Below are positions 1-51,900 of a stretch of DNA of 51,900 nucleotides, one piece after another. The stretch spans positions 1 through 51,900 of the IMG/VR virus record IMGVR_UViG_3300038301_000356, one strand, 5' to 3'. The notes under the pieces were generated by a model. The model searched no databases. It saw nothing but the letters and a program-made list of their open reading frames with translations, and had not been told where the DNA came from. The position numbers and the translations under genes are program-made. Every line of letters begins with the position of its first letter. The first letter of the stretch is position 1. Origin of the DNA: a virus.

Positions 1-116
1 ATCCTGTGACAAGTTGGCCAACGCTAGTTATTATTGACCGCAACATGGTTTTACAACATGGGCTTAATGGCTGGAACGAAGGAACAATTCAGGGCTGGGT
101 CGAAGGACTGTTATAA
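1..116 (+). CDS. Thioredoxin-like protein, C-terminal fragment
   Basis: Only the last 37 codons are in the window (reading from base 3, stop TAA at 114-116). The visible peptide contains SWPTLVIIDRN followed by a short strand and a terminal helix. A Pro-Thr before a hydrophobic strand ending in Asp is the cis-proline region of thioredoxin/TlpA-fold proteins. The active-site CxxC would lie upstream of the window, so catalytic competence cannot be judged. The stop is immediately followed by the start of the next gene. A second, complete thioredoxin-fold gene lies at 6553. The fold call is an inference from a short stretch. Confidence 0.45.
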   Translation, partial: PVTSWPTLVIIDRNMVLQHGLNGWNEGTIQGWVEGLL

Positions 117-452
117 ATGTACAAATACAATGCGAAGTTGATTCGTGTTGTTGACGGCGATACGGTAGATGCGCTGATTGACTTGGGCTTTGAGGTTTGG
201 GTTAAGAAGCGCATTCGTCTTTATGGGATTAACGCACCAGAATCTCGCACTCGCGATTTGTCGGAGAAGGAAAAAGGACTGGCAGCGAAAGCACGTCTTT
301 TGGAGATATTGACCGCTTCCGATGACAAATTTGTTTTAGTTTCTCATGGCGTCGGAAAGTACGGAAGATGTTTAGGAGAACTATTTATAGAAAGTCAAGA
401 AAGTGTCAATCAAATGTTAATAAACGAAGGACACGCAATTGTTTACGAATAG
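117..452 (+). CDS. SNase-like (thermonuclease) protein
   Basis: A 111-residue staphylococcal-nuclease-type domain. The N-terminal VVDGDTVDALIDLGF, then RIRLYGINAPE, and later GKYGRCLGELFI match the family's OB-fold with Asp and Arg active-site positions (D14/D16 region, R34 in RLYGINAPE, R84 in KYGR). The family cleaves DNA or RNA with Ca2+. The length is about that of a bare SNase domain, with no signal peptide seen, so it should act in the cytoplasm. The ATG follows the preceding stop directly, which implies translational coupling. A role in host DNA breakdown or in nucleotide scavenging is inferred. Confidence 0.85.
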   Translation: MYKYNAKLIRVVDGDTVDALIDLGFEVWVKKRIRLYGINAPESRTRDLSEKEKGLAAKARLLEILTASDDKFVLVSHGVGKYGRCLGELFIESQESVNQMLINEGHAIVYE

Positions 453-466
453 TGGAGGTCACATGA

Positions 467-1033
467 ATGAAAGCATTGCTTCTCTGGGTAGCTATAGCAC
501 ATCCGTTTCCCCGTACGGCACATACGGTGGACCGACTATTACCCCCTCAGGAAACATGGGTGTGTCCTGCGAAAACCTACGCATCAGGCATCCCAACCCG
601 CACTGGCACATGGCACTATCCTCCGGATATTATACTATGTCATCGAGGTCCAGTGACCATGGATAGGATAGAGAGGGCTGTCGGATATTGGAAACGATTA
701 GGTTACGAGTTTGGTGATATTAAGATAGCGCCCTCTGACGATTATGGTTGCGCGATTGGTCAGGTACCATGGGGTACAATAATGATCGACATCCCGAGCC
801 AAGGCTTTAAGATGGGAACTCATTTGGGTACAACTAAAACTTGGCGCAATAATGATACCGGTCGAATCTTTAAAGCAAAGATTGAGATAATGTCAGCATG
901 GGGTGATTCGGAAAGAATCTTAGAACACGAACTTGGTCATGCCATGGGGTTTGATGATGTTCACCATGTTGGTCATATAATGAACGGCTCATGGTCTCTC
1001 GGAGGGTACGGAACCGAAGGCTTAAAAAAATGA
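467..1033 (+). CDS. Metzincin-type zinc metalloprotease
   Basis: 188 residues. HELGHAMGFDD at residues 154-164 fits the metzincin consensus HExxHxxGxx(H/D), with His154, His158 and Asp164 as candidate zinc ligands and Glu155 as the catalytic base; HIM at 170-172 could be the Met-turn. Asp as third ligand is the snapalysin-type variant. The start at 467 has GGAGG at 454-458; ATG 463 is in a different frame that gives a low-complexity peptide. The first 11 residues (MKALLLWVAIA) are hydrophobic and could be a short export signal, but this is weak. The gene overlaps the next by 4 bases. Target proteins are unknown. Confidence 0.7.
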   Translation: MKALLLWVAIAHPFPRTAHTVDRLLPPQETWVCPAKTYASGIPTRTGTWHYPPDIILCHRGPVTMDRIERAVGYWKRLGYEFGDIKIAPSDDYGCAIGQVPWGTIMIDIPSQGFKMGTHLGTTKTWRNNDTGRIFKAKIEIMSAWGDSERILEHELGHAMGFDDVHHVGHIMNGSWSLGGYGTEGLKK

Positions 1034-1419
1034 AAGACCTACTTGAAAATTGGCGAGAGTATTTGAAAGAAGAACAAGGTTACTTATATCACGGAACCTC
1101 AAAGGATTTCGCCCACGAAATGATTGATAACTTCACAGCAGTTGAAACATATTGGGGAGATTTCCAAACCGCAAAAGACTATGCCAATAGTTATGAGAGT
1201 CCGACAATAGTAAAAGTGCCGTTGGAAAAAATAAGAGGCGAAATAGAACCAAACATGACGATAGTACAGCAGTATGAAGAGATGGGTGATCCTGATGATT
1301 TAGAATATTGGAACAGCAGTGCTAAAACCGCCTTAGATAGTTTGGAGATTTTTGGTTCGGTTCTTTTACCCTCTGGCGTTTTACTACAAGGAGCGACGAT
1401 AGATGAAACTCCTACTTGA
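1030..1419 (+). CDS. ADP-ribosyltransferase-like protein with N-terminal tag
   Basis: 129 residues. After a 15-residue leader (MKDLLENWREYLKEE) comes LYHGTS at 19-24, the start of many ADP-ribosyltransferase/PARP-fold domains, and then a segment with DFQTAKDYANSY, which matches the 'x-D-x-x-x-A-x-x-Y-A' helix of that fold. I see no clear catalytic ExE, so activity is uncertain. ATG 1030 overlaps the protease stop (ATGA) and is preferred over upstream in-frame 991, which would bury the tag. T4 encodes ART enzymes (Alt, ModA, ModB) that modify host RNA polymerase, and Alt is injected with the DNA. By analogy this could be an injected effector. RNA 2'-phosphotransferase-like folds are an alternative. 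Confidence 0.5.
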   Translation: MKDLLENWREYLKEEQGYLYHGTSKDFAHEMIDNFTAVETYWGDFQTAKDYANSYESPTIVKVPLEKIRGEIEPNMTIVQQYEEMGDPDDLEYWNSSAKTALDSLEIFGSVLLPSGVLLQGATIDETPT

Positions 1420-2650
1420 AAACTTCCGGCGGTTTACCGAGGGTGAAACTTCCGACTTGGTGAAAAAACTCCAGAAAGACATGGAGAACGAGAAGCGCGG
1501 CGGCGCGCTTAAGAATGCGCTTAAGGCTTTAGGTGTCCGCGGCGACAGTGTTGACGCAACAGCAACTGCGCCCAAGCCTGTGAAGCCTGTGCGCGTCATG
1601 CCGCGTATGCTGGAGAAGATATTGGAAGACCGAGGCTTCTGGGTCAATCGTTTTGTTGATGAAGGGCAATACGGAAAGATTTGGGAGATTGAAGGACGTT
1701 CAGGGCGCAGACTTGCAGTTAAAGTAGTATCAGCACTCTTGGCAGGTCAACAGATTGATAAAGAAGAGCAAAATTATAGATGGATTCTGGAGAATAGAAC
1801 AAACCTACCCGAAGAGGTAAAACGGCACCTTGTTAATGTGTACTCTGTTGACAGAATTCCCGGCAAAGACATCGTAAACCACCGCGAGCAGCCGTATCAA
1901 ATGGCAGAAGGTGCGTTAGTGATTATTATGGAGTTGTTGACTACTGCACCAAAGGAAGTACTGGCCACTTTATTAATGGATGACCCCGACGAAGAGATTC
2001 CTACAAGCAAAATCAAACGTACATTCGGCAGTGAAGGTGCGGTAACTGAGTTGATCACAAACATGGCTAAGTCCATCTCGCCTCATATGACTGCTGCTGT
2101 GGACCGCTGGTCTAAATGGCATCTTGACACGTTGATTAAGCAAGTCACCAACGCTTTCCTTACAGGCGAAAGCCCAAGAGAAAACATGTATGTTAACTAT
2201 GGTCGCTTGTCACGCTATCATGCTTCGTCATTTGAGCCACATGGACCACGATTATTAAACATCTTTTTTAATAAGATCGATAACATGCTTCCTGATTTTG
2301 TCAAGAAACATGAGTTGGATCCAGACGCCAACCCTGAACTCCACGATTACTTTTCAACTCGTAGAGAATCAGTGATGGACAGTGTGTCATACGAGCTTGA
2401 TGATAGGATGTATTACCATCTGAAGATGCAAGTCGTTCCAATGACGTACGGCGCCCCAGAAGGTGCCAGATTAGGCGGCGGCGGCAAACACACGCAAGAG
2501 ACATTCTCAGAAGCCGAGGGTTTGTTGAACGCAATGGAATATCTGCACGGCAAATCATTTAGTCCCAGAGACATGCACACAGGCAATGTCATGATGCGCC
2601 CAGATAGTGGGCAACTAGTTATGGTAGATGTGGGTCTGTTTAGGCAGTGA
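1403..2650 (+). CDS. Protein-kinase-like protein with N-terminal tag
   Basis: 415 residues. The tag MKLLLENFRRFTEGE is followed by a charged linker, then a kinase N-lobe: VDEGQYGKIW (85-94) as the Gly-rich loop, AVK with Lys107, and a hinge-like IIMELL. After a long insert come PRDMHTGN (Asp390, Asn395) as catalytic loop and VDVG (Asp409) in place of DFG. The protein ends six residues after Asp409, so the activation segment and the usual helical C-lobe are missing. This architecture may still be a kinase or an APH-like phosphotransferase; substrate unknown. It overlaps the upstream gene by 17 bases and the next by 4. Confidence 0.7.
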   Translation: MKLLLENFRRFTEGETSDLVKKLQKDMENEKRGGALKNALKALGVRGDSVDATATAPKPVKPVRVMPRMLEKILEDRGFWVNRFVDEGQYGKIWEIEGRSGRRLAVKVVSALLAGQQIDKEEQNYRWILENRTNLPEEVKRHLVNVYSVDRIPGKDIVNHREQPYQMAEGALVIIMELLTTAPKEVLATLLMDDPDEEIPTSKIKRTFGSEGAVTELITNMAKSISPHMTAAVDRWSKWHLDTLIKQVTNAFLTGESPRENMYVNYGRLSRYHASSFEPHGPRLLNIFFNKIDNMLPDFVKKHELDPDANPELHDYFSTRRESVMDSVSYELDDRMYYHLKMQVVPMTYGAPEGARLGGGGKHTQETFSEAEGLLNAMEYLHGKSFSPRDMHTGNVMMRPDSGQLVMVDVGLFRQ

Positions 2651-3093
2651 AGCAACTTTTTGAAAATTGGCGGCACTATATATTAGAGGATATGGACTCT
2701 GATCAAATACGCAAAATAATTCTCATCAATACCGATGATCGGTTTATGATTGTAAAGCGCAGTTCTGATGCACAAAAATACCCTAACGAATGGGATTTCC
2801 CGGGCGGTCATATCCATGAAGATGAAGACGAGATAGCTGGACTCAAAAGAGAAGTAAAAGAAGAAACTACTCTTGACATTGCAAGCCCCGTACAAGTACA
2901 CCAGCATGGCAGAATAAAGTTTTATAAAACACGTCAGTACAATGGTACAATAAAACTAAGTGAAGAACACACTGAGTATAAATGGGTAACTATTGAGGAA
3001 CTTGATAGTTATACTATAGGAGCTAAATTTATAAAAGCTGCAAAAGCAGCATTTAAAACTGACGACGATAGTGAAACGGGTAATAATCTCTGA
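2647..3093 (+). CDS. Nudix hydrolase with N-terminal tag
   Basis: 148 residues starting at GTG, which overlaps the kinase stop (GTGA). The tag MKQLFENWRHYILED precedes a Nudix fold. The Nudix box is intact apart from one position: Gly54, Glu60, Arg68-Glu69 and Glu72-Glu73 fit Gx5Ex7REUxEE, while the usual following Gly is Thr75. Nudix enzymes hydrolyse nucleoside diphosphates linked to another group. T4 NudE.1 acts on ADP-ribose and Ap(n)A. The neighbouring ART-like gene makes an ADP-ribose or NAD-related substrate plausible but unproven. It overlaps the next gene by 23 bases. Confidence 0.85.
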   Translation: MKQLFENWRHYILEDMDSDQIRKIILINTDDRFMIVKRSSDAQKYPNEWDFPGGHIHEDEDEIAGLKREVKEETTLDIASPVQVHQHGRIKFYKTRQYNGTIKLSEEHTEYKWVTIEELDSYTIGAKFIKAAKAAFKTDDDSETGNNL

Positions 3094-3760
3094 CTTACAT
3101 ATTGGGAGTGCGTATTGCAAGGAAGAGGAATTACTTCAGTTCCTCAATGGAGTGGAATGCGACGAACTAATCTTGGCTGGAGATATTGTGGACTTCGTGA
3201 AGGTGCCCATCTTCTCAGAACACTCGTTGGATATTCTGCATCGGATAGCATCGTTTCATAGCGTTGTTTATATTATCGGAAATCACGATTTCAGCTTTGA
3301 CGAATTCGCCGGCAAAGAACTCAACCAGATTCGCTTTATGGAAGAGTATACCTTTACCGATTCTGGCAGAACATTCAGAGTTGAACACGGCGACCGTTAC
3401 GATAAAGGATTTTGGTCCAGATTTGCGGAGGGTATATTATTAAAGTTGGTCTCGGTCTGCCAAGACTGGCTGGAAAGAAGATTTAGTGTTGACTTGGCAA
3501 CATGGTGGTCAAACAAAGCATTAGCTAAACGTAAGCTCATAAGGCTTTGGGATATAATCGACTTCAATAATGATGTTGACGTGTCAATAATGGGACACTC
3601 TCACCGACCGGAGACTGTGATCTGGGTCAATCACAATGAAGAAATCAAAACATATGTCAATACTGGTGATTGGGTAGAGCATATGACCTACGTTACGGTG
3701 GTAGATGGAATCGTTAGATTAAAGAACTTTAAAAAAGAGCTTGACAAAGACCACATTTGA
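3071..3760 (+). CDS. Calcineurin-like metallophosphoesterase (LpxH-like)
   Basis: 229 residues, GTG start. It carries the full metallophosphoesterase signature: SDLH (Asp8, His10), GDIVD (Asp38), GNHD (71-73), EHGDRYD, GHSHRPE and a final NTGDW. The order and the C-terminal VNTGDWVEH resemble the UDP-2,3-diacylglucosamine hydrolase (LpxH) branch, but phage members of this branch may act on other phosphoesters. No membrane segment is evident. It is last in the run of overlapping genes from 467. The strong promoter for the next unit lies over its last codons. Confidence 0.75.
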   Translation: MKRVIISDLHIGSAYCKEEELLQFLNGVECDELILAGDIVDFVKVPIFSEHSLDILHRIASFHSVVYIIGNHDFSFDEFAGKELNQIRFMEEYTFTDSGRTFRVEHGDRYDKGFWSRFAEGILLKLVSVCQDWLERRFSVDLATWWSNKALAKRKLIRLWDIIDFNNDVDVSIMGHSHRPETVIWVNHNEEIKTYVNTGDWVEHMTYVTVVDGIVRLKNFKKELDKDHI

Positions 3761-3769
3761 TGTTATATT
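3741..3769 (+). promoter_or_regulatory. Sigma70-type promoter, TTGACA-17-TATATT
   Basis: TTGACA at 3741-3746, a 17-base spacer and TATATT at 3764-3769. It overlaps the 3' end of the phosphoesterase gene and should start transcription near 3776, just before the gene at 3784. It could drive that gene, the tRNA cluster and the following genes. The spacer contains CACATTTGATG, close to the CACATTTGTG motif seen at 7241 and, inverted, at 8953. Confidence 0.75.
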
Positions 3770-3783
3770 CTATTTAGTATGAT

Positions 3784-4026
3784 ATGGACGACACCGAAAA
3801 TCTCGCTAAATCATACGCTGCACGTTTATTGGCATTAGACGATGTTGAGGCTGCAGCAAAAGAGATGTTTCATATCGTTGAAAGCGTCATCCATGATGAA
3901 GCTGAATATGAAAAAACAAAGATTTTCATTTTACAAATCGTTAAAATAATGGACAGCATTGATCCGAAATACAACCATGCTCTAGCCGTAGCTTATTACG
4001 CGCTTGTTAGTAGCTACTACAAGTAA
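3784..4026 (+). CDS. Small acidic hypothetical protein
   Basis: 80 residues, mostly predicted helix by eye (many Ala, Glu, Asp, Leu), no recognised motif, no signal or membrane segment. It is the first gene after the promoter at 3741-3769 and has little room for a leader (about 8 bases from the predicted start site), with no good ribosome-binding site. It ends 4 bases before the Arg tRNA. Function unknown. Confidence 0.65.
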   Translation: MDDTENLAKSYAARLLALDDVEAAAKEMFHIVESVIHDEAEYEKTKIFILQIVKIMDSIDPKYNHALAVAYYALVSSYYK

Positions 4027-4030
4027 ACAA

Positions 4031-4107
4031 GCTCCGGTAGCTCAGTTGGATAGAGCAACAGCCTTCTAAGCTGTGGGTCGTAGGTTCAAGTCCTACTCGG
4101 AGTACCA
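4031..4107 (+). tRNA. tRNA-Arg (anticodon TCT)
   Basis: Full cloverleaf of 77 bases. The acceptor stem GCTCCGG pairs with TCGGAGT (G-U at both ends), the anticodon stem ACAGC/GCTGT encloses the loop CTTCTAA with anticodon TCT, and the T arm is GTAGG/CCTAC with TTCAAGT. CCA is encoded. It reads AGA codons. Phages often carry this tRNA to supply a codon that is rare in the host. Confidence 0.95.
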
Positions 4108-4112
4108 CATAT

Positions 4113-4304
4113 ATGACAAATTTTGAAGCAATCGGTATCGCTGAAGGGTTCTTAGAACCAGAAAGCAAGGAACAAGTCATTGCGGCTTGGCAACACTTGG
4201 TTGATACTGGGCTGGCATGGTCTTTACAGGGCTGGTTCGGACGAAACGCTAAACACATGATTGAGGAGGGAATAATCAATGACAAAAGCAAGAACACCGT
4301 ATGA
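4113..4304 (+). CDS. Small phage protein, TGLAW-x-LQGWFGR type
   Basis: 63 residues. The core IAEGF..., TGLAWSLQGWFGR and a terminal amphipathic helix look like a small conserved phage family whose function is not known; I recognise the pattern but cannot name it firmly. It begins 5 bases after the Arg tRNA and overlaps the following gene by 26 bases, so the two are probably translated together. Confidence 0.7.
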   Translation: MTNFEAIGIAEGFLEPESKEQVIAAWQHLVDTGLAWSLQGWFGRNAKHMIEEGIINDKSKNTV

Positions 4305-4788
4305 CACGGTAGTAGTTTCAGGGGGGTTCGACCCCGTACATATCGGACACGTTAGGATGATTTTAGCAGCCGCCGAGTACGGCGATGTTATTGTTGTTGC
4401 TAACAGTGACTCATGGCTATTTCGCAAAAAAGGATTTGTGTTTATGCCATGGAATCAGCGAAAAGAGATTTTAGAGGCGCTGAAGGGCGTAATAAGGGTA
4501 GAATGGGTAGACGACCACGATGAGACCGTGTGCGAGGCTCTACGGCGTTTAAAGCCAACGTACTTTGCTAATGGTGGAGATCGAAAGTCCGATAACGTTC
4601 CAGAAGTACAAGTTTGCGAAGAGTTGGACATCGAAATGATTTGGAATGTCGGCGGCGATAAAATCGAAAGCAGCAGCGATTTGGTTAATAAGCGCCGGAA
4701 AAAAGCCCCTCATCCCGGGATTGAAAAGAGTACAGAAAAACAGGAATGGAAAAAGGGCTATGGTCGCGCAAAGCAAAGCGATAAATAG
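4279..4788 (+). CDS. Cytidylyl/adenylyltransferase-family enzyme (HldE-C-like)
   Basis: 169 residues. SGGFDPVHIGH (14-24) is the (T/S)xGxFDxxHxGH nucleotide-binding motif of the nucleotidyltransferase superfamily, with His21 and His24 at the HxGH positions. Later FANGGDRKSDN resembles the G-G-D segment of the ADP-heptose synthase adenylyltransferase domain (HldE C-terminus), which adenylylates heptose 1-phosphate. The C-terminal tail from about residue 140 is Lys/Glu-rich and probably disordered. The RBS GAGGAGGG sits 8 bases ahead of the ATG. Substrate not certain; glycerol-3-phosphate cytidylyltransferase is an alternative. Confidence 0.75.
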   Translation: MTKARTPYDTVVVSGGFDPVHIGHVRMILAAAEYGDVIVVANSDSWLFRKKGFVFMPWNQRKEILEALKGVIRVEWVDDHDETVCEALRRLKPTYFANGGDRKSDNVPEVQVCEELDIEMIWNVGGDKIESSSDLVNKRRKKAPHPGIEKSTEKQEWKKGYGRAKQSDK

Positions 4789-4794
4789 TTGAAT

Positions 4795-4869
4795 GCGGGA
4801 ATAGCTCAGTGGTAGAGCATCACGTTGCCAACGTGAGGGTCGCGAGTTCAAATCTCGTTTCCCGCTCCA
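4795..4869 (+). tRNA. tRNA-Gly (anticodon GCC)
   Basis: 75 bases. GCGGGAA pairs perfectly with TTCCCGC; anticodon stem TCACG/CGTGA with loop TTGCCAA gives anticodon GCC. The D arm AGCTCAGTGGTAGAGC and T arm with TTCAAAT are canonical. CCA is encoded (4867-4869). It begins 6 bases after the upstream gene. Confidence 0.95.
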
Positions 4870-5014
4870 TTCCTTTCCGCTCCCGTTCAGCGGCGCCCCG
4901 GAAAAGCGCCTACGTGCAGATCGCCATGAGGACTAAATTGCAATGCAGATGGCGTGGAGGGTGACAAGCCCGATGAAACGTGTTTGGTCGAGTCGATGCT
5001 GGGGAGCATTTTTT
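4870..5014 (+). ncRNA. Candidate structured RNA between tRNA genes
   Basis: 145 bases with no plausible reading frame, in a genome where other gaps are under 60 bases. Visible helices: CCGCT/AGCGG (4877-4881 with 4889-4893), the mutually exclusive GGCGC/GCGCC (4892-4896 with 4906-4910), CGCCAT/ATGGCG (4922-4927 with 4949-4954), GGGT/GCCC (4959-4962 with 4967-4970) and a terminal terminator-like hairpin. T4 also has two small stable RNAs in its tRNA cluster. I could not match this to a known riboswitch or ribozyme. It may be a processed spacer rather than a functional RNA. Confidence 0.4.
4996..5014 (+). terminator. Rho-independent terminator-like hairpin
   Basis: ATGCT (4996-5000), loop GGGG, AGCAT (5005-5009), then T5010-5014. 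The 5-bp stem is short, so termination may be partial. It lies 2 bases before the Lys tRNA, so full termination would separate the last two tRNAs from the upstream promoter. Confidence 0.5.
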
Positions 5015-5016
5015 AT

Positions 5017-5092
5017 GGGTCAATAGCTCAATTGGTAGAGCACCGGGCTTTTAACCCGTAGGTTCTGGGTTCAAGCCCCAGTTGACCCACCA
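5017..5092 (+). tRNA. tRNA-Lys (anticodon TTT)
   Basis: 76 bases. Acceptor GGGTCAA/TTGACCC, canonical D arm, anticodon loop CTTTTAA with anticodon TTT. The anticodon stem has four pairs plus a C-T mismatch at its outer end (CCGGG/CCCGT). T arm CTGGG/CCCAG, CCA encoded at 5090-5092. Confidence 0.95.
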
Positions 5093-5137
5093 CAGGAGAA
5101 CACAGAAAAGCAAACTATTTACTATAGAACTAAATAG

Positions 5138-5214
5138 TGGGGTGAGGTCCGACAGGCACGGACACCCGGTTGTTACCCGGGAGGTTGCAGGTTCGAGTCC
5201 TGCCGCCCCAGCCA
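5138..5214 (+). tRNA. tRNA-Asn (anticodon GTT), unusual D arm
   Basis: 77 bases. Acceptor TGGGGTG pairs with CGCCCCA, anticodon stem CCCGG/CCGGG with loop TTGTTAC gives GTT, T arm GCAGG/CCTGC with TTCGAGT, and CCA is encoded at 5212-5214. The D stem is GTCC/GGAC with a 9-base loop containing GG. Position 8 reads A rather than U, and the first D-loop base is G rather than A14, so the usual U8-A14 contact is lost. Confidence 0.88.
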
Positions 5215-5228
5215 TTGAAGGAGATATC

Positions 5229-5411
5229 ATGGAAAATTATATTATTCAAGAATACAACAGAAAGACCAAAAAGTATCGCGACTTAGGCGCGATTATGGCA
5301 TCTAATAAAGAAGAGGCAAAGGCGAAGTATCTGGAGGTCTCAAGTTGGACTCCTAATCGAGAAATCCTGCTGCATGCAGAACCGTCAAGCAGCTTTAAGG
5401 TAAGCAAGTAA
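5229..5411 (+). CDS. Small hypothetical protein
   Basis: 60 residues from ATG 5229, which has AAGGAG at 5218-5223. Longer in-frame extension would run through the Asn and Lys tRNAs and is rejected. The sequence MENYIIQEYNRKTKKYRD...SNKEEAKAKYLE suggests a beta hairpin followed by a helix, as in several small phage proteins, but no family is recognised. The stop shares a base with the next start (TAATG). Confidence 0.65.
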   Translation: MENYIIQEYNRKTKKYRDLGAIMASNKEEAKAKYLEVSSWTPNREILLHAEPSSSFKVSK

Positions 5412-6181
5412 TGGCGACTACCAAGATAAACCCAAGTCAAGGGAAAGAAGACACCTTGGAAGATGCCGATGGCGACACCAAAGTTCAAGTAGAAGAATCC
5501 AGTGATGAAGACAAGATTCGCTTTGACACAGCCGGCACCCAGCGGCTTGTAATAAATGCTGACGGTGGTATTGCGTTTGGAAACGCCTCCACAGCCGGCT
5601 CCCCCGCCTCTTGGAACTTCTTTAATTTTAAGGGAGGTGGCGTCAGAGTTGAGGCTAACAGTTTTTATTGTGACAATGATCGTGGTGTACTTTGGGGAGA
5701 CAGCTCTGTATCGATCAAGGGAAACGCATCTGCAGGAACTGAATCTCTCACTGTCAGAGCAAATTATAATGCATATATTCATGTTGATGGAGTGAATGGA
5801 GCAGTCGGGATTGGAACAAGTACCCCGGGCTCTGGTTTACATGTAGCATCGTCAGTATCATTTCCAACTGGAACTTTACGGACAAGCGCTTACACAATAA
5901 CCGCAACTGACTTTTGTATTGTCGCAGATTGCAACTCATCAGCATTTACTCTTACATTGCCATCTGCGACAGACGCCATGGCTGGTAGAATATATACGAT
6001 TAAGAGAATGGATTCAGGCAGCAACGGCGCCAATAACATGCTGACGATTTCACGTAACGGTAAAAACATAGATAATGTTGCCGGTGACTTGACTTTAGCA
6101 AACCTCGACGCGGTAGTACTTCAGTGCATTGGAGCCAGCCTCGGGTGGATCCGCATAGGGTCATTCATGGCGCCAATCTGA
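5411..6181 (+). CDS. Fibre-like virion protein
   Basis: 256 residues. An N-terminal low-complexity acidic stretch leads into IRFDTAGTQRLVINADGGI and VGIGTSTPGSGLHV, which are the short beta turns typical of phage tail fibres and neck/whisker-type fibres (the GIGT-x-x-P repeat). The C-terminal part (FTLTLPSATDAMAGRIYTIKR...) looks like the beta-rich tip domain found in many marine phage structural proteins. No chaperone or peptidase motif. It lies away from the baseplate block, so it could be an accessory fibre or decoration protein. Confidence 0.7.
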   Translation: MATTKINPSQGKEDTLEDADGDTKVQVEESSDEDKIRFDTAGTQRLVINADGGIAFGNASTAGSPASWNFFNFKGGGVRVEANSFYCDNDRGVLWGDSSVSIKGNASAGTESLTVRANYNAYIHVDGVNGAVGIGTSTPGSGLHVASSVSFPTGTLRTSAYTITATDFCIVADCNSSAFTLTLPSATDAMAGRIYTIKRMDSGSNGANNMLTISRNGKNIDNVAGDLTLANLDAVVLQCIGASLGWIRIGSFMAPI

Positions 6182-6190
6182 TATGTTATA

Positions 6191-6469
6191 ATGAAACCAA
6201 AGCACAAAGAGAACGATATTGTATTAGTCAAGTCTATCGCAGGGGATTCAATCCCATATATCCATGTAAAGCTTAAGACATATGAATATGTACCCCGCGA
6301 CGGTAGCTGGGGCGGCTATGGTGGGTGGATGGCTGAGACATTGTACGAAGAAGAGTTAGTTGTCCTCCGCAAAGAATGGTCGATTCCGCTTAGGGTTGGG
6401 GACTTGACATTTGTTCACGATGGTTGTATAATAGAGGTAGAGAATAATGAGCTACAAAGCAAAACATAA
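6191..6469 (+). CDS. Hypothetical protein
   Basis: 92 residues, no recognised motif. It is beta-rich with a Gly/Trp/Tyr loop (GSWGGYGGWMAE) and ends in an acidic segment. The start at 6191 has no clear ribosome-binding site; it lies 9 bases after the fibre-like gene. The last 66 bases contain a consensus promoter, and the last 23 bases overlap the microprotein gene at 6447. Confidence 0.6.
   Translation: MKPKHKENDIVLVKSIAGDSIPYIHVKLKTYEYVPRDGSWGGYGGWMAETLYEEELVVLRKEWSIPLRVGDLTFVHDGCIIEVENNELQSKT
6404..6432 (+). promoter_or_regulatory. Exact-consensus sigma70 promoter
   Basis: TTGACA (6404-6409), 17-base spacer, TATAAT (6427-6432), all consensus. It is inside the end of the upstream gene. 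The predicted start near 6439 leaves only about 8 bases ahead of ATG 6447, so the main beneficiary may be the gene at 6553 and those after it, with the microprotein translated poorly or leaderless from this transcript. Confidence 0.85.
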
Positions 6470-6545
6470 AAAGTCAAGGCGCCGGCGTAAGGTCGGCTCT
6501 AAGAAGCGTTCCAACCGTCGCAAGGCACGCGGCAAGAAGAAGTAG
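6447..6545 (+). CDS. 32-residue very basic microprotein
   Basis: ATG 6447 to TAG 6543-6545. The sequence begins MSYKAKHKKSRRRRKVGSKK and ends GKKK; 19 of 32 residues are Lys or Arg (11 Lys, 8 Arg), with one His and no acidic residue. An AGAGG at 6433-6437 could serve as ribosome-binding site. Such composition would bind nucleic acid or RNA-rich complexes; small ribosome-associated or protamine-like roles are possible, but no family is recognised. It lies between a consensus promoter and the thioredoxin gene (7-base gap). Confidence 0.6.
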   Translation: MSYKAKHKKSRRRRKVGSKKRSNRRKARGKKK

Positions 6546-6552
6546 GAGAATT

Positions 6553-7050
6553 ATGAAGAAGTTTCTATTATCATTTTTGTTGTTTGCAATGCCATTAGCG
6601 GCTCACGGCACCAACCCTCTTGCTACCGACTTCTCTTTGAGAGATATCAATGGCACCCTATATAGGTTGTCAGAGCACCGTGGCGAGATCATAGTACTAA
6701 ACTTTTGGGCTACGTGGTGCGGACCATGTGCCACTGAACTTCCACACCTTAATGCTATTGATAAAACATACGCCGATAGGGGCGTGGAAGTAGTTGCTAT
6801 AAGTATTGACGCGGCAAGAGCAAGTTCTAAAGCGAAGGCTTATGTAAAGGCGCGCAAATATGAGTTCACGACCTTATTGGATAAGGACACCAGTGTGGTT
6901 GCACAGTATAATCCATCGAAAGCCATCCCATACACTGTTATCATTGATCGGCAAGGACGCATTGTTCACATTCATACTGGCTATATCGCCGGCGAGGAAG
7001 CTATTTATATTAGTCTGATCGAGGAGATGCTGGAAAATGAAAGTCGGTGA
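6553..7050 (+). CDS. Secreted TlpA/ResA-like thioredoxin
   Basis: 165 residues. A clear signal peptide (MKKFLLSFLLFAMPLAAHG, cleavage near 19) is followed by a thioredoxin-fold domain with FWATWCGPC (active-site Cys56 and Cys59) and cis-Pro in KAIPYTVIID. Family members reduce or exchange disulfides in the periplasm, for example in cytochrome c maturation. RBS AGGAG lies just before the ATG. In a phage genome an exported reductant could remodel host envelope proteins or assist folding of exported phage proteins; this is inferred. It overlaps the next gene by 14 bases. Confidence 0.88.
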   Translation: MKKFLLSFLLFAMPLAAHGTNPLATDFSLRDINGTLYRLSEHRGEIIVLNFWATWCGPCATELPHLNAIDKTYADRGVEVVAISIDAARASSKAKAYVKARKYEFTTLLDKDTSVVAQYNPSKAIPYTVIIDRQGRIVHIHTGYIAGEEAIYISLIEEMLENESR

Positions 7051-7228
7051 TCTGGTTGTTCATCTATACGATGAGGAACGTGACATAACAGCTATCGGTG
7101 TCGTTCTTGAAACATTAGAACAGGCAACTCCGCCCCATGTCGATGTGAAGGTACTATGGTCAACAGAAACAAATCCGATTGGCTGGTGGAGATCAACACA
7201 ATTGAGGGTAATAAGTCCGGTTAGCTGA
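7037..7228 (+). CDS. Small SH3-like hypothetical protein
   Basis: 63 residues, MKVGDLVVHLYDEE...GIGVVLE...VKVLWS...WWRSTQLRVI. This five-strand pattern, with Gly-x-Val and a late Trp, is common in small phage proteins and suggests an SH3-like barrel; function unknown. A distantly similar pattern occurs at 13765-14028. It overlaps the end of the thioredoxin gene. Confidence 0.65.
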   Translation: MKVGDLVVHLYDEERDITAIGVVLETLEQATPPHVDVKVLWSTETNPIGWWRSTQLRVISPVS

Positions 7229-7240
7229 CTATTTATAACG

Positions 7241-7250
7241 CACATTTGTG
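7241..7250. promoter_or_regulatory. CACATTTGTG motif, possible operator
   Basis: A 10-base near-palindrome in the 43-base gap between two genes. Its exact reverse complement (CACAAATGTG) sits inside the promoter spacer at 8953-8962, and a one-base-longer variant lies in the spacer at 3752-3762. No convincing -35/-10 pair is seen around this copy. Confidence 0.3.
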
Positions 7251-7271
7251 ACCCATGGGAGGTTGTTATGA

Positions 7272-7541
7272 ATGAGATTTATAGGAAAAGTAGAATATTT
7301 GACTCCAAAAATTTTAAAACAACGTCCGCAGAAGTTATCATACTATAGAGTAACAGTCGTTACTGATGATGGCACTGTGGAAAACTTGGCATTAACACCG
7401 ATAGAGTATAAGAAAGCACAGAAACGAGCAGGGAAAGGCGTAATGTATATAAAGCCTTCATTATTTATGAGGATATATGCAGCATTTGCAGCTATTTTTG
7501 GTACAAGCTATGGTAAAATACCAAAAAAACGAAGAAGGTGA
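7272..7541 (+). CDS. Basic hypothetical protein, possible membrane contact
   Basis: 89 residues. The N-terminal half looks like a small beta domain (YRVTVVTDDGTVENLAL), and the C-terminal half holds a hydrophobic stretch (FMRIYAAFAAIFG) ending in KKRRR. GGAGG at 7258-7262 favours ATG 7272; ATG 7268 is out of frame. Function unknown. A single amphipathic or membrane helix is possible. Confidence 0.6.
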   Translation: MRFIGKVEYLTPKILKQRPQKLSYYRVTVVTDDGTVENLALTPIEYKKAQKRAGKGVMYIKPSLFMRIYAAFAAIFGTSYGKIPKKRRR

Positions 7542-7550
7542 TAATTATGT

Positions 7551-8933
7551 ATGAGACAACAACAGAAAGGCAGTATGACCGCTAAAAAGATTCAAGTACT
7601 AGATACCAGCGTACTTCTAACAGACGCTAACGCTCTTCTCTCTTATGGTAATAACGATATCGTTTTGCCCCTGAAGGTATTGGAAGAGATTGACAAGCAT
7701 AAGAAACGTCAAGACACAGTAGGCGCTAACGCTCGTCGCGTCATCCGAATGTTGGATGGGCTACGAGAAAAGAAGAGCTTGCTGGAGGGCGTACGCCTCG
7801 GACGGGGCAAAGGCTTGTTACATGTTCGTGGATATTCATCAACGAACATAGGCATTCTACCGCAAGACCTAGACCCCACTGTACCAGACCATATCATTAT
7901 TGCATGTGCCATGGCTGAGCAACAAAAAAATCCCAAGCGACAGGTTGTGCTGGTCTCAAACGATATTAACATGAGAGTCATTAGCGATTCTGTTGGTTTG
8001 CGCTGCGCAGGCTACAAATCTGTTAATAACGTTGTCGAAGATCGCGACAAACTTTATTCTGGATTTGCAGAACACTTGGTCGATGAAGAAATGATTGATC
8101 GTTTTTATGATGGCGATGAGATCATATTGGATCAAGAAGAAAAGAAGCTCAAGTTTATGGCAAACCAATATGTTATGTTGGTATCCAGCGCGAATGAAAA
8201 GAAGACTGCTTTGTGCAAGTATGTAAACGAACTGACACCGATTAAGCCAGTCGTACGTTACAAAAACGGAGTCTGGGGGGTCAACGCCCGAAACAAAGAA
8301 CAGGCATTCGCTCTTGACATGTTGATGAATCCGGATATCCCTATCATTACATTGGTCGGTAAGGCTGGTTCAGGGAAGACTCTGTGTGCTATCGCCGCAG
8401 GTATCGAACAGACAATCGGAATGGACGGAGCAGGCGCTGGACGCCGGGAAAACCCATATAAGAAGCTGATTGTCTCTCGCCCCGTACAGCCTCTCGGGAA
8501 AGACATTGGATTCCTCCCGGGTTCTTTGGAAGAGAAGATGACTCCATGGCTTGCTCCCATTCAGGACAACTTACAGTTTCTGATGGGCAATGACAAACTT
8601 ACTCTTGAGACATACATTGAAAGTGGCAAGATTGAGATTGAAGCATTAACCTATATCCGTGGACGCTCGATTGCAAACGCATTCATTATTATTGATGAGG
8701 CGCAGAACTTGTCGGTTCACGAACTCAAGACAATCATTACCCGCGTCGGTGACAACACTAAGATTGTCCTAACTGGCGATATCGAGCAAATCGATAATAT
8801 GCATATTGACGAGACAACGAATGGCTTGGCATATGCAGTAGAAAAGTTTAAGTCCCATGCGATTGCAGGGCATATTACGCTCACAAAGGGCGAACGATCA
8901 AGAGTAGCGACACTCGCTGCAAAGATTTTATAA
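7551..8933 (+). CDS. phoH: PIN-PhoH (PhoH2-type) protein
   Basis: 460 residues. The N-terminal PIN nuclease domain starts at IQVLDTSVLL (Asp18) and has further acidic positions. The C-terminal PhoH ATPase has Walker A GKAGSGKT (270-277) and Walker B IIIDEAQ (Asp382-Glu383), plus LTGDIEQID. PhoH2 proteins are described as RNA helicase-RNases in bacteria; phoH-type genes are very common in marine phages. ATG 7575 would give the usual short N-terminus (MTAKKIQVLD), so the first eight residues may not be translated. An exact-consensus promoter follows the stop by a few bases. Confidence 0.92.
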   Translation: MRQQQKGSMTAKKIQVLDTSVLLTDANALLSYGNNDIVLPLKVLEEIDKHKKRQDTVGANARRVIRMLDGLREKKSLLEGVRLGRGKGLLHVRGYSSTNIGILPQDLDPTVPDHIIIACAMAEQQKNPKRQVVLVSNDINMRVISDSVGLRCAGYKSVNNVVEDRDKLYSGFAEHLVDEEMIDRFYDGDEIILDQEEKKLKFMANQYVMLVSSANEKKTALCKYVNELTPIKPVVRYKNGVWGVNARNKEQAFALDMLMNPDIPIITLVGKAGSGKTLCAIAAGIEQTIGMDGAGAGRRENPYKKLIVSRPVQPLGKDIGFLPGSLEEKMTPWLAPIQDNLQFLMGNDKLTLETYIESGKIEIEALTYIRGRSIANAFIIIDEAQNLSVHELKTIITRVGDNTKIVLTGDIEQIDNMHIDETTNGLAYAVEKFKSHAIAGHITLTKGERSRVATLAAKIL

Positions 8934-8941
8934 AAAAACAG

Positions 8942-8970
8942 TTGACAAACCACACAAATGTGGTTATAAT
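8942..8970 (+). promoter_or_regulatory. Consensus promoter with inverted repeat in spacer
   Basis: TTGACA (8942-8947), 17-base spacer, TATAAT (8965-8970). The spacer is almost wholly a perfect 7-bp inverted repeat, AACCACA-caaa-TGTGGTT (8948-8965), whose last T is also the first base of the -10 box. A dimeric regulator bound there would block RNA polymerase. Transcription should begin near 8977, ahead of an AGGAG at 8981-8985 and ATG 8995. Confidence 0.85.
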
Positions 8971-8994
8971 ATAGATGTTTAGGAGAAAAGCAAA

Positions 8995-9372
8995 ATGGCT
9001 GAAATCAAATGGCTAACAAATGGAATGGTAGATACGGGGGATGCGCAAGCAGAACTTCCACCGGATGCACTCGCGCCGAGTCCGGAAATGACAGCGACGG
9101 TTGAAAAGGTTAATCCGATGAAGGAGTGGCTTGTGGGTTATGTCGGTGACATTCTTAACCCCACAGACGGCAACGTTACAACAGAAATGATTATTCATGC
9201 AATGAGTATTGAGTTTCCAGAGTTTCTTTTGGCGTTAGCAGAAGAGAACTGGATGCGCGGATATGCTCAAGCACTTCATGATGCAGAGAAAGGATTGGAC
9301 TTGATAAACTCGGGTGAGATTGAAATCTCTCCCGGGGCAACCACAACAGAAAATGACGACAAAGTACCCTGA
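8995..9372 (+). CDS. Acidic hypothetical protein
   Basis: 125 residues, rich in Glu and Asp, Pro-containing N-terminal region, a central helical part (WLVGYVGDILNP...MIIHAMSIEFPEFLLALAEENWMRGY) and a disordered-looking C-terminus. No recognised motif. It is the first gene behind the promoter at 8942-8970 with a good AGGAG site, so expression is probably high and early. It overlaps the next gene by 20 bases. Confidence 0.75.
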   Translation: MAEIKWLTNGMVDTGDAQAELPPDALAPSPEMTATVEKVNPMKEWLVGYVGDILNPTDGNVTTEMIIHAMSIEFPEFLLALAEENWMRGYAQALHDAEKGLDLINSGEIEISPGATTTENDDKVP

Positions 9373-10126
9373 TGGTCTGCGTGAATATATAAAGCTTTCT
9401 AGTTCTTCTTCGTTTCTAAACGAAACCAAGGCTGCACAGACTAAACTGCATAATCATATTGACGTATACATTAAAGACTCTCTACCAAAGGGTTTTGATA
9501 TTGAGGGCGTATTGACAAAGATTGAGCAAGTCCTCCCAGCATCGTTGATGCAGGATATTGATGCGGTCATTATTGGCGAGTTTCAAATGCTTAAAGCTAG
9601 AGATTTAGACGCAGTATATGAAGACGGTGCCATTTACTTGACAAACGACCAAAAAAGCGAAGAAGATATGTTTGATGATGTAGTTCATGAGGTCGCTCAT
9701 GCGGTTGAGAAGAACTTCGGAATGGAAATCTTTGGAGATGGTCTGGTAGAAACAGAATTCATCAATAAGCGCCGCGTACTGTACAGCACTCTGAACGCAC
9801 ACGGCATTAAAAATCTATCTATGTATGACTACATCAACCCGGATTATGATAAAAAGTTCGATAAGTTCTTGTATAAAACTGTAGGATATGATAAACTAAG
9901 ACATCTGGTTACGGGCTTGTATCTGTCGCCATATGCCGCAACCTCTTTATCTGAATATTGGGCAAATGGGTTTGAGGCGATTTTTTCGGGTGAAGATCCG
10001 AAATATATTAAAAAAACATGTCCCGCTCTCCATAGTAAAATCATGGAGATCATACAAGCAGGTCAATTCCAACCTGAGGACGAAATGGAAGAAGAAGAAC
10101 AAGGATGGATTAACGATGGCTACTAA
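9353..10126 (+). CDS. Zincin metalloprotease, HEVAH type
   Basis: 257 residues from ATG 9353, where MTTKYPD begins within the end of the upstream gene; the longer start at 9314 adds a residue run coded in that gene's other frame and is not favoured. HEVAHAVE (112-119) supplies two His zinc ligands and the catalytic Glu113. SEYWANGF has Glu201 as a likely third ligand, as in lethal-factor/ImmA-like gluzincins. The spacing and the SEY-x-A helix point to that clan. The C-terminal tail is very acidic. Its target, and whether it is virion-borne, are unknown. Confidence 0.65.
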   Translation: MTTKYPDGLREYIKLSSSSSFLNETKAAQTKLHNHIDVYIKDSLPKGFDIEGVLTKIEQVLPASLMQDIDAVIIGEFQMLKARDLDAVYEDGAIYLTNDQKSEEDMFDDVVHEVAHAVEKNFGMEIFGDGLVETEFINKRRVLYSTLNAHGIKNLSMYDYINPDYDKKFDKFLYKTVGYDKLRHLVTGLYLSPYAATSLSEYWANGFEAIFSGEDPKYIKKTCPALHSKIMEIIQAGQFQPEDEMEEEEQGWINDGY

Positions 10127-10448
10127 CTATGCCTATGATATTAAAGTGAGTAAAGACAAGCAGCACATTACGCTTGCAGTGGAACTACCCAAACGAGTAA
10201 AGGCTCGCGACCCCATTTTAGAAATGGATGACCAAGCAGCGATCAACATCATTAGAGATAATGGTTTTGGTACATATGAACTGGTTAAGGGTGGCACCCG
10301 GCTGACAAACTGGGTTTCCCGCGAAGGGAAGGGCGGTAACAGCACTGGCGAATGGCTCTTTGAGGCACCTGCCAAGAGCACTGCTAAGAAGACTACTGCT
10401 AAGAAGACTGCTACTAAGAAAGCAACCCCAAAAACAACTGATAGCTGA
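10116..10448 (+). CDS. Protein with histone H1-like Lys/Thr/Ala tail
   Basis: 110 residues. A compact N-terminal domain of about 85 residues (MATNYAYDIKVSKDKQHITL..., ending GEWLFEAPA) is followed by a tail made of AKKT-type repeats (STAKKTTAKKTATKKATP). Such tails occur in bacterial histone-like proteins and bind nucleic acids non-specifically. The start at 10116 overlaps the upstream stop by 11 bases; upstream in-frame sequence from 9933 is in another gene's territory. Function is unknown, DNA binding is inferred. Confidence 0.7.
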   Translation: MATNYAYDIKVSKDKQHITLAVELPKRVKARDPILEMDDQAAINIIRDNGFGTYELVKGGTRLTNWVSREGKGGNSTGEWLFEAPAKSTAKKTTAKKTATKKATPKTTDS

Positions 10449-10455
10449 GGTTATC

Positions 10456-11214
10456 ATGAGTCACATTTCGTACTCTGAACTAAAAAATTGGAATACCTGC
10501 GCCTTTTATCACAAGCTTGTCCATATCGACAAGCTAAAGGGCTTTAAGGGTAATGAGTTTACTGCATTTGGAACTGCTATTCACACTATCTGTGAGAAGA
10601 AGCTGCTTCAGGAGGCTGTAAGCGATGAACTATTTATAGAAGAACTCAAGAAGAACATTGCAAGTCTTGACGATGATATTAAAGTCGATAAGAAACTTGT
10701 TGTTAACATGGCAAGTCAAGGGAAGCAAATCATTCCCGAGATCGACGATGCCTTGGGAGACTACTTTGAAGAGTACGAGGTTGTTTCTACCGAGGAGCAG
10801 CTAATGGAGCCTATCGACGGCTACGACCTTAACTTCAAGGGGTTCATCGATGCGGTACTTAAGACCAGCGATGGCAAGTATCACATCATGGATTGGAAGT
10901 CATGTTCGTGGGGTTGGAATGCCCAACGCCGAAGCGAGCCCATGACCACATATCAGTTGACTTTGTACAAGCACTTCTATGCGATTAAGCACGGGATTGA
11001 CCCAAAGTTAATTGAGACTCACTTTGCGCTTCTTAAGCGAACCGCTAAGAAGAACAGGGTTGAGATTTTTAGAGTTACGAGCGGTCCTAAGAAGACCGAA
11101 AATGCATTGGGGCTATTGCACCGAGCATTAGAAAATATTATCAAGGGCAACTACATCAAGAATCGCTTGTCGTGTCAACGGTGTGCATTCTATAAAACTG
11201 CAGATTGTCCGTAA
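10456..11214 (+). CDS. PD-(D/E)XK nuclease, Cas4/RecB-like
   Basis: 252 residues. Motifs in order: GTAIHTICE (His43), GFIDAVL (Asp132), then IMDWKS (Asp146, Lys148) and a QLTLYKHF helix, the RecB/Cas4-type exonuclease core. Cys15 plus Cys240, Cys243 and Cys251 near the C-terminus fit the one-plus-three cysteine pattern of 4Fe-4S Cas4/AddB-type enzymes, though the last spacing (CX2CX7C) is slightly wide. RBS GAGG precedes ATG 10456. Phage Cas4-like proteins may act in recombination or DNA end processing. No CRISPR array or cas1/cas2 is nearby. Confidence 0.8.
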   Translation: MSHISYSELKNWNTCAFYHKLVHIDKLKGFKGNEFTAFGTAIHTICEKKLLQEAVSDELFIEELKKNIASLDDDIKVDKKLVVNMASQGKQIIPEIDDALGDYFEEYEVVSTEEQLMEPIDGYDLNFKGFIDAVLKTSDGKYHIMDWKSCSWGWNAQRRSEPMTTYQLTLYKHFYAIKHGIDPKLIETHFALLKRTAKKNRVEIFRVTSGPKKTENALGLLHRALENIIKGNYIKNRLSCQRCAFYKTADCP

Positions 11215-11229
11215 AAGGAAAAAAACTAA

Positions 11230-12504
11230 GTGAGAAAAATCAAAGTATTAACAATCTCTGATCACCCTTTATCACCTTCGGGTGTAGGGACTCAGACCAA
11301 ATATATGATTGAAGCGCTGCTCCAGTCTGGCAAATTTGAAGTTGTCAGTTTGGGCGGCGCTATCAAGCATCCGGATCACAAGCCGCAGAAGACAGAACAG
11401 TATGGAGACTTGTGGAAGATCTATCCAGTGGATGGTTACGGCACTGCAGACGCAGTGCGTTCTATTCTTCGGACAGAGCGCCCAGATATACTCTGGTTTA
11501 TGACCGATCCACGCTTCTTCCCGTGGCTTTGGATTATTGAGCAGGAAGTCCGACCGCTGGTCCCTATGATTTATTATCATGTTTGGGACAACAAGCCGTA
11601 CCCCATGTTCAATAAGCGATTCTATGATTCAAACGATAAGGTTGTAACCATCTCTAAGGTTACAGATGAAATCGTACGCAATGTGTCGCCCGATGTAGAT
11701 ACCGAGTATCTTCCTCACGCTGTTGACGGGTCAATCTTTGCTCCAATGTCGCAAGACAGCCTGAAGGAATTCCGGAATGGGTTTTATAACATCCCTGAGG
11801 GCGAGGATGACAACAAGGTTACGTTCTTCTGGAATAATCGTAATGCCCGCCGTAAGCAGAGTGGTAGTCTTATCTGGTGGTTCAAGGAATTCCTAGATGA
11901 TGTTGGGCACGATAAGGCTCGATTGGTTATGCACACAGACCCCCACGACCAACACGGTCAAGACTTGGTAGCAATCATGAACCAAACTGGTATGGTTGAC
12001 GGACAGGTGCTGCTTTCCACACAGAAGATCTCACCGGATCGTTTAGCTATGATGTATAACGCTGCTGATTGCACGGTTAACATTAGTGACGCAGAAGGCT
12101 TTGGCTTGGCAACACTGGAATCACTTTCTTGTGGTACTCCTATCATTGTCACCATGACCGGCGGCTTGCAGGAGCAGGTTACAGACGGGACAAACTGGTT
12201 TGGCATCGGGCTTGAGCCCTCTTCAAAGGCAGTTATTGGCTCCCAAGACGTACCTTATATCTACGAAGACAGGATTGGTTCTCAGCAGCTTGTTTCGGCT
12301 CTTAAGAAGGTATATGAGATGTCTTCGGCAGACCGCTCCAAGTTGGGGCTAGCCGGTCGAGAGCACACGCTCAATAACTATAACTTTCAGGTATATACTG
12401 ACCGCTGGGTTAGCCTGTTAGAAGAAGCATATGAACACTATGGTTCTTGGAACCACCCAGACGGTCGCAAAAACTATAAAGGATGGGAGCATACAGAGCT
12501 ATGA
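11230..12504 (+). CDS. GT-B glycosyltransferase (GT4-like)
   Basis: 424 residues from GTG 11230. The N-terminal SDHPLSPSGVGTQTKYM is the Gly-rich acceptor-side loop of GT-B enzymes. The C-terminal half has ISDAEGFGLATLESLSCGTPIIV, the E-x7-E donor-site motif of GT4. It starts the sugar block. No membrane segment. It probably uses a nucleotide sugar to extend a glycan; donor unknown. The stop overlaps the next start by 4 bases. Confidence 0.85.
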   Translation: MRKIKVLTISDHPLSPSGVGTQTKYMIEALLQSGKFEVVSLGGAIKHPDHKPQKTEQYGDLWKIYPVDGYGTADAVRSILRTERPDILWFMTDPRFFPWLWIIEQEVRPLVPMIYYHVWDNKPYPMFNKRFYDSNDKVVTISKVTDEIVRNVSPDVDTEYLPHAVDGSIFAPMSQDSLKEFRNGFYNIPEGEDDNKVTFFWNNRNARRKQSGSLIWWFKEFLDDVGHDKARLVMHTDPHDQHGQDLVAIMNQTGMVDGQVLLSTQKISPDRLAMMYNAADCTVNISDAEGFGLATLESLSCGTPIIVTMTGGLQEQVTDGTNWFGIGLEPSSKAVIGSQDVPYIYEDRIGSQQLVSALKKVYEMSSADRSKLGLAGREHTLNNYNFQVYTDRWVSLLEEAYEHYGSWNHPDGRKNYKGWEHTEL

Positions 12505-13781
12505 GTGATAACAGACCAAAGGTGATAGTCGTTGGACCGGCATTAACATTGTCCGGATACGGAGAGCAAACTCGATTTGCTTTACGCTCTCTGCGATCAC
12601 AAGAAGACCAATACGATATCTACTTGAATACTACTAGCTGGGGTCAGACCGGCTGGATTCATGAAGACAACGAAGAGCGAGAATGGCTGGACAATATTCT
12701 GCATAAGACGGTACAGCACAACCAACAAAACGGAGAGTATGATATATCTTTGCAGGTAACCATTCCCAATGAGTGGCAGAAGATCGCACCGGTCAATGTC
12801 GGGTACACCGCTGGGATTGAAACAACCCGGGTCGCCCCTCAATGGATCGAGAAGTCCCGAGATATGGACCGCATTATTGTGGTCTCAAACCATGCCAAGG
12901 AAGTATACGAAGGTACGGAATACACAATCATGGATCGCCAGACCAATGAAAAGATTGGTGTCGCTAGCGTTCAAGTCCCAGTCACTGCTGTCAACTATCC
13001 GGTTAAGAGTTTTGAATCAGTTGATCTCGGACTGGAGTTCAGCACAGATTTTAACCTTCTGTGCGTAGCCCAGTGGGGTCCGCGCAAGAATGTACCTAAT
13101 ATGATGAAATGGTTCATCGAAGAGTTTAATGACAACGAGGATGCTGGGCTGGTGCTTAAGGTCTTCCATATGAATGCCTCCAACATGGACCGCGACTTTG
13201 TTAAGAAGCAATTGGCTGAAGCGCTGAGTCAGTTCCCGAATAGGAAGTGCAAGATTCACTTGGTTCATGGTCACATGTCTGAGGCAGAAATGCATACTCT
13301 ATATCGACACCCTCAGATCAATGCCCTCGTCACTTTGACACACGGAGAGGGTTTCGGGCTTCCGCTATTTGAGGCAGCATACGAAGGTCTTCCAGTTATC
13401 GCTCCTGCGTGGAGTGGGCAGATGGACTTTTTGTTTGCCCCCAGCAACAGCAAGAAAAGCGACAAGCTTCGACCTCACTTTCTTAAGGTGGAACACACCA
13501 TGGTTGACATTCCCGACGATGTAGTGTGGGAAGGGGTATTGGTGAAAGGTTCACAGTGGTGTGAGCCAACGGAAGACAGCGCGAAGAAGCAAATGCGGGC
13601 ACTGTATAAAGACTCCTCCCGTTATAAGGGACAGGCAACTCGACTCAAGAAGCACCTACTTGCCAACTTTACTGCTGAACAAAAGTATGCAGAGTTTTGC
13701 GAGGCATTCGCCGGCGATCAGAAGTTAGACATCGATGCATGGCTTACTGAGTTGGAGGCTGGCGTTGAAGAGCACGAATAA
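12501..13781 (+). CDS. GT-B glycosyltransferase (GT4-like)
   Basis: 426 residues from ATG 12501, coupled to the upstream stop (ATGA). The N-terminal VVGPALTLSGYGEQTRF and the C-terminal THGEGFGLPLFEAAYEGLPVIAP place it in the same fold as the previous gene, with the E-x7-E pair. The two share the overall plan but not close sequence. The last 17 bases are shared with the next small gene. Confidence 0.83.
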   Translation: MSDNRPKVIVVGPALTLSGYGEQTRFALRSLRSQEDQYDIYLNTTSWGQTGWIHEDNEEREWLDNILHKTVQHNQQNGEYDISLQVTIPNEWQKIAPVNVGYTAGIETTRVAPQWIEKSRDMDRIIVVSNHAKEVYEGTEYTIMDRQTNEKIGVASVQVPVTAVNYPVKSFESVDLGLEFSTDFNLLCVAQWGPRKNVPNMMKWFIEEFNDNEDAGLVLKVFHMNASNMDRDFVKKQLAEALSQFPNRKCKIHLVHGHMSEAEMHTLYRHPQINALVTLTHGEGFGLPLFEAAYEGLPVIAPAWSGQMDFLFAPSNSKKSDKLRPHFLKVEHTMVDIPDDVVWEGVLVKGSQWCEPTEDSAKKQMRALYKDSSRYKGQATRLKKHLLANFTAEQKYAEFCEAFAGDQKLDIDAWLTELEAGVEEHE

Positions 13782-14028
13782 ATACGAAGTTGGACAGTTT
13801 GTCCGATGGTACGAAGCATATGCAGAAGGTATCATGGGTCGCGATGCCGGCTTCGGCGTTGTAACTGAAGTTCGTCAGCATCACGTTTATTCCGACCATA
13901 TAACTTATGGCGTCCTGCGAAACAAGCATGGCGATGTTATGTGGTTTGAAGAAGGGCATGTAGAGGACAAAGAAGATTTTAAGGAAAGAATGAATGAGCA
14001 GAAAGCCAACAATAGCATTTGTAGCTGA
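13765..14028 (+). CDS. Small hypothetical protein, TTG start
   Basis: 87 residues. No ATG is suitably placed; TTG 13765 follows a perfect GGAGG at 13754-13758 with a 6-base spacer, so TTG decides the start. The sequence has a KYEVGQFVRWYEAY start, a central beta part (GFGVVTEVRQHHVYSDHITYGV) and a helical, charged C-terminus. It resembles small SH3-like phage proteins such as that at 7037 only in pattern. It overlaps genes on both sides. Confidence 0.6.
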   Translation: MKSTNKYEVGQFVRWYEAYAEGIMGRDAGFGVVTEVRQHHVYSDHITYGVLRNKHGDVMWFEEGHVEDKEDFKERMNEQKANNSICS

Positions 14029-14845
14029 TTTCTTTGCTGACGAGATCAGCGGCGGAGGAGAAGTGAATAACGATGAACTTATTAAGCTTCTTTCTGCCGA
14101 TTTTCATATCATGAAAGTCAAGAGTAGAAACTTAGACCCTGTTGCCATCGAGTATGGACTGGTAGACTATTATATTGTTTCTAACTTTCTTCAACTACCA
14201 TATCAAAGTTATAAAAAGCTGGTTGAAAAAGCGAAGTACATTATTTACGAGCACGATCATAAATACGTGCGTAATCGTAACCCAGCAGAGTACCCAGATT
14301 ATCAGGTACCCCGGTCGGATATTGTTCACTATGAGCTTTATAAGAATGCTGCAGCAGTATTGTGCCAATCAGATTTCCACGCGGATATCGTACGGAAGAA
14401 CTTAGGGTTGGAAACCATCAAGAGTTTGGGCGGCAACCTTTGGTCGCCAGAAAGCCTGTCCCTCATGAAAGACTTGTCAAGTCAAGAGAAGGTGGACACC
14501 TGTGCGATTATGCAGACTGACAACTGGCACAAGAATACTGTTGGAGCCGTACGCTACTGCAGGATGAAGCAACTAAAATATGAACTGATCGCTCCTTGTG
14601 ATTATCATGAGTTCCTGCAAAGGCTCGGAAGCTATAAAAGAATTGTGTTCTTCCCACAGACACCAGAGACACTTTCCCGCATCGCAGTTGAAGCTAGGAT
14701 GATGGGTATGACAGTTATTACAAATCAGAATGTTGGCGCCACTAAAGAAAAGTGGTTTGGGCTCAAGGGCACAGAACTTATTGAGGTAATGCATCAGAAA
14801 CGAGAAGAGATTCCGCAGATCGTGAAGGGGATATTAAATGGGTAA
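13994..14845 (+). CDS. GT-B-like glycosyltransferase
   Basis: 283 residues. FVADFFADEISGGGEVNNDEL is a GT-B N-terminal loop, VLCQSDFHADIV a typical acceptor-domain helix, and FFPQTPETLSRIAVEARMMG the C-terminal donor-side motif with a Glu pair, though weaker than in the two upstream genes. It is shorter than usual (about 380 residues). The start overlaps the previous gene by 35 bases, and its end overlaps the next gene by 8. Confidence 0.7.
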   Translation: MSRKPTIAFVADFFADEISGGGEVNNDELIKLLSADFHIMKVKSRNLDPVAIEYGLVDYYIVSNFLQLPYQSYKKLVEKAKYIIYEHDHKYVRNRNPAEYPDYQVPRSDIVHYELYKNAAAVLCQSDFHADIVRKNLGLETIKSLGGNLWSPESLSLMKDLSSQEKVDTCAIMQTDNWHKNTVGAVRYCRMKQLKYELIAPCDYHEFLQRLGSYKRIVFFPQTPETLSRIAVEARMMGMTVITNQNVGATKEKWFGLKGTELIEVMHQKREEIPQIVKGILNG

Positions 14846-16286
14846 CCATTTTAAAATCATTGTTCCGTTTTACAACGTAGAGAAGTGGATTAAAGTTTGT
14901 ATTCGTTCGGTCAAGGCGCAGGACTATAAAGATTTCCAATGTATCCTATTGGATGACATGTCAACAGATGGTACAGCAAAGATTGTACGCGAAGAGATCG
15001 GTGATGACCCTCGCTTTATATTTATTGAGGTGCAAGAAAAAGCATATGCTCTTAAGAATATTTACGATGGCATTAAGATCGCAGACCCCTCCCCGGAAGA
15101 CGTTATTGTAACCCTTGACGGTGATGACTGGCTGTCTCGCAGAGACGTATTGTATGCTTTAGACCAAATCTATAAGAACTCAGATTGCAGAATGACTTAC
15201 GGTAGCTACGCCGAATATCCATCTGGGATGAAGGGTAAGTTTGCGAAGCAAATCCCTAACGAATGGGTAGCTAATAGTGTCTTAAGAAGATCCCCGTGGC
15301 AGGCTTCTCACTTGCGTACGTTTAAGCACGACCTGTGGAAGCGCATTGACCCTGCAGATCTTAAGGACACTGATGGCAACTTTTACCGCATGGCATGGGA
15401 CTTAGCTTTCATGTTCCCAATGCTGGAGATGGCTGGAGCAAAGAGCACTCACGTAACTGAACCTTTATACGTTTACAATATGTCAAACCCGCTAAACGAT
15501 CATAAGATTGATAACGAGTTGCAGATCCGAACGGAGAATGAGATTCGTGCCAAGCGTCCTTATGCAACACTCCCGCAGGAACATGGGCAATACCCATCGA
15601 CCTGCATTGTCTCAGAGGCAAATCGGTTTGTGTATACTTTCATTCCAAAGGTCGCATGCAGCAGTCTTAAAATGGCGCTGGCGACCAAGTTCGACGTAGA
15701 AGTGAATATCAGCACCGAAGCTAAAGAGGATGTATTTAACGACTTACACTCTTTTGAGGCGATGCACGCTGCCAATTGGCCAATCGCATCTAAGCATTTG
15801 ATGGCTACAGACCGTGTGTGGGATTATCTAAAGTTCGCAATAGTTCGCAATCCATGGGATCGACTTGTCTCTTGCTATAAGAATAAGATTCTTGCGTCTG
15901 GAGATACAAACGATTTTTATGAGAATGGCGTCCACCGCGCTTTGGTAAAAAACTACGGAGACTTATTTCAGCCTGACATGACGTTCTCTGATTTCGCAGA
16001 TGCGGTCTGCGCAATTCCAGATGAGTTGGCGGAAGACCATTTCAGGTCACAACATACATTCATCACACATCGCGGTGAAGTATTCGTTAACCATGTTGGA
16101 AAGCTGGAGAACATCGAAGAAGAATGGGCGTATTTGTGTGCCAACGTCAATATTGACAACGAGCTTGGGAACATTAACGTTTCCTCGAACTCCGGCGCCT
16201 ACAAAGATTACTATACTGACAACCTCCGTGCCAAAGTTGCGGAGAGATATCAAGAAGACATTGAGATGTTCGACTATGATTTCTAA
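14838..16286 (+). CDS. GT2 glycosyltransferase-sulfotransferase fusion
   Basis: 482 residues with two domains. Residues 1-240: GT-A/GT2 (FKIIVPFYNVEKWI, LLDDMSTDGT, and LDGDDW with Asp94, Asp96 and Asp97 as the DxD region). Residues 255-482: carbohydrate-type sulfotransferase with FIPKVACSSLK (269-278, 5'-phosphosulfate loop of PAPS binding) and IVRNPWDRLVS (335-345, 3'-phosphate motif). The protein could add a sugar and sulfate it, or sulfate the neighbour sugar. PAPS would come from the host. No internal ribosome site was seen at the domain join, so a single polypeptide is likely. Confidence 0.87.
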   Translation: MGNHFKIIVPFYNVEKWIKVCIRSVKAQDYKDFQCILLDDMSTDGTAKIVREEIGDDPRFIFIEVQEKAYALKNIYDGIKIADPSPEDVIVTLDGDDWLSRRDVLYALDQIYKNSDCRMTYGSYAEYPSGMKGKFAKQIPNEWVANSVLRRSPWQASHLRTFKHDLWKRIDPADLKDTDGNFYRMAWDLAFMFPMLEMAGAKSTHVTEPLYVYNMSNPLNDHKIDNELQIRTENEIRAKRPYATLPQEHGQYPSTCIVSEANRFVYTFIPKVACSSLKMALATKFDVEVNISTEAKEDVFNDLHSFEAMHAANWPIASKHLMATDRVWDYLKFAIVRNPWDRLVSCYKNKILASGDTNDFYENGVHRALVKNYGDLFQPDMTFSDFADAVCAIPDELAEDHFRSQHTFITHRGEVFVNHVGKLENIEEEWAYLCANVNIDNELGNINVSSNSGAYKDYYTDNLRAKVAERYQEDIEMFDYDF

Positions 16287-17082
16287 ATGGCTATTTATTC
16301 ATGTTCCCAAAACGGGAGGGACTTGGCTTAAGAACTCACTTGATGCTTTTAAGCCTCCCCCAGAAAAGATGGAATATCTCTATCTGATGGACAATCTAGG
16401 AAAGCATGTAGTGTCAAAGGCGGATTCGGTTGAACCCCTAGGGGCTAAAGTAGAGAATCTAGGACATTCATTTCCGTATAGGTTTACAGTCAACGGATGG
16501 AAGCCCAAAGCTACAAAATATTTTCATATGCCGTTTCTGGAGGACATGCCATATCATCTTAAGTTCAGCCCAGACTATACGGAAGAGAATGACCACATAG
16601 GCTACGTTACGATTATCAGGAATCCATTTGATTTATTTTATTCATATTGGCGGTATCGTCCAAAGTACATGGACGATTGGGTTGCAACAACTGATAACCA
16701 CGGCGGCTGGTTTGGCTGCAATGCGATTATGGGAACAACCACATTTCATGATTTTGTAGAGCATTATTTGGATGAGGGAAAGGACTGGCACATTCCGCCA
16801 CTTAAGCAGAACTTATTTGCCCAGCTATACAGGAAAGACGGAACTTTGATTCCTAAGATGGAAAACATATTGAGAACCGAATATCTACAGACAGACTTTA
16901 CCAGTTGGTGCGAAAGGAACGAGATTCCATATCGGAACGTTGCTGCAGAAGAAAGCAATATAAACCCAGTTGAAGAAACGCATAAAGACAAGTACACGCT
17001 CCGCCAAGTACATCTACTGGAGCAGGCTTGGGGCGATCAGTTAACAACATTTAACTACCACTATAGAGACTGCAGAGATTAA
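16276..17082 (+). CDS. Sulfotransferase family protein
   Basis: 268 residues. ATG 16276 overlaps the upstream stop by 11 bases; a longer in-frame opening back to 16000 would read through the fusion gene and is rejected. FIHVPKTGGTWLK (Lys12, Thr13, Gly14-15, Thr16) is the PAPS 5'-phosphosulfate loop and IIRNPFDLFYS (Arg115, Ser123) the 3'-phosphate site. It is distinct in sequence from the domain at 14838. The two sulfotransferases back to back imply more than one sulfated position. Confidence 0.82.
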   Translation: MISKWLFIHVPKTGGTWLKNSLDAFKPPPEKMEYLYLMDNLGKHVVSKADSVEPLGAKVENLGHSFPYRFTVNGWKPKATKYFHMPFLEDMPYHLKFSPDYTEENDHIGYVTIIRNPFDLFYSYWRYRPKYMDDWVATTDNHGGWFGCNAIMGTTTFHDFVEHYLDEGKDWHIPPLKQNLFAQLYRKDGTLIPKMENILRTEYLQTDFTSWCERNEIPYRNVAAEESNINPVEETHKDKYTLRQVHLLEQAWGDQLTTFNYHYRDCRD

Positions 17083-17084
17083 CA

Positions 17085-17999
17085 ATGAGTTTTAAGATTT
17101 ACTTTATGCCCTCACGCGGCATGGACAACATGAGCCAGAATGAACTGCTGGAGCGAGCCAAGCGGCAAACGCCCGGGAACTCTGGCGTGTGGAAAGATAT
17201 GAAGGGAGTGCCGGATATAAACGATGCCGACTACTACGTTATCTTGGAAGCAACAGATCACCAGACACCGGATGCTAACAAGACTTTCTATTTTAGTCGT
17301 GAGCCCCGGGGTGTCGGTCGAGGTATGGGACCAATGGATCCACGTATCAGGCGGTTCTCCTTCCTGACCGGTGAATCTTACTTTTCTAGCTTCTGGTACT
17401 GCGAGCGCTCCGGGTATACAAAAACTTATGATCAACTGCTCAAGCTACAGCCCCAGAAAAAGAACAAAGGAATGTCTTGCACTGTTTCTGAAAAGACATG
17501 GCTACCGGGCATGGATACCCGCGTACAGTTTGTTAAAGAACTACAAAAGCGCCACGCTGATAAGTTTGATTTATACGGACGAATCAGTAAACTTCCAGAA
17601 TTAACTGATTTTGTGCTTGAAATTAAAGACGATGACAAGTATAATACTCTTAAAGACTACCGTTATTGCTTGGCTTTCGACAATGGAACTTACCCAAATT
17701 ATTTCGCAACACAATTCACAGATACATTACTGTCTTGGGCTTTGCCTATTTATAATGTTGCACCCGGAATCTCCAACATTCATGAGTTCTTTCCCGAGGG
17801 CTCTTACATTCCGTTCGATGCTCGAAATCATAATGAAATAGAACGGATTATTAAGCTTCTCGAAGAGGACAACTTTGAAGATCATATTCCGGCGATGACT
17901 GAGGCGAGAGAGCTAATCCTCAACAAGTATAATCTATGGAATACAATTTATGAAGCCATCACTATCGGCAAAAACACATGGTATGCGAATGAAGGATAG
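17085..17999 (+). CDS. GT10 fucosyltransferase-like enzyme
   Basis: 304 residues. The signature region is residues about 195-245: YCLAFDNGTYPNYFATQF, then LPIYNVAPGISNIHEFFPEGSYI, matching alpha-1,3-fucosyltransferase (GT10) donor sites, which bind GDP-fucose. The N-terminal half is less conserved, as is usual. GDP-mannose dehydratase at 27819 could feed it a GDP-6-deoxyhexose. No transmembrane anchor is seen. The start is 2 bases after the sulfotransferase stop. Confidence 0.8.
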   Translation: MSFKIYFMPSRGMDNMSQNELLERAKRQTPGNSGVWKDMKGVPDINDADYYVILEATDHQTPDANKTFYFSREPRGVGRGMGPMDPRIRRFSFLTGESYFSSFWYCERSGYTKTYDQLLKLQPQKKNKGMSCTVSEKTWLPGMDTRVQFVKELQKRHADKFDLYGRISKLPELTDFVLEIKDDDKYNTLKDYRYCLAFDNGTYPNYFATQFTDTLLSWALPIYNVAPGISNIHEFFPEGSYIPFDARNHNEIERIIKLLEEDNFEDHIPAMTEARELILNKYNLWNTIYEAITIGKNTWYANEG

Positions 18000-18801
18000 A
18001 ACAGAAAAAAGCGGATGCTTGATTTGCGGCGGAAAACGTCGTAAGATTGTGCATAAGTTTTCTGACTTGCCTGCGTCCCGGCGCGGCAAGCAAAAGCTTG
18101 ATATTAAACAATGCTCCAACTGTGGTTTCATTGCATCCCACCCGCCACAACCCAACGATCACTGGAGTGACAAGTACGAGGGCGACTACTGGCGAGAGTA
18201 TCAAACCAGCATCGGTGAGCGCAGGATTGATGAGCGCTGTGAAGAGTTTGAAATGATTTCTGTTGAACGCATTGGCTTTCTTCAAAGCTTTTATCGCCTG
18301 CTGCCTCCGCCTTTGCGGTTTAATCCGACTGGCAGGTTTCTCGATGTTGGCTGCTCAATGGGTTTCCTAGTCGATGCGGCACAAGAGGCAGGATTCTCAG
18401 CGCATGGGATCGACCCCAACCAACAAGATGTTGATGAGGGCATCGAAAAGTATGCTGTCCCTCTAGAGCAGGGATACATTGAGGATTACGACAATGGCAC
18501 GTTTGATGTCATCATGTGCTTTAATACTATTGAACACGTTGCTCGCCCGGACATTTTAATGGCTGAGATGGTGAAGAGACTATCCCCTAAGGGTGTGCTT
18601 GTCGTAGGTACTCATGATATTGAATGCGAGAACTATAAAAACGAAGGCGTAGAGTGGAAACACATCAAGCCGGCAGAGCATTTATATTATTTCAGCAAAG
18701 ATACGTTAGCCAGCTTGGGTGAACACCATGGTTTAAAAGCCTTCTGGCATGGCAAGCCTATCGAAAACTCTATCGTCACATACTTTATTCAAGGGGGCTG
18801 A
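17989..18801 (+). CDS. SAM methyltransferase with N-terminal zinc-binding Cys
   Basis: 270 residues from ATG 17989 (ATG 17983 is also possible). An N-terminal CLICGG ... CSNCGF pair gives four Cys as a likely zinc knuckle. The Rossmann methyltransferase core has FLDVGCSMGFLVDAA (SAM motif I) and FDVIMCFNTIEHV with the later RLSPKGVLVVGTH. This layout is common among sugar C- and O-methyltransferases. It overlaps the upstream gene by 11 bases. Confidence 0.78.
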   Translation: MKDRTEKSGCLICGGKRRKIVHKFSDLPASRRGKQKLDIKQCSNCGFIASHPPQPNDHWSDKYEGDYWREYQTSIGERRIDERCEEFEMISVERIGFLQSFYRLLPPPLRFNPTGRFLDVGCSMGFLVDAAQEAGFSAHGIDPNQQDVDEGIEKYAVPLEQGYIEDYDNGTFDVIMCFNTIEHVARPDILMAEMVKRLSPKGVLVVGTHDIECENYKNEGVEWKHIKPAEHLYYFSKDTLASLGEHHGLKAFWHGKPIENSIVTYFIQGG

Positions 18802-18802
18802 C

Positions 18803-19573
18803 ATGACAACACAAGATTTAAATGTATACGTCTTTACATCTAACGATTATCTGCATATCCTGCGACCATTCAGCTTCCTATTAAACAAGTTTTGGTCGCC
18901 AGAACAGAAAGTCGTAATCGTAGGGTTTGACCATCCGCAGTTCGACCTTCCATCTAACTATGAGTTCGTCTCTTTGGGCGAACAACGCGGTCTGAAGTAC
19001 TGGACCGATGATCATCTTGATTATTTCAAAGGCATCGAAGACGAATACTTTGTGCATATGCTTGAGAATGAGTTTTTTCTTAAGCCGCTTGACATGTCAA
19101 TCTATAATGATTTGGTAGATCGCCTCAATCCAAAGATTGGACGAGTCGATTTAACCCCCGGTCCCTCTCAGCGCAGCAACAATTTAGTTGAAAATCGCGG
19201 AGAGTATGATATAATTGAGTTAACACAAGACGCCAGCTATCGTCTGGCTCTGCGCTTTAACATCTGGAACAAGGATTATCTAATGAAATACTTGATTCGT
19301 GGAGAAGACTGTTGGGAGTACGAAGTGAAGGGAATCGAACGCTCGAAAAATGACGGCTATCAAATCCTTGCCACTGACCGGCAGTACGTTATGCATATTA
19401 TGGACGGAGTTGCGATGACTGGCGGCAAGCGCCCGAACATCTTAGACCTTCGTGCGCGCTTGCACCCCGAAAGAAGCTCATTTCAGCTTCCTCTTGACGA
19501 GGCAACAATCGAGGAAATGCAAGACTGTAAGATTATTAAACCCAAGGGACAATATTATGAGGTAGTACTTTGA
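18803..19573 (+). CDS. Putative glycosyltransferase, unclassified
   Basis: 256 residues from ATG 18803. The pattern VYVFTSNDYLHILRPFSFLL, VVIVGFD, and DEYFVHMLENEFFLKPLD suggests a GT-A type nucleotide-sugar fold with an acidic metal-binding stretch, but no named family is recognised. It starts 1 base after the methyltransferase stop, and its stop overlaps the next start by 4 bases. Placement within a glycan operon supports but does not prove a sugar role. Confidence 0.55.
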   Translation: MTTQDLNVYVFTSNDYLHILRPFSFLLNKFWSPEQKVVIVGFDHPQFDLPSNYEFVSLGEQRGLKYWTDDHLDYFKGIEDEYFVHMLENEFFLKPLDMSIYNDLVDRLNPKIGRVDLTPGPSQRSNNLVENRGEYDIIELTQDASYRLALRFNIWNKDYLMKYLIRGEDCWEYEVKGIERSKNDGYQILATDRQYVMHIMDGVAMTGGKRPNILDLRARLHPERSSFQLPLDEATIEEMQDCKIIKPKGQYYEVVL

Positions 19574-20460
19574 GAATCTGCTACTTTAACACGCATGCCA
19601 CATTAGGCGAAGAGCATGCTGACATTTGTTTTAACTCTTTGGCAAACCAGAGCGTGGATTATAAGTTTGATGTAATGTACATCTACAATACCCACCCTCA
19701 GGAGTTGCCGAACAACAAGCTTCTCGGTCTGATCGATAAATATAGGCTTCGACACCATTTTGATAAGATTGAGATCCTGCCCAAGAGCGATGGAAAGACT
19801 CTTGGGCAGGACATGCTTTATTTAACTAGTCATTGTCAAGAGGCAAATCCTGCTAAAGTACTAATGTTAAAGTCAGATTATGGGGTTTCTGCCAACTTTA
19901 TGAAGGGCTTGGGAGATATTGACACGTCAATAAGTACTGATAGTCGCTTTATCTTTACCCCACCAACCGCTAATGCAAAAGAATATATTCAAAAAGATGA
20001 AATTCTACAATATCTCCAACGAGGAGCCTTCGTCCCATCAGATGAGATCACTTATTACTTTGGCAGCGACTACGCTGATTCTTTGGGCGACGGTGACCTC
20101 CGGGTTTTAAAAGACATTTGGCATCAAGATCCAGAGGACTTGGCTGCTGACATGCGTAGAGACTTTGAAGACCCTACAGATCCTAGGGTAAGGTTTGTAG
20201 CCCACACCGTTAGAGCAGACTTTAACTGCCATTATATGGATGGGACGACCTTCTCAGAGATTGATTTTCAGGGTTCTAACCCAGACCGCACTTGGAACCT
20301 GAGTTTTTGGGGAATCCAAGCTGCCCAACGAGTGCAAGGCGTGCCGTTTATTGACATCGGCGGTCCATTCGTTGTACACATTTTCCACTCGATTGTGGGA
20401 CCAAACAGAGAAGAGCCCCGAGAGGACGAATACAAGGTCCACCCGGGTCAAAGGTATTAA
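19570..20460 (+). CDS. Putative glycosyltransferase, TTG start
   Basis: 296 residues. TTG 19570 overlaps the preceding stop (TTGA). The N-terminal RICYFNTHATLGEEHADICFNSL, then VMYIYNT and KVLMLKSDYGVSANF resemble a GT-A core, with an acidic pair near LKSDYG. The C-terminal WGIQAAQRVQGVPFIDIGGPFVVHIFHS looks like the acceptor-side end with a late His. No named family recognised. Residue patterns fit the enzyme at 18803. Confidence 0.5.
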   Translation: MRICYFNTHATLGEEHADICFNSLANQSVDYKFDVMYIYNTHPQELPNNKLLGLIDKYRLRHHFDKIEILPKSDGKTLGQDMLYLTSHCQEANPAKVLMLKSDYGVSANFMKGLGDIDTSISTDSRFIFTPPTANAKEYIQKDEILQYLQRGAFVPSDEITYYFGSDYADSLGDGDLRVLKDIWHQDPEDLAADMRRDFEDPTDPRVRFVAHTVRADFNCHYMDGTTFSEIDFQGSNPDRTWNLSFWGIQAAQRVQGVPFIDIGGPFVVHIFHSIVGPNREEPREDEYKVHPGQRY

Positions 20461-20470
20461 GGAGAAACAA

Positions 20471-20806
20471 ATGGATTTATATTCAACAGCAGTAGCGTAT
20501 TTTGACGCATTTTCGGCTAAAGACACAGAGCGTTTAGGGGAGTTGTATGCCGATAACATTTATTTACGAGACTGGGAAGGGACGTATGTAGGCAAATATC
20601 CGGTATTGAAGGCAAATGCGGCACTTTTTGAGAACGTGGAAGCCATCGTGGTGCGCCCAATTGCGCTACATTTTGACACAGATGACCTTACAATTTCGGC
20701 TGAAATCGAGATTATGATAACAGGAATGGACCCTTTCCTAGTTGTGGACATCATTGAGTTCAATTCCGATAGCAAGATCGTTGCAATCAGAGCGTATAAG
20801 GGATAG
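20471..20806 (+). CDS. SnoaL/NTF2-like protein
   Basis: 111 residues from ATG 20471 with GGAGAA just upstream. YFDAFSAKDTERLGELYADN...LRDWEG...GKYPVLKANAALF and a beta-rich C-terminal half ending in DIIEFNSDSKIVAIRAYKG match the NTF2/SnoaL cone fold. Members are small isomerases, cyclases or binding proteins. In sugar gene clusters such proteins occur but a specific role is not known. Earlier in-frame starts lie in the upstream gene. Confidence 0.75.
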   Translation: MDLYSTAVAYFDAFSAKDTERLGELYADNIYLRDWEGTYVGKYPVLKANAALFENVEAIVVRPIALHFDTDDLTISAEIEIMITGMDPFLVVDIIEFNSDSKIVAIRAYKG

Positions 20807-20808
20807 AG

Positions 20809-21720
20809 ATGTATAATAATATTATCGCCACAGCGTTCAACAACTCCGGCGAGTACTTCACTTCGGGTCGTACGATGATTGAGCACATTTTATGTTTTTC
20901 AGGTGATGTTGTGGATCAGATTATTGTTTTTAATCTGGGACTCACGGATGAAGAGAAGGCAATCCTTAATGAATATCCAAAGACTCAAGTTGTTGAGTTC
21001 CCCGAAGACCCTTACGAGGGCTACACCGACTGTATGACTGACGAGCAGACGAGTCAGAGCCGCAATCACGTTTGGAAGTGCGGCGCCGTCCATCATGCAC
21101 AGGAGTATGGAAAGAACATTCTTTGGATTGACTCTGGTATCGCTCCGTTTACTAACGTTGAAAAAGTCTTTGAAGTCATTGCCCGCGACGGGCTGTTCTT
21201 TTCTTCCGATCAACGTTGGAGAAACGATTGGCGAACCAGTGAGAACTACCACAAGGGTATCGGCTTGACCGAAGAAGAAGCCAGCAAGTTTCAAGTGTTT
21301 GCTGCAGTCTTGGGCTGGCAATCCGCCGGACCTTACCAGAAAGTTATCGAAGACATCTATCGCGTATCTCTTGACGCTGACATTATTCAGAACCCCATGA
21401 TGGAGCAAGGACTCAACGAGCAATCCTTGTGGGGCTTGACGGCAAACAGAGCCGGCTATGAACTGTTGGTCAACGACGTATGGGACAACGACAACAACCT
21501 AGGTCGCGACTCTCGCGGCTGGGGTCTTGGCATGCCTGACCAAATGCGTATTTATCGCGACCGCGATGGTAGTGTTCTTATGCGAGTGTGGCGGAACGAT
21601 GGATTCTATGGCTCCCGATATCGCCCGAAGCTCACAAGGATAATGTCTGTAGGTGTTGACAAAGCAACGCTTCTCTATGAGCGCCTGATTCAATCTACAG
21701 CCCCACCACGATTCAAATGA
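20809..21720 (+). CDS. Putative glycosyltransferase (GT8/DUF1647-like)
   Basis: 303 residues. YNNIIATAFN, IIVFNLGLTDEEKAIL, WKCGAVHHAQEYGKNILWIDSGI (a DxG-type nucleotide-sugar metal site) and a long C-terminal region with WGLTANRAGYELLVND are consistent with the GT8-like DUF1647 group. The gene has a 2-base gap from the NTF2-like gene and overlaps the next by 4 bases. Confidence 0.6.
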   Translation: MYNNIIATAFNNSGEYFTSGRTMIEHILCFSGDVVDQIIVFNLGLTDEEKAILNEYPKTQVVEFPEDPYEGYTDCMTDEQTSQSRNHVWKCGAVHHAQEYGKNILWIDSGIAPFTNVEKVFEVIARDGLFFSSDQRWRNDWRTSENYHKGIGLTEEEASKFQVFAAVLGWQSAGPYQKVIEDIYRVSLDADIIQNPMMEQGLNEQSLWGLTANRAGYELLVNDVWDNDNNLGRDSRGWGLGMPDQMRIYRDRDGSVLMRVWRNDGFYGSRYRPKLTRIMSVGVDKATLLYERLIQSTAPPRFK

Positions 21721-22430
21721 AACATCTTTTTTCAATCACCTGTCGATTTGACCCGGCGAACCCGGTCGTGCTTCCGTGCGTTCAAAGCATTCGCGAGCAC
21801 CATCCGGATTCTCCCATTCATATCGTAGACAGTAACTCAGAGGACAAATCATATTATGGAGCAGTTAAACAGTTTGGCGCAAAGGTTGAAGACATTGGGA
21901 ACCAAAGCCTTACAACTGGAAATATTTGGCACACCTATGAGAACTATCCTGATTACGATTATTATTATTTTCTTCATGATTCTATGCTAATCAAGGACGG
22001 GCTCTTGGATCTTCTAGAAGAAGATGTTGTCGCCTTGCGCTACTTCCGTTCGTGGAATGGAGTGGGCTGGACACCAGCAGAGGTGCCAACCGGAGACAAT
22101 GGATTTGTTTATGATGAAACATACAACTGGGCGAACACACAGCTTCTGGCGAAGACAAGTTATAAGCCAGAGTTGGGTCATCGATTCGCCGCCCTCTTTG
22201 GACCGATGCTCATGTGTAAGCGCACTGTCTTAGATAAGCTCAAGGCTGCAGGGTTCGACAAGATTCGACCCACAACCAAGCGCCAGTCTGAAGCGATGGA
22301 GCGTGTGTGGGGAATGGTTTTAAATATGGAGGGCTATGACTTGTCAGAGCTTTCTGTTCAGGGATACTGCTATGATCCCGGTTATCAAGAAACTCATAGA
22401 TTTGAGAAAATATTTTTAGGAAGACAATAA
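21717..22430 (+). CDS. GT-A-like glycosyltransferase
   Basis: 237 residues. FSITCRFDPANPVVLPCVQSI, IHIVDSNSEDKSYY and DYYYFLHDSMLIKDGLLDLL form a GT2-type N-terminal core, with a HD-S motif in place of a plain DxD. The C-terminal LFGPMLMCKRTVLDKL is a typical later helix. Length is short for GT2. The stop shares one base with the next start (TAATG). Confidence 0.6.
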   Translation: MKHLFSITCRFDPANPVVLPCVQSIREHHPDSPIHIVDSNSEDKSYYGAVKQFGAKVEDIGNQSLTTGNIWHTYENYPDYDYYYFLHDSMLIKDGLLDLLEEDVVALRYFRSWNGVGWTPAEVPTGDNGFVYDETYNWANTQLLAKTSYKPELGHRFAALFGPMLMCKRTVLDKLKAAGFDKIRPTTKRQSEAMERVWGMVLNMEGYDLSELSVQGYCYDPGYQETHRFEKIFLGRQ

Positions 22431-23818
22431 TGGTAGACAATAGTGAAATCTTAGTCATCTTCGATTTAGATGGCGTCCTCGTAGATGCTCGCGAGCTACA
22501 CTACGAGGCTTTAAACAGAGCGTTAGCATCAGTGGACGGAAAGTACATTGTGAATCGTGCTGAGCACCTATCAACATATGATGGGCTGCCCACGTCAAAG
22601 AAGCTGAACATGCTCACAAAGAACAAGGGCTTGCCGAAGGAACTACACAATACTGTGTGGCAGCGCAAGCAGGACATGACTTACAAGATCATCTCCGAGG
22701 AGATGGAGTATGACACACGCATGCGTGGGGTGCTCAAGCAACTCCGCGATGACGGATATAGAATCTGCTGCGCATCGAACTCTATCAGAGAATCCGTGAA
22801 GATGATGCTTCTCAAGAAGGGACTCTTGGAGTATGTCGAGTTTATTTATTCCAACCAAGATGTCAAGGCTCCAAAGCCCAGCCCAGAAATGTATCTGAAG
22901 TGCATGATCAAAGCTGGCATCGGACCCAAGTATACTCTTATTGTAGAGGACTCACACATCGGTCGTAAGGCAGCACTCAGTTCAGGTGCTTCTTTATGCG
23001 CGGTGCGTAACCCTGACGACGTGACCTATGAGAAGGTCAAGGGTGCTATCGAACATAACTTTAAATCTCAAAAAATTATTACACCATGGCAAGGAGGCAA
23101 AATGAACGTATTAATTCCAATGGCGGGTGCCGGAAGTCGATTTGAAAAGGCAGGGTATACTTTCCCGAAGCCGCTTATCGATGTCAACGGTAAACCAATG
23201 ATCCAACTAGTGACGGAGAACTTGAACATCGAGGCTCGTCACATTTACATCGTGCAAAAGTCGCACTATGAGAAATATAATCTTCAACAGTTATTAAACC
23301 TCATCTCACCGGAATGTGTGATTGTACAGGTGGACGGCATTACTGAAGGTGCAGCGTGTACTACATTGTTGGCAAAGGAGTTTATCAATAACGATGAGCC
23401 TCTGGTCATCTCAAACTCCGATCAGGTTTTTGAGTGGGACAGCAACGAGTTTATGTATTCTATGGTTGCAGATGAGGTAGACGGAGGTATCCTTACCTTT
23501 GAAGCGACTCATCCCAAGTGGAGCTTTGCGAAGCTTGGTGACGATGGCTTTGTTACAGAGGTCGCAGAGAAGAATCCCATTAGCAATATTGCGACGGCTG
23601 GAGTTTATTACTTCCGCAAGGGCTCTGATTATGTAAAGTATACTGAGCAAATGATTGAGCGAGATATTCGTACTAATAACGAGTTTTATGTTTGCCCTGT
23701 ATACAATCAGGCATGCGAGGACGCCCAGAAGATTAAGGTTTTCCACATTGATAGAATGTGGGGTCTCGGAACACCCGAGGATCTAAACCACTATCTTCAG
23801 CACCACCCTAGGGAATAG
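22430..23818 (+). CDS. HAD phosphatase-sugar nucleotidyltransferase fusion
   Basis: 462 residues. Residues 1-215: HAD phosphatase (IFDLDGVLVD with Asp12 and Asp14, CASNS, and IVEDSHIGRKAA). Residues 225-462: nucleotidyltransferase (MNVLIPMAGAGSRFEKAGYT, then FPKPLIDVNGKPMI, ISNSDQVFEW and TAGVYYFRKG), the sugar-1-phosphate NTP transferase pattern. Inside the ORF, AAGGAGG (23091-23097) sits 4 bases before in-frame ATG 23102, exactly where the second domain begins, so a free nucleotidyltransferase may also be made. Substrate inferred to be a hexose or heptose phosphate. Confidence 0.85.
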   Translation: MVDNSEILVIFDLDGVLVDARELHYEALNRALASVDGKYIVNRAEHLSTYDGLPTSKKLNMLTKNKGLPKELHNTVWQRKQDMTYKIISEEMEYDTRMRGVLKQLRDDGYRICCASNSIRESVKMMLLKKGLLEYVEFIYSNQDVKAPKPSPEMYLKCMIKAGIGPKYTLIVEDSHIGRKAALSSGASLCAVRNPDDVTYEKVKGAIEHNFKSQKIITPWQGGKMNVLIPMAGAGSRFEKAGYTFPKPLIDVNGKPMIQLVTENLNIEARHIYIVQKSHYEKYNLQQLLNLISPECVIVQVDGITEGAACTTLLAKEFINNDEPLVISNSDQVFEWDSNEFMYSMVADEVDGGILTFEATHPKWSFAKLGDDGFVTEVAEKNPISNIATAGVYYFRKGSDYVKYTEQMIERDIRTNNEFYVCPVYNQACEDAQKIKVFHIDRMWGLGTPEDLNHYLQHHPRE

Positions 23819-23819
23819 C

Positions 23820-24452
23820 ATGTATAAGGCTTTTATCTTTGACTTTGATGGCGTACTCGTTGACACTACCGATATTCAGGTTCGCTCGATTGTACGAGCG
23901 CTTGGGCGCCGCGACTTTAATGTTAGGCACCCTAGTGACTTGGAGATTGTAAACTCTACAATCACCACTAAGGCTAAGCTTATCAAGTTTTGTGACAAGG
24001 GTTACATCACCATGGATCAGGTATATCCGATTTATGAAGACAAGAAACAGATTGCAAATGAACTGATGGCAGAACTAAACCCTCAGCATTACTTTGATAA
24101 GATAGAAATGTTTAAGTACCTCAAAGAACAGAAAAAGAAGATAGCCATTGTAACAAATGCTAATGGTCAGTCTACCCGTATGTTATTGGAACACTTAGAT
24201 TTTGCAAAATACATCGACGTGCTTATTACAAATAGTGATGTCATCAATCCGAAGCCACATCCCGAGCCGTACATCCGTGCTTTGATGATGCTAGCGCGTA
24301 TCGGGTGTGACCTTGACGAATGTATTATCTTTGAGGACTCTATAGTAGGGCTTGAAGCTGCACGCGCCACTGGTGCCTCTGTACATGAAGTCAAAAGCTG
24401 GCGCGATGTTAACTATGGCTTGGTTGCTGATATTTCAAGGAGAGCAGAGTGA
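23820..24452 (+). CDS. HAD-superfamily phosphatase
   Basis: 210 residues. FIFDFDGVLVD (nucleophile Asp8 and Asp10), VTNANGQSTRM (motif II), KPHPEPY (motif III Lys) and IIFEDSIVGLEAA (motif IV) are all present, in beta-phosphoglucomutase/GmhB-like arrangement. It could dephosphorylate a sugar phosphate. It begins 1 base after the fusion stop and overlaps the next gene by 4 bases. Relatedness to the HAD half of the fusion is plain in motif plan but sequences differ. Confidence 0.83.
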   Translation: MYKAFIFDFDGVLVDTTDIQVRSIVRALGRRDFNVRHPSDLEIVNSTITTKAKLIKFCDKGYITMDQVYPIYEDKKQIANELMAELNPQHYFDKIEMFKYLKEQKKKIAIVTNANGQSTRMLLEHLDFAKYIDVLITNSDVINPKPHPEPYIRALMMLARIGCDLDECIIFEDSIVGLEAARATGASVHEVKSWRDVNYGLVADISRRAE

Positions 24453-25186
24453 GAGTTGCATTATGTTTTAATGGTCTTGCCGGCGGAAAGAATGACAAAG
24501 GGCTCCCCGTTGACTGGCAACTGGCAGTCCCATATTTCAAAGACAACATTATTAACCTTGGAAGTCAAGAAGTCGATGTGTTCTTTCACACATGGAGCAC
24601 TGAAGCTGAAGAAGAACTGGTAGAGTTTTATGACCCTAAAAAATATATGCTTCAAAAACAGATTGACTTTGATTCATTGGCGAATAGATTTGATAAGAAG
24701 GTACACTCTGATGTGCCACGGCACTTTCATTCAATCATGAGTCGTTGGTACTCTAACGAAAAGGTGCTACGACTTAAAGACGACTACGAAAAAGAGCATG
24801 GCTTCAAATATGATTATGTTATGACATCTCGTTTCGATGTGGCGTGGCTCAAGCCCTTGGATTTCAGCCAGTTCGACCGTGACTCTATCTGGTGCGGTCG
24901 CCATGAGAAGGATACAGTCTTTGACACCTTTAACAGCAAAGGCATGCCCGTAGAAGGCGTGCTGGAATATTGGTTGTTTGGCGGCTCCGAAGCCATGGAC
25001 CGTACGATAGATTTGGTCCGGAAAGTACCAGAATATATTTATGTGGGGAACTGCCGCATGTCAAACCACGACGTTATCCCATATCACATAGAAAAAGAAA
25101 ACATGTTAGATAAGTTCAAGTTTCACTTCTGGGAGATTGAAGACTTCCAGCTTGTTCGGCGCCTCCACGGAGGTCTTGAACAATGA
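24449..25186 (+). CDS. Putative glycosyltransferase-like protein, GTG start
   Basis: 245 residues. GTG 24449 overlaps the upstream stop (GTGA). RVALCFNGLAGG, DVFFHTWS and YDYVMTSRFDVAWLKPLDF are typical of a group of capsule and LPS-cluster glycosyltransferases that have a short metal-binding RFDV. The C-terminal NHDVIPYHIEKENM and FWEIEDFQLVR fit the same group. Donor and acceptor are unknown. It overlaps the next gene by 4 bases. Confidence 0.6.
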   Translation: MRVALCFNGLAGGKNDKGLPVDWQLAVPYFKDNIINLGSQEVDVFFHTWSTEAEEELVEFYDPKKYMLQKQIDFDSLANRFDKKVHSDVPRHFHSIMSRWYSNEKVLRLKDDYEKEHGFKYDYVMTSRFDVAWLKPLDFSQFDRDSIWCGRHEKDTVFDTFNSKGMPVEGVLEYWLFGGSEAMDRTIDLVRKVPEYIYVGNCRMSNHDVIPYHIEKENMLDKFKFHFWEIEDFQLVRRLHGGLEQ

Positions 25187-25647
25187 TGTATATAGCCCAC
25201 AGAGGCAACACAGACGGTCCTAAGCCCGAACTGGAGAACAGCCCCGACTACATCGACAAAGCCCTGTCAGAAGGCTTCTACGCCGAAATAGACGTTAGAA
25301 AGGGGAATATGCTCGGACAGTTTATCATGGGTCATGACTACGGCGAACACAAGTTGCCTATTGAATGGTTTGAAGAACGCCGAGGGCATCTGTTCATCCA
25401 CGCAAAAGACTTAGAAACATACACATACTTTACTCGCGAAAAAGGATGGAACGTGTTCTGGCATCAAGAGGATGATTATACATTAACCTCTGCCGGCATG
25501 ATTTGGGCATACCCGGGAAAAACATTAAACGAGAAAACCATTTGCGTTATGCCAGAAAACGTGGTATACTCTAGAGTAGACTTATCCCGATGTTTGGGAA
25601 TATGCAGTGATTATGTCACGAATTATAGGATGGAATACGGTACATGA
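25183..25647 (+). CDS. GDPD/PLC-like phosphodiesterase, short
   Basis: 154 residues. IAHRGN (His6, Arg7), LENSPDYIDKAL, YAEIDV (Glu35, Asp37) and MGHDYG (His51) supply the catalytic set of glycerophosphodiester phosphodiesterases. The protein is shorter than the usual 240 or so residues, so part of the TIM barrel is missing or divergent. Members in polysaccharide clusters may act on a sugar phosphodiester. Overlaps on both sides by 4 bases. Confidence 0.65.
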   Translation: MMYIAHRGNTDGPKPELENSPDYIDKALSEGFYAEIDVRKGNMLGQFIMGHDYGEHKLPIEWFEERRGHLFIHAKDLETYTYFTREKGWNVFWHQEDDYTLTSAGMIWAYPGKTLNEKTICVMPENVVYSRVDLSRCLGICSDYVTNYRMEYGT

Positions 25648-26759
25648 GAGTTCCACAGTTTATGCCTTACATTGGCATGGAAGAATATGAAGCTATTAAA
25701 AGCTGCTTTGAAGACAACTGGATTACAGAAGGTCCGAAGGCAGCAGAGTTTAGCGAGAAATTGCTTGAAATAATTGGAAGTAAATACGGTGTTTTCGCTC
25801 CAAATGGCACTTTGTCGCTTTACCTCGCTTTACGGGCGATGGGTATCGGTCCCGGCGATGAAGTCATTGTGCCAGACTTCACATTTATTGCCTCCGCAAA
25901 CGCCGTCGAAATGGTTGGTGCCCGCCCCGTATTTGTTGACGTTGGATGTCACGACTTGCAACTTCGCATTGACGATTGCGAGCGTGTACGCACCGACAAA
26001 ACTAAGGCAATTATGCCGGTTCATATCTATGGATTTGCAGCAAACATGACGGAGATCATGAAGTACGCAGAAGAAAGGAACCTAATGGTTATCGAAGACG
26101 CTGCTCAGGCACTAAGTATTAAGTGGGACGGTCAAGGCTGCGGAAGCTTTGGAGACACCGGATCCTTTTCTTTCTTTGCAGACAAGACTTTAACCACCTG
26201 CGAGGGCGGCTTTGTAACGACAGACGACGAAGAGATCTATAATAAACTTCTTCTTCTGAGAAACCAAGGTCGTCTCCATAGAGGCACTTTTGAACACCCA
26301 GCAATCGGATACAACTTTCGGATGAATGACGTACAAGCGGCAATCGGTTTGGCTCAGCTAAAGAAGCTGCCCGAAATCATCGAGAAAAAGCAGAAAAACT
26401 ACAGCCTTTATAAAGAAGCGCTAGCAGATGTTGAAGAGGTTGAGCTTTTGTCTCCGGCTGAAAAGGTAGAGCCGTATGTGCCGTTCCGAGTTATCTTGCG
26501 CACCCGAAGCCATCCGAGCGAACATTTGATGGGCTTTATGTCTATGAATGGCGTTGAGCCAAGAACCTTTTTTCACCCGCTCCATCTACAGCCCTGTTTT
26601 GACATCTGGGCTGATGACGAGCGCCACAACCGCAAGCATTTTGAGGTTGCCGAACACGCCCGTAACCATGGCGTGTGCCTGCCCTCTTTTGCCGCGCTAA
26701 CAGAGAAGCAGATTTTATATGTCTGCGATGTAATTAAAGAATTCTACAGGAGAAAATGA
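25644..26759 (+). CDS. DegT/DnrJ/EryC1-type aminotransferase
   Basis: 371 residues. DNWITEGPKAAEF, APNGTLSLYLALRAMGIG, VIEDAAQAL and SFFADKTLTTCEGG (Lys181 as the PLP-binding lysine), and YNFRMNDVQAAIGLAQLKK are family hallmarks. The overall pattern is like GDP-perosamine synthase, which makes a 4-amino-4,6-dideoxy sugar from the product of GDP-mannose 4,6-dehydratase, encoded at 27819. The substrate assignment is an inference. Confidence 0.88.
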   Translation: MRVPQFMPYIGMEEYEAIKSCFEDNWITEGPKAAEFSEKLLEIIGSKYGVFAPNGTLSLYLALRAMGIGPGDEVIVPDFTFIASANAVEMVGARPVFVDVGCHDLQLRIDDCERVRTDKTKAIMPVHIYGFAANMTEIMKYAEERNLMVIEDAAQALSIKWDGQGCGSFGDTGSFSFFADKTLTTCEGGFVTTDDEEIYNKLLLLRNQGRLHRGTFEHPAIGYNFRMNDVQAAIGLAQLKKLPEIIEKKQKNYSLYKEALADVEEVELLSPAEKVEPYVPFRVILRTRSHPSEHLMGFMSMNGVEPRTFFHPLHLQPCFDIWADDERHNRKHFEVAEHARNHGVCLPSFAALTEKQILYVCDVIKEFYRRK

Positions 26760-27178
26760 TGATTCATGTCCATTCTGCAGCAGACCCCGGCACGCTGCTG
26801 CTGGTTATTAACCGGGGCGACGAAATCGGTGTCAACCGCGCCGATCTTAGTCCAGACGATCAATACTTACAGTGTGCAACCAAGAAGCTTTCCAAGGGAA
26901 CCACCTTTGCACCTCACCGCCACAACGAGATAATCCGAACGACAGATATTACCCAAGAGGCTTGGGTGTTTTTGAAGGGTCGCGTTGCTGCTAGGTTCTG
27001 GGATATCGACGATCAATTGATTTATGAGACAGAGTTGGGCGAAGGCGATGCCGCAATTGTGTTCCGTGGTGGTCACAGCTTTGAGGTTTTAGAAGAGGGC
27101 ACTATTTTATATGAGTTCAAGACCGGTCCCTATTTTGGCGTCGAAAAAGACAAGACTTATATCGAGGAGAAACAATGA
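26756..27178 (+). CDS. Cupin-fold protein (WbuC/FdtA-like)
   Basis: 140 residues. FAPHRHNEIIRTT and VFLKGRVAARFWDID...ELGEGDAAIVFRGGHSFEV form the two cupin motifs, with HRH as possible metal ligands. Proteins of this type occur in sugar gene clusters, some as isomerases of 4-keto-6-deoxy sugars (FdtA) and some without known activity (WbuC). It lies between the aminotransferase and a dioxygenase gene, with 4-base overlaps. Confidence 0.7.
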   Translation: MMIHVHSAADPGTLLLVINRGDEIGVNRADLSPDDQYLQCATKKLSKGTTFAPHRHNEIIRTTDITQEAWVFLKGRVAARFWDIDDQLIYETELGEGDAAIVFRGGHSFEVLEEGTILYEFKTGPYFGVEKDKTYIEEKQ

Positions 27179-27822
27179 AAAAAAAGACATATGATGTAGA
27201 GAATTACCCTCTCCGCGCATTGGTTTGCGAGGCTTTGGGGCATGAGGATTTGGAGAACCTACATAAACATTATACCTACGAACCATTTACTATGGAAAAC
27301 AACTCCAATACCGTGTTGCATGACCGGTTTTATGACAAGCTCCGATCAGGTTGGTCAGACTTCCATGACACTTATGATCTCTTTGTCAAAGAAGTCATTG
27401 TACCGATTTACGGAAGTAGAGACTTTATTTACCAAACCCTCCCTACGTTCCGTGTACATTTGGTGGGCAACTGGGCAGTGCCCGAATTCCATTGTGATTC
27501 ACAACCCGGATATAATCACCCAGAGGGAGAGATCAACATCCAGATTGCTGTGACCGATATGTTTGGTACGAACGCAACATGGAGTGAATCTGTGCCGGGT
27601 CTTGGTGACTTTGCGCCAATAGAAATGAATCAGGGCGAGTTTACAGTCTGGGACGGGGGGAAGCTCAATCACGGCAACATGATTAATGATTCGGGTCAGA
27701 CCCGCGTATCATTTGATTTTAGAATTTTACCACTTAACAAATACGACCCATCAAAGGCGAAGAAGTCAGCTACCCGTGGCACTTCTTTTACTGTTGGTGG
27801 ATACTACAAGGAACTTAAATGA
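27175..27822 (+). CDS. 2-oxoglutarate/Fe(II) dioxygenase-like (StrG-like)
   Basis: 215 residues. EFHCDSQ (His106, Asp108), KLNHGN (His166) and TRVSFDFR (Arg177) give the HxD...H iron triad and the 2-oxoglutarate Arg, with the second His and Arg 11 residues apart. The surrounding sequence resembles streptomycin-biosynthesis StrG homologues. It could oxidise a sugar or a lipid-linked intermediate. Spacing with neighbours is by 4-base overlap. Confidence 0.72.
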   Translation: MKKKTYDVENYPLRALVCEALGHEDLENLHKHYTYEPFTMENNSNTVLHDRFYDKLRSGWSDFHDTYDLFVKEVIVPIYGSRDFIYQTLPTFRVHLVGNWAVPEFHCDSQPGYNHPEGEINIQIAVTDMFGTNATWSESVPGLGDFAPIEMNQGEFTVWDGGKLNHGNMINDSGQTRVSFDFRILPLNKYDPSKAKKSATRGTSFTVGGYYKELK

Positions 27823-28790
27823 GCAAAAAGAAAGCATTAATCACAGGAATCGCAGGACAGGATGGAAGCTACCTATCTGAACTGCTGTTAGAAAAGAACT
27901 ACGAGGTCCACGGAATCATCCGAAGGTCATCTGTTTCAGAGAATCAAGACAGCCGCATTCAGCACTTGCAGGGGCAGATTCACACGCACTACGGGGATCT
28001 AACTGATTACCCTTCTCTGGTCCGTATTGTGTCGGAAACCCGCCCTGATGAGATTTATAACCTTGGAGCTATGAGCCATGTACGAATCAGTTATGACATG
28101 CCATCGTTTACTATCCAAACAAATGCTTTGGGTGTGCTGAATATGTTGGAAGTCTATCGCTCTTTCGTTCCTAATGCTGGCTTCTATCAGGCAAGCTCTT
28201 CAGAGATGTTCGGCAACTCTGTTGACGCCGATGGCGTACAGCGCCTCACTACCCCCATGAACCCTGTCAGTCCTTATGGCTGCGCAAAGGTCATGGGGTA
28301 CAACTTGGTTAGACATTATCGCCATGCATACGGACTTCACGCATGTAATGGTATTCTGTTTAATCACGAATCCCCTCGACGCGGCTCAAACTTTGTGACA
28401 AACAAGGTTGTGAAGACTGCTGTGCAAATCAAAAAGGGGCTGAGAGATAAACTTGAATTGGGTAACCTAGACTCCTATCGAGACTGGGGACACTCAAAAG
28501 ATTATGTTCGTGCGATGCACATGATTATGAACCATCATGAGCCGGACGAATTTATTGTTGCAACTGGGGAGACACATTCTGTAAGAAATCTTGTAGAAAG
28601 AGTCTTCACCAAGTTGGAAATGAACTACGAAGATTATGTCATTCAGAATCCAAAGTATATGCGTCCTGAAGAACTTAAGTATCTTAAGGGGGATCCTTCT
28701 AAGGCTGTAGATGTCTTGGGCTGGAAACCAGAATATACATTTGAAACACTTCTGGATGACATGATCGACCGATGGGTAAAGGAACTATAA
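27819..28790 (+). CDS. gmd: GDP-mannose 4,6-dehydratase
   Basis: 323 residues. ITGIAGQDGSYLSELLLEK is the NAD(P)-binding loop, ASSSEMFG carries the catalytic Ser/Glu region, and SPYGCAK holds Tyr153 and Lys157 of the YxxxK pair. NHESPRRGSNFVT is a strong Gmd signature. It converts GDP-mannose to GDP-4-keto-6-deoxymannose. No fucose synthase (GMER) is seen in the window, so a route through the DegT aminotransferase is more likely than GDP-fucose unless the host supplies the reductase. Confidence 0.95.
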   Translation: MSKKKALITGIAGQDGSYLSELLLEKNYEVHGIIRRSSVSENQDSRIQHLQGQIHTHYGDLTDYPSLVRIVSETRPDEIYNLGAMSHVRISYDMPSFTIQTNALGVLNMLEVYRSFVPNAGFYQASSSEMFGNSVDADGVQRLTTPMNPVSPYGCAKVMGYNLVRHYRHAYGLHACNGILFNHESPRRGSNFVTNKVVKTAVQIKKGLRDKLELGNLDSYRDWGHSKDYVRAMHMIMNHHEPDEFIVATGETHSVRNLVERVFTKLEMNYEDYVIQNPKYMRPEELKYLKGDPSKAVDVLGWKPEYTFETLLDDMIDRWVKEL

Positions 28791-28797
28791 GGAGAAT

Positions 28798-29013
28798 ATG
28801 AATATGTCCACAACCATGAAGACACTTAATTTGTCTGACCAAGCACTCGGAGCCGTTATGCTAGCGCTCCAAAACTCACTACTGGACCAGAGCGATATCG
28901 TTCCGGTGCTTAGGGGGTTTAATTTTGTTTTTGACGACGACTCAAGGCTCGTTGTCTCAAACCCGCCCACCACCCGGGCACCAGATACGGATAGCGGTCC
29001 CGACAAGGATTAG
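28798..29013 (+). CDS. Small hypothetical phage protein
   Basis: 71 residues. The core LNLSDQALGAVMLALQNSLLDQSDIVPVLRGF followed by FVFDDDSRLVVSNPP is a short pattern seen in T4-like marine phages, but I cannot name its function. ATG 28798 follows GGAG by 3 bases, whereas in-frame ATG 28804 follows it by 9 bases and may be the true start. The C-terminal part is Pro/Asp-rich and probably disordered. Confidence 0.65.
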   Translation: MNMSTTMKTLNLSDQALGAVMLALQNSLLDQSDIVPVLRGFNFVFDDDSRLVVSNPPTTRAPDTDSGPDKD

Positions 29014-29019
29014 CCGCAT

Positions 29020-29295
29020 ATGCCGAGGTATACATACCGGTGTGAAAAATGCGATTTCACACTGGAAACAGTTCACTCTATGAAAGAGTGCCTAACAGAT
29101 TGTGATCAGTGTGATGAAAAATCCACATTGGTCCGTGTTCCTGCCATTACGTTTATAAAGGCAGGCACAGCTATGTCTGCTCCGACCGGTCAGAAAGTCG
29201 GAGAGCTAGTTGAACAACACATCCAAGATGCGCGTGAAGAGTTGGCACAAGAAAAAGCCGACTTGCGTGGAAAAGATTATAAGGAGAAAAAATGA
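29020..29295 (+). CDS. FmdB-type zinc-ribbon protein
   Basis: 91 residues. YRCEKCDFTLE (Cys8, Cys11) and DCDQCDEK (two further Cys) form a rubredoxin-like zinc ribbon near the N-terminus, as in FmdB/regulatory proteins. The C-terminal half is a charged helix. In phages it may act in transcription or as a small binding factor. It overlaps the next gene by 4 bases. Confidence 0.7.
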   Translation: MPRYTYRCEKCDFTLETVHSMKECLTDCDQCDEKSTLVRVPAITFIKAGTAMSAPTGQKVGELVEQHIQDAREELAQEKADLRGKDYKEKK

Positions 29296-29636
29296 CCACA
29301 TTACAAATAATAATAACGTTGTTGGTCGTCTCTGCGACACTAAATGTTGTAGCGCTTTGGTTCATTCGGAATTTATTAACCAAGCTGCTTTTTGTTTCAA
29401 GCAACTTAGGTGAGGTGAACGAAGTTATGAGGAAGTTTACAGAACACTTAGACGCAGTACATGGTATGGAAACATTCTATGGTGACCAAACCCTCCAAGC
29501 CCTGTTAGAGCACTCTACGCTAGTTGTGACTATGCTTCAAGAATTTGATGAGATTTACACAATAGCGGATGGATATGAAAATCTAGGCGCTGCAGAACAG
29601 GAAGAAGGAGAAGTTGAAGATGGCGAAGCGCCGTAG
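29292..29636 (+). CDS. Small membrane protein
   Basis: 114 residues. An N-terminal hydrophobic helix (LQIIITLLVVSATLNVVALWFI, residues about 4-25) is followed by a soluble, helix-rich part and an acidic tail. The function is not known; conserved location next to the late sigma factor is seen in several T4-like phages, as far as I recall. It overlaps the next gene by 17 bases. Confidence 0.65.
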   Translation: MTTLQIIITLLVVSATLNVVALWFIRNLLTKLLFVSSNLGEVNEVMRKFTEHLDAVHGMETFYGDQTLQALLEHSTLVVTMLQEFDEIYTIADGYENLGAAEQEEGEVEDGEAP

Positions 29637-30306
29637 AAAAACAGCATATTTTACTAAAGTCCATGAACAGGCAATTATTGATTTCAATAATACTACAGAC
29701 TTGGATGAAAGAGAATATTTATACAACAACTATATTGGTCCAGTCTTTAGCGAGATGGTTGACAAGATAGTTTTCACATACAGATTTACCACACTGCCGA
29801 ATATTGATTCCCTAAGGGATGAATGTAAGATTTGGCTTACCACGATCTTACAGAAGTTCGACCCGTCCAAGGGCTCTAAAGCTTTTTCGTATTTTTCGGT
29901 GATCACAAAGAACTGGTTTATCGCAAAGGTTAAAAAGAACTCAAAAGCACGCCGAGTTGAAATCTCGATTACGGATGTGATGGTCAGACCGATCTTAGAT
30001 GAGAAGTTAGTCGTCACTCACGGCTATTATGCTAAGCGTACTGAAAGGGAGTTTTGGGAAAACTTATGGAAGGAAATGGAGTCATGGGACACCGGAAACC
30101 TCAAACCAAATGAGAAAAAAGTATTAGAAGCGATAAAGATCCTCTTAGACAACCCAGATTCGATTGAAATTTTCAATAAGAAAGCTATTTATTTATACAT
30201 TAGAGAGATTACCGGTCTAAACACAAAACAGATTGTAAACAACCTCAACAAAATGAGGGCGAAATACAGAACTTTTAAGAAAGACTGGGATGAGGGGAAA
30301 TTATGA
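29620..30306 (+). CDS. 55: Late sigma factor, gp55-like
   Basis: 228 residues from ATG 29620, with GGAG at 29607-29610; TTG 29614 would be too close to that site. The sequence matches cyanophage-type gp55: YFTKVHEQAIIDFNNT, YIGPVFSEMVDKIVFTYRF, LRDECKIWLTTILQKFDPS, KAFSYFSVITKNWFIAKVKK and IFNKKAIYLYIREITGLNTK. It is a short sigma factor that directs RNA polymerase to late promoters. The C-terminal sliding-clamp motif of T4 gp55 is not evident. Overlap with the next gene is 4 bases. Confidence 0.85.
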   Translation: MAKRRRKTAYFTKVHEQAIIDFNNTTDLDEREYLYNNYIGPVFSEMVDKIVFTYRFTTLPNIDSLRDECKIWLTTILQKFDPSKGSKAFSYFSVITKNWFIAKVKKNSKARRVEISITDVMVRPILDEKLVVTHGYYAKRTEREFWENLWKEMESWDTGNLKPNEKKVLEAIKILLDNPDSIEIFNKKAIYLYIREITGLNTKQIVNNLNKMRAKYRTFKKDWDEGKL

Positions 30307-30599
30307 GCAAGAAGCAGAACATCGATGATTATCTAGAAGAAGCTATTGACAATATCCGTGAAGATCGTGATGTTACAAAAGAGCTTTTAGACGATATTAT
30401 TCAGTTTCTTGCGAAGGGTGAGTCTACTCACCGCGACGTTGGGCTTACAGCCGCAAAATATGTCGAAACCCTCCAACGCTCTAATGAGCAACTGGTTAAA
30501 ATATCGGGACTTTTACTTAAGCGTCAAGGGGATTCCACTACCGCTTCCTTGACCGACATGGATAAAGACAAGATATACGATCTGATAAAGGAATCATAA
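30303..30599 (+). CDS. Hypothetical; possible small terminase subunit
   Basis: 98 residues, all helical by eye. The segment ESTHRDVGLTAAKYVETLQ followed by RSNEQLVKISGLLLKRQGD loosely resembles the central helical part of T4 gp16, the small terminase subunit, but it lacks clear further support. A gp33-like late-transcription factor is the other candidate; the last residues KIYDLIKES could be a clamp-binding tail. No firm assignment. Confidence 0.55.
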   Translation: MSKKQNIDDYLEEAIDNIREDRDVTKELLDDIIQFLAKGESTHRDVGLTAAKYVETLQRSNEQLVKISGLLLKRQGDSTTASLTDMDKDKIYDLIKES

Positions 30600-30603
30600 T
30601 GGC

Positions 30604-33600
30604 ATGGGGAAGAAAGGACCGTTCAAAGACCTAGTTTGGGGCAAACTAAACTCGGGTAAGAAGAACACAACAAATCGTGCAATAAGCAGCAATCAGCGCA
30701 CCAGCCTGATGTCTCAGCTTAGGCAGAACGCAATTGACACTGCGACCCCCAAGAACAAGCCTTCTGGACCACAGAAGGCTATTGTCCTTCGTGTGGACAC
30801 GGAATCTAATAAAGTTCCGGGCACTAGTTGGATGAAAGCTTGGTATAAAGAGATCTTAGAGACCGATATACCAGAAACAATTAAAATCAAGGCGCGTATC
30901 CCGACTCTTCACGCAGGGATCCCCGCACCTGAAAAATATGGATGCGACGGAGCTAAGGGCAAGCACCAGTTCTGGATCAACATGCATCCAACATACTATG
31001 CTTCTTCACAAAATATTGAGAAGCCCGAATGTGGTGATGCTGTAATAGTTAGCATTGCTAACGGCGACCCACATAGCGCCGGAGAGATTCTTGCCAACGT
31101 TGTGACTCGCGAAGCTGATGGCGGTCTTAAGAAGGGCGGCTCATGCCCACCCTCAGACGCCGGCGGCTCTGCAGCCCTCGACGCGAAAGGTGGAGAGGGT
31201 GACGCTGTTGGTGGTGAAGAGGTCTCAAACGAAGACGTTAACCCGTTCATGTTCCCAGAGGATTGCGATTGGGACTGCATGCTAGAGATCATGACCTCAA
31301 TCACTACGCTTTCTCAAGTCGCCCCGGGTCGCAACCCAGATGGCAGTTTGAATACAATTGCTTCGCCGTACAATCACAAGGGAGTATTTATTAGCAGGGC
31401 TTCGCTTCTAGATCCCAAAATGCCCCAGCCTATGGCTGCGCTTAAGCGAGCGCTCTGGGCAAACCTTGGGTACGTTGTGATGGAATGTGTTGAACAATAT
31501 GAGGGCGATGCGAGAGACAGATACGCCCAAAAGAATGTATTTATGGCATATGCACGCATGTTTCAACTGGGCGGTGTCCGAGTTTATGTATCCGGCAAGC
31601 CTTATCCCGGCAAGGCAGCTAAGTTTATTGACACCGTAGTAGATTATGCTACGCTCTCTGGAGCAAAAGGCATCGTCATGGAGCCGACATGGGGATACCT
31701 CTCTCCGGGTGACAAAGACAAGTACTCGCGCCAAGCAGAATATCTTACGTCAGCGATGATGAAGGCGGGTAGGGAATACCACCTACAGGTAGGGTTCACA
31801 AACCCATGGCTTCCTAGCGCGACATACACTATCGCAGAGCTAGACGGCGAAGAAACTCCAGTCGCCATTCGATATAAAGATTCATTCCCTTATGCATGCT
31901 TTTCTAAGGTTGATTGGTCAATATGCCAAATACTTTCCACCAATGGAAAGTCTGATGTCTATGTTAATGATTCCACAGGCGAGGTGTTCCTTCGGTCTGT
32001 GCGCGGTCAGAACGCATTGAAGGCTACGGATTTTGTTACAGCAATAGAAGATTATGTCAAAATGGGATTCAAGAATATTATTCCGGCTTTCGGATTGATG
32101 GGCAGTGGCTTTGAAGACTATAGAGTGTCTTCGGAGAAACCGCCCGGTCGTGTGAGGGAGGAGCTTGAGTTCCTTGCTCCAAAGGGCACAGCGCCTTATA
32201 TCGGAGAGCTATCTACAGAAGCTGACTCGCCATCTTATCTGCCTGAGCCCGGGTTCGAGTCCACCACCGAGCGTGTTGAAGATTGGAGTTCTGGTTATTT
32301 TGGGCTAAAATGGTTCTGCGAAGAGGGAGATCCAGATCCACGTTGCGAATGTGAGGGCTGGGATCCAACTTTGATTGATGCGCCTTGTAACGGACTCTCC
32401 TTAGAAGAAGCTGTCGATCTGGGAGGTAAGGCTGCAGATCTTGTAGCAGATCTTACTGGTGATGAACTCATGGAAGATATAGCTGATGGTTTCGGTGTTG
32501 CAGCCGAGGTTATAGACGAAGTGAAAGATGTAACCAGCCGAGCGTTCCCAAGAGAAGAACCGATGGTCCCGCCGATCAAGTCTCAAGTTCGATATTCTAT
32601 GACATGGTGGGACTGGCTGAACGCAGAAGAGCATACTCCTTGTTGGAAGAGTACCCGCTGGGATATCATTAAAAACTTTAATCGATTCAGCCCTCTTGCT
32701 TATGAACAAGCTGCTGAAGGTGGCGCTTTGAACAACTTAAGCTATGAAACATTCGGTAAACAGATTCAAGAAGCTATTGAACGCATTGAATCATGGAACC
32801 GTGTTGCCGAGAGAAACCCTGCTATGCAGACAATCTCCTTGGAAGCATATATGATGGCTGTTCAAACCGCACCTAGCATGGTGAGCGCTTTTTCAGGAAT
32901 GGGAGATATCGCAGATGCAGGCAAAGCCGCGTCACATGTAGCTCAAGCAGCCGCTACGGAACTAGGATACGACAGCGGCGGCAGCGGAGCGTCAGATGTT
33001 GACGCGGCAACAGACGAATACTCAGACGGCTCAGCCGACATCCCAGACCCAGATGCCTACTTCGGTTCTGACCCAGTGGAAGAGACTGATACTTCTGGCG
33101 CAGCCAGCGCTGAAGATCCCCCGCCTGCTGACGGCACTACACCCGCCGAGGGCGGCGGAGTAGCACAAGGCGGCGCCGCTTCCCTAGACGCTTATCCGCC
33201 ATTCAGTTACATTAACTTTGATGGCGGTCGCAACCCAAACGATCAAGGCGGCTGGTATCCGGCACACGCCAACAGGTGGAGCGAACGGAACAGAACCCCA
33301 GCAGATATCACTCATTTTATTGTTCATACAACAGCCGGCAATAACCAGACCGCCGGCGGCTCTGACTTTGACGACGGCTCCGGATTGGGCAGCACTCACT
33401 ACGGCATTAATCAGGGCGGTTGGGTGTTCCAATTCGTAAAAGAGAGTGCTGTTGCAAACGGCGCCGGAGGCTTGAGCGCCGGAGAATATCGCAGAGATGC
33501 TTGGGGTGTCTCCATGGACAAAGATAAATCCGTTCCCGGCGGCAACAACACCGGCGCAGTTCAAGTCGAGATCAGCGGCATTCCGGAACAAGAGTCAAAC

Positions 33601-34638
33601 AGCCCGGGATCTATTTATAATGATGCAGTATATGAAAACTTAGCATTCTTAATCGCAAACGTTTGTCACAGAAACCAGATCCCAGTTGATCGAACTCACA
33701 TCTTTGGTCATGACGAGACAAAAGCAGATCGCTCCGACCCGGGCACACACCTCTCCGTACCATTTCCAGATGGCATTTCTTATCCGGTTGAAGGCGGTCC
33801 CGATGGTGGTAAGATGGCACCAAATGGAAAACGCCAGATTAACTCTTATAGCCCCAACATCAACGGTCAACCAACCTTTGACTGGGATCGGCTTATGACC
33901 CTTATTAAAGGCTACATGACAAGTGGTGGCGTTCCCATGCCGCCAGCACAAGAGTGGGCTTCTCAAGGCTCTAACGCTGCTGGTGCAGGAGGAACCGTAG
34001 CCGGTTCCGGTGGCGGCGCTGCTGCTGCAGCCGGCGCTCCAGAACAATGCGGTGGCGCTGCTGGTGTACCCGGTGCTGCAGGCGCAGCCGGCGGCGGCGG
34101 CACTCCAATGACAGCGGCTCAAGTTGCAGCGTTGGGAGACATAGCCCAGAACGGCTCATGGCCAATCGCTGGTACTCCGTCGATTACTTCTGATTATGGA
34201 ATGCGCGCCCGTTGCTGGGACACTGGGGCAATGCAAAATCACAACGGCATTGATGTAGTTTCATCCAATCCCTCGACTCATGGCGGACCACTTCTTGCTG
34301 GTGCCCCGGGCACAGTTACTTTGGCGACTAACAACTGCAATGACACATCCAATGGCGGCAGTTGTAATGGCGGCGCCGGCAACATGGTTAAGATTGATCA
34401 TGGCGGCGGTAGAGAATCAATATACATGCATCTGCTGTCTTCCGCAGTATCCGTGGGTGCCACGGTAACAAAGGGACAAGTAATCGGACAAGCGGATAAT
34501 ACTGGCGGCTCGTACGGAGCCCACCTCCACTTTGAGTTCAAGGTTAATGGTGTGAAAGTCAATCCGCAAGAAGCTCTGGGACTAGAATGTACTGGCAACA
34601 AGTGCGCCCCCGGCAACCAGAATGCACAGAGTTGTTAA
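30604..34638 (+). CDS. Tail hub/lysin with amidase and M23 peptidase domains
   Basis: 1344 residues. Residues 1-250: gp5-like N-terminal part. About 258-540: alpha/beta repeats that look like a TIM barrel (GIVMEPTWGYLS). Residues about 895-1060: amidase_2/PGRP fold with HFIVHTTAG (His908), THIFGHDET (His1036) and SDPG (Asp1045) as likely zinc ligands. Residues 1190-1320: M23/LytM peptidase with HNGID (His1213, Asp1217), YMHL and HLHFE (His1307, His1309). Linkers are Gly/Ala-rich. Two wall-cutting activities in one hub would help DNA delivery. ATG 30604 is used; see the note on the ATG at 30599. Confidence 0.85.
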   Translation: MGKKGPFKDLVWGKLNSGKKNTTNRAISSNQRTSLMSQLRQNAIDTATPKNKPSGPQKAIVLRVDTESNKVPGTSWMKAWYKEILETDIPETIKIKARIPTLHAGIPAPEKYGCDGAKGKHQFWINMHPTYYASSQNIEKPECGDAVIVSIANGDPHSAGEILANVVTREADGGLKKGGSCPPSDAGGSAALDAKGGEGDAVGGEEVSNEDVNPFMFPEDCDWDCMLEIMTSITTLSQVAPGRNPDGSLNTIASPYNHKGVFISRASLLDPKMPQPMAALKRALWANLGYVVMECVEQYEGDARDRYAQKNVFMAYARMFQLGGVRVYVSGKPYPGKAAKFIDTVVDYATLSGAKGIVMEPTWGYLSPGDKDKYSRQAEYLTSAMMKAGREYHLQVGFTNPWLPSATYTIAELDGEETPVAIRYKDSFPYACFSKVDWSICQILSTNGKSDVYVNDSTGEVFLRSVRGQNALKATDFVTAIEDYVKMGFKNIIPAFGLMGSGFEDYRVSSEKPPGRVREELEFLAPKGTAPYIGELSTEADSPSYLPEPGFESTTERVEDWSSGYFGLKWFCEEGDPDPRCECEGWDPTLIDAPCNGLSLEEAVDLGGKAADLVADLTGDELMEDIADGFGVAAEVIDEVKDVTSRAFPREEPMVPPIKSQVRYSMTWWDWLNAEEHTPCWKSTRWDIIKNFNRFSPLAYEQAAEGGALNNLSYETFGKQIQEAIERIESWNRVAERNPAMQTISLEAYMMAVQTAPSMVSAFSGMGDIADAGKAASHVAQAAATELGYDSGGSGASDVDAATDEYSDGSADIPDPDAYFGSDPVEETDTSGAASAEDPPPADGTTPAEGGGVAQGGAASLDAYPPFSYINFDGGRNPNDQGGWYPAHANRWSERNRTPADITHFIVHTTAGNNQTAGGSDFDDGSGLGSTHYGINQGGWVFQFVKESAVANGAGGLSAGEYRRDAWGVSMDKDKSVPGGNNTGAVQVEISGIPEQESNSPGSIYNDAVYENLAFLIANVCHRNQIPVDRTHIFGHDETKADRSDPGTHLSVPFPDGISYPVEGGPDGGKMAPNGKRQINSYSPNINGQPTFDWDRLMTLIKGYMTSGGVPMPPAQEWASQGSNAAGAGGTVAGSGGGAAAAAGAPEQCGGAAGVPGAAGAAGGGGTPMTAAQVAALGDIAQNGSWPIAGTPSITSDYGMRARCWDTGAMQNHNGIDVVSSNPSTHGGPLLAGAPGTVTLATNNCNDTSNGGSCNGGAGNMVKIDHGGGRESIYMHLLSSAVSVGATVTKGQVIGQADNTGGSYGAHLHFEFKVNGVKVNPQEALGLECTGNKCAPGNQNAQSC

Positions 34639-34654
34639 CACAATAGGATAACAA

Positions 34655-35587
34655 ATGGCGAAGAAAAAAGCAGTAGACACATCAGGTCTACACCCCACAG
34701 TTAAGAAAAATCTGGCTTCCGACCCGGGTGCCACAAATCGAGGCGCTGGACGAGGAATCGGCGGCAGCAAGGTGGCTGAGCCTAACCCCAGATTTATCGC
34801 AACTGATACTGAAAATGTGATAGCTAGCACAACAAACGCTAACATTGTACTCGGTCGCGACCGCCCGGGCTCTCGTTTGAGTGGTTATGGCGGGTCTGGT
34901 GACACTCACTGCGCTTCTATTGACATGGTAGCTGGACGCATGGCGAACCACGCCGCTACAGTTACAGCGCAAGGCGAAGCTATGAGCGCCGATCCAAACT
35001 TTAAGCTTGACGCCGCTAGAATTTATATGAGCCAGAAGACTGACATCGATGCCAACTTTGGGTTAGCAGATGGCAATGTCGGAAACTCATCGGCAAAGTC
35101 TGCGATTGGTATGAAGGCAGATGGGATCAGAATCATGGCACGCGAAGGTATTAAGCTTGTAACCAAGACGGACATGAAAAACTCGCAAGGCGGTGCTGTT
35201 GATGCAATCAACGGAATCGACCTGATTGCCGGAAACGATGATGAAAAACTCCAGCCAATTCCTTTGGGCAACAACCTTGAGGAAGCACTAGTTAGACTTA
35301 CGGATCATGTAGATAAGCTAATCGGCATTATGGATAACTTCTTGATGTATCAAATGAAGTATAATACAGCACTCGCTACTCATTTCCATCATTCTCCATT
35401 TTTCGGAGCCCCAACTTCCCCATCACCACCGGCGATGACTTCGGGTATTCAAAACGTTATTGATTGTTTGGCAGACACAAAACGTTCCCTAATGACACAA
35501 AGAGCAAACTTAGTAATGTTCAAGCAAACGTACTTTAGCGTAGCAGGAGGAAAATACATCAACAGTCGTTACAACAACACTAACTGA
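34655..35587 (+). CDS. Virion structural protein, hub-associated
   Basis: 310 residues. Lys/Ala N-terminus, then IVLGRDRPGSRLSGYGGSG and CASIDMVAGRM, a mid part MKADGIRIMAREGIKLVTKTD that looks like a beta-helix or spike-type turn, and a helical C-terminal half. Position between the hub and the giant protein suggests a baseplate hub or spike-tip part. I cannot name the T4 counterpart. Start follows a GGATAA region with no strong SD. Confidence 0.65.
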   Translation: MAKKKAVDTSGLHPTVKKNLASDPGATNRGAGRGIGGSKVAEPNPRFIATDTENVIASTTNANIVLGRDRPGSRLSGYGGSGDTHCASIDMVAGRMANHAATVTAQGEAMSADPNFKLDAARIYMSQKTDIDANFGLADGNVGNSSAKSAIGMKADGIRIMAREGIKLVTKTDMKNSQGGAVDAINGIDLIAGNDDEKLQPIPLGNNLEEALVRLTDHVDKLIGIMDNFLMYQMKYNTALATHFHHSPFFGAPTSPSPPAMTSGIQNVIDCLADTKRSLMTQRANLVMFKQTYFSVAGGKYINSRYNNTN

Positions 35588-35601
35588 TGTGAGGAAACTT
35601 C

Positions 35602-38600
35602 ATGGCAACTGACGAAGAAATTGAAACTAGAAAAGCGCTGTTTATAGCATCGACTGACAGTGCTTTGTCTGAGGCAGAACGCGACGAGGCTTCTGCGGCA
35701 TTGGCGACCAGCGCCGTTGAGGTGTTTACGGTCAGCGGTCCATGGCACTCTCCAGTTTCTCCGATGATGTCTTCTGTATCAATGATTACAGAAGATCCTC
35801 AGCCCAAAGCTCCGCCACCCCAGAGATATTCTGATGAGGATTTGGCAGACTGCGTTGTAGAGGAGTGTGTAACAAAGCAGTTTGATGAAGGGCGCCCGGT
35901 CGCCGGCTCGTTTGAAGAGAGCACAATTGGTACTCACTATTTTAAGCTGGAGCCAAAGACACTTGCCGGCGGTGAACCCGGCTGGGCTACGATTAAGCTG
36001 CGTAAGTTTATGACTGACACCTCAGTGGTCTTGGGGGAAGTGGATCACCTTACTATTGTAACTTTGCTGGATGAAGCAATCGGTCCTGATTGTAAATGGT
36101 GTAAGGTAAGAATCCAAGATCTAGAGCGCAATGTTGATCTTTATAAGGTCGTAGGATACGTTCGCCGCCAGCATTTGCATCGCTTGAAATATGGCGATAT
36201 GTGCTGGGAAGGTGGCACCACACTTCCGTCACCTAACTACAAAAATCACAATCAGGCAAAGAAGCGCAGTTGGCGATTAGGCTCTCCATGGTATACCATG
36301 CAGGCTTGCGAACCGTGGCTTGACAAGAAACGACTTCAATACAGGACCATGGTGAACACCGGTCACAAAAATCTTGAAGTCATGGATATGCTTAATGAGA
36401 CCGCCATCAGAGTTGGCATTAAGCAAATGTTGGTCTATTTTGACCGGTCCCCAAAAGGATACGATGTCCGGACCTTGGATAATGCAATTGCACATTTGCA
36501 AGACGACCTTTATAAGTTTGCAAAAGTAGAAAAGACTTTTCAATCCGACAGACCCGGGGTTTCAGTCAAGGCGCTAGTTTCCGTAAACATGGCACATCTT
36601 CTTGCCTTGCCCCGAATGGTGAGGTCATACAGTACTACCACCGAAATGCAGACCGGTCACCGCACGGTGATGTATCAGTCTAACACAATCGAGAAAAAGC
36701 TGAAAAAGGTTGCAGACACGATGGATAAGATCCAGATGTATGTAGACATGTTTCCGGGTACGATTCGCGGCTCAAACAAGTTCTCGGCAAAGAAGCAAGG
36801 AAATCGTATTCGTAAGTTCCTGCCCGCCTTGAAAGGTCTCATGCAGAAGAACGGACAGCCACTCAGACCAGACCACGAAGATATTATTGAAATCGGTACA
36901 GATGGTGCCTTCAACCCGGTGCATTGTATTGTTTATCCAGACGATACAGGACTCGGCATGCCGCAAAATATTAGCTTCAACCAGTTTGCCGCCAACGAAC
37001 CCGCGTCCCTAGATCGGTTGATGCATTATATTCTGCAAGGCAATAACATGTTTAGTGATGCTAAAAAGCCGCAATGGTCGAGCATGACTCCTCCATGGAT
37101 GGAATACCTTACTAAATACACATTTCCGCCTTTGATGATCTTACCTACCCCGCCAAGTGGCTTGGGCAATATTCCGAACTTAGGCGACTTAGGTAACATT
37201 GCGAACCAGTTTAACTCTTTGCCGATCAAGGGACCAAAGGATATTGATTTTGAGAACCTTAAACTAGGTGATCCAAGCTTCTTAGCAAATATGGCATTGG
37301 CGCGAGCCGACATTGTTCTTCCGTCAGGCGACAATATCATTGCCAACTTGCCAGATGTTCTGGACAAGATTAATTCTTTGGACGATGTTTTTGCCGAACT
37401 GCTGCAGAAAATCTCTATTCCCAAGTTGATTGAAGCTGCCATGGCAAAACTTATGGCAGAACTTGGGCTGGATAACATCTATGCTGCGATGCTGAAGGCA
37501 GCACTTGGACAGTTTTCCATCGACGCCCTTATTAAACAGTTCTTGATGCAGTTGCCAGATGACATTTTTGCTAACTTGTTGGATGGATTATTCGACAATT
37601 TGGATGTTTCTTGCGATGACCTGATTCAACTTATTGTGGGCATGGGCATTGAGTTCAACCACCTTCAGCCGATCATTGATCAGGTTGGCGAACAGATGGA
37701 CTTCTTACAAGACAAGCTGGATGAGTTTAACTCATTGCTTCCAGAAGTTTGCGGAACTGCTACGGAGGCTGAGTTAGAAACCTCTGTCGATGAAGACTTA
37801 GAAGAACTAGAGGAATCGGTACAGGCTTCGATTGAAGATATGCTTGCCAACCTGACATGTGATGACCTCAAGTTAATGATTAAAAACATTGCTGTCGGCG
37901 GCGTTCCCACTTTCAGCTTTGAGCCCCCGACTATCGATCTGTCTTGCTATGTCAAGGACATCGAATTGATGATCGGCGCATTCTTGATGCCGTTTATGAT
38001 ACCTCTTACTGGCTTTCCGATTGATATCACTCGTCTCGGCGAGATTGATTGGTCTTTACTTCAGCCATCGGCGCCAAACCTTAATATCCGACTTCCTGAT
38101 GGTGAGTTCATTAACATTACCGATTGGGATGTTCACGGACCAGAGTTGGGCAATATTCCCGGCTTCCCCGCCCTACCCGGCGGTCCTAACCTTGCGGCTT
38201 GCGCCCCCGATCTGAACTTCCCTCAGTTTGCGATGCCCGATTTGGGCTCATCCCCCGGCGGGATTCAAATGCCAAACATTAAGTTTGCCGAATCATTTTC
38301 CGAACTAGAATTTCCCGGTGGTATTGAGGTGATTATAGAGGCAATTGGATCATTGCCCACCGGAGGCTTGCCCGGGCTGTCACTATCTGACCTGAATCCC
38401 GACTTCCCCGCAGCATCCCTGCCGGAAATAGAACTGGGCGATCTTAAGTTTGGCGAGTTTCTAGATGATTGGCGCCGTATTTTTGCCGAAGCAATGAGCG
38501 GCTTTCTTCTGAGTAACTTCGCTCTTGCCATCGCCGGCGGAGGAGGAGCCTTCAGCAAGTTTAGAGCAAAGTTGGAAGGGCTAGACTGGGGCACGGATGC

Positions 38601-41600
38601 TTCAATGTCCATCCCAGAAGGCGATGGTCTCACTCCACCAACCATCCCGAATAGCTCATTGCCGAACATCCCAGAATGGGACGCTAGCGGTACACAGGTA
38701 CCTTTGCCCACCTGCGACATGGATGTATCTGTAAGCGAGGTCTCTGGGCTTGGCTGGCAAACTCTTGCAACAATGCCGCAAGAATGGTGGACTAAAACCA
38801 CAGAAGGCTCAGATGCCTCTGCTGTTATGGAGGTTCCCAACTTTGCAGCAATGAAAGACCAGCTAACAGGGTACATGACAGAAACTGGACAAGATTTGTC
38901 CGTAGTTATCGCAGCCTGCGAAGATCTGGCAGACACAGACTTTACGAGCGTTCACGAATGGTGTGTCATTATAGATAAAATTGATGCCCTAATGGATGCG
39001 CTCAACGAACTAAATGGTCCGGACCCAATTGAGGGCGGAAGAATCGGCTTGGATGGCGGCTACGAGATTAACCTCGCGGATATCACCTTACCTACTGCTG
39101 TGTTCCGACCGAAGGTTGGCTGTGGACTTATTAAACTTTACGGGCTGCCCGATTTCGGCTACGGCGGAATGAGCTTCCCGCTCCCAATCGCTGGTCCTAA
39201 CGGTGACGAGACCTTCGATCTGTTTGACATGCCAAACCTTTTGGAGAAACTACCAGAGATTCCCAACTTCCCTGACCTTCTGCCCCCCGGAATTACCGCT
39301 GACAACTTGTCGCTTCTTTGTGACGTGCCGCAGCTTTTTGAAACATTGTTCGACTTAATGTTCGGGAACCTCCCCACCGTCTCTGGCGCTCTTGGTGAGC
39401 TTGATGGCTTCTCACAAAACCTTCTTAATATGGATTCCATCCCCGGCGGCGAAGGCAACGGCGTAGATGCCAAGAAAATCATGTTAGCTCTGTTCAGATT
39501 TATTATTGACAAGCTTGGACTGAACCCGATGATCGAGCAGCTAGCTGATATTCTTAAGATTGCAATGTCCGCCGGCGACCTAACTCCTGCAATGATCTCC
39601 GAGATTCCAGCAATCCAGATTAAGATTGACGCGCTTATGGCTGCAGCACCCTCCATGCCAGAACTGAATGTTCCGTCCTTGCCAAGCATGGGCGGCGGCG
39701 GAGGTTTTGGAGGCGGTGGCGGCTTTGGCGGTGGCGGAGGCTCTGCTGGAGGCGGAGGCGGAGGCTCAGTTGAGGCTCCCTCTACTGCACTCCCGGGCGG
39801 CGGCATGCCCGGTGGCGGTCCCGGTTCAACTGGCGGCGGCTTAAGTGGCGGCTCTGTTGCTGGCATGGCTGAAAAGTTTGAGATTCCAACAATCACTCTG
39901 CCGGATAACATTCCAACAGGTGACTTGATGGGAATGATGTTCAAGGGCATGCAGGACAGTGTTAAGGGCGCCATCGAGCAAGCCCTCGTTGAAATGGGTA
40001 AGTCAGTCCTTCGTTCTCTGCTTGAAGACGCTGCATCAGGAGGCTTCGGCGATGCTGACATTCTCGACATGCTTTCGGAAAGCTTGGGTGAGTTGGGTGC
40101 GTTAGACGCTATCAACGCGGCTTTCAATGAGATGGGTGTTGATGAAAACGGAAAGATTATAACTACAACTGATACCACCGTAGAGATTACAATGGGTTGC
40201 GGCGAGCCATATGAACTTGACGAAGACGACCCACCATGTACTCCGGTTGAACTAGTTGGAATGATTAGTAAAAAACTTAACAGGAACGAAGTCAAGGCGT
40301 TAGTTGGCGGCATGATCGCCCCTTCTACATGTAGCCACATTGAAGAGACCATGCGAGATGGCTGTCCATGGATGATGACTGTTTTTGACGACTGCTCAAA
40401 GGTCGCGGATACTTTTGAAGTCTTAGGTGAGAAGATCAAGCCGCACATTCTGGCAAGGATTGAGTTCCCCAGATTCCAAGCAGTTAAAGATTTGAGAGTG
40501 TTATGTTGCAATACCGAACCGTATTGGCGTGATATGTTCCTCAAGAATCACCCGGGTACCGAAGAAGAGGCAAAAGAAGCATTTGATGAAGCGGTGCTAG
40601 CCAAGGTTGAAGCCCTCGAATATTTTTCACAATTGATGTCTCCGTTTAATCCATTAGGTGGCGATGGTCATGGCGGAACGATTGTGCCCTCCATGTGGCC
40701 AGAAAAGAACTGCGAAGAACGCTGCCCGGGCGAAGACCCACCCAAACCATCCCTGTTCCCAGTAGACAGCGAGATCCCGACATTAAACTTTATGAATGAA
40801 ATGGCAACAAATCTTATGTATGAGCCAATCAATCTCATGTTCAAGATGGAATCGGATATGTACCCAGAGATGCTGGTTTCCGGCACCGTTCTCAAAGAAG
40901 CGATTCCTTTCTGGGAAGCAGCCGGTACTCATATGGGCGGCGGCGATGCCGGCATCAGTCGATTCGCTGAGCAGCTATTCGCGCAAGGGAATCCTCTAGT
41001 AAAATCAGACGGCACCGAATGGGGCTCTGGCAAATATAAGGATAAGATCGATATTGTACGAGGAATCTCGGAAACTAAAGATTGGAAAAAACTATTCCAA
41101 GATGACATCCATGTTCTGCAGACTCGCAACAGTAGCTCTGTAGTCCCTGTGCTTTATAACTCTTTAAGACGCTATGATTATGTTAGCGATACATGGGACA
41201 CAGAGAACAAACAGTTCTCATGGAATTTCCAATACGGCGGTACCGCTGAGACCCCCTTGGGCGATGCTTGGCCAACTGTCACTTGGTCGTTAGAGCCAAT
41301 GACACAAGAGGACGCTGATAAACGGAACCCGAAGGCGACAACGACGACAACCATTCCTTCAACTTCGATGACACCACTTGGGAAGGACTGCGATCCTCCG
41401 GACGAAATCGTGGCTGAAGAAGAAACTAGTCCCGCTGGTGTTGATTGGGAAGCAGGTCTTCCTGTCCACTATCAGTTGTTTAGGCAGTTTGTACGTGATA
41501 AGTTTATTAAACACCCGAATGTGGTTGAAGGAGTCGATGTAACATCTCTGGCTTCTTGGGCGAACACTGGGTTCGATAGCAAAGGCGCCCCCATGGGCTT

Positions 41601-44385
41601 CGGGTTCAAAGAGGTTTATCAGCAGATCATCGGTCAGGTAATACAAAGTGCCGGGATTCAACTTACATACACAGATTTGTTCGACACAGAAACATTAAAG
41701 TTGGTGGAGATTGAGCCATCGAGCATGTCACCACGCGACTCTTGCGGCGAGAAGCCAAAGAGTGTTCTAGACTTAGAGAATACAGCAAAGAAGCCGACCA
41801 AGGATGCTTTCATGCAGGCATGCGTTGATCCGGTAAAGGAAAAAGAGACAGGCAAAAATGCTCTCAAGCAGGCGGGACTGATGGGCTGTGTTGAGGTCAC
41901 CGTTCGAGTATACGTTATTGATGCGCTTCTTCGCTCCATTTTTCCGCTATCCGAATACGATGTAAAAGATTTTGATACTGTGTTCTTGCAGCAGATTGCC
42001 GATAAGATTGATAAAGAAATGAATATGCTTGACCCGAATTACGCAGCAACGTTCATGGAACAGCTTCAAGAAAATGTTCGGTCCATGTGCGAAGCTGCCA
42101 AGTGTAAAGACGAACCACTGACCGACCCTATGACCGGCGAAGAGATAACAGATTGCGATAGCTTAGATGGACTGATGTATCTGATTAAAAAACATCTTGT
42201 GAGCGTGGCACCAATCCTTAATGAAAAGTTTGGAACTTCTACGCCAAACCTCGCCAAGCGCATGCAGAAGGACTGGCTAACCGTCCTCCCTCTGCCTGAG
42301 TATCCCATTCCAGACGATATGGATGTATCTGGCATGCTCTCTCAAGCTGATTTGCTGACCACGCTGCTTATGAATCCGAGACCTGAAGTCGCAACCGATG
42401 GCTTCCAAACATATTATAGCGGTCCAGCACCTGCCCCAGCAGATCCTGAAGCACCTGAAAGTGGTACATCGGAAGAAGACACGGACACGCCACCAGAGAC
42501 CCTGATCTGGACTCCGATGGATGTGACATCAATCAATGCGGGAGAGAGAATCAGCCCATTCCTTCCGGATAACATTCCGCTGCCAAGGATGTTCAGCTTT
42601 ACGGCAACAGACTTCAGCAGCACAGACTTACAATACGTCGGTGGCGAAACGCAAGTAATGGATCCAGAAACTGGACTTCCAGAGACCGATCCGGACACTG
42701 GCTTACCTACTGGTGCCACAATAACCCTTGAAGCGCGCTGGCAACAGATCAGCCCGGAAGATGCTACAACATCCTTATTCGGCTCAAACACGGTTAACAG
42801 TGTCTATTATAGTCTCACAAATAACTGGCATTACCCGGGACACGCTGTTTACTTTACACCGATATCCCACCCGACAACAACGGAGGTTCGCGGCGGTCTT
42901 TATCTAGAAAAGTTTATTAAAGTTGGAGATGAATACTGGCATCCCGGCAACTTCCAAGAATTCCTTGAGAGGCTGATTGCTGCTGTGAGCACGGATACGC
43001 CTGATATGATGGCTATTGCAGCTTTGACAGCGTATACAATAACCGAAGCTCATTACGGATTACGGCTCAGTTATATGTACCCGACCAATGGCAAGGATGG
43101 TAACAATCTTGTTGAGGGCGGTGATGCATCGAAGTCTATGGTCACATTACTCAACTCTATGTTCGGAACGACTGGAGACATGATGATCCCTGATATATCG
43201 AGAACACAAGGTTCGTTTCTGCAGTTGGAAGGGGTCAACTTTAACGTCGAGGAGAACGCCAGCGTTCCTATGCCGTCCACCACAGCAAGCGAAGATTCCG
43301 AAGCTTCTAGCGAAACGGACTCTGGAACTGCGATCGAGGAAGAAGCAGAGGATACAACAGAAATGGTAGATGTAACTGCTATTCGTACGTTCCAAGAGCG
43401 TTTTTACAATATATCGATTCCTTTGGTGGAAACAACGATTTCTGCGGGGAACCCCATCACTGCCGCTCTTGAAGAGACTTTGGGAGACACTATGGATGCT
43501 GCCGACTCTGCCATGGAATGTGAGCCTTGGGACGTGGAATGTCTAGAGAGAGCAGCCCGCGCTGCAGTTTCAGCAGTTTCAGATTTGGAAGCCATGGCTA
43601 CAGGATATAGAGACGCAATCACAGCAACCCCGCCAGACTATGAGGCAATCGCTGCCATGGTCGCGTCGTATGAAACACCATGGACAAACGCTGAGGTTGC
43701 ATTAGACAACAAGCTGAAGGATTTGAAAAAGAAACTAAGGAAAGAAGATGACTGGAACTTCCTATTCAGGAAATGCTTCCGCCAAAATGATATTATTACA
43801 AACTTGTGGAACTACAGCGCAATGATGACAGAAGTGAGCGTCCCGGGAATCGACATGTCTTTCGCCTCTACAAAGGAAGAATGTCGTAATCTTTTTTGGA
43901 CCCTGTATCATGATATCGGCACCGGTGGCGATGGCTTCTCCTTCGATGCATCGAGCCAATCAACGTCAATGGAGATTGCCTCAGTCAACACAGATACCGA
44001 TGGCGGTGGCTTGCCCTTGCCGATTAAAATGGCATTAAATACAATTCCTATGCTTTTTAAGGGAATATGTGAAGCAATAGATCCGAATATCATGATTGCG
44101 AAACTAATTAGAGTAGCTGCTGATGGCGACCAAGGAGCAATCAAGAAGTTTCCATCAACTTTGATGGCTTTGCCCTTCAACTTGATTCCACCTCCGCCGT
44201 TTGGACCGGGCATCGGACCACCGATTACCCCGCTTGGCTTAGCATACTTAGCTTTAGGAGCACTGACCCCAATGGAAAAACACAACATGCGAATGGGTAA
44301 GTCTGGCGTCATGGTACCACCACCACCCGATGGGACCGGCGAGGACGCAGATTGCAATCCCGACGAAGGGGAGGCTGATGAATAA
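35602..44385 (+). CDS. Giant virion protein with SH3-like domain and Gly hinge
   Basis: 2927 residues. Residues about 130-193 look like a bacterial SH3 domain (TIKLRKF, VVLGEVDHLTIVTLL, CKWCKVRI, GYVRRQHL). Residues about 500-900 are repeats of short hydrophobic helices (LANMALARAD, NSLDDVFAELLQK, LLDGLFDNL). Residues 1364-1418 are almost all Gly with Phe/Ser, a flexible hinge. Residues 1419-2927 alternate acidic linkers and compact parts, several with Cys pairs. RBS GAGGAAAC precedes ATG 35602. It is much longer than any T4 baseplate protein I know and lies between hub genes and gp25, so it is probably a tail or baseplate component. Tape-measure use is possible but it lacks the coiled-coil look. 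Confidence 0.6.
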   Translation: MATDEEIETRKALFIASTDSALSEAERDEASAALATSAVEVFTVSGPWHSPVSPMMSSVSMITEDPQPKAPPPQRYSDEDLADCVVEECVTKQFDEGRPVAGSFEESTIGTHYFKLEPKTLAGGEPGWATIKLRKFMTDTSVVLGEVDHLTIVTLLDEAIGPDCKWCKVRIQDLERNVDLYKVVGYVRRQHLHRLKYGDMCWEGGTTLPSPNYKNHNQAKKRSWRLGSPWYTMQACEPWLDKKRLQYRTMVNTGHKNLEVMDMLNETAIRVGIKQMLVYFDRSPKGYDVRTLDNAIAHLQDDLYKFAKVEKTFQSDRPGVSVKALVSVNMAHLLALPRMVRSYSTTTEMQTGHRTVMYQSNTIEKKLKKVADTMDKIQMYVDMFPGTIRGSNKFSAKKQGNRIRKFLPALKGLMQKNGQPLRPDHEDIIEIGTDGAFNPVHCIVYPDDTGLGMPQNISFNQFAANEPASLDRLMHYILQGNNMFSDAKKPQWSSMTPPWMEYLTKYTFPPLMILPTPPSGLGNIPNLGDLGNIANQFNSLPIKGPKDIDFENLKLGDPSFLANMALARADIVLPSGDNIIANLPDVLDKINSLDDVFAELLQKISIPKLIEAAMAKLMAELGLDNIYAAMLKAALGQFSIDALIKQFLMQLPDDIFANLLDGLFDNLDVSCDDLIQLIVGMGIEFNHLQPIIDQVGEQMDFLQDKLDEFNSLLPEVCGTATEAELETSVDEDLEELEESVQASIEDMLANLTCDDLKLMIKNIAVGGVPTFSFEPPTIDLSCYVKDIELMIGAFLMPFMIPLTGFPIDITRLGEIDWSLLQPSAPNLNIRLPDGEFINITDWDVHGPELGNIPGFPALPGGPNLAACAPDLNFPQFAMPDLGSSPGGIQMPNIKFAESFSELEFPGGIEVIIEAIGSLPTGGLPGLSLSDLNPDFPAASLPEIELGDLKFGEFLDDWRRIFAEAMSGFLLSNFALAIAGGGGAFSKFRAKLEGLDWGTDASMSIPEGDGLTPPTIPNSSLPNIPEWDASGTQVPLPTCDMDVSVSEVSGLGWQTLATMPQEWWTKTTEGSDASAVMEVPNFAAMKDQLTGYMTETGQDLSVVIAACEDLADTDFTSVHEWCVIIDKIDALMDALNELNGPDPIEGGRIGLDGGYEINLADITLPTAVFRPKVGCGLIKLYGLPDFGYGGMSFPLPIAGPNGDETFDLFDMPNLLEKLPEIPNFPDLLPPGITADNLSLLCDVPQLFETLFDLMFGNLPTVSGALGELDGFSQNLLNMDSIPGGEGNGVDAKKIMLALFRFIIDKLGLNPMIEQLADILKIAMSAGDLTPAMISEIPAIQIKIDALMAAAPSMPELNVPSLPSMGGGGGFGGGGGFGGGGGSAGGGGGGSVEAPSTALPGGGMPGGGPGSTGGGLSGGSVAGMAEKFEIPTITLPDNIPTGDLMGMMFKGMQDSVKGAIEQALVEMGKSVLRSLLEDAASGGFGDADILDMLSESLGELGALDAINAAFNEMGVDENGKIITTTDTTVEITMGCGEPYELDEDDPPCTPVELVGMISKKLNRNEVKALVGGMIAPSTCSHIEETMRDGCPWMMTVFDDCSKVADTFEVLGEKIKPHILARIEFPRFQAVKDLRVLCCNTEPYWRDMFLKNHPGTEEEAKEAFDEAVLAKVEALEYFSQLMSPFNPLGGDGHGGTIVPSMWPEKNCEERCPGEDPPKPSLFPVDSEIPTLNFMNEMATNLMYEPINLMFKMESDMYPEMLVSGTVLKEAIPFWEAAGTHMGGGDAGISRFAEQLFAQGNPLVKSDGTEWGSGKYKDKIDIVRGISETKDWKKLFQDDIHVLQTRNSSSVVPVLYNSLRRYDYVSDTWDTENKQFSWNFQYGGTAETPLGDAWPTVTWSLEPMTQEDADKRNPKATTTTTIPSTSMTPLGKDCDPPDEIVAEEETSPAGVDWEAGLPVHYQLFRQFVRDKFIKHPNVVEGVDVTSLASWANTGFDSKGAPMGFGFKEVYQQIIGQVIQSAGIQLTYTDLFDTETLKLVEIEPSSMSPRDSCGEKPKSVLDLENTAKKPTKDAFMQACVDPVKEKETGKNALKQAGLMGCVEVTVRVYVIDALLRSIFPLSEYDVKDFDTVFLQQIADKIDKEMNMLDPNYAATFMEQLQENVRSMCEAAKCKDEPLTDPMTGEEITDCDSLDGLMYLIKKHLVSVAPILNEKFGTSTPNLAKRMQKDWLTVLPLPEYPIPDDMDVSGMLSQADLLTTLLMNPRPEVATDGFQTYYSGPAPAPADPEAPESGTSEEDTDTPPETLIWTPMDVTSINAGERISPFLPDNIPLPRMFSFTATDFSSTDLQYVGGETQVMDPETGLPETDPDTGLPTGATITLEARWQQISPEDATTSLFGSNTVNSVYYSLTNNWHYPGHAVYFTPISHPTTTEVRGGLYLEKFIKVGDEYWHPGNFQEFLERLIAAVSTDTPDMMAIAALTAYTITEAHYGLRLSYMYPTNGKDGNNLVEGGDASKSMVTLLNSMFGTTGDMMIPDISRTQGSFLQLEGVNFNVEENASVPMPSTTASEDSEASSETDSGTAIEEEAEDTTEMVDVTAIRTFQERFYNISIPLVETTISAGNPITAALEETLGDTMDAADSAMECEPWDVECLERAARAAVSAVSDLEAMATGYRDAITATPPDYEAIAAMVASYETPWTNAEVALDNKLKDLKKKLRKEDDWNFLFRKCFRQNDIITNLWNYSAMMTEVSVPGIDMSFASTKEECRNLFWTLYHDIGTGGDGFSFDASSQSTSMEIASVNTDTDGGGLPLPIKMALNTIPMLFKGICEAIDPNIMIAKLIRVAADGDQGAIKKFPSTLMALPFNLIPPPPFGPGIGPPITPLGLAYLALGALTPMEKHNMRMGKSGVMVPPPPDGTGEDADCNPDEGEADE

Positions 44386-44774
44386 TGGCAGAAGGACTAT
44401 CACCAGTAGCACCGCTGACTATTGATTCTAAAGACGGAATCAAACTTAACAAGAATTATCATGATCTAGTGGTTCAAAACTTGAAAATGCTTTTACTGAC
44501 TTCGCCCGGGGAAAGGATAATGATTCCTGACTTCGGTTGCGGCGTAAGGAGATTCCTCTTTGAAGTGGATCACCCTTCTACTTACGGCACACTTTCAGGC
44601 ATAATTTATAAACAAGCCGGTCGCTGGCTACCGTATTTAGAAATACTAGATATTAAGTTCGCTTCCCAAGGCTTGGGGCACGACACAGTGCCGGATAATA
44701 CTATTCAGATTAAAATTATTTTCAACATCAAACCCTTGAATCGTCGCAGCGAGCTTGAAGTGTCAGTAAGTTGA
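44385..44774 (+). CDS. 25: Baseplate wedge protein, gp25-like
   Basis: 129 residues. LKMLLLTSPGERIMIPDFGCGVRRFLFE is the gp25/GPW signature, and the C-terminal beta strands LEILDIKFA and IQIKIIFNIKP fit the family's lysozyme-like fold. gp25 nucleates wedge assembly and starts the sheath. ATG 44385 shares one base with the stop of the giant gene (TAATG). Confidence 0.9.
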   Translation: MAEGLSPVAPLTIDSKDGIKLNKNYHDLVVQNLKMLLLTSPGERIMIPDFGCGVRRFLFEVDHPSTYGTLSGIIYKQAGRWLPYLEILDIKFASQGLGHDTVPDNTIQIKIIFNIKPLNRRSELEVSVS

Positions 44775-44812
44775 GAAAGAAACTACTTATTATTTGCAGG
44801 AGATACATATAA

Positions 44813-46630
44813 ATGGCAAAATGGGATGACGAGAGCAAACAGGTTCCAATCAAGTATACCGCGAGAGATTTTGGCAGCATTAAGGCAGAGCTAACAGATT
44901 ATGCCAAGCGCTACTATCCTGATACATACAAGGACTTTAGTGAGGCATCTTTTGGTGCAATGATTCTGGATAGCGTTGCCTATGTTGGTGACGTATTATC
45001 CTTCTACTTGGACTTCTCAGTTAACGAGATGTTCCTTGACAGTGCTCTCGAATACAATAATGTTATTCGATTGAGCCGCCAACTAGGTTACAAGTTTAAA
45101 GGAAAGCCGAGCACATATGGCATTATTACATTATACTGTCTTTGCCCTGCCGCTACAACTGGTCTGGGTCCGGACACATCTTACCTCCCTATCGCTTTGA
45201 AGGGTAGCCAGTTCGGTTCAAAGGGTGGCGATGGGTTTGTGCTAACTCAGGATGTGGACTTCGCTCACTCGTCAAACGAAGTTGTCGTCGGTCGCGTTGA
45301 TGAGAACGGCGCCCCTACCTATTACGTCGTACGCGCCAGAGGAAGTATTGTATCTGGGGTCATCGCACGTCAAGAAATAAACATTGACGGCTTTAAAAAG
45401 TTCCGTAGAATCGAGTTGGTTGGTAACAACGTAGCAGAAATCCTTCGGGTTCGTGACACAGAAGGTCATGACTATTATGAGGTAGACTACTTGTCACAAG
45501 ACGTGGTATATCGAGAAGTGCCGAATCTAGGAGTTCACCGCAACAATGTTCAGGCGATTATGAAACCTTTTGCAGTTCCACGTCGCTTTGTAGTGGAAAG
45601 AGACCAACTAAGAACATACCTTGTATTTGGCTACGGCTCTGAGAGTGAACTCAAAGCCGGCTCCGTTACTGGAGACTTATTAGACCCAGCAAACGTTGTC
45701 ATGGATCTCCACGCCAGAAACTATATCACAGACACTTCGTTTGATCCAACCAATCTTATCAAGAGTGATAAGTTCGGCGTTGGACCTTCTAACACTTCTC
45801 TTAAAGTACAATATAGAGTTAACACGACTAGTAGTCCAACCGCTGCCCCGAACTCAGTTACTCAGATTAAGAATCTTAAAGTTAAATTTGCCAATCGCGC
45901 CTCTTTGAGCGAGACCAAAGTTAATGATATTAAAGGCTCGTTTGAATGTTCAAATGATGAGCGCGTTGTCGGTGATGTTTCGCTCCCAAGCGTAGACGAA
46001 ATCCGTCGTTTAACCATCGATAACTATGCGACTCAAAACCGCGCAGTAACGAAAAAGGACTACCAAGCCCTGATCTATTCTATGCCCCCGCAGTTCGGAG
46101 CGATTACTCGCTGCAACGTTTTACAGGACACAGATTCGTTCAAGAGAAACCTTAATATTTACATTATTTCCGAGGATGAAAGGCGCCGATTTGTTCCCGC
46201 CAACGGAGCATTGAAAAACAATTTGAAAGTTTGGCTAAATGAGAATAGAATGATTAATGATACTATTGACATTTTGGATGCAAAGATTGTGAATTTTGGT
46301 ATTGAATATGCCATCGTTGTTGAAGCGGGCAAGAACAAATATGATGTCCTCTCAAAGTGCTCAAAAGTTCTGAGGCGCCGGTATCGCCACAAGCATGATA
46401 TTGGCGAGCCTTTGGAGATTACAGAAGTCTATCGCACTCTTGGCAGAATCGATGGAGTTTCGGATGTTGTTGATGTTGATGTTACTAAAAAGATCGGCGA
46501 TAAATACTCCGACGTTCGTTTCGACTTTGAGAAGCAAAAGACCCCAGACGGTCGCTTCTTGGTGACACCCGAGAATGTTGTTCTGGAGATCAAGTATTTG
46601 TTTGAAGATATCAAGGGAGTTACAGTCTAA
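44813..46630 (+). CDS. 6: Baseplate wedge protein, gp6-like
   Basis: 605 residues. N-terminal VPIKYTARDFGSIKAEL, then YPDTYKDFSEASFGAMILD and VLSFYLDFSVNEMFLD are hallmarks of the gp6/baseplate-J family; later VDEIRRLTIDNYATQNRAVTKKDY and IDILDAKIVNFGIEYAIVV support it. gp6 forms the wedge dimer that rings the baseplate. ATG 44813 has GGAG at 44801-44804. A 38-base gap separates it from gp25. Confidence 0.9.
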   Translation: MAKWDDESKQVPIKYTARDFGSIKAELTDYAKRYYPDTYKDFSEASFGAMILDSVAYVGDVLSFYLDFSVNEMFLDSALEYNNVIRLSRQLGYKFKGKPSTYGIITLYCLCPAATTGLGPDTSYLPIALKGSQFGSKGGDGFVLTQDVDFAHSSNEVVVGRVDENGAPTYYVVRARGSIVSGVIARQEINIDGFKKFRRIELVGNNVAEILRVRDTEGHDYYEVDYLSQDVVYREVPNLGVHRNNVQAIMKPFAVPRRFVVERDQLRTYLVFGYGSESELKAGSVTGDLLDPANVVMDLHARNYITDTSFDPTNLIKSDKFGVGPSNTSLKVQYRVNTTSSPTAAPNSVTQIKNLKVKFANRASLSETKVNDIKGSFECSNDERVVGDVSLPSVDEIRRLTIDNYATQNRAVTKKDYQALIYSMPPQFGAITRCNVLQDTDSFKRNLNIYIISEDERRRFVPANGALKNNLKVWLNENRMINDTIDILDAKIVNFGIEYAIVVEAGKNKYDVLSKCSKVLRRRYRHKHDIGEPLEITEVYRTLGRIDGVSDVVDVDVTKKIGDKYSDVRFDFEKQKTPDGRFLVTPENVVLEIKYLFEDIKGVTV

Positions 46631-48138
46631 TGGGCATTAAAAGATATACTGCGTTTGCAGACACGACTATCACGAATGCTTTCAAGGCAAACATGACCTC
46701 ACATGCGACTGGCTCAAACATGGGCGCAGCAGACAGTATGGAGATCTTTCATATTTATGGACAAGCGCAGGGAACATCTTCCGAGAACTCTCGCCTATTG
46801 GTCAAGTTCCCAACAGACAACATCACTTCAGACCGCTCCGGCGGCTCATTACCTGCTAGCGGAAACGTTTCATTTTACTTGCGTATGTTTAATGCGGTTC
46901 ATCCCTTTACGGTGCCTACAAACTTCACTTTAATGGTTAAAGCGATCTCTAGAAACTGGGATGAAGGCACCGGCATCGACGCAGACTCTTATACCGATTA
47001 TGGATATGCCAACTGGACTGCGGCACAAAGCCAGTCCAGCGGCGTGACAGCTTGGACAGCCCCCGGCGGCGACTATCAAACCAGCTTGGTCTACTCTACC
47101 AACTTCATCGATGGCACGGAAGACTTGGAAGTTGATATTACAGGCATGGTTGAGTACTGGCTAGCCGACACTTACACAAACTATGGTGTCGGAGTCATGC
47201 TATCCTCTAGCCACGAAGTCGCATCTAGCTCCTATTACAGCAAAAAGTTCTTTGCAAGGTCAAGCCAGTACTTTTATAAGCGCCCCGTTATCGAGGCTCG
47301 CTGGGATTCTGCCGACAAGGACGACAGAGCAAACTTCTTCTACAGTAGTTCTTTGGCAGAGGCAGACGATAATAAAAATACGCTCTTTTTATACAACTAT
47401 GTCAGAGGGCAGTTAAAGAACTTGCCTCAAGTGAGCGCGTCTCACGGAGAGGCTGGCGGCACTGGAAGCGTATATGTTCATATGTACTCTGGCTCTGCAG
47501 ACAACTCCCAGCCGGCAACCAATTCTTTGATTCAAGTATCCGTGTCCGACGAGATGTCCTCATCCACTCCAGCTACTGGAAGTTGGGTCTCAACAGGCGT
47601 CTATAGTGTGGATGTCTGCATGACTGCAGCATCAACTCCTGTAAATAGATTGTTCGATGTTTGGTGTACAGGGGAGGTCGATGGCACCCAATGGCATACA
47701 GGCTCCATCTACCCAGAACTGCTGGAAGCTTCCGACTACAATCCCACGCCCATACATGTAACAAAGATTACTAACCTTAAGGCGACTTACCACCCAGATG
47801 AAACAGCTAGATTCAGGCTTTTCGTTCGCGAAAAAGGTTGGAGCCCATCTATTTATTCTAAGGCAACCGCTACAATCCCCAATTTGAGTATTGACAGTGG
47901 CTCCTTCAAGATTTACAGAATTACAGACGATTATGTAGTAATCCCTCACGGCACCGGTAGCACCATGGAAACACAGTTATCATTCGATGTCTCAGGCAAC
48001 TATTTTGACTTGGACATGGAACTACTAGAACCGGGCTATGGATACGCTATCCAATTCGCATATTATAACGGCGCACTCAGCTCTTATGTGGAGCAACCAG
48101 AGGCGTTTAAGTTCAGAGTAGAGAAACATGAGTCTTAA
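46630..48138 (+). CDS. Virion protein with DNRLRE-like domain
   Basis: 502 residues. Residues 1-230: KRYTAFADTTITNAF, SRLLVKFPTD, LEVDITGMVEYWLADTYTNYGVGVM match the DNRLRE beta-sandwich (D-x-T...W...NYG), common in secreted and surface proteins. The rest is beta-rich, with Ser/Gly runs. It shares one base with gp6 (TAATG) and overlaps the next gene by 11 bases. Place and content suggest a baseplate or fibre-network part, possibly the equivalent of gp7 or gp8, unproven. Confidence 0.7.
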   Translation: MGIKRYTAFADTTITNAFKANMTSHATGSNMGAADSMEIFHIYGQAQGTSSENSRLLVKFPTDNITSDRSGGSLPASGNVSFYLRMFNAVHPFTVPTNFTLMVKAISRNWDEGTGIDADSYTDYGYANWTAAQSQSSGVTAWTAPGGDYQTSLVYSTNFIDGTEDLEVDITGMVEYWLADTYTNYGVGVMLSSSHEVASSSYYSKKFFARSSQYFYKRPVIEARWDSADKDDRANFFYSSSLAEADDNKNTLFLYNYVRGQLKNLPQVSASHGEAGGTGSVYVHMYSGSADNSQPATNSLIQVSVSDEMSSSTPATGSWVSTGVYSVDVCMTAASTPVNRLFDVWCTGEVDGTQWHTGSIYPELLEASDYNPTPIHVTKITNLKATYHPDETARFRLFVREKGWSPSIYSKATATIPNLSIDSGSFKIYRITDDYVVIPHGTGSTMETQLSFDVSGNYFDLDMELLEPGYGYAIQFAYYNGALSSYVEQPEAFKFRVEKHES

Positions 48139-51100
48139 AGATTTATTTGAGAGTACAAAAACAACACAATCCAGCAGCGCTGACAAGGTATCATATGAAG
48201 CCGAGTCTGAGGCGTATGTAGAAGCATATATTGTTGATAAGAATACCTTTGTACCCTCAGTGGATTTTTCGACTGCCTCTAACTTCGCCAGATACGGCTC
48301 TGCTGAGAAATATTATACTGACAGTATCGAGCGGATCACAAACACTTATCCTTACGACGGATCCCGCGCAGAAAAGGTAGAGTTTCAAAACTCGTCTTCT
48401 TATCTAGATCGTTGGATATTCGAGAATCGATACCCGAAATCAACAGGTTATGTTTCTCTTGGTACCACCTCTGGTTCAGGCGACTGGCTCAGCATGGTCA
48501 GTTCTTCGGACGAGACTGTTGGCGGCTATGGTATGCCAGACACTACCAGCAATAATATCCTTGAGTACATCGAGATTAAGGCTGGTCCTCACACCGGTTC
48601 GGCTGATCGTACGTTTGAGACTCACGATGTAAGCTCAAAAAAGCTTTTCACATTTTCCAATGTTTATGACTCAGGCTCAGCCAGAGAATACAACATGGAG
48701 TTTGACCTCCGGACAGGCGTAACCGTTGAGTTCTGGCTCCTTAAAAATGATTTCTATACTAGCAAGACCGAACGCGAAGTAATCTTCGACCTTTGGAACA
48801 ACGAGAACTCATCTTCAGCCGGCTATGGTCGATTAATGATCGAGCTTACGGGCGGCGCCGATGCAGGCTCAGCCATCAGGTTGACAGCCCAATCAGGTAC
48901 GTCGGGATTCATCAATCAGCCCATCGCGACCATCACCCCATCAGATGTTGCTGACGGTGTTTGGAAACATTATGCTATTACTCTTAAGAATGATCCGGAC
49001 GATGACGGCGTTAACGCAAGATTGTTTGTCAACGGACAAGTCAGCGGTTCTTCAAAGCTGGGTTCTGCAGCCTTAGGTCGAGTCACCGGCTCCATTACCG
49101 CAAACTTGGGCGCCCTACGTGCTCCACCCTCCGGCGCCACAGGGTATTACGATACGACAACGATTGCCAAGGGCGGAGCAAAGCTTTCAGCTTCACTGGA
49201 CGAGTTTCGTTATTGGAAGCTTGTCCGTGATGCCAAGCAGATTGGAAGATACTGGCACACTCAGATCGCCGGCGGAACCAACACTGATCTATCCAACGTT
49301 GGTCTCGGAGTTTATTATAAGTTCAACGAAGGTGTTATGCATACGGCTAGCCGTGATGCAACGGTTCTGGACTATTCTGGTCGAATCTCAAATGGTTGGT
49401 GGCGTGGTGGTGTAGCAGAGGTTAGAAATACTGGCTCTGCTATGACCTCTGGTAGTCACAATGGCTATGAGTTCCACGATCCAATTATCTACAGAGCACA
49501 CCCAGAAGTTTCTGGTCTCCGTGGCGAGTTAGCCGCATCCGGCTCTACGCATGATAACCTTAATCCTTCTAAAATAGCTGCTGGTTTCCCGTCTTGGACA
49601 TCTGAAGAAGGCGCCGAGGAATCTGAAACACTGAGTGAATTGACTCAGATTATGGGTAGCTACTTCGATAAACTGCATCTGCAGATTGAAGCGATGGGTA
49701 AGATTAAAGAACGATATTCGACAGCTTACACCCAGAATGCACATTCGGCTAGCTACAAGCCCATCCCATTCGCAGACAAGCTTGTTTCACAATTTGGAAT
49801 CGCAACACCGGAACTGCTGCAAGAAGCAGAATTCATTGAGAACTTCCTACATCGCAACGAAAAGAAAGAATATGCTGAGACATTGGCAGATACTCGAAAT
49901 CAGATTTACACCAATATCTACGCCAACTTGCTCTACATTTTCAAGTCAAAAGGAACCGAGAAGTCTTTCCGCAATATGTTACGGTGCTTCGGAGTTGATG
50001 ATGAACTCGTAAAGCTTAATGTATACTCTGACCAATCGGATTATGTGTTCAAAGATAACCGGCGCAGTACATCGAATAAGACAAACTATGTAAGTTTCTC
50101 ACATCCAGACCGCTTCCAAGGAACGGTTTATCAAGCGATGTCTATGTCTGTAGACGGTGTATATGACAACCCTCATGCAGCAGCTTATATTACAGGCTCT
50201 GCTAGCGGCAGCGCCTTTGGTGCATACAACCCGCAGACCATCGAGTGCGAAGTCTTCTTCCCGCTGAAGGACGAACCAACTGATAGCACTACATGGTTCC
50301 AAGACTCATTCTTTACTGCATCTTTGTTTGGCGCCATGGGCACGGTTGAGAGCACCACTGATACTAGGTTCCCAACCGACGACGGCGTAGACCTCCGCGT
50401 TATGGCAATCAAGGACAGGTTAGAATCTAAGAGAGCATACTTCCAACTATCTTCATCCAACTTGGGCGTGCTGACCTCTTCATATTATGAAGACATTTAT
50501 GACGATACGAGATGGAACTTTGCAGTCAGAGTCAAGCCCTCGAAATACCCATGGCAAGATCAAGTTAGCGGATCTTCTAGTGCCGCAACAGCAGCAATCA
50601 CCACTACGGGTGGACCGCTCACCGGTGAGACTTTTACCCTTACAGATGCTGCAGGACTTGCAGTAGGTTTTATATTTAAGCGCGCTGTCACAACCGTAGA
50701 TGGCACCAAAGATGGAGATAATGTAATCATTGGTGTTAATGGTGCTCTAGGTAGTGCCGCATCAGTAGGAGAAAGAATTAGAGATGCTATCAACGCATCC
50801 GATGTTGCAATCGCCGCGACTGAACAAACCGGTCCATTGCGAATAACACTCACCCAAGCAGCCCATGGTACTGCAGGGAATACGTCTATTGATATGAGTG
50901 GCGTCACAACTGTCACTGCAACCAGCTTTAATGCCGGTCTTGATAACTCGTTTGATGTTGAGTTCTACGGCGTTAACATGTTCACCGATTTGGTACAAAA
51001 CGAGTTTAGTGTTTCCACTACCGTATCAGAAGCAGTTGGTAAAACTTTCTTGTCTTCGTCCAAACGATGTTACGCCGGCGCCCTACACCAAGACTTTACT

Positions 51101-51900
51101 AGCTCAACTGTTCTTCATTATTCCAACGTTGATGTCGGAAATCTCCGTTATTGGATGAGTTATATACCGGATAATGTCGTTCTTGCACACGCGATGGACG
51201 AGAGCAACTACGGTACCACCAGCCCATACGAAAATGCATTTGTATATCAGTCTGCGATGAGTGGCGTTTATGTGCCACAACTTGCGACTTTGGCGCTTCA
51301 CTGGAACTTTGATAATGTCACTGGATCCGGAGACAGCCCGACCACCGCACTAAACACTCAAGATGCACAGTTCATTGTGCATGATATGTCTTCCGGATCA
51401 GCGGACCACGGCGACCGATACAAGGAAGAGTTCAGCCCACAAGTCAGAATGCAGCACCTAGGTATCGGTGATTTCTTCTTGGACAACAAGACGAACGTTG
51501 TTAACACGCGATACATCCCTACTGCTAAGATGGTCTTACCAGAATATCTGTACAGCAGCGATATGGTCGAGATTCGCAGACGTGACGATGAGTTCTTCAC
51601 CAGAGAGACACGACCATCAAAGGTTGTTTACGCGCTCGAAAAGAGCATGTACCAGACCATTTCGGAAGAAATGATCAATATGTTCGCCACACTTAAGGAC
51701 TTCGACAACCTCATCGGCGAGCCGGTTAACCGATACCGACACGAATATAAGGACTTGGCGAAACTTCGTCAACTGTTCTTTGAAAGGATTGGCAACACTC
51801 CTGACTTGGACAAATACGTTGACTACTACAAATGGGTTGATGGCGCTGTCAGTAGGTTCTTAGAGCAGCTTATGCCTGCCTCCGCCTACTCTTCTGAAGG
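48128..51900 (+). CDS. Very large virion protein with LamG-type domain (partial)
   Basis: Opens at ATG 48128 and has no stop to the end of the window (1257 codons so far). Residues about 195-380: concanavalin/LamG pattern (VTVEFWLLK, WKHYAITLK, ARLFVNGQ and LDEFRYWKLVRDAKQI). A second similar part from about 690 (IECEVFFP, WNFAVRVKP, FDVEFYGV) is interrupted by an inserted block near 812-940 with Thr/Gly beta repeats (GETFTLTDA, ITLTQAAHGTAGNTS). Residues beyond 1100 look helical. Virion location inferred from neighbours; carbohydrate binding is plausible. Confidence 0.8.
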   Translation, partial: MSLKDLFESTKTTQSSSADKVSYEAESEAYVEAYIVDKNTFVPSVDFSTASNFARYGSAEKYYTDSIERITNTYPYDGSRAEKVEFQNSSSYLDRWIFENRYPKSTGYVSLGTTSGSGDWLSMVSSSDETVGGYGMPDTTSNNILEYIEIKAGPHTGSADRTFETHDVSSKKLFTFSNVYDSGSAREYNMEFDLRTGVTVEFWLLKNDFYTSKTEREVIFDLWNNENSSSAGYGRLMIELTGGADAGSAIRLTAQSGTSGFINQPIATITPSDVADGVWKHYAITLKNDPDDDGVNARLFVNGQVSGSSKLGSAALGRVTGSITANLGALRAPPSGATGYYDTTTIAKGGAKLSASLDEFRYWKLVRDAKQIGRYWHTQIAGGTNTDLSNVGLGVYYKFNEGVMHTASRDATVLDYSGRISNGWWRGGVAEVRNTGSAMTSGSHNGYEFHDPIIYRAHPEVSGLRGELAASGSTHDNLNPSKIAAGFPSWTSEEGAEESETLSELTQIMGSYFDKLHLQIEAMGKIKERYSTAYTQNAHSASYKPIPFADKLVSQFGIATPELLQEAEFIENFLHRNEKKEYAETLADTRNQIYTNIYANLLYIFKSKGTEKSFRNMLRCFGVDDELVKLNVYSDQSDYVFKDNRRSTSNKTNYVSFSHPDRFQGTVYQAMSMSVDGVYDNPHAAAYITGSASGSAFGAYNPQTIECEVFFPLKDEPTDSTTWFQDSFFTASLFGAMGTVESTTDTRFPTDDGVDLRVMAIKDRLESKRAYFQLSSSNLGVLTSSYYEDIYDDTRWNFAVRVKPSKYPWQDQVSGSSSAATAAITTTGGPLTGETFTLTDAAGLAVGFIFKRAVTTVDGTKDGDNVIIGVNGALGSAASVGERIRDAINASDVAIAATEQTGPLRITLTQAAHGTAGNTSIDMSGVTTVTATSFNAGLDNSFDVEFYGVNMFTDLVQNEFSVSTTVSEAVGKTFLSSSKRCYAGALHQDFTSSTVLHYSNVDVGNLRYWMSYIPDNVVLAHAMDESNYGTTSPYENAFVYQSAMSGVYVPQLATLALHWNFDNVTGSGDSPTTALNTQDAQFIVHDMSSGSADHGDRYKEEFSPQVRMQHLGIGDFFLDNKTNVVNTRYIPTAKMVLPEYLYSSDMVEIRRRDDEFFTRETRPSKVVYALEKSMYQTISEEMINMFATLKDFDNLIGEPVNRYRHEYKDLAKLRQLFFERIGNTPDLDKYVDYYKWVDGAVSRFLEQLMPASAYSSE

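Follow-up and report, generated by a model that had tools for sequence, protein, structure and literature searches.

A putative glycosyltransferase-sulfotransferase fusion enzyme of a contractile-tailed phage and the variable gene slot behind its GT2 domain

Results

The window analyzed herein is a stretch of 51,900 nucleotides from a viral metagenomic contig (IMG/VR record IMGVR_UViG_3300038301_000356), and it carries a cassette of glycan-related genes that extends from 11.2 to 28.8 kb (Table 1). One gene of this cassette is a single open frame with an ATG start whose 482-amino-acid product matches two Pfam families. Residues 7-114 match Glycos_transf_2 with an E value of 5.4e-20 (72.4 bits; cut-off, 23.3), and residues 256-481 match Sulfotransfer_2 with an E value of 4.2e-27 (96.3 bits; cut-off, 22). 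Because both scores are well above the curated cut-offs, neither domain is a chance match. An earlier, sequence-only reading had described a GT-A domain with a DGDD motif and a PAPS sulfotransferase on one ORF, and both the Pfam assignments and the positions of the motifs agree with that description.

Table 1. Positions in the window of the fusion gene, its parts, and other genes of the glycan cassette
Feature	Position	Strand	Basis
GT4 glycosyltransferase, conserved core operon	11230..12504	+	Pfam; synteny
GT4-like glycosyltransferase, conserved core operon	12483..13781	+	Pfam just under cut-off; PHROG 2170 E 3e-16; synteny
Conserved upstream partner, GT-B-like by inspection only	13994..14845	+	no Pfam match; synteny
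GT2-sulfotransferase fusion gene, 482 aa	14838..16286	+	ORF and Pfam; two full-length relatives
GT-A (GT2) "hub" domain, residues 1-242	14838..15563	+	Pfam Glycos_transf_2; extent taken from ~80 relatives, alone or with other fusion partners
DGDD motif, residues 94-97 (metal/nucleotide-sugar site)	15117..15128	+	alignment of 82 relatives
D188, candidate catalytic base	15399..15401	+	invariant in 82/82 GT2 relatives
Linker between domains, residues 243-262	15564..15623	+	least conserved stretch, pN 0.28-0.40
Sulfotransfer_2 domain, residues 256-481	15603..16280	+	Pfam; AlphaFold2 model; PDB matches
5'-PAPS-binding loop IPKVACSSLK	15642..15671	+	alignment of 52 relatives
3'-phosphate-binding motif RNPWDRLVS	15846..15872	+	alignment of 52 relatives
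Second, separate sulfotransferase, 268 aa	16276..17082	+	PHROG 3347; counterparts in L002, L003 pass Pfam cut-off
GT10 fucosyltransferase-like gene	17085..17999	+	Pfam
HAD phosphatase and nucleotidyltransferase fusion (sugar activation)	22430..23818	+	
DegT-type sugar aminotransferase	25644..26759	+	
GDP-mannose 4,6-dehydratase	27819..28790	+	

The GT2 half of the protein has the DXD-type metal motif and conserved acidic residues characteristic of its family. The motif LDGDDW contributes D94, D96, and D97, each of which is identical in all 82 aligned relatives, and the equally invariant D188 is a candidate for the catalytic base of an inverting GT-A enzyme. This domain also matches PHROG 841, a GtrB-like O-antigen conversion family (E 2.6e-8).

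Judged from an alignment of 52 relatives, the sulfotransferase half retains the Lys and Ser of the 5'-PSB loop and the Arg and Ser of the 3'-PB motif that characterize Sulfotransfer_2 proteins. K271, R337, and S345 are each present in 52 of 52 sequences, and S276 in 49. Loss of PAPS-binding residues, a possible objection raised in the sequence-only reading, is therefore not seen. H310 was considered as a conserved catalytic histidine and rejected, given that its column is not conserved, though a His lies nearby in 46 of the 52 relatives.

Structure prediction was applied to the first member of this alignment, and the resulting AlphaFold2 model of the sulfotransferase domain is a confident one (pLDDT 91.4, pTM 0.88). 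All 50 PDB entries listed by VIA-align for this model are sulfotransferases, headed by a heparan sulfate 6-O-sulfotransferase with PAP (Z 9.1, 4.5 Å, 184 residues). The best Foldseek match is also a sulfotransferase (E 0.019), with none below E 0.001, and a search of the sequence profile against PDB sequences gave no match. Although Z values of 8-9 are moderate, the uniform list of PDB entries agrees with the sequence match and points to a sulfotransferase fold. Among phage protein families, the domain matches PHROG 3347 (E 1.2e-18), which is labeled as a phage "galactose-3-O-sulfotransferase," a name that is an annotation rather than a tested activity; unlike the fusion, this family consists of one domain of 219 positions. 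A model of the full-length fusion, built from three sequences, reached a pLDDT of 32.

The gene that follows overlaps the fusion ORF by 11 nt and is more divergent. It had been read as a second sulfotransferase, and this assignment holds even though the protein itself scores weakly (Sulfotransfer_1 E 0.019; PHROG 3347 E 6e-5) and a single-sequence search returned no relatives, because its syntenic counterparts in two other viral contigs (L002 and L003, see below) are above the Sulfotransfer_2 cut-off. A related phage contig, L005, contains four Sulfotransfer_2 matches within ~6 kb (9484-15636).

In the nearest relatives, the order upstream of the fusion is preserved as PhoH, an unknown, PDDEXK, GT4, GT4, GT-B-like, and GT2. 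The remainder of the cassette includes a methyltransferase, a WbuC-like cupin (below the curated cut-off), and several unknowns. Baseplate wedge proteins, PhoH, and a late sigma factor surround the cassette, which indicates a contractile-tailed phage; judged by baseplate protein, the closest cultured phages show only ~30% identity to it. Two other genes of the cassette deserve mention. The HAD-nucleotidyltransferase fusion is 96-97% identical in L002 and L003, compared to mostly 75-90% for neighboring genes, and thus has possibly been exchanged recently. Beside the GDP-mannose dehydratase gene, the protein encoded at 27175-27822 has no Pfam match and carries an HxD...H-like pattern, such that by eye it resembles a 2-oxoglutarate/Fe dioxygenase.

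A search of IMG/VR for further proteins combining GT2 and sulfotransferase domains, as the sequence-only reading had proposed, recovered full-length fusions that are 78-79% identical to that of the window in two viral contigs, L002 (51.7 kb) and L003 (141 kb). The glycan genes and the flanking structural genes are in identical order in all three. Among these sequences, pN is 0.11-0.15 in both domains, rising to 0.28-0.40 in the linker, whereas pS is 0.66-0.85 and near saturation. Low pN at near-saturated synonymous sites indicates that both halves of the fusion are maintained, and we conclude from these comparisons that purifying selection acts on both domains. One might suspect an assembly artefact or a decaying gene, given that the window is a metagenomic contig. 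However, the presence of the full-length fusion in two further contigs excludes an assembly join between the domains, which had been named as a concern, and with an intact ORF under purifying selection we regard either explanation as almost certainly wrong. The window encodes a real, maintained, and probably bifunctional enzyme, in which we infer catalysis by either domain.

To place the fusion in a broader context, we examined what occupies the slot at the 3' end of GT2, defined as the gene directly after GT2 or the fused C-terminus of the GT2 protein. The census covers 80 relatives of the GT2 domain plus the window, for a total of 81 contexts with 67 distinct GT2 sequences. Proteins resembling GT11 fucosyltransferases, as assigned by Pfam, occupy the slot in 33 contexts (30 adjacent and mostly encoded by separate, overlapping genes; 3 fused, in L006, L007, and L028). 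A second module, herein called X, is found in 12 contexts, and sulfotransferases are found in three, all of them fused; the remaining 33 contexts have something else.

Module X comprises ~420 amino acids (P0001; for example, L004:8736-10028) and has no match in Pfam or PHROG. It is fused to GT2 in eight contigs (L004, L008, L014, L015, L019, L025, L030, and L032) and separate in four (L024, L031, L053, and L054). In L014 (7137-9977), L015, and L032, a protein like the conserved upstream partner is additionally fused ahead of GT2, creating one polypeptide of 946-953 amino acids that includes upstream partner, GT2, and X. Two conserved features of X, a GSHR/GAHR motif and acidic motifs late in the sequence, suggest that it is an enzyme.

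A phylogenetic tree places the three sulfotransferase fusions in one clade with support of 100/100, and the GT11 and X fusions require several changes. Comparisons of DNA locate the boundary of similarity precisely. For example, L005 and L006 share 79% identity across the core, ending at the last GT2 codons, and no shared DNA is detectable from there until ~7.4 kb further. Among more than 100 pairs with different modules, the DNA match never extends beyond GT2 codon 252; in some pairs with the same module, it continues past GT2 for kilobases. GT2 is the last gene of a conserved operon, and at its 3' end the resemblance between phage genomes ceases. These patterns are most simply explained if phages exchange a variable cassette whose left edge coincides with the GT2 3' end, with fusion resulting when a module arrives in frame.

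Sulfotransferases of this type are widespread in viruses. One scan of IMG/VR found relatives of the sulfotransferase domain in 195 stretches, nearly all as single-domain ORFs of ~190-300 amino acids, and phage sulfotransferases are already listed in the literature (PMC10580990, PMC13079714, PMC8290583), where their role has been described as unclear (PMC10580990). The sequence-only reading, in which phage-made sulfated glycans were expected to be unusual, was therefore overstated on this point. The nearest cellular sulfotransferase, 43% identical in the best segment, comes from a Hydrococcus MAG, where its gene stands alone. No GT2-sulfotransferase fusion was present among the matches listed for 292 genomes of the phylum of this MAG, with up to five candidates per genome scored. 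Likewise, non-exhaustive searches found no fusion of the GT2 hub to Sulfotransfer_2 outside the clade formed by the window, L002, and L003.

Other glycosyltransferases have nevertheless been joined to sulfotransferases, and such fusions are already known in cells. A Bacteroidia MAG encodes proteins that, like the window's fusion, place the glycosyltransferase at the N-terminus: a single polypeptide with GT25 and Sulfotransfer_2 in L117, and proteins with Glyco_tranf_2_4/GT92 and several sulfotransferase domains in L195. These belong to other glycosyltransferase families and do not match the phage GT2 hub. A viral contig, L247, encodes a protein of 503 amino acids with Glyco_tranf_2_4 and Sulfotransfer_2 in the same order of domain types, but its glycosyltransferase is of a different family and its sulfotransferase domain scores under the Pfam cut-off. 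Further parallels are the three GT2-GT11 fusions, which share the GT2 domain and the C-terminal position of the partner, and differ in that the partner is fucosyltransferase-like. In L195, the proteins described above lie in tandem (7472-13734; 957 and 1131 amino acids, with GT92/GT2-like and several sulfotransferase domains).

Discussion

We propose, with somewhat more confidence than doubt, that the fusion is bifunctional and caps glycans, first adding a sugar and then sulfating the end so created, and that it arose by cassette exchange. The three upstream transferases would begin an oligosaccharide, onto which the N-terminal GT-A domain would transfer one sugar from a nucleotide sugar. The C-terminal domain would then move sulfate from PAPS to a hydroxyl of the newly added end sugar. 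Because no APS kinase was found in nine phage records, which are possibly incomplete, the PAPS would have to be made by the host. The gene itself may have formed by in-frame insertion of a sulfotransferase gene at the position that a GT11-like or another module holds in relatives. We infer which step comes first and which sugar is transferred, and can only guess at the donor, the acceptor, and the position that is sulfated.

That GT2 adds and the sulfotransferase caps is suggested by the common slot and by the tested precedent of A064R from chlorovirus PBCV-1, whose fused domains add a rhamnose, then a second rhamnose, and then methylate that end sugar (PMC9614988). The two systems would be alike in arrangement, in that virus-encoded, fused domains act in turn on one glycan end. 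They differ in that A064R transfers methyl rather than sulfate and serves a virus of an algal host.

It might be argued instead that the domains are active but uncoupled, such that a chance in-frame join aids only co-expression while the sulfotransferase acts on another substrate. The linker is short and poorly conserved, the GT11 enzymes in the same slot are mostly separate proteins, and L005 has a GT11 gene and several sulfotransferases that are all separate. However, the fusion has been kept across near-saturating synonymous divergence, and fusions at exactly the same slot arose with three different modules, so we consider uncoupled activities unlikely. Still less probable is that the cassette hypermodifies phage DNA by decorating modified bases with sugars and sulfate. 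PMC10829341, citing Iyer 2013, mentions phage systems of glycosyltransferases and sulfotransferases directed at DNA bases, and the start of the operon adjoins a PDDEXK nuclease. Against this, the nine phage records, which may be incomplete, contain no member of the thymidylate synthase/dCMP-hydroxymethylase family (PF00303; control positive), and with it no dCMP hydroxymethylase of the kind that marks T4-type DNA glucosylation; sugar-nucleotide genes and many glycosyltransferases also better suit an oligosaccharide. A search for TET/JBP gave no match in the phage records, and none in the control either.

The next question is where a capped glycan would reside. One answer is the host surface (O-antigen or capsule), whose decoration would prevent superinfection or alter recognition. 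This target is consistent with a bifunctional enzyme and is a substantial possibility, though one we are inclined to doubt. Such a role has been proposed for glycosyltransferases of marine myophages (PMC7029224), the cassette varies strongly between phages, and the GT2 domain has the GtrB-like match noted above. However, a Polysacc_synt flippase (PF01943), a GtrA flippase (PF04138), and the lipid-sugar initiator Bac_transf (PF02397) were all absent from the nine phage records, each with a positive control and with the limit that these records may be incomplete. In addition, no cassette protein, the fusion included, has a clear membrane span, and the GtrABC-type arrangement of a GtrA flippase beside a membrane-anchored GtrB is not seen. 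Host enzymes could supply the missing functions. Taken together, the lack of a flippase, an initiator, the thymidylate synthase family, and a membrane span fits cytoplasmic glycosylation of protein better than modification of the envelope or DNA. The likeliest single acceptor is therefore a protein of the phage virion that receives its glycan in the cytoplasm, an assignment that we make tentatively and that is the weakest step of the model. Virion glycosylation has been reported for mycobacteriophages in work cited in PMC11256854.

If the capping model is right, it provides a concrete case of a bacterial virus that makes a sulfated glycan by itself, and the fusion offers a single testable protein with which to ask what phage sulfotransferases do. 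The site of exchange is more interesting than the fusion enzyme. We speculate, while allowing that this broader proposal may well prove wrong, that the 3' end of GT2 is a standing exchange site where fucosyltransferase-like, sulfotransferase, and other capping modules are swapped and repeatedly fused. Every phage lineage would thereby come to have a bifunctional enzyme of its own and, on its particles, a glycan with its own end decoration, which in this case is sulfate. Such a swap point would represent a natural series of bifunctional enzymes in which one half is constant and the other variable.

A stand-alone relative of the GT2 hub was also observed in a genome from the phylum of the Hydrococcus MAG (L196:523-2226), sharing 90 of 241 aligned residues with the window. 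It adjoins a GT11-like ORF on the opposite strand, and the GT2/GT11 pair may thus occur in cells too.
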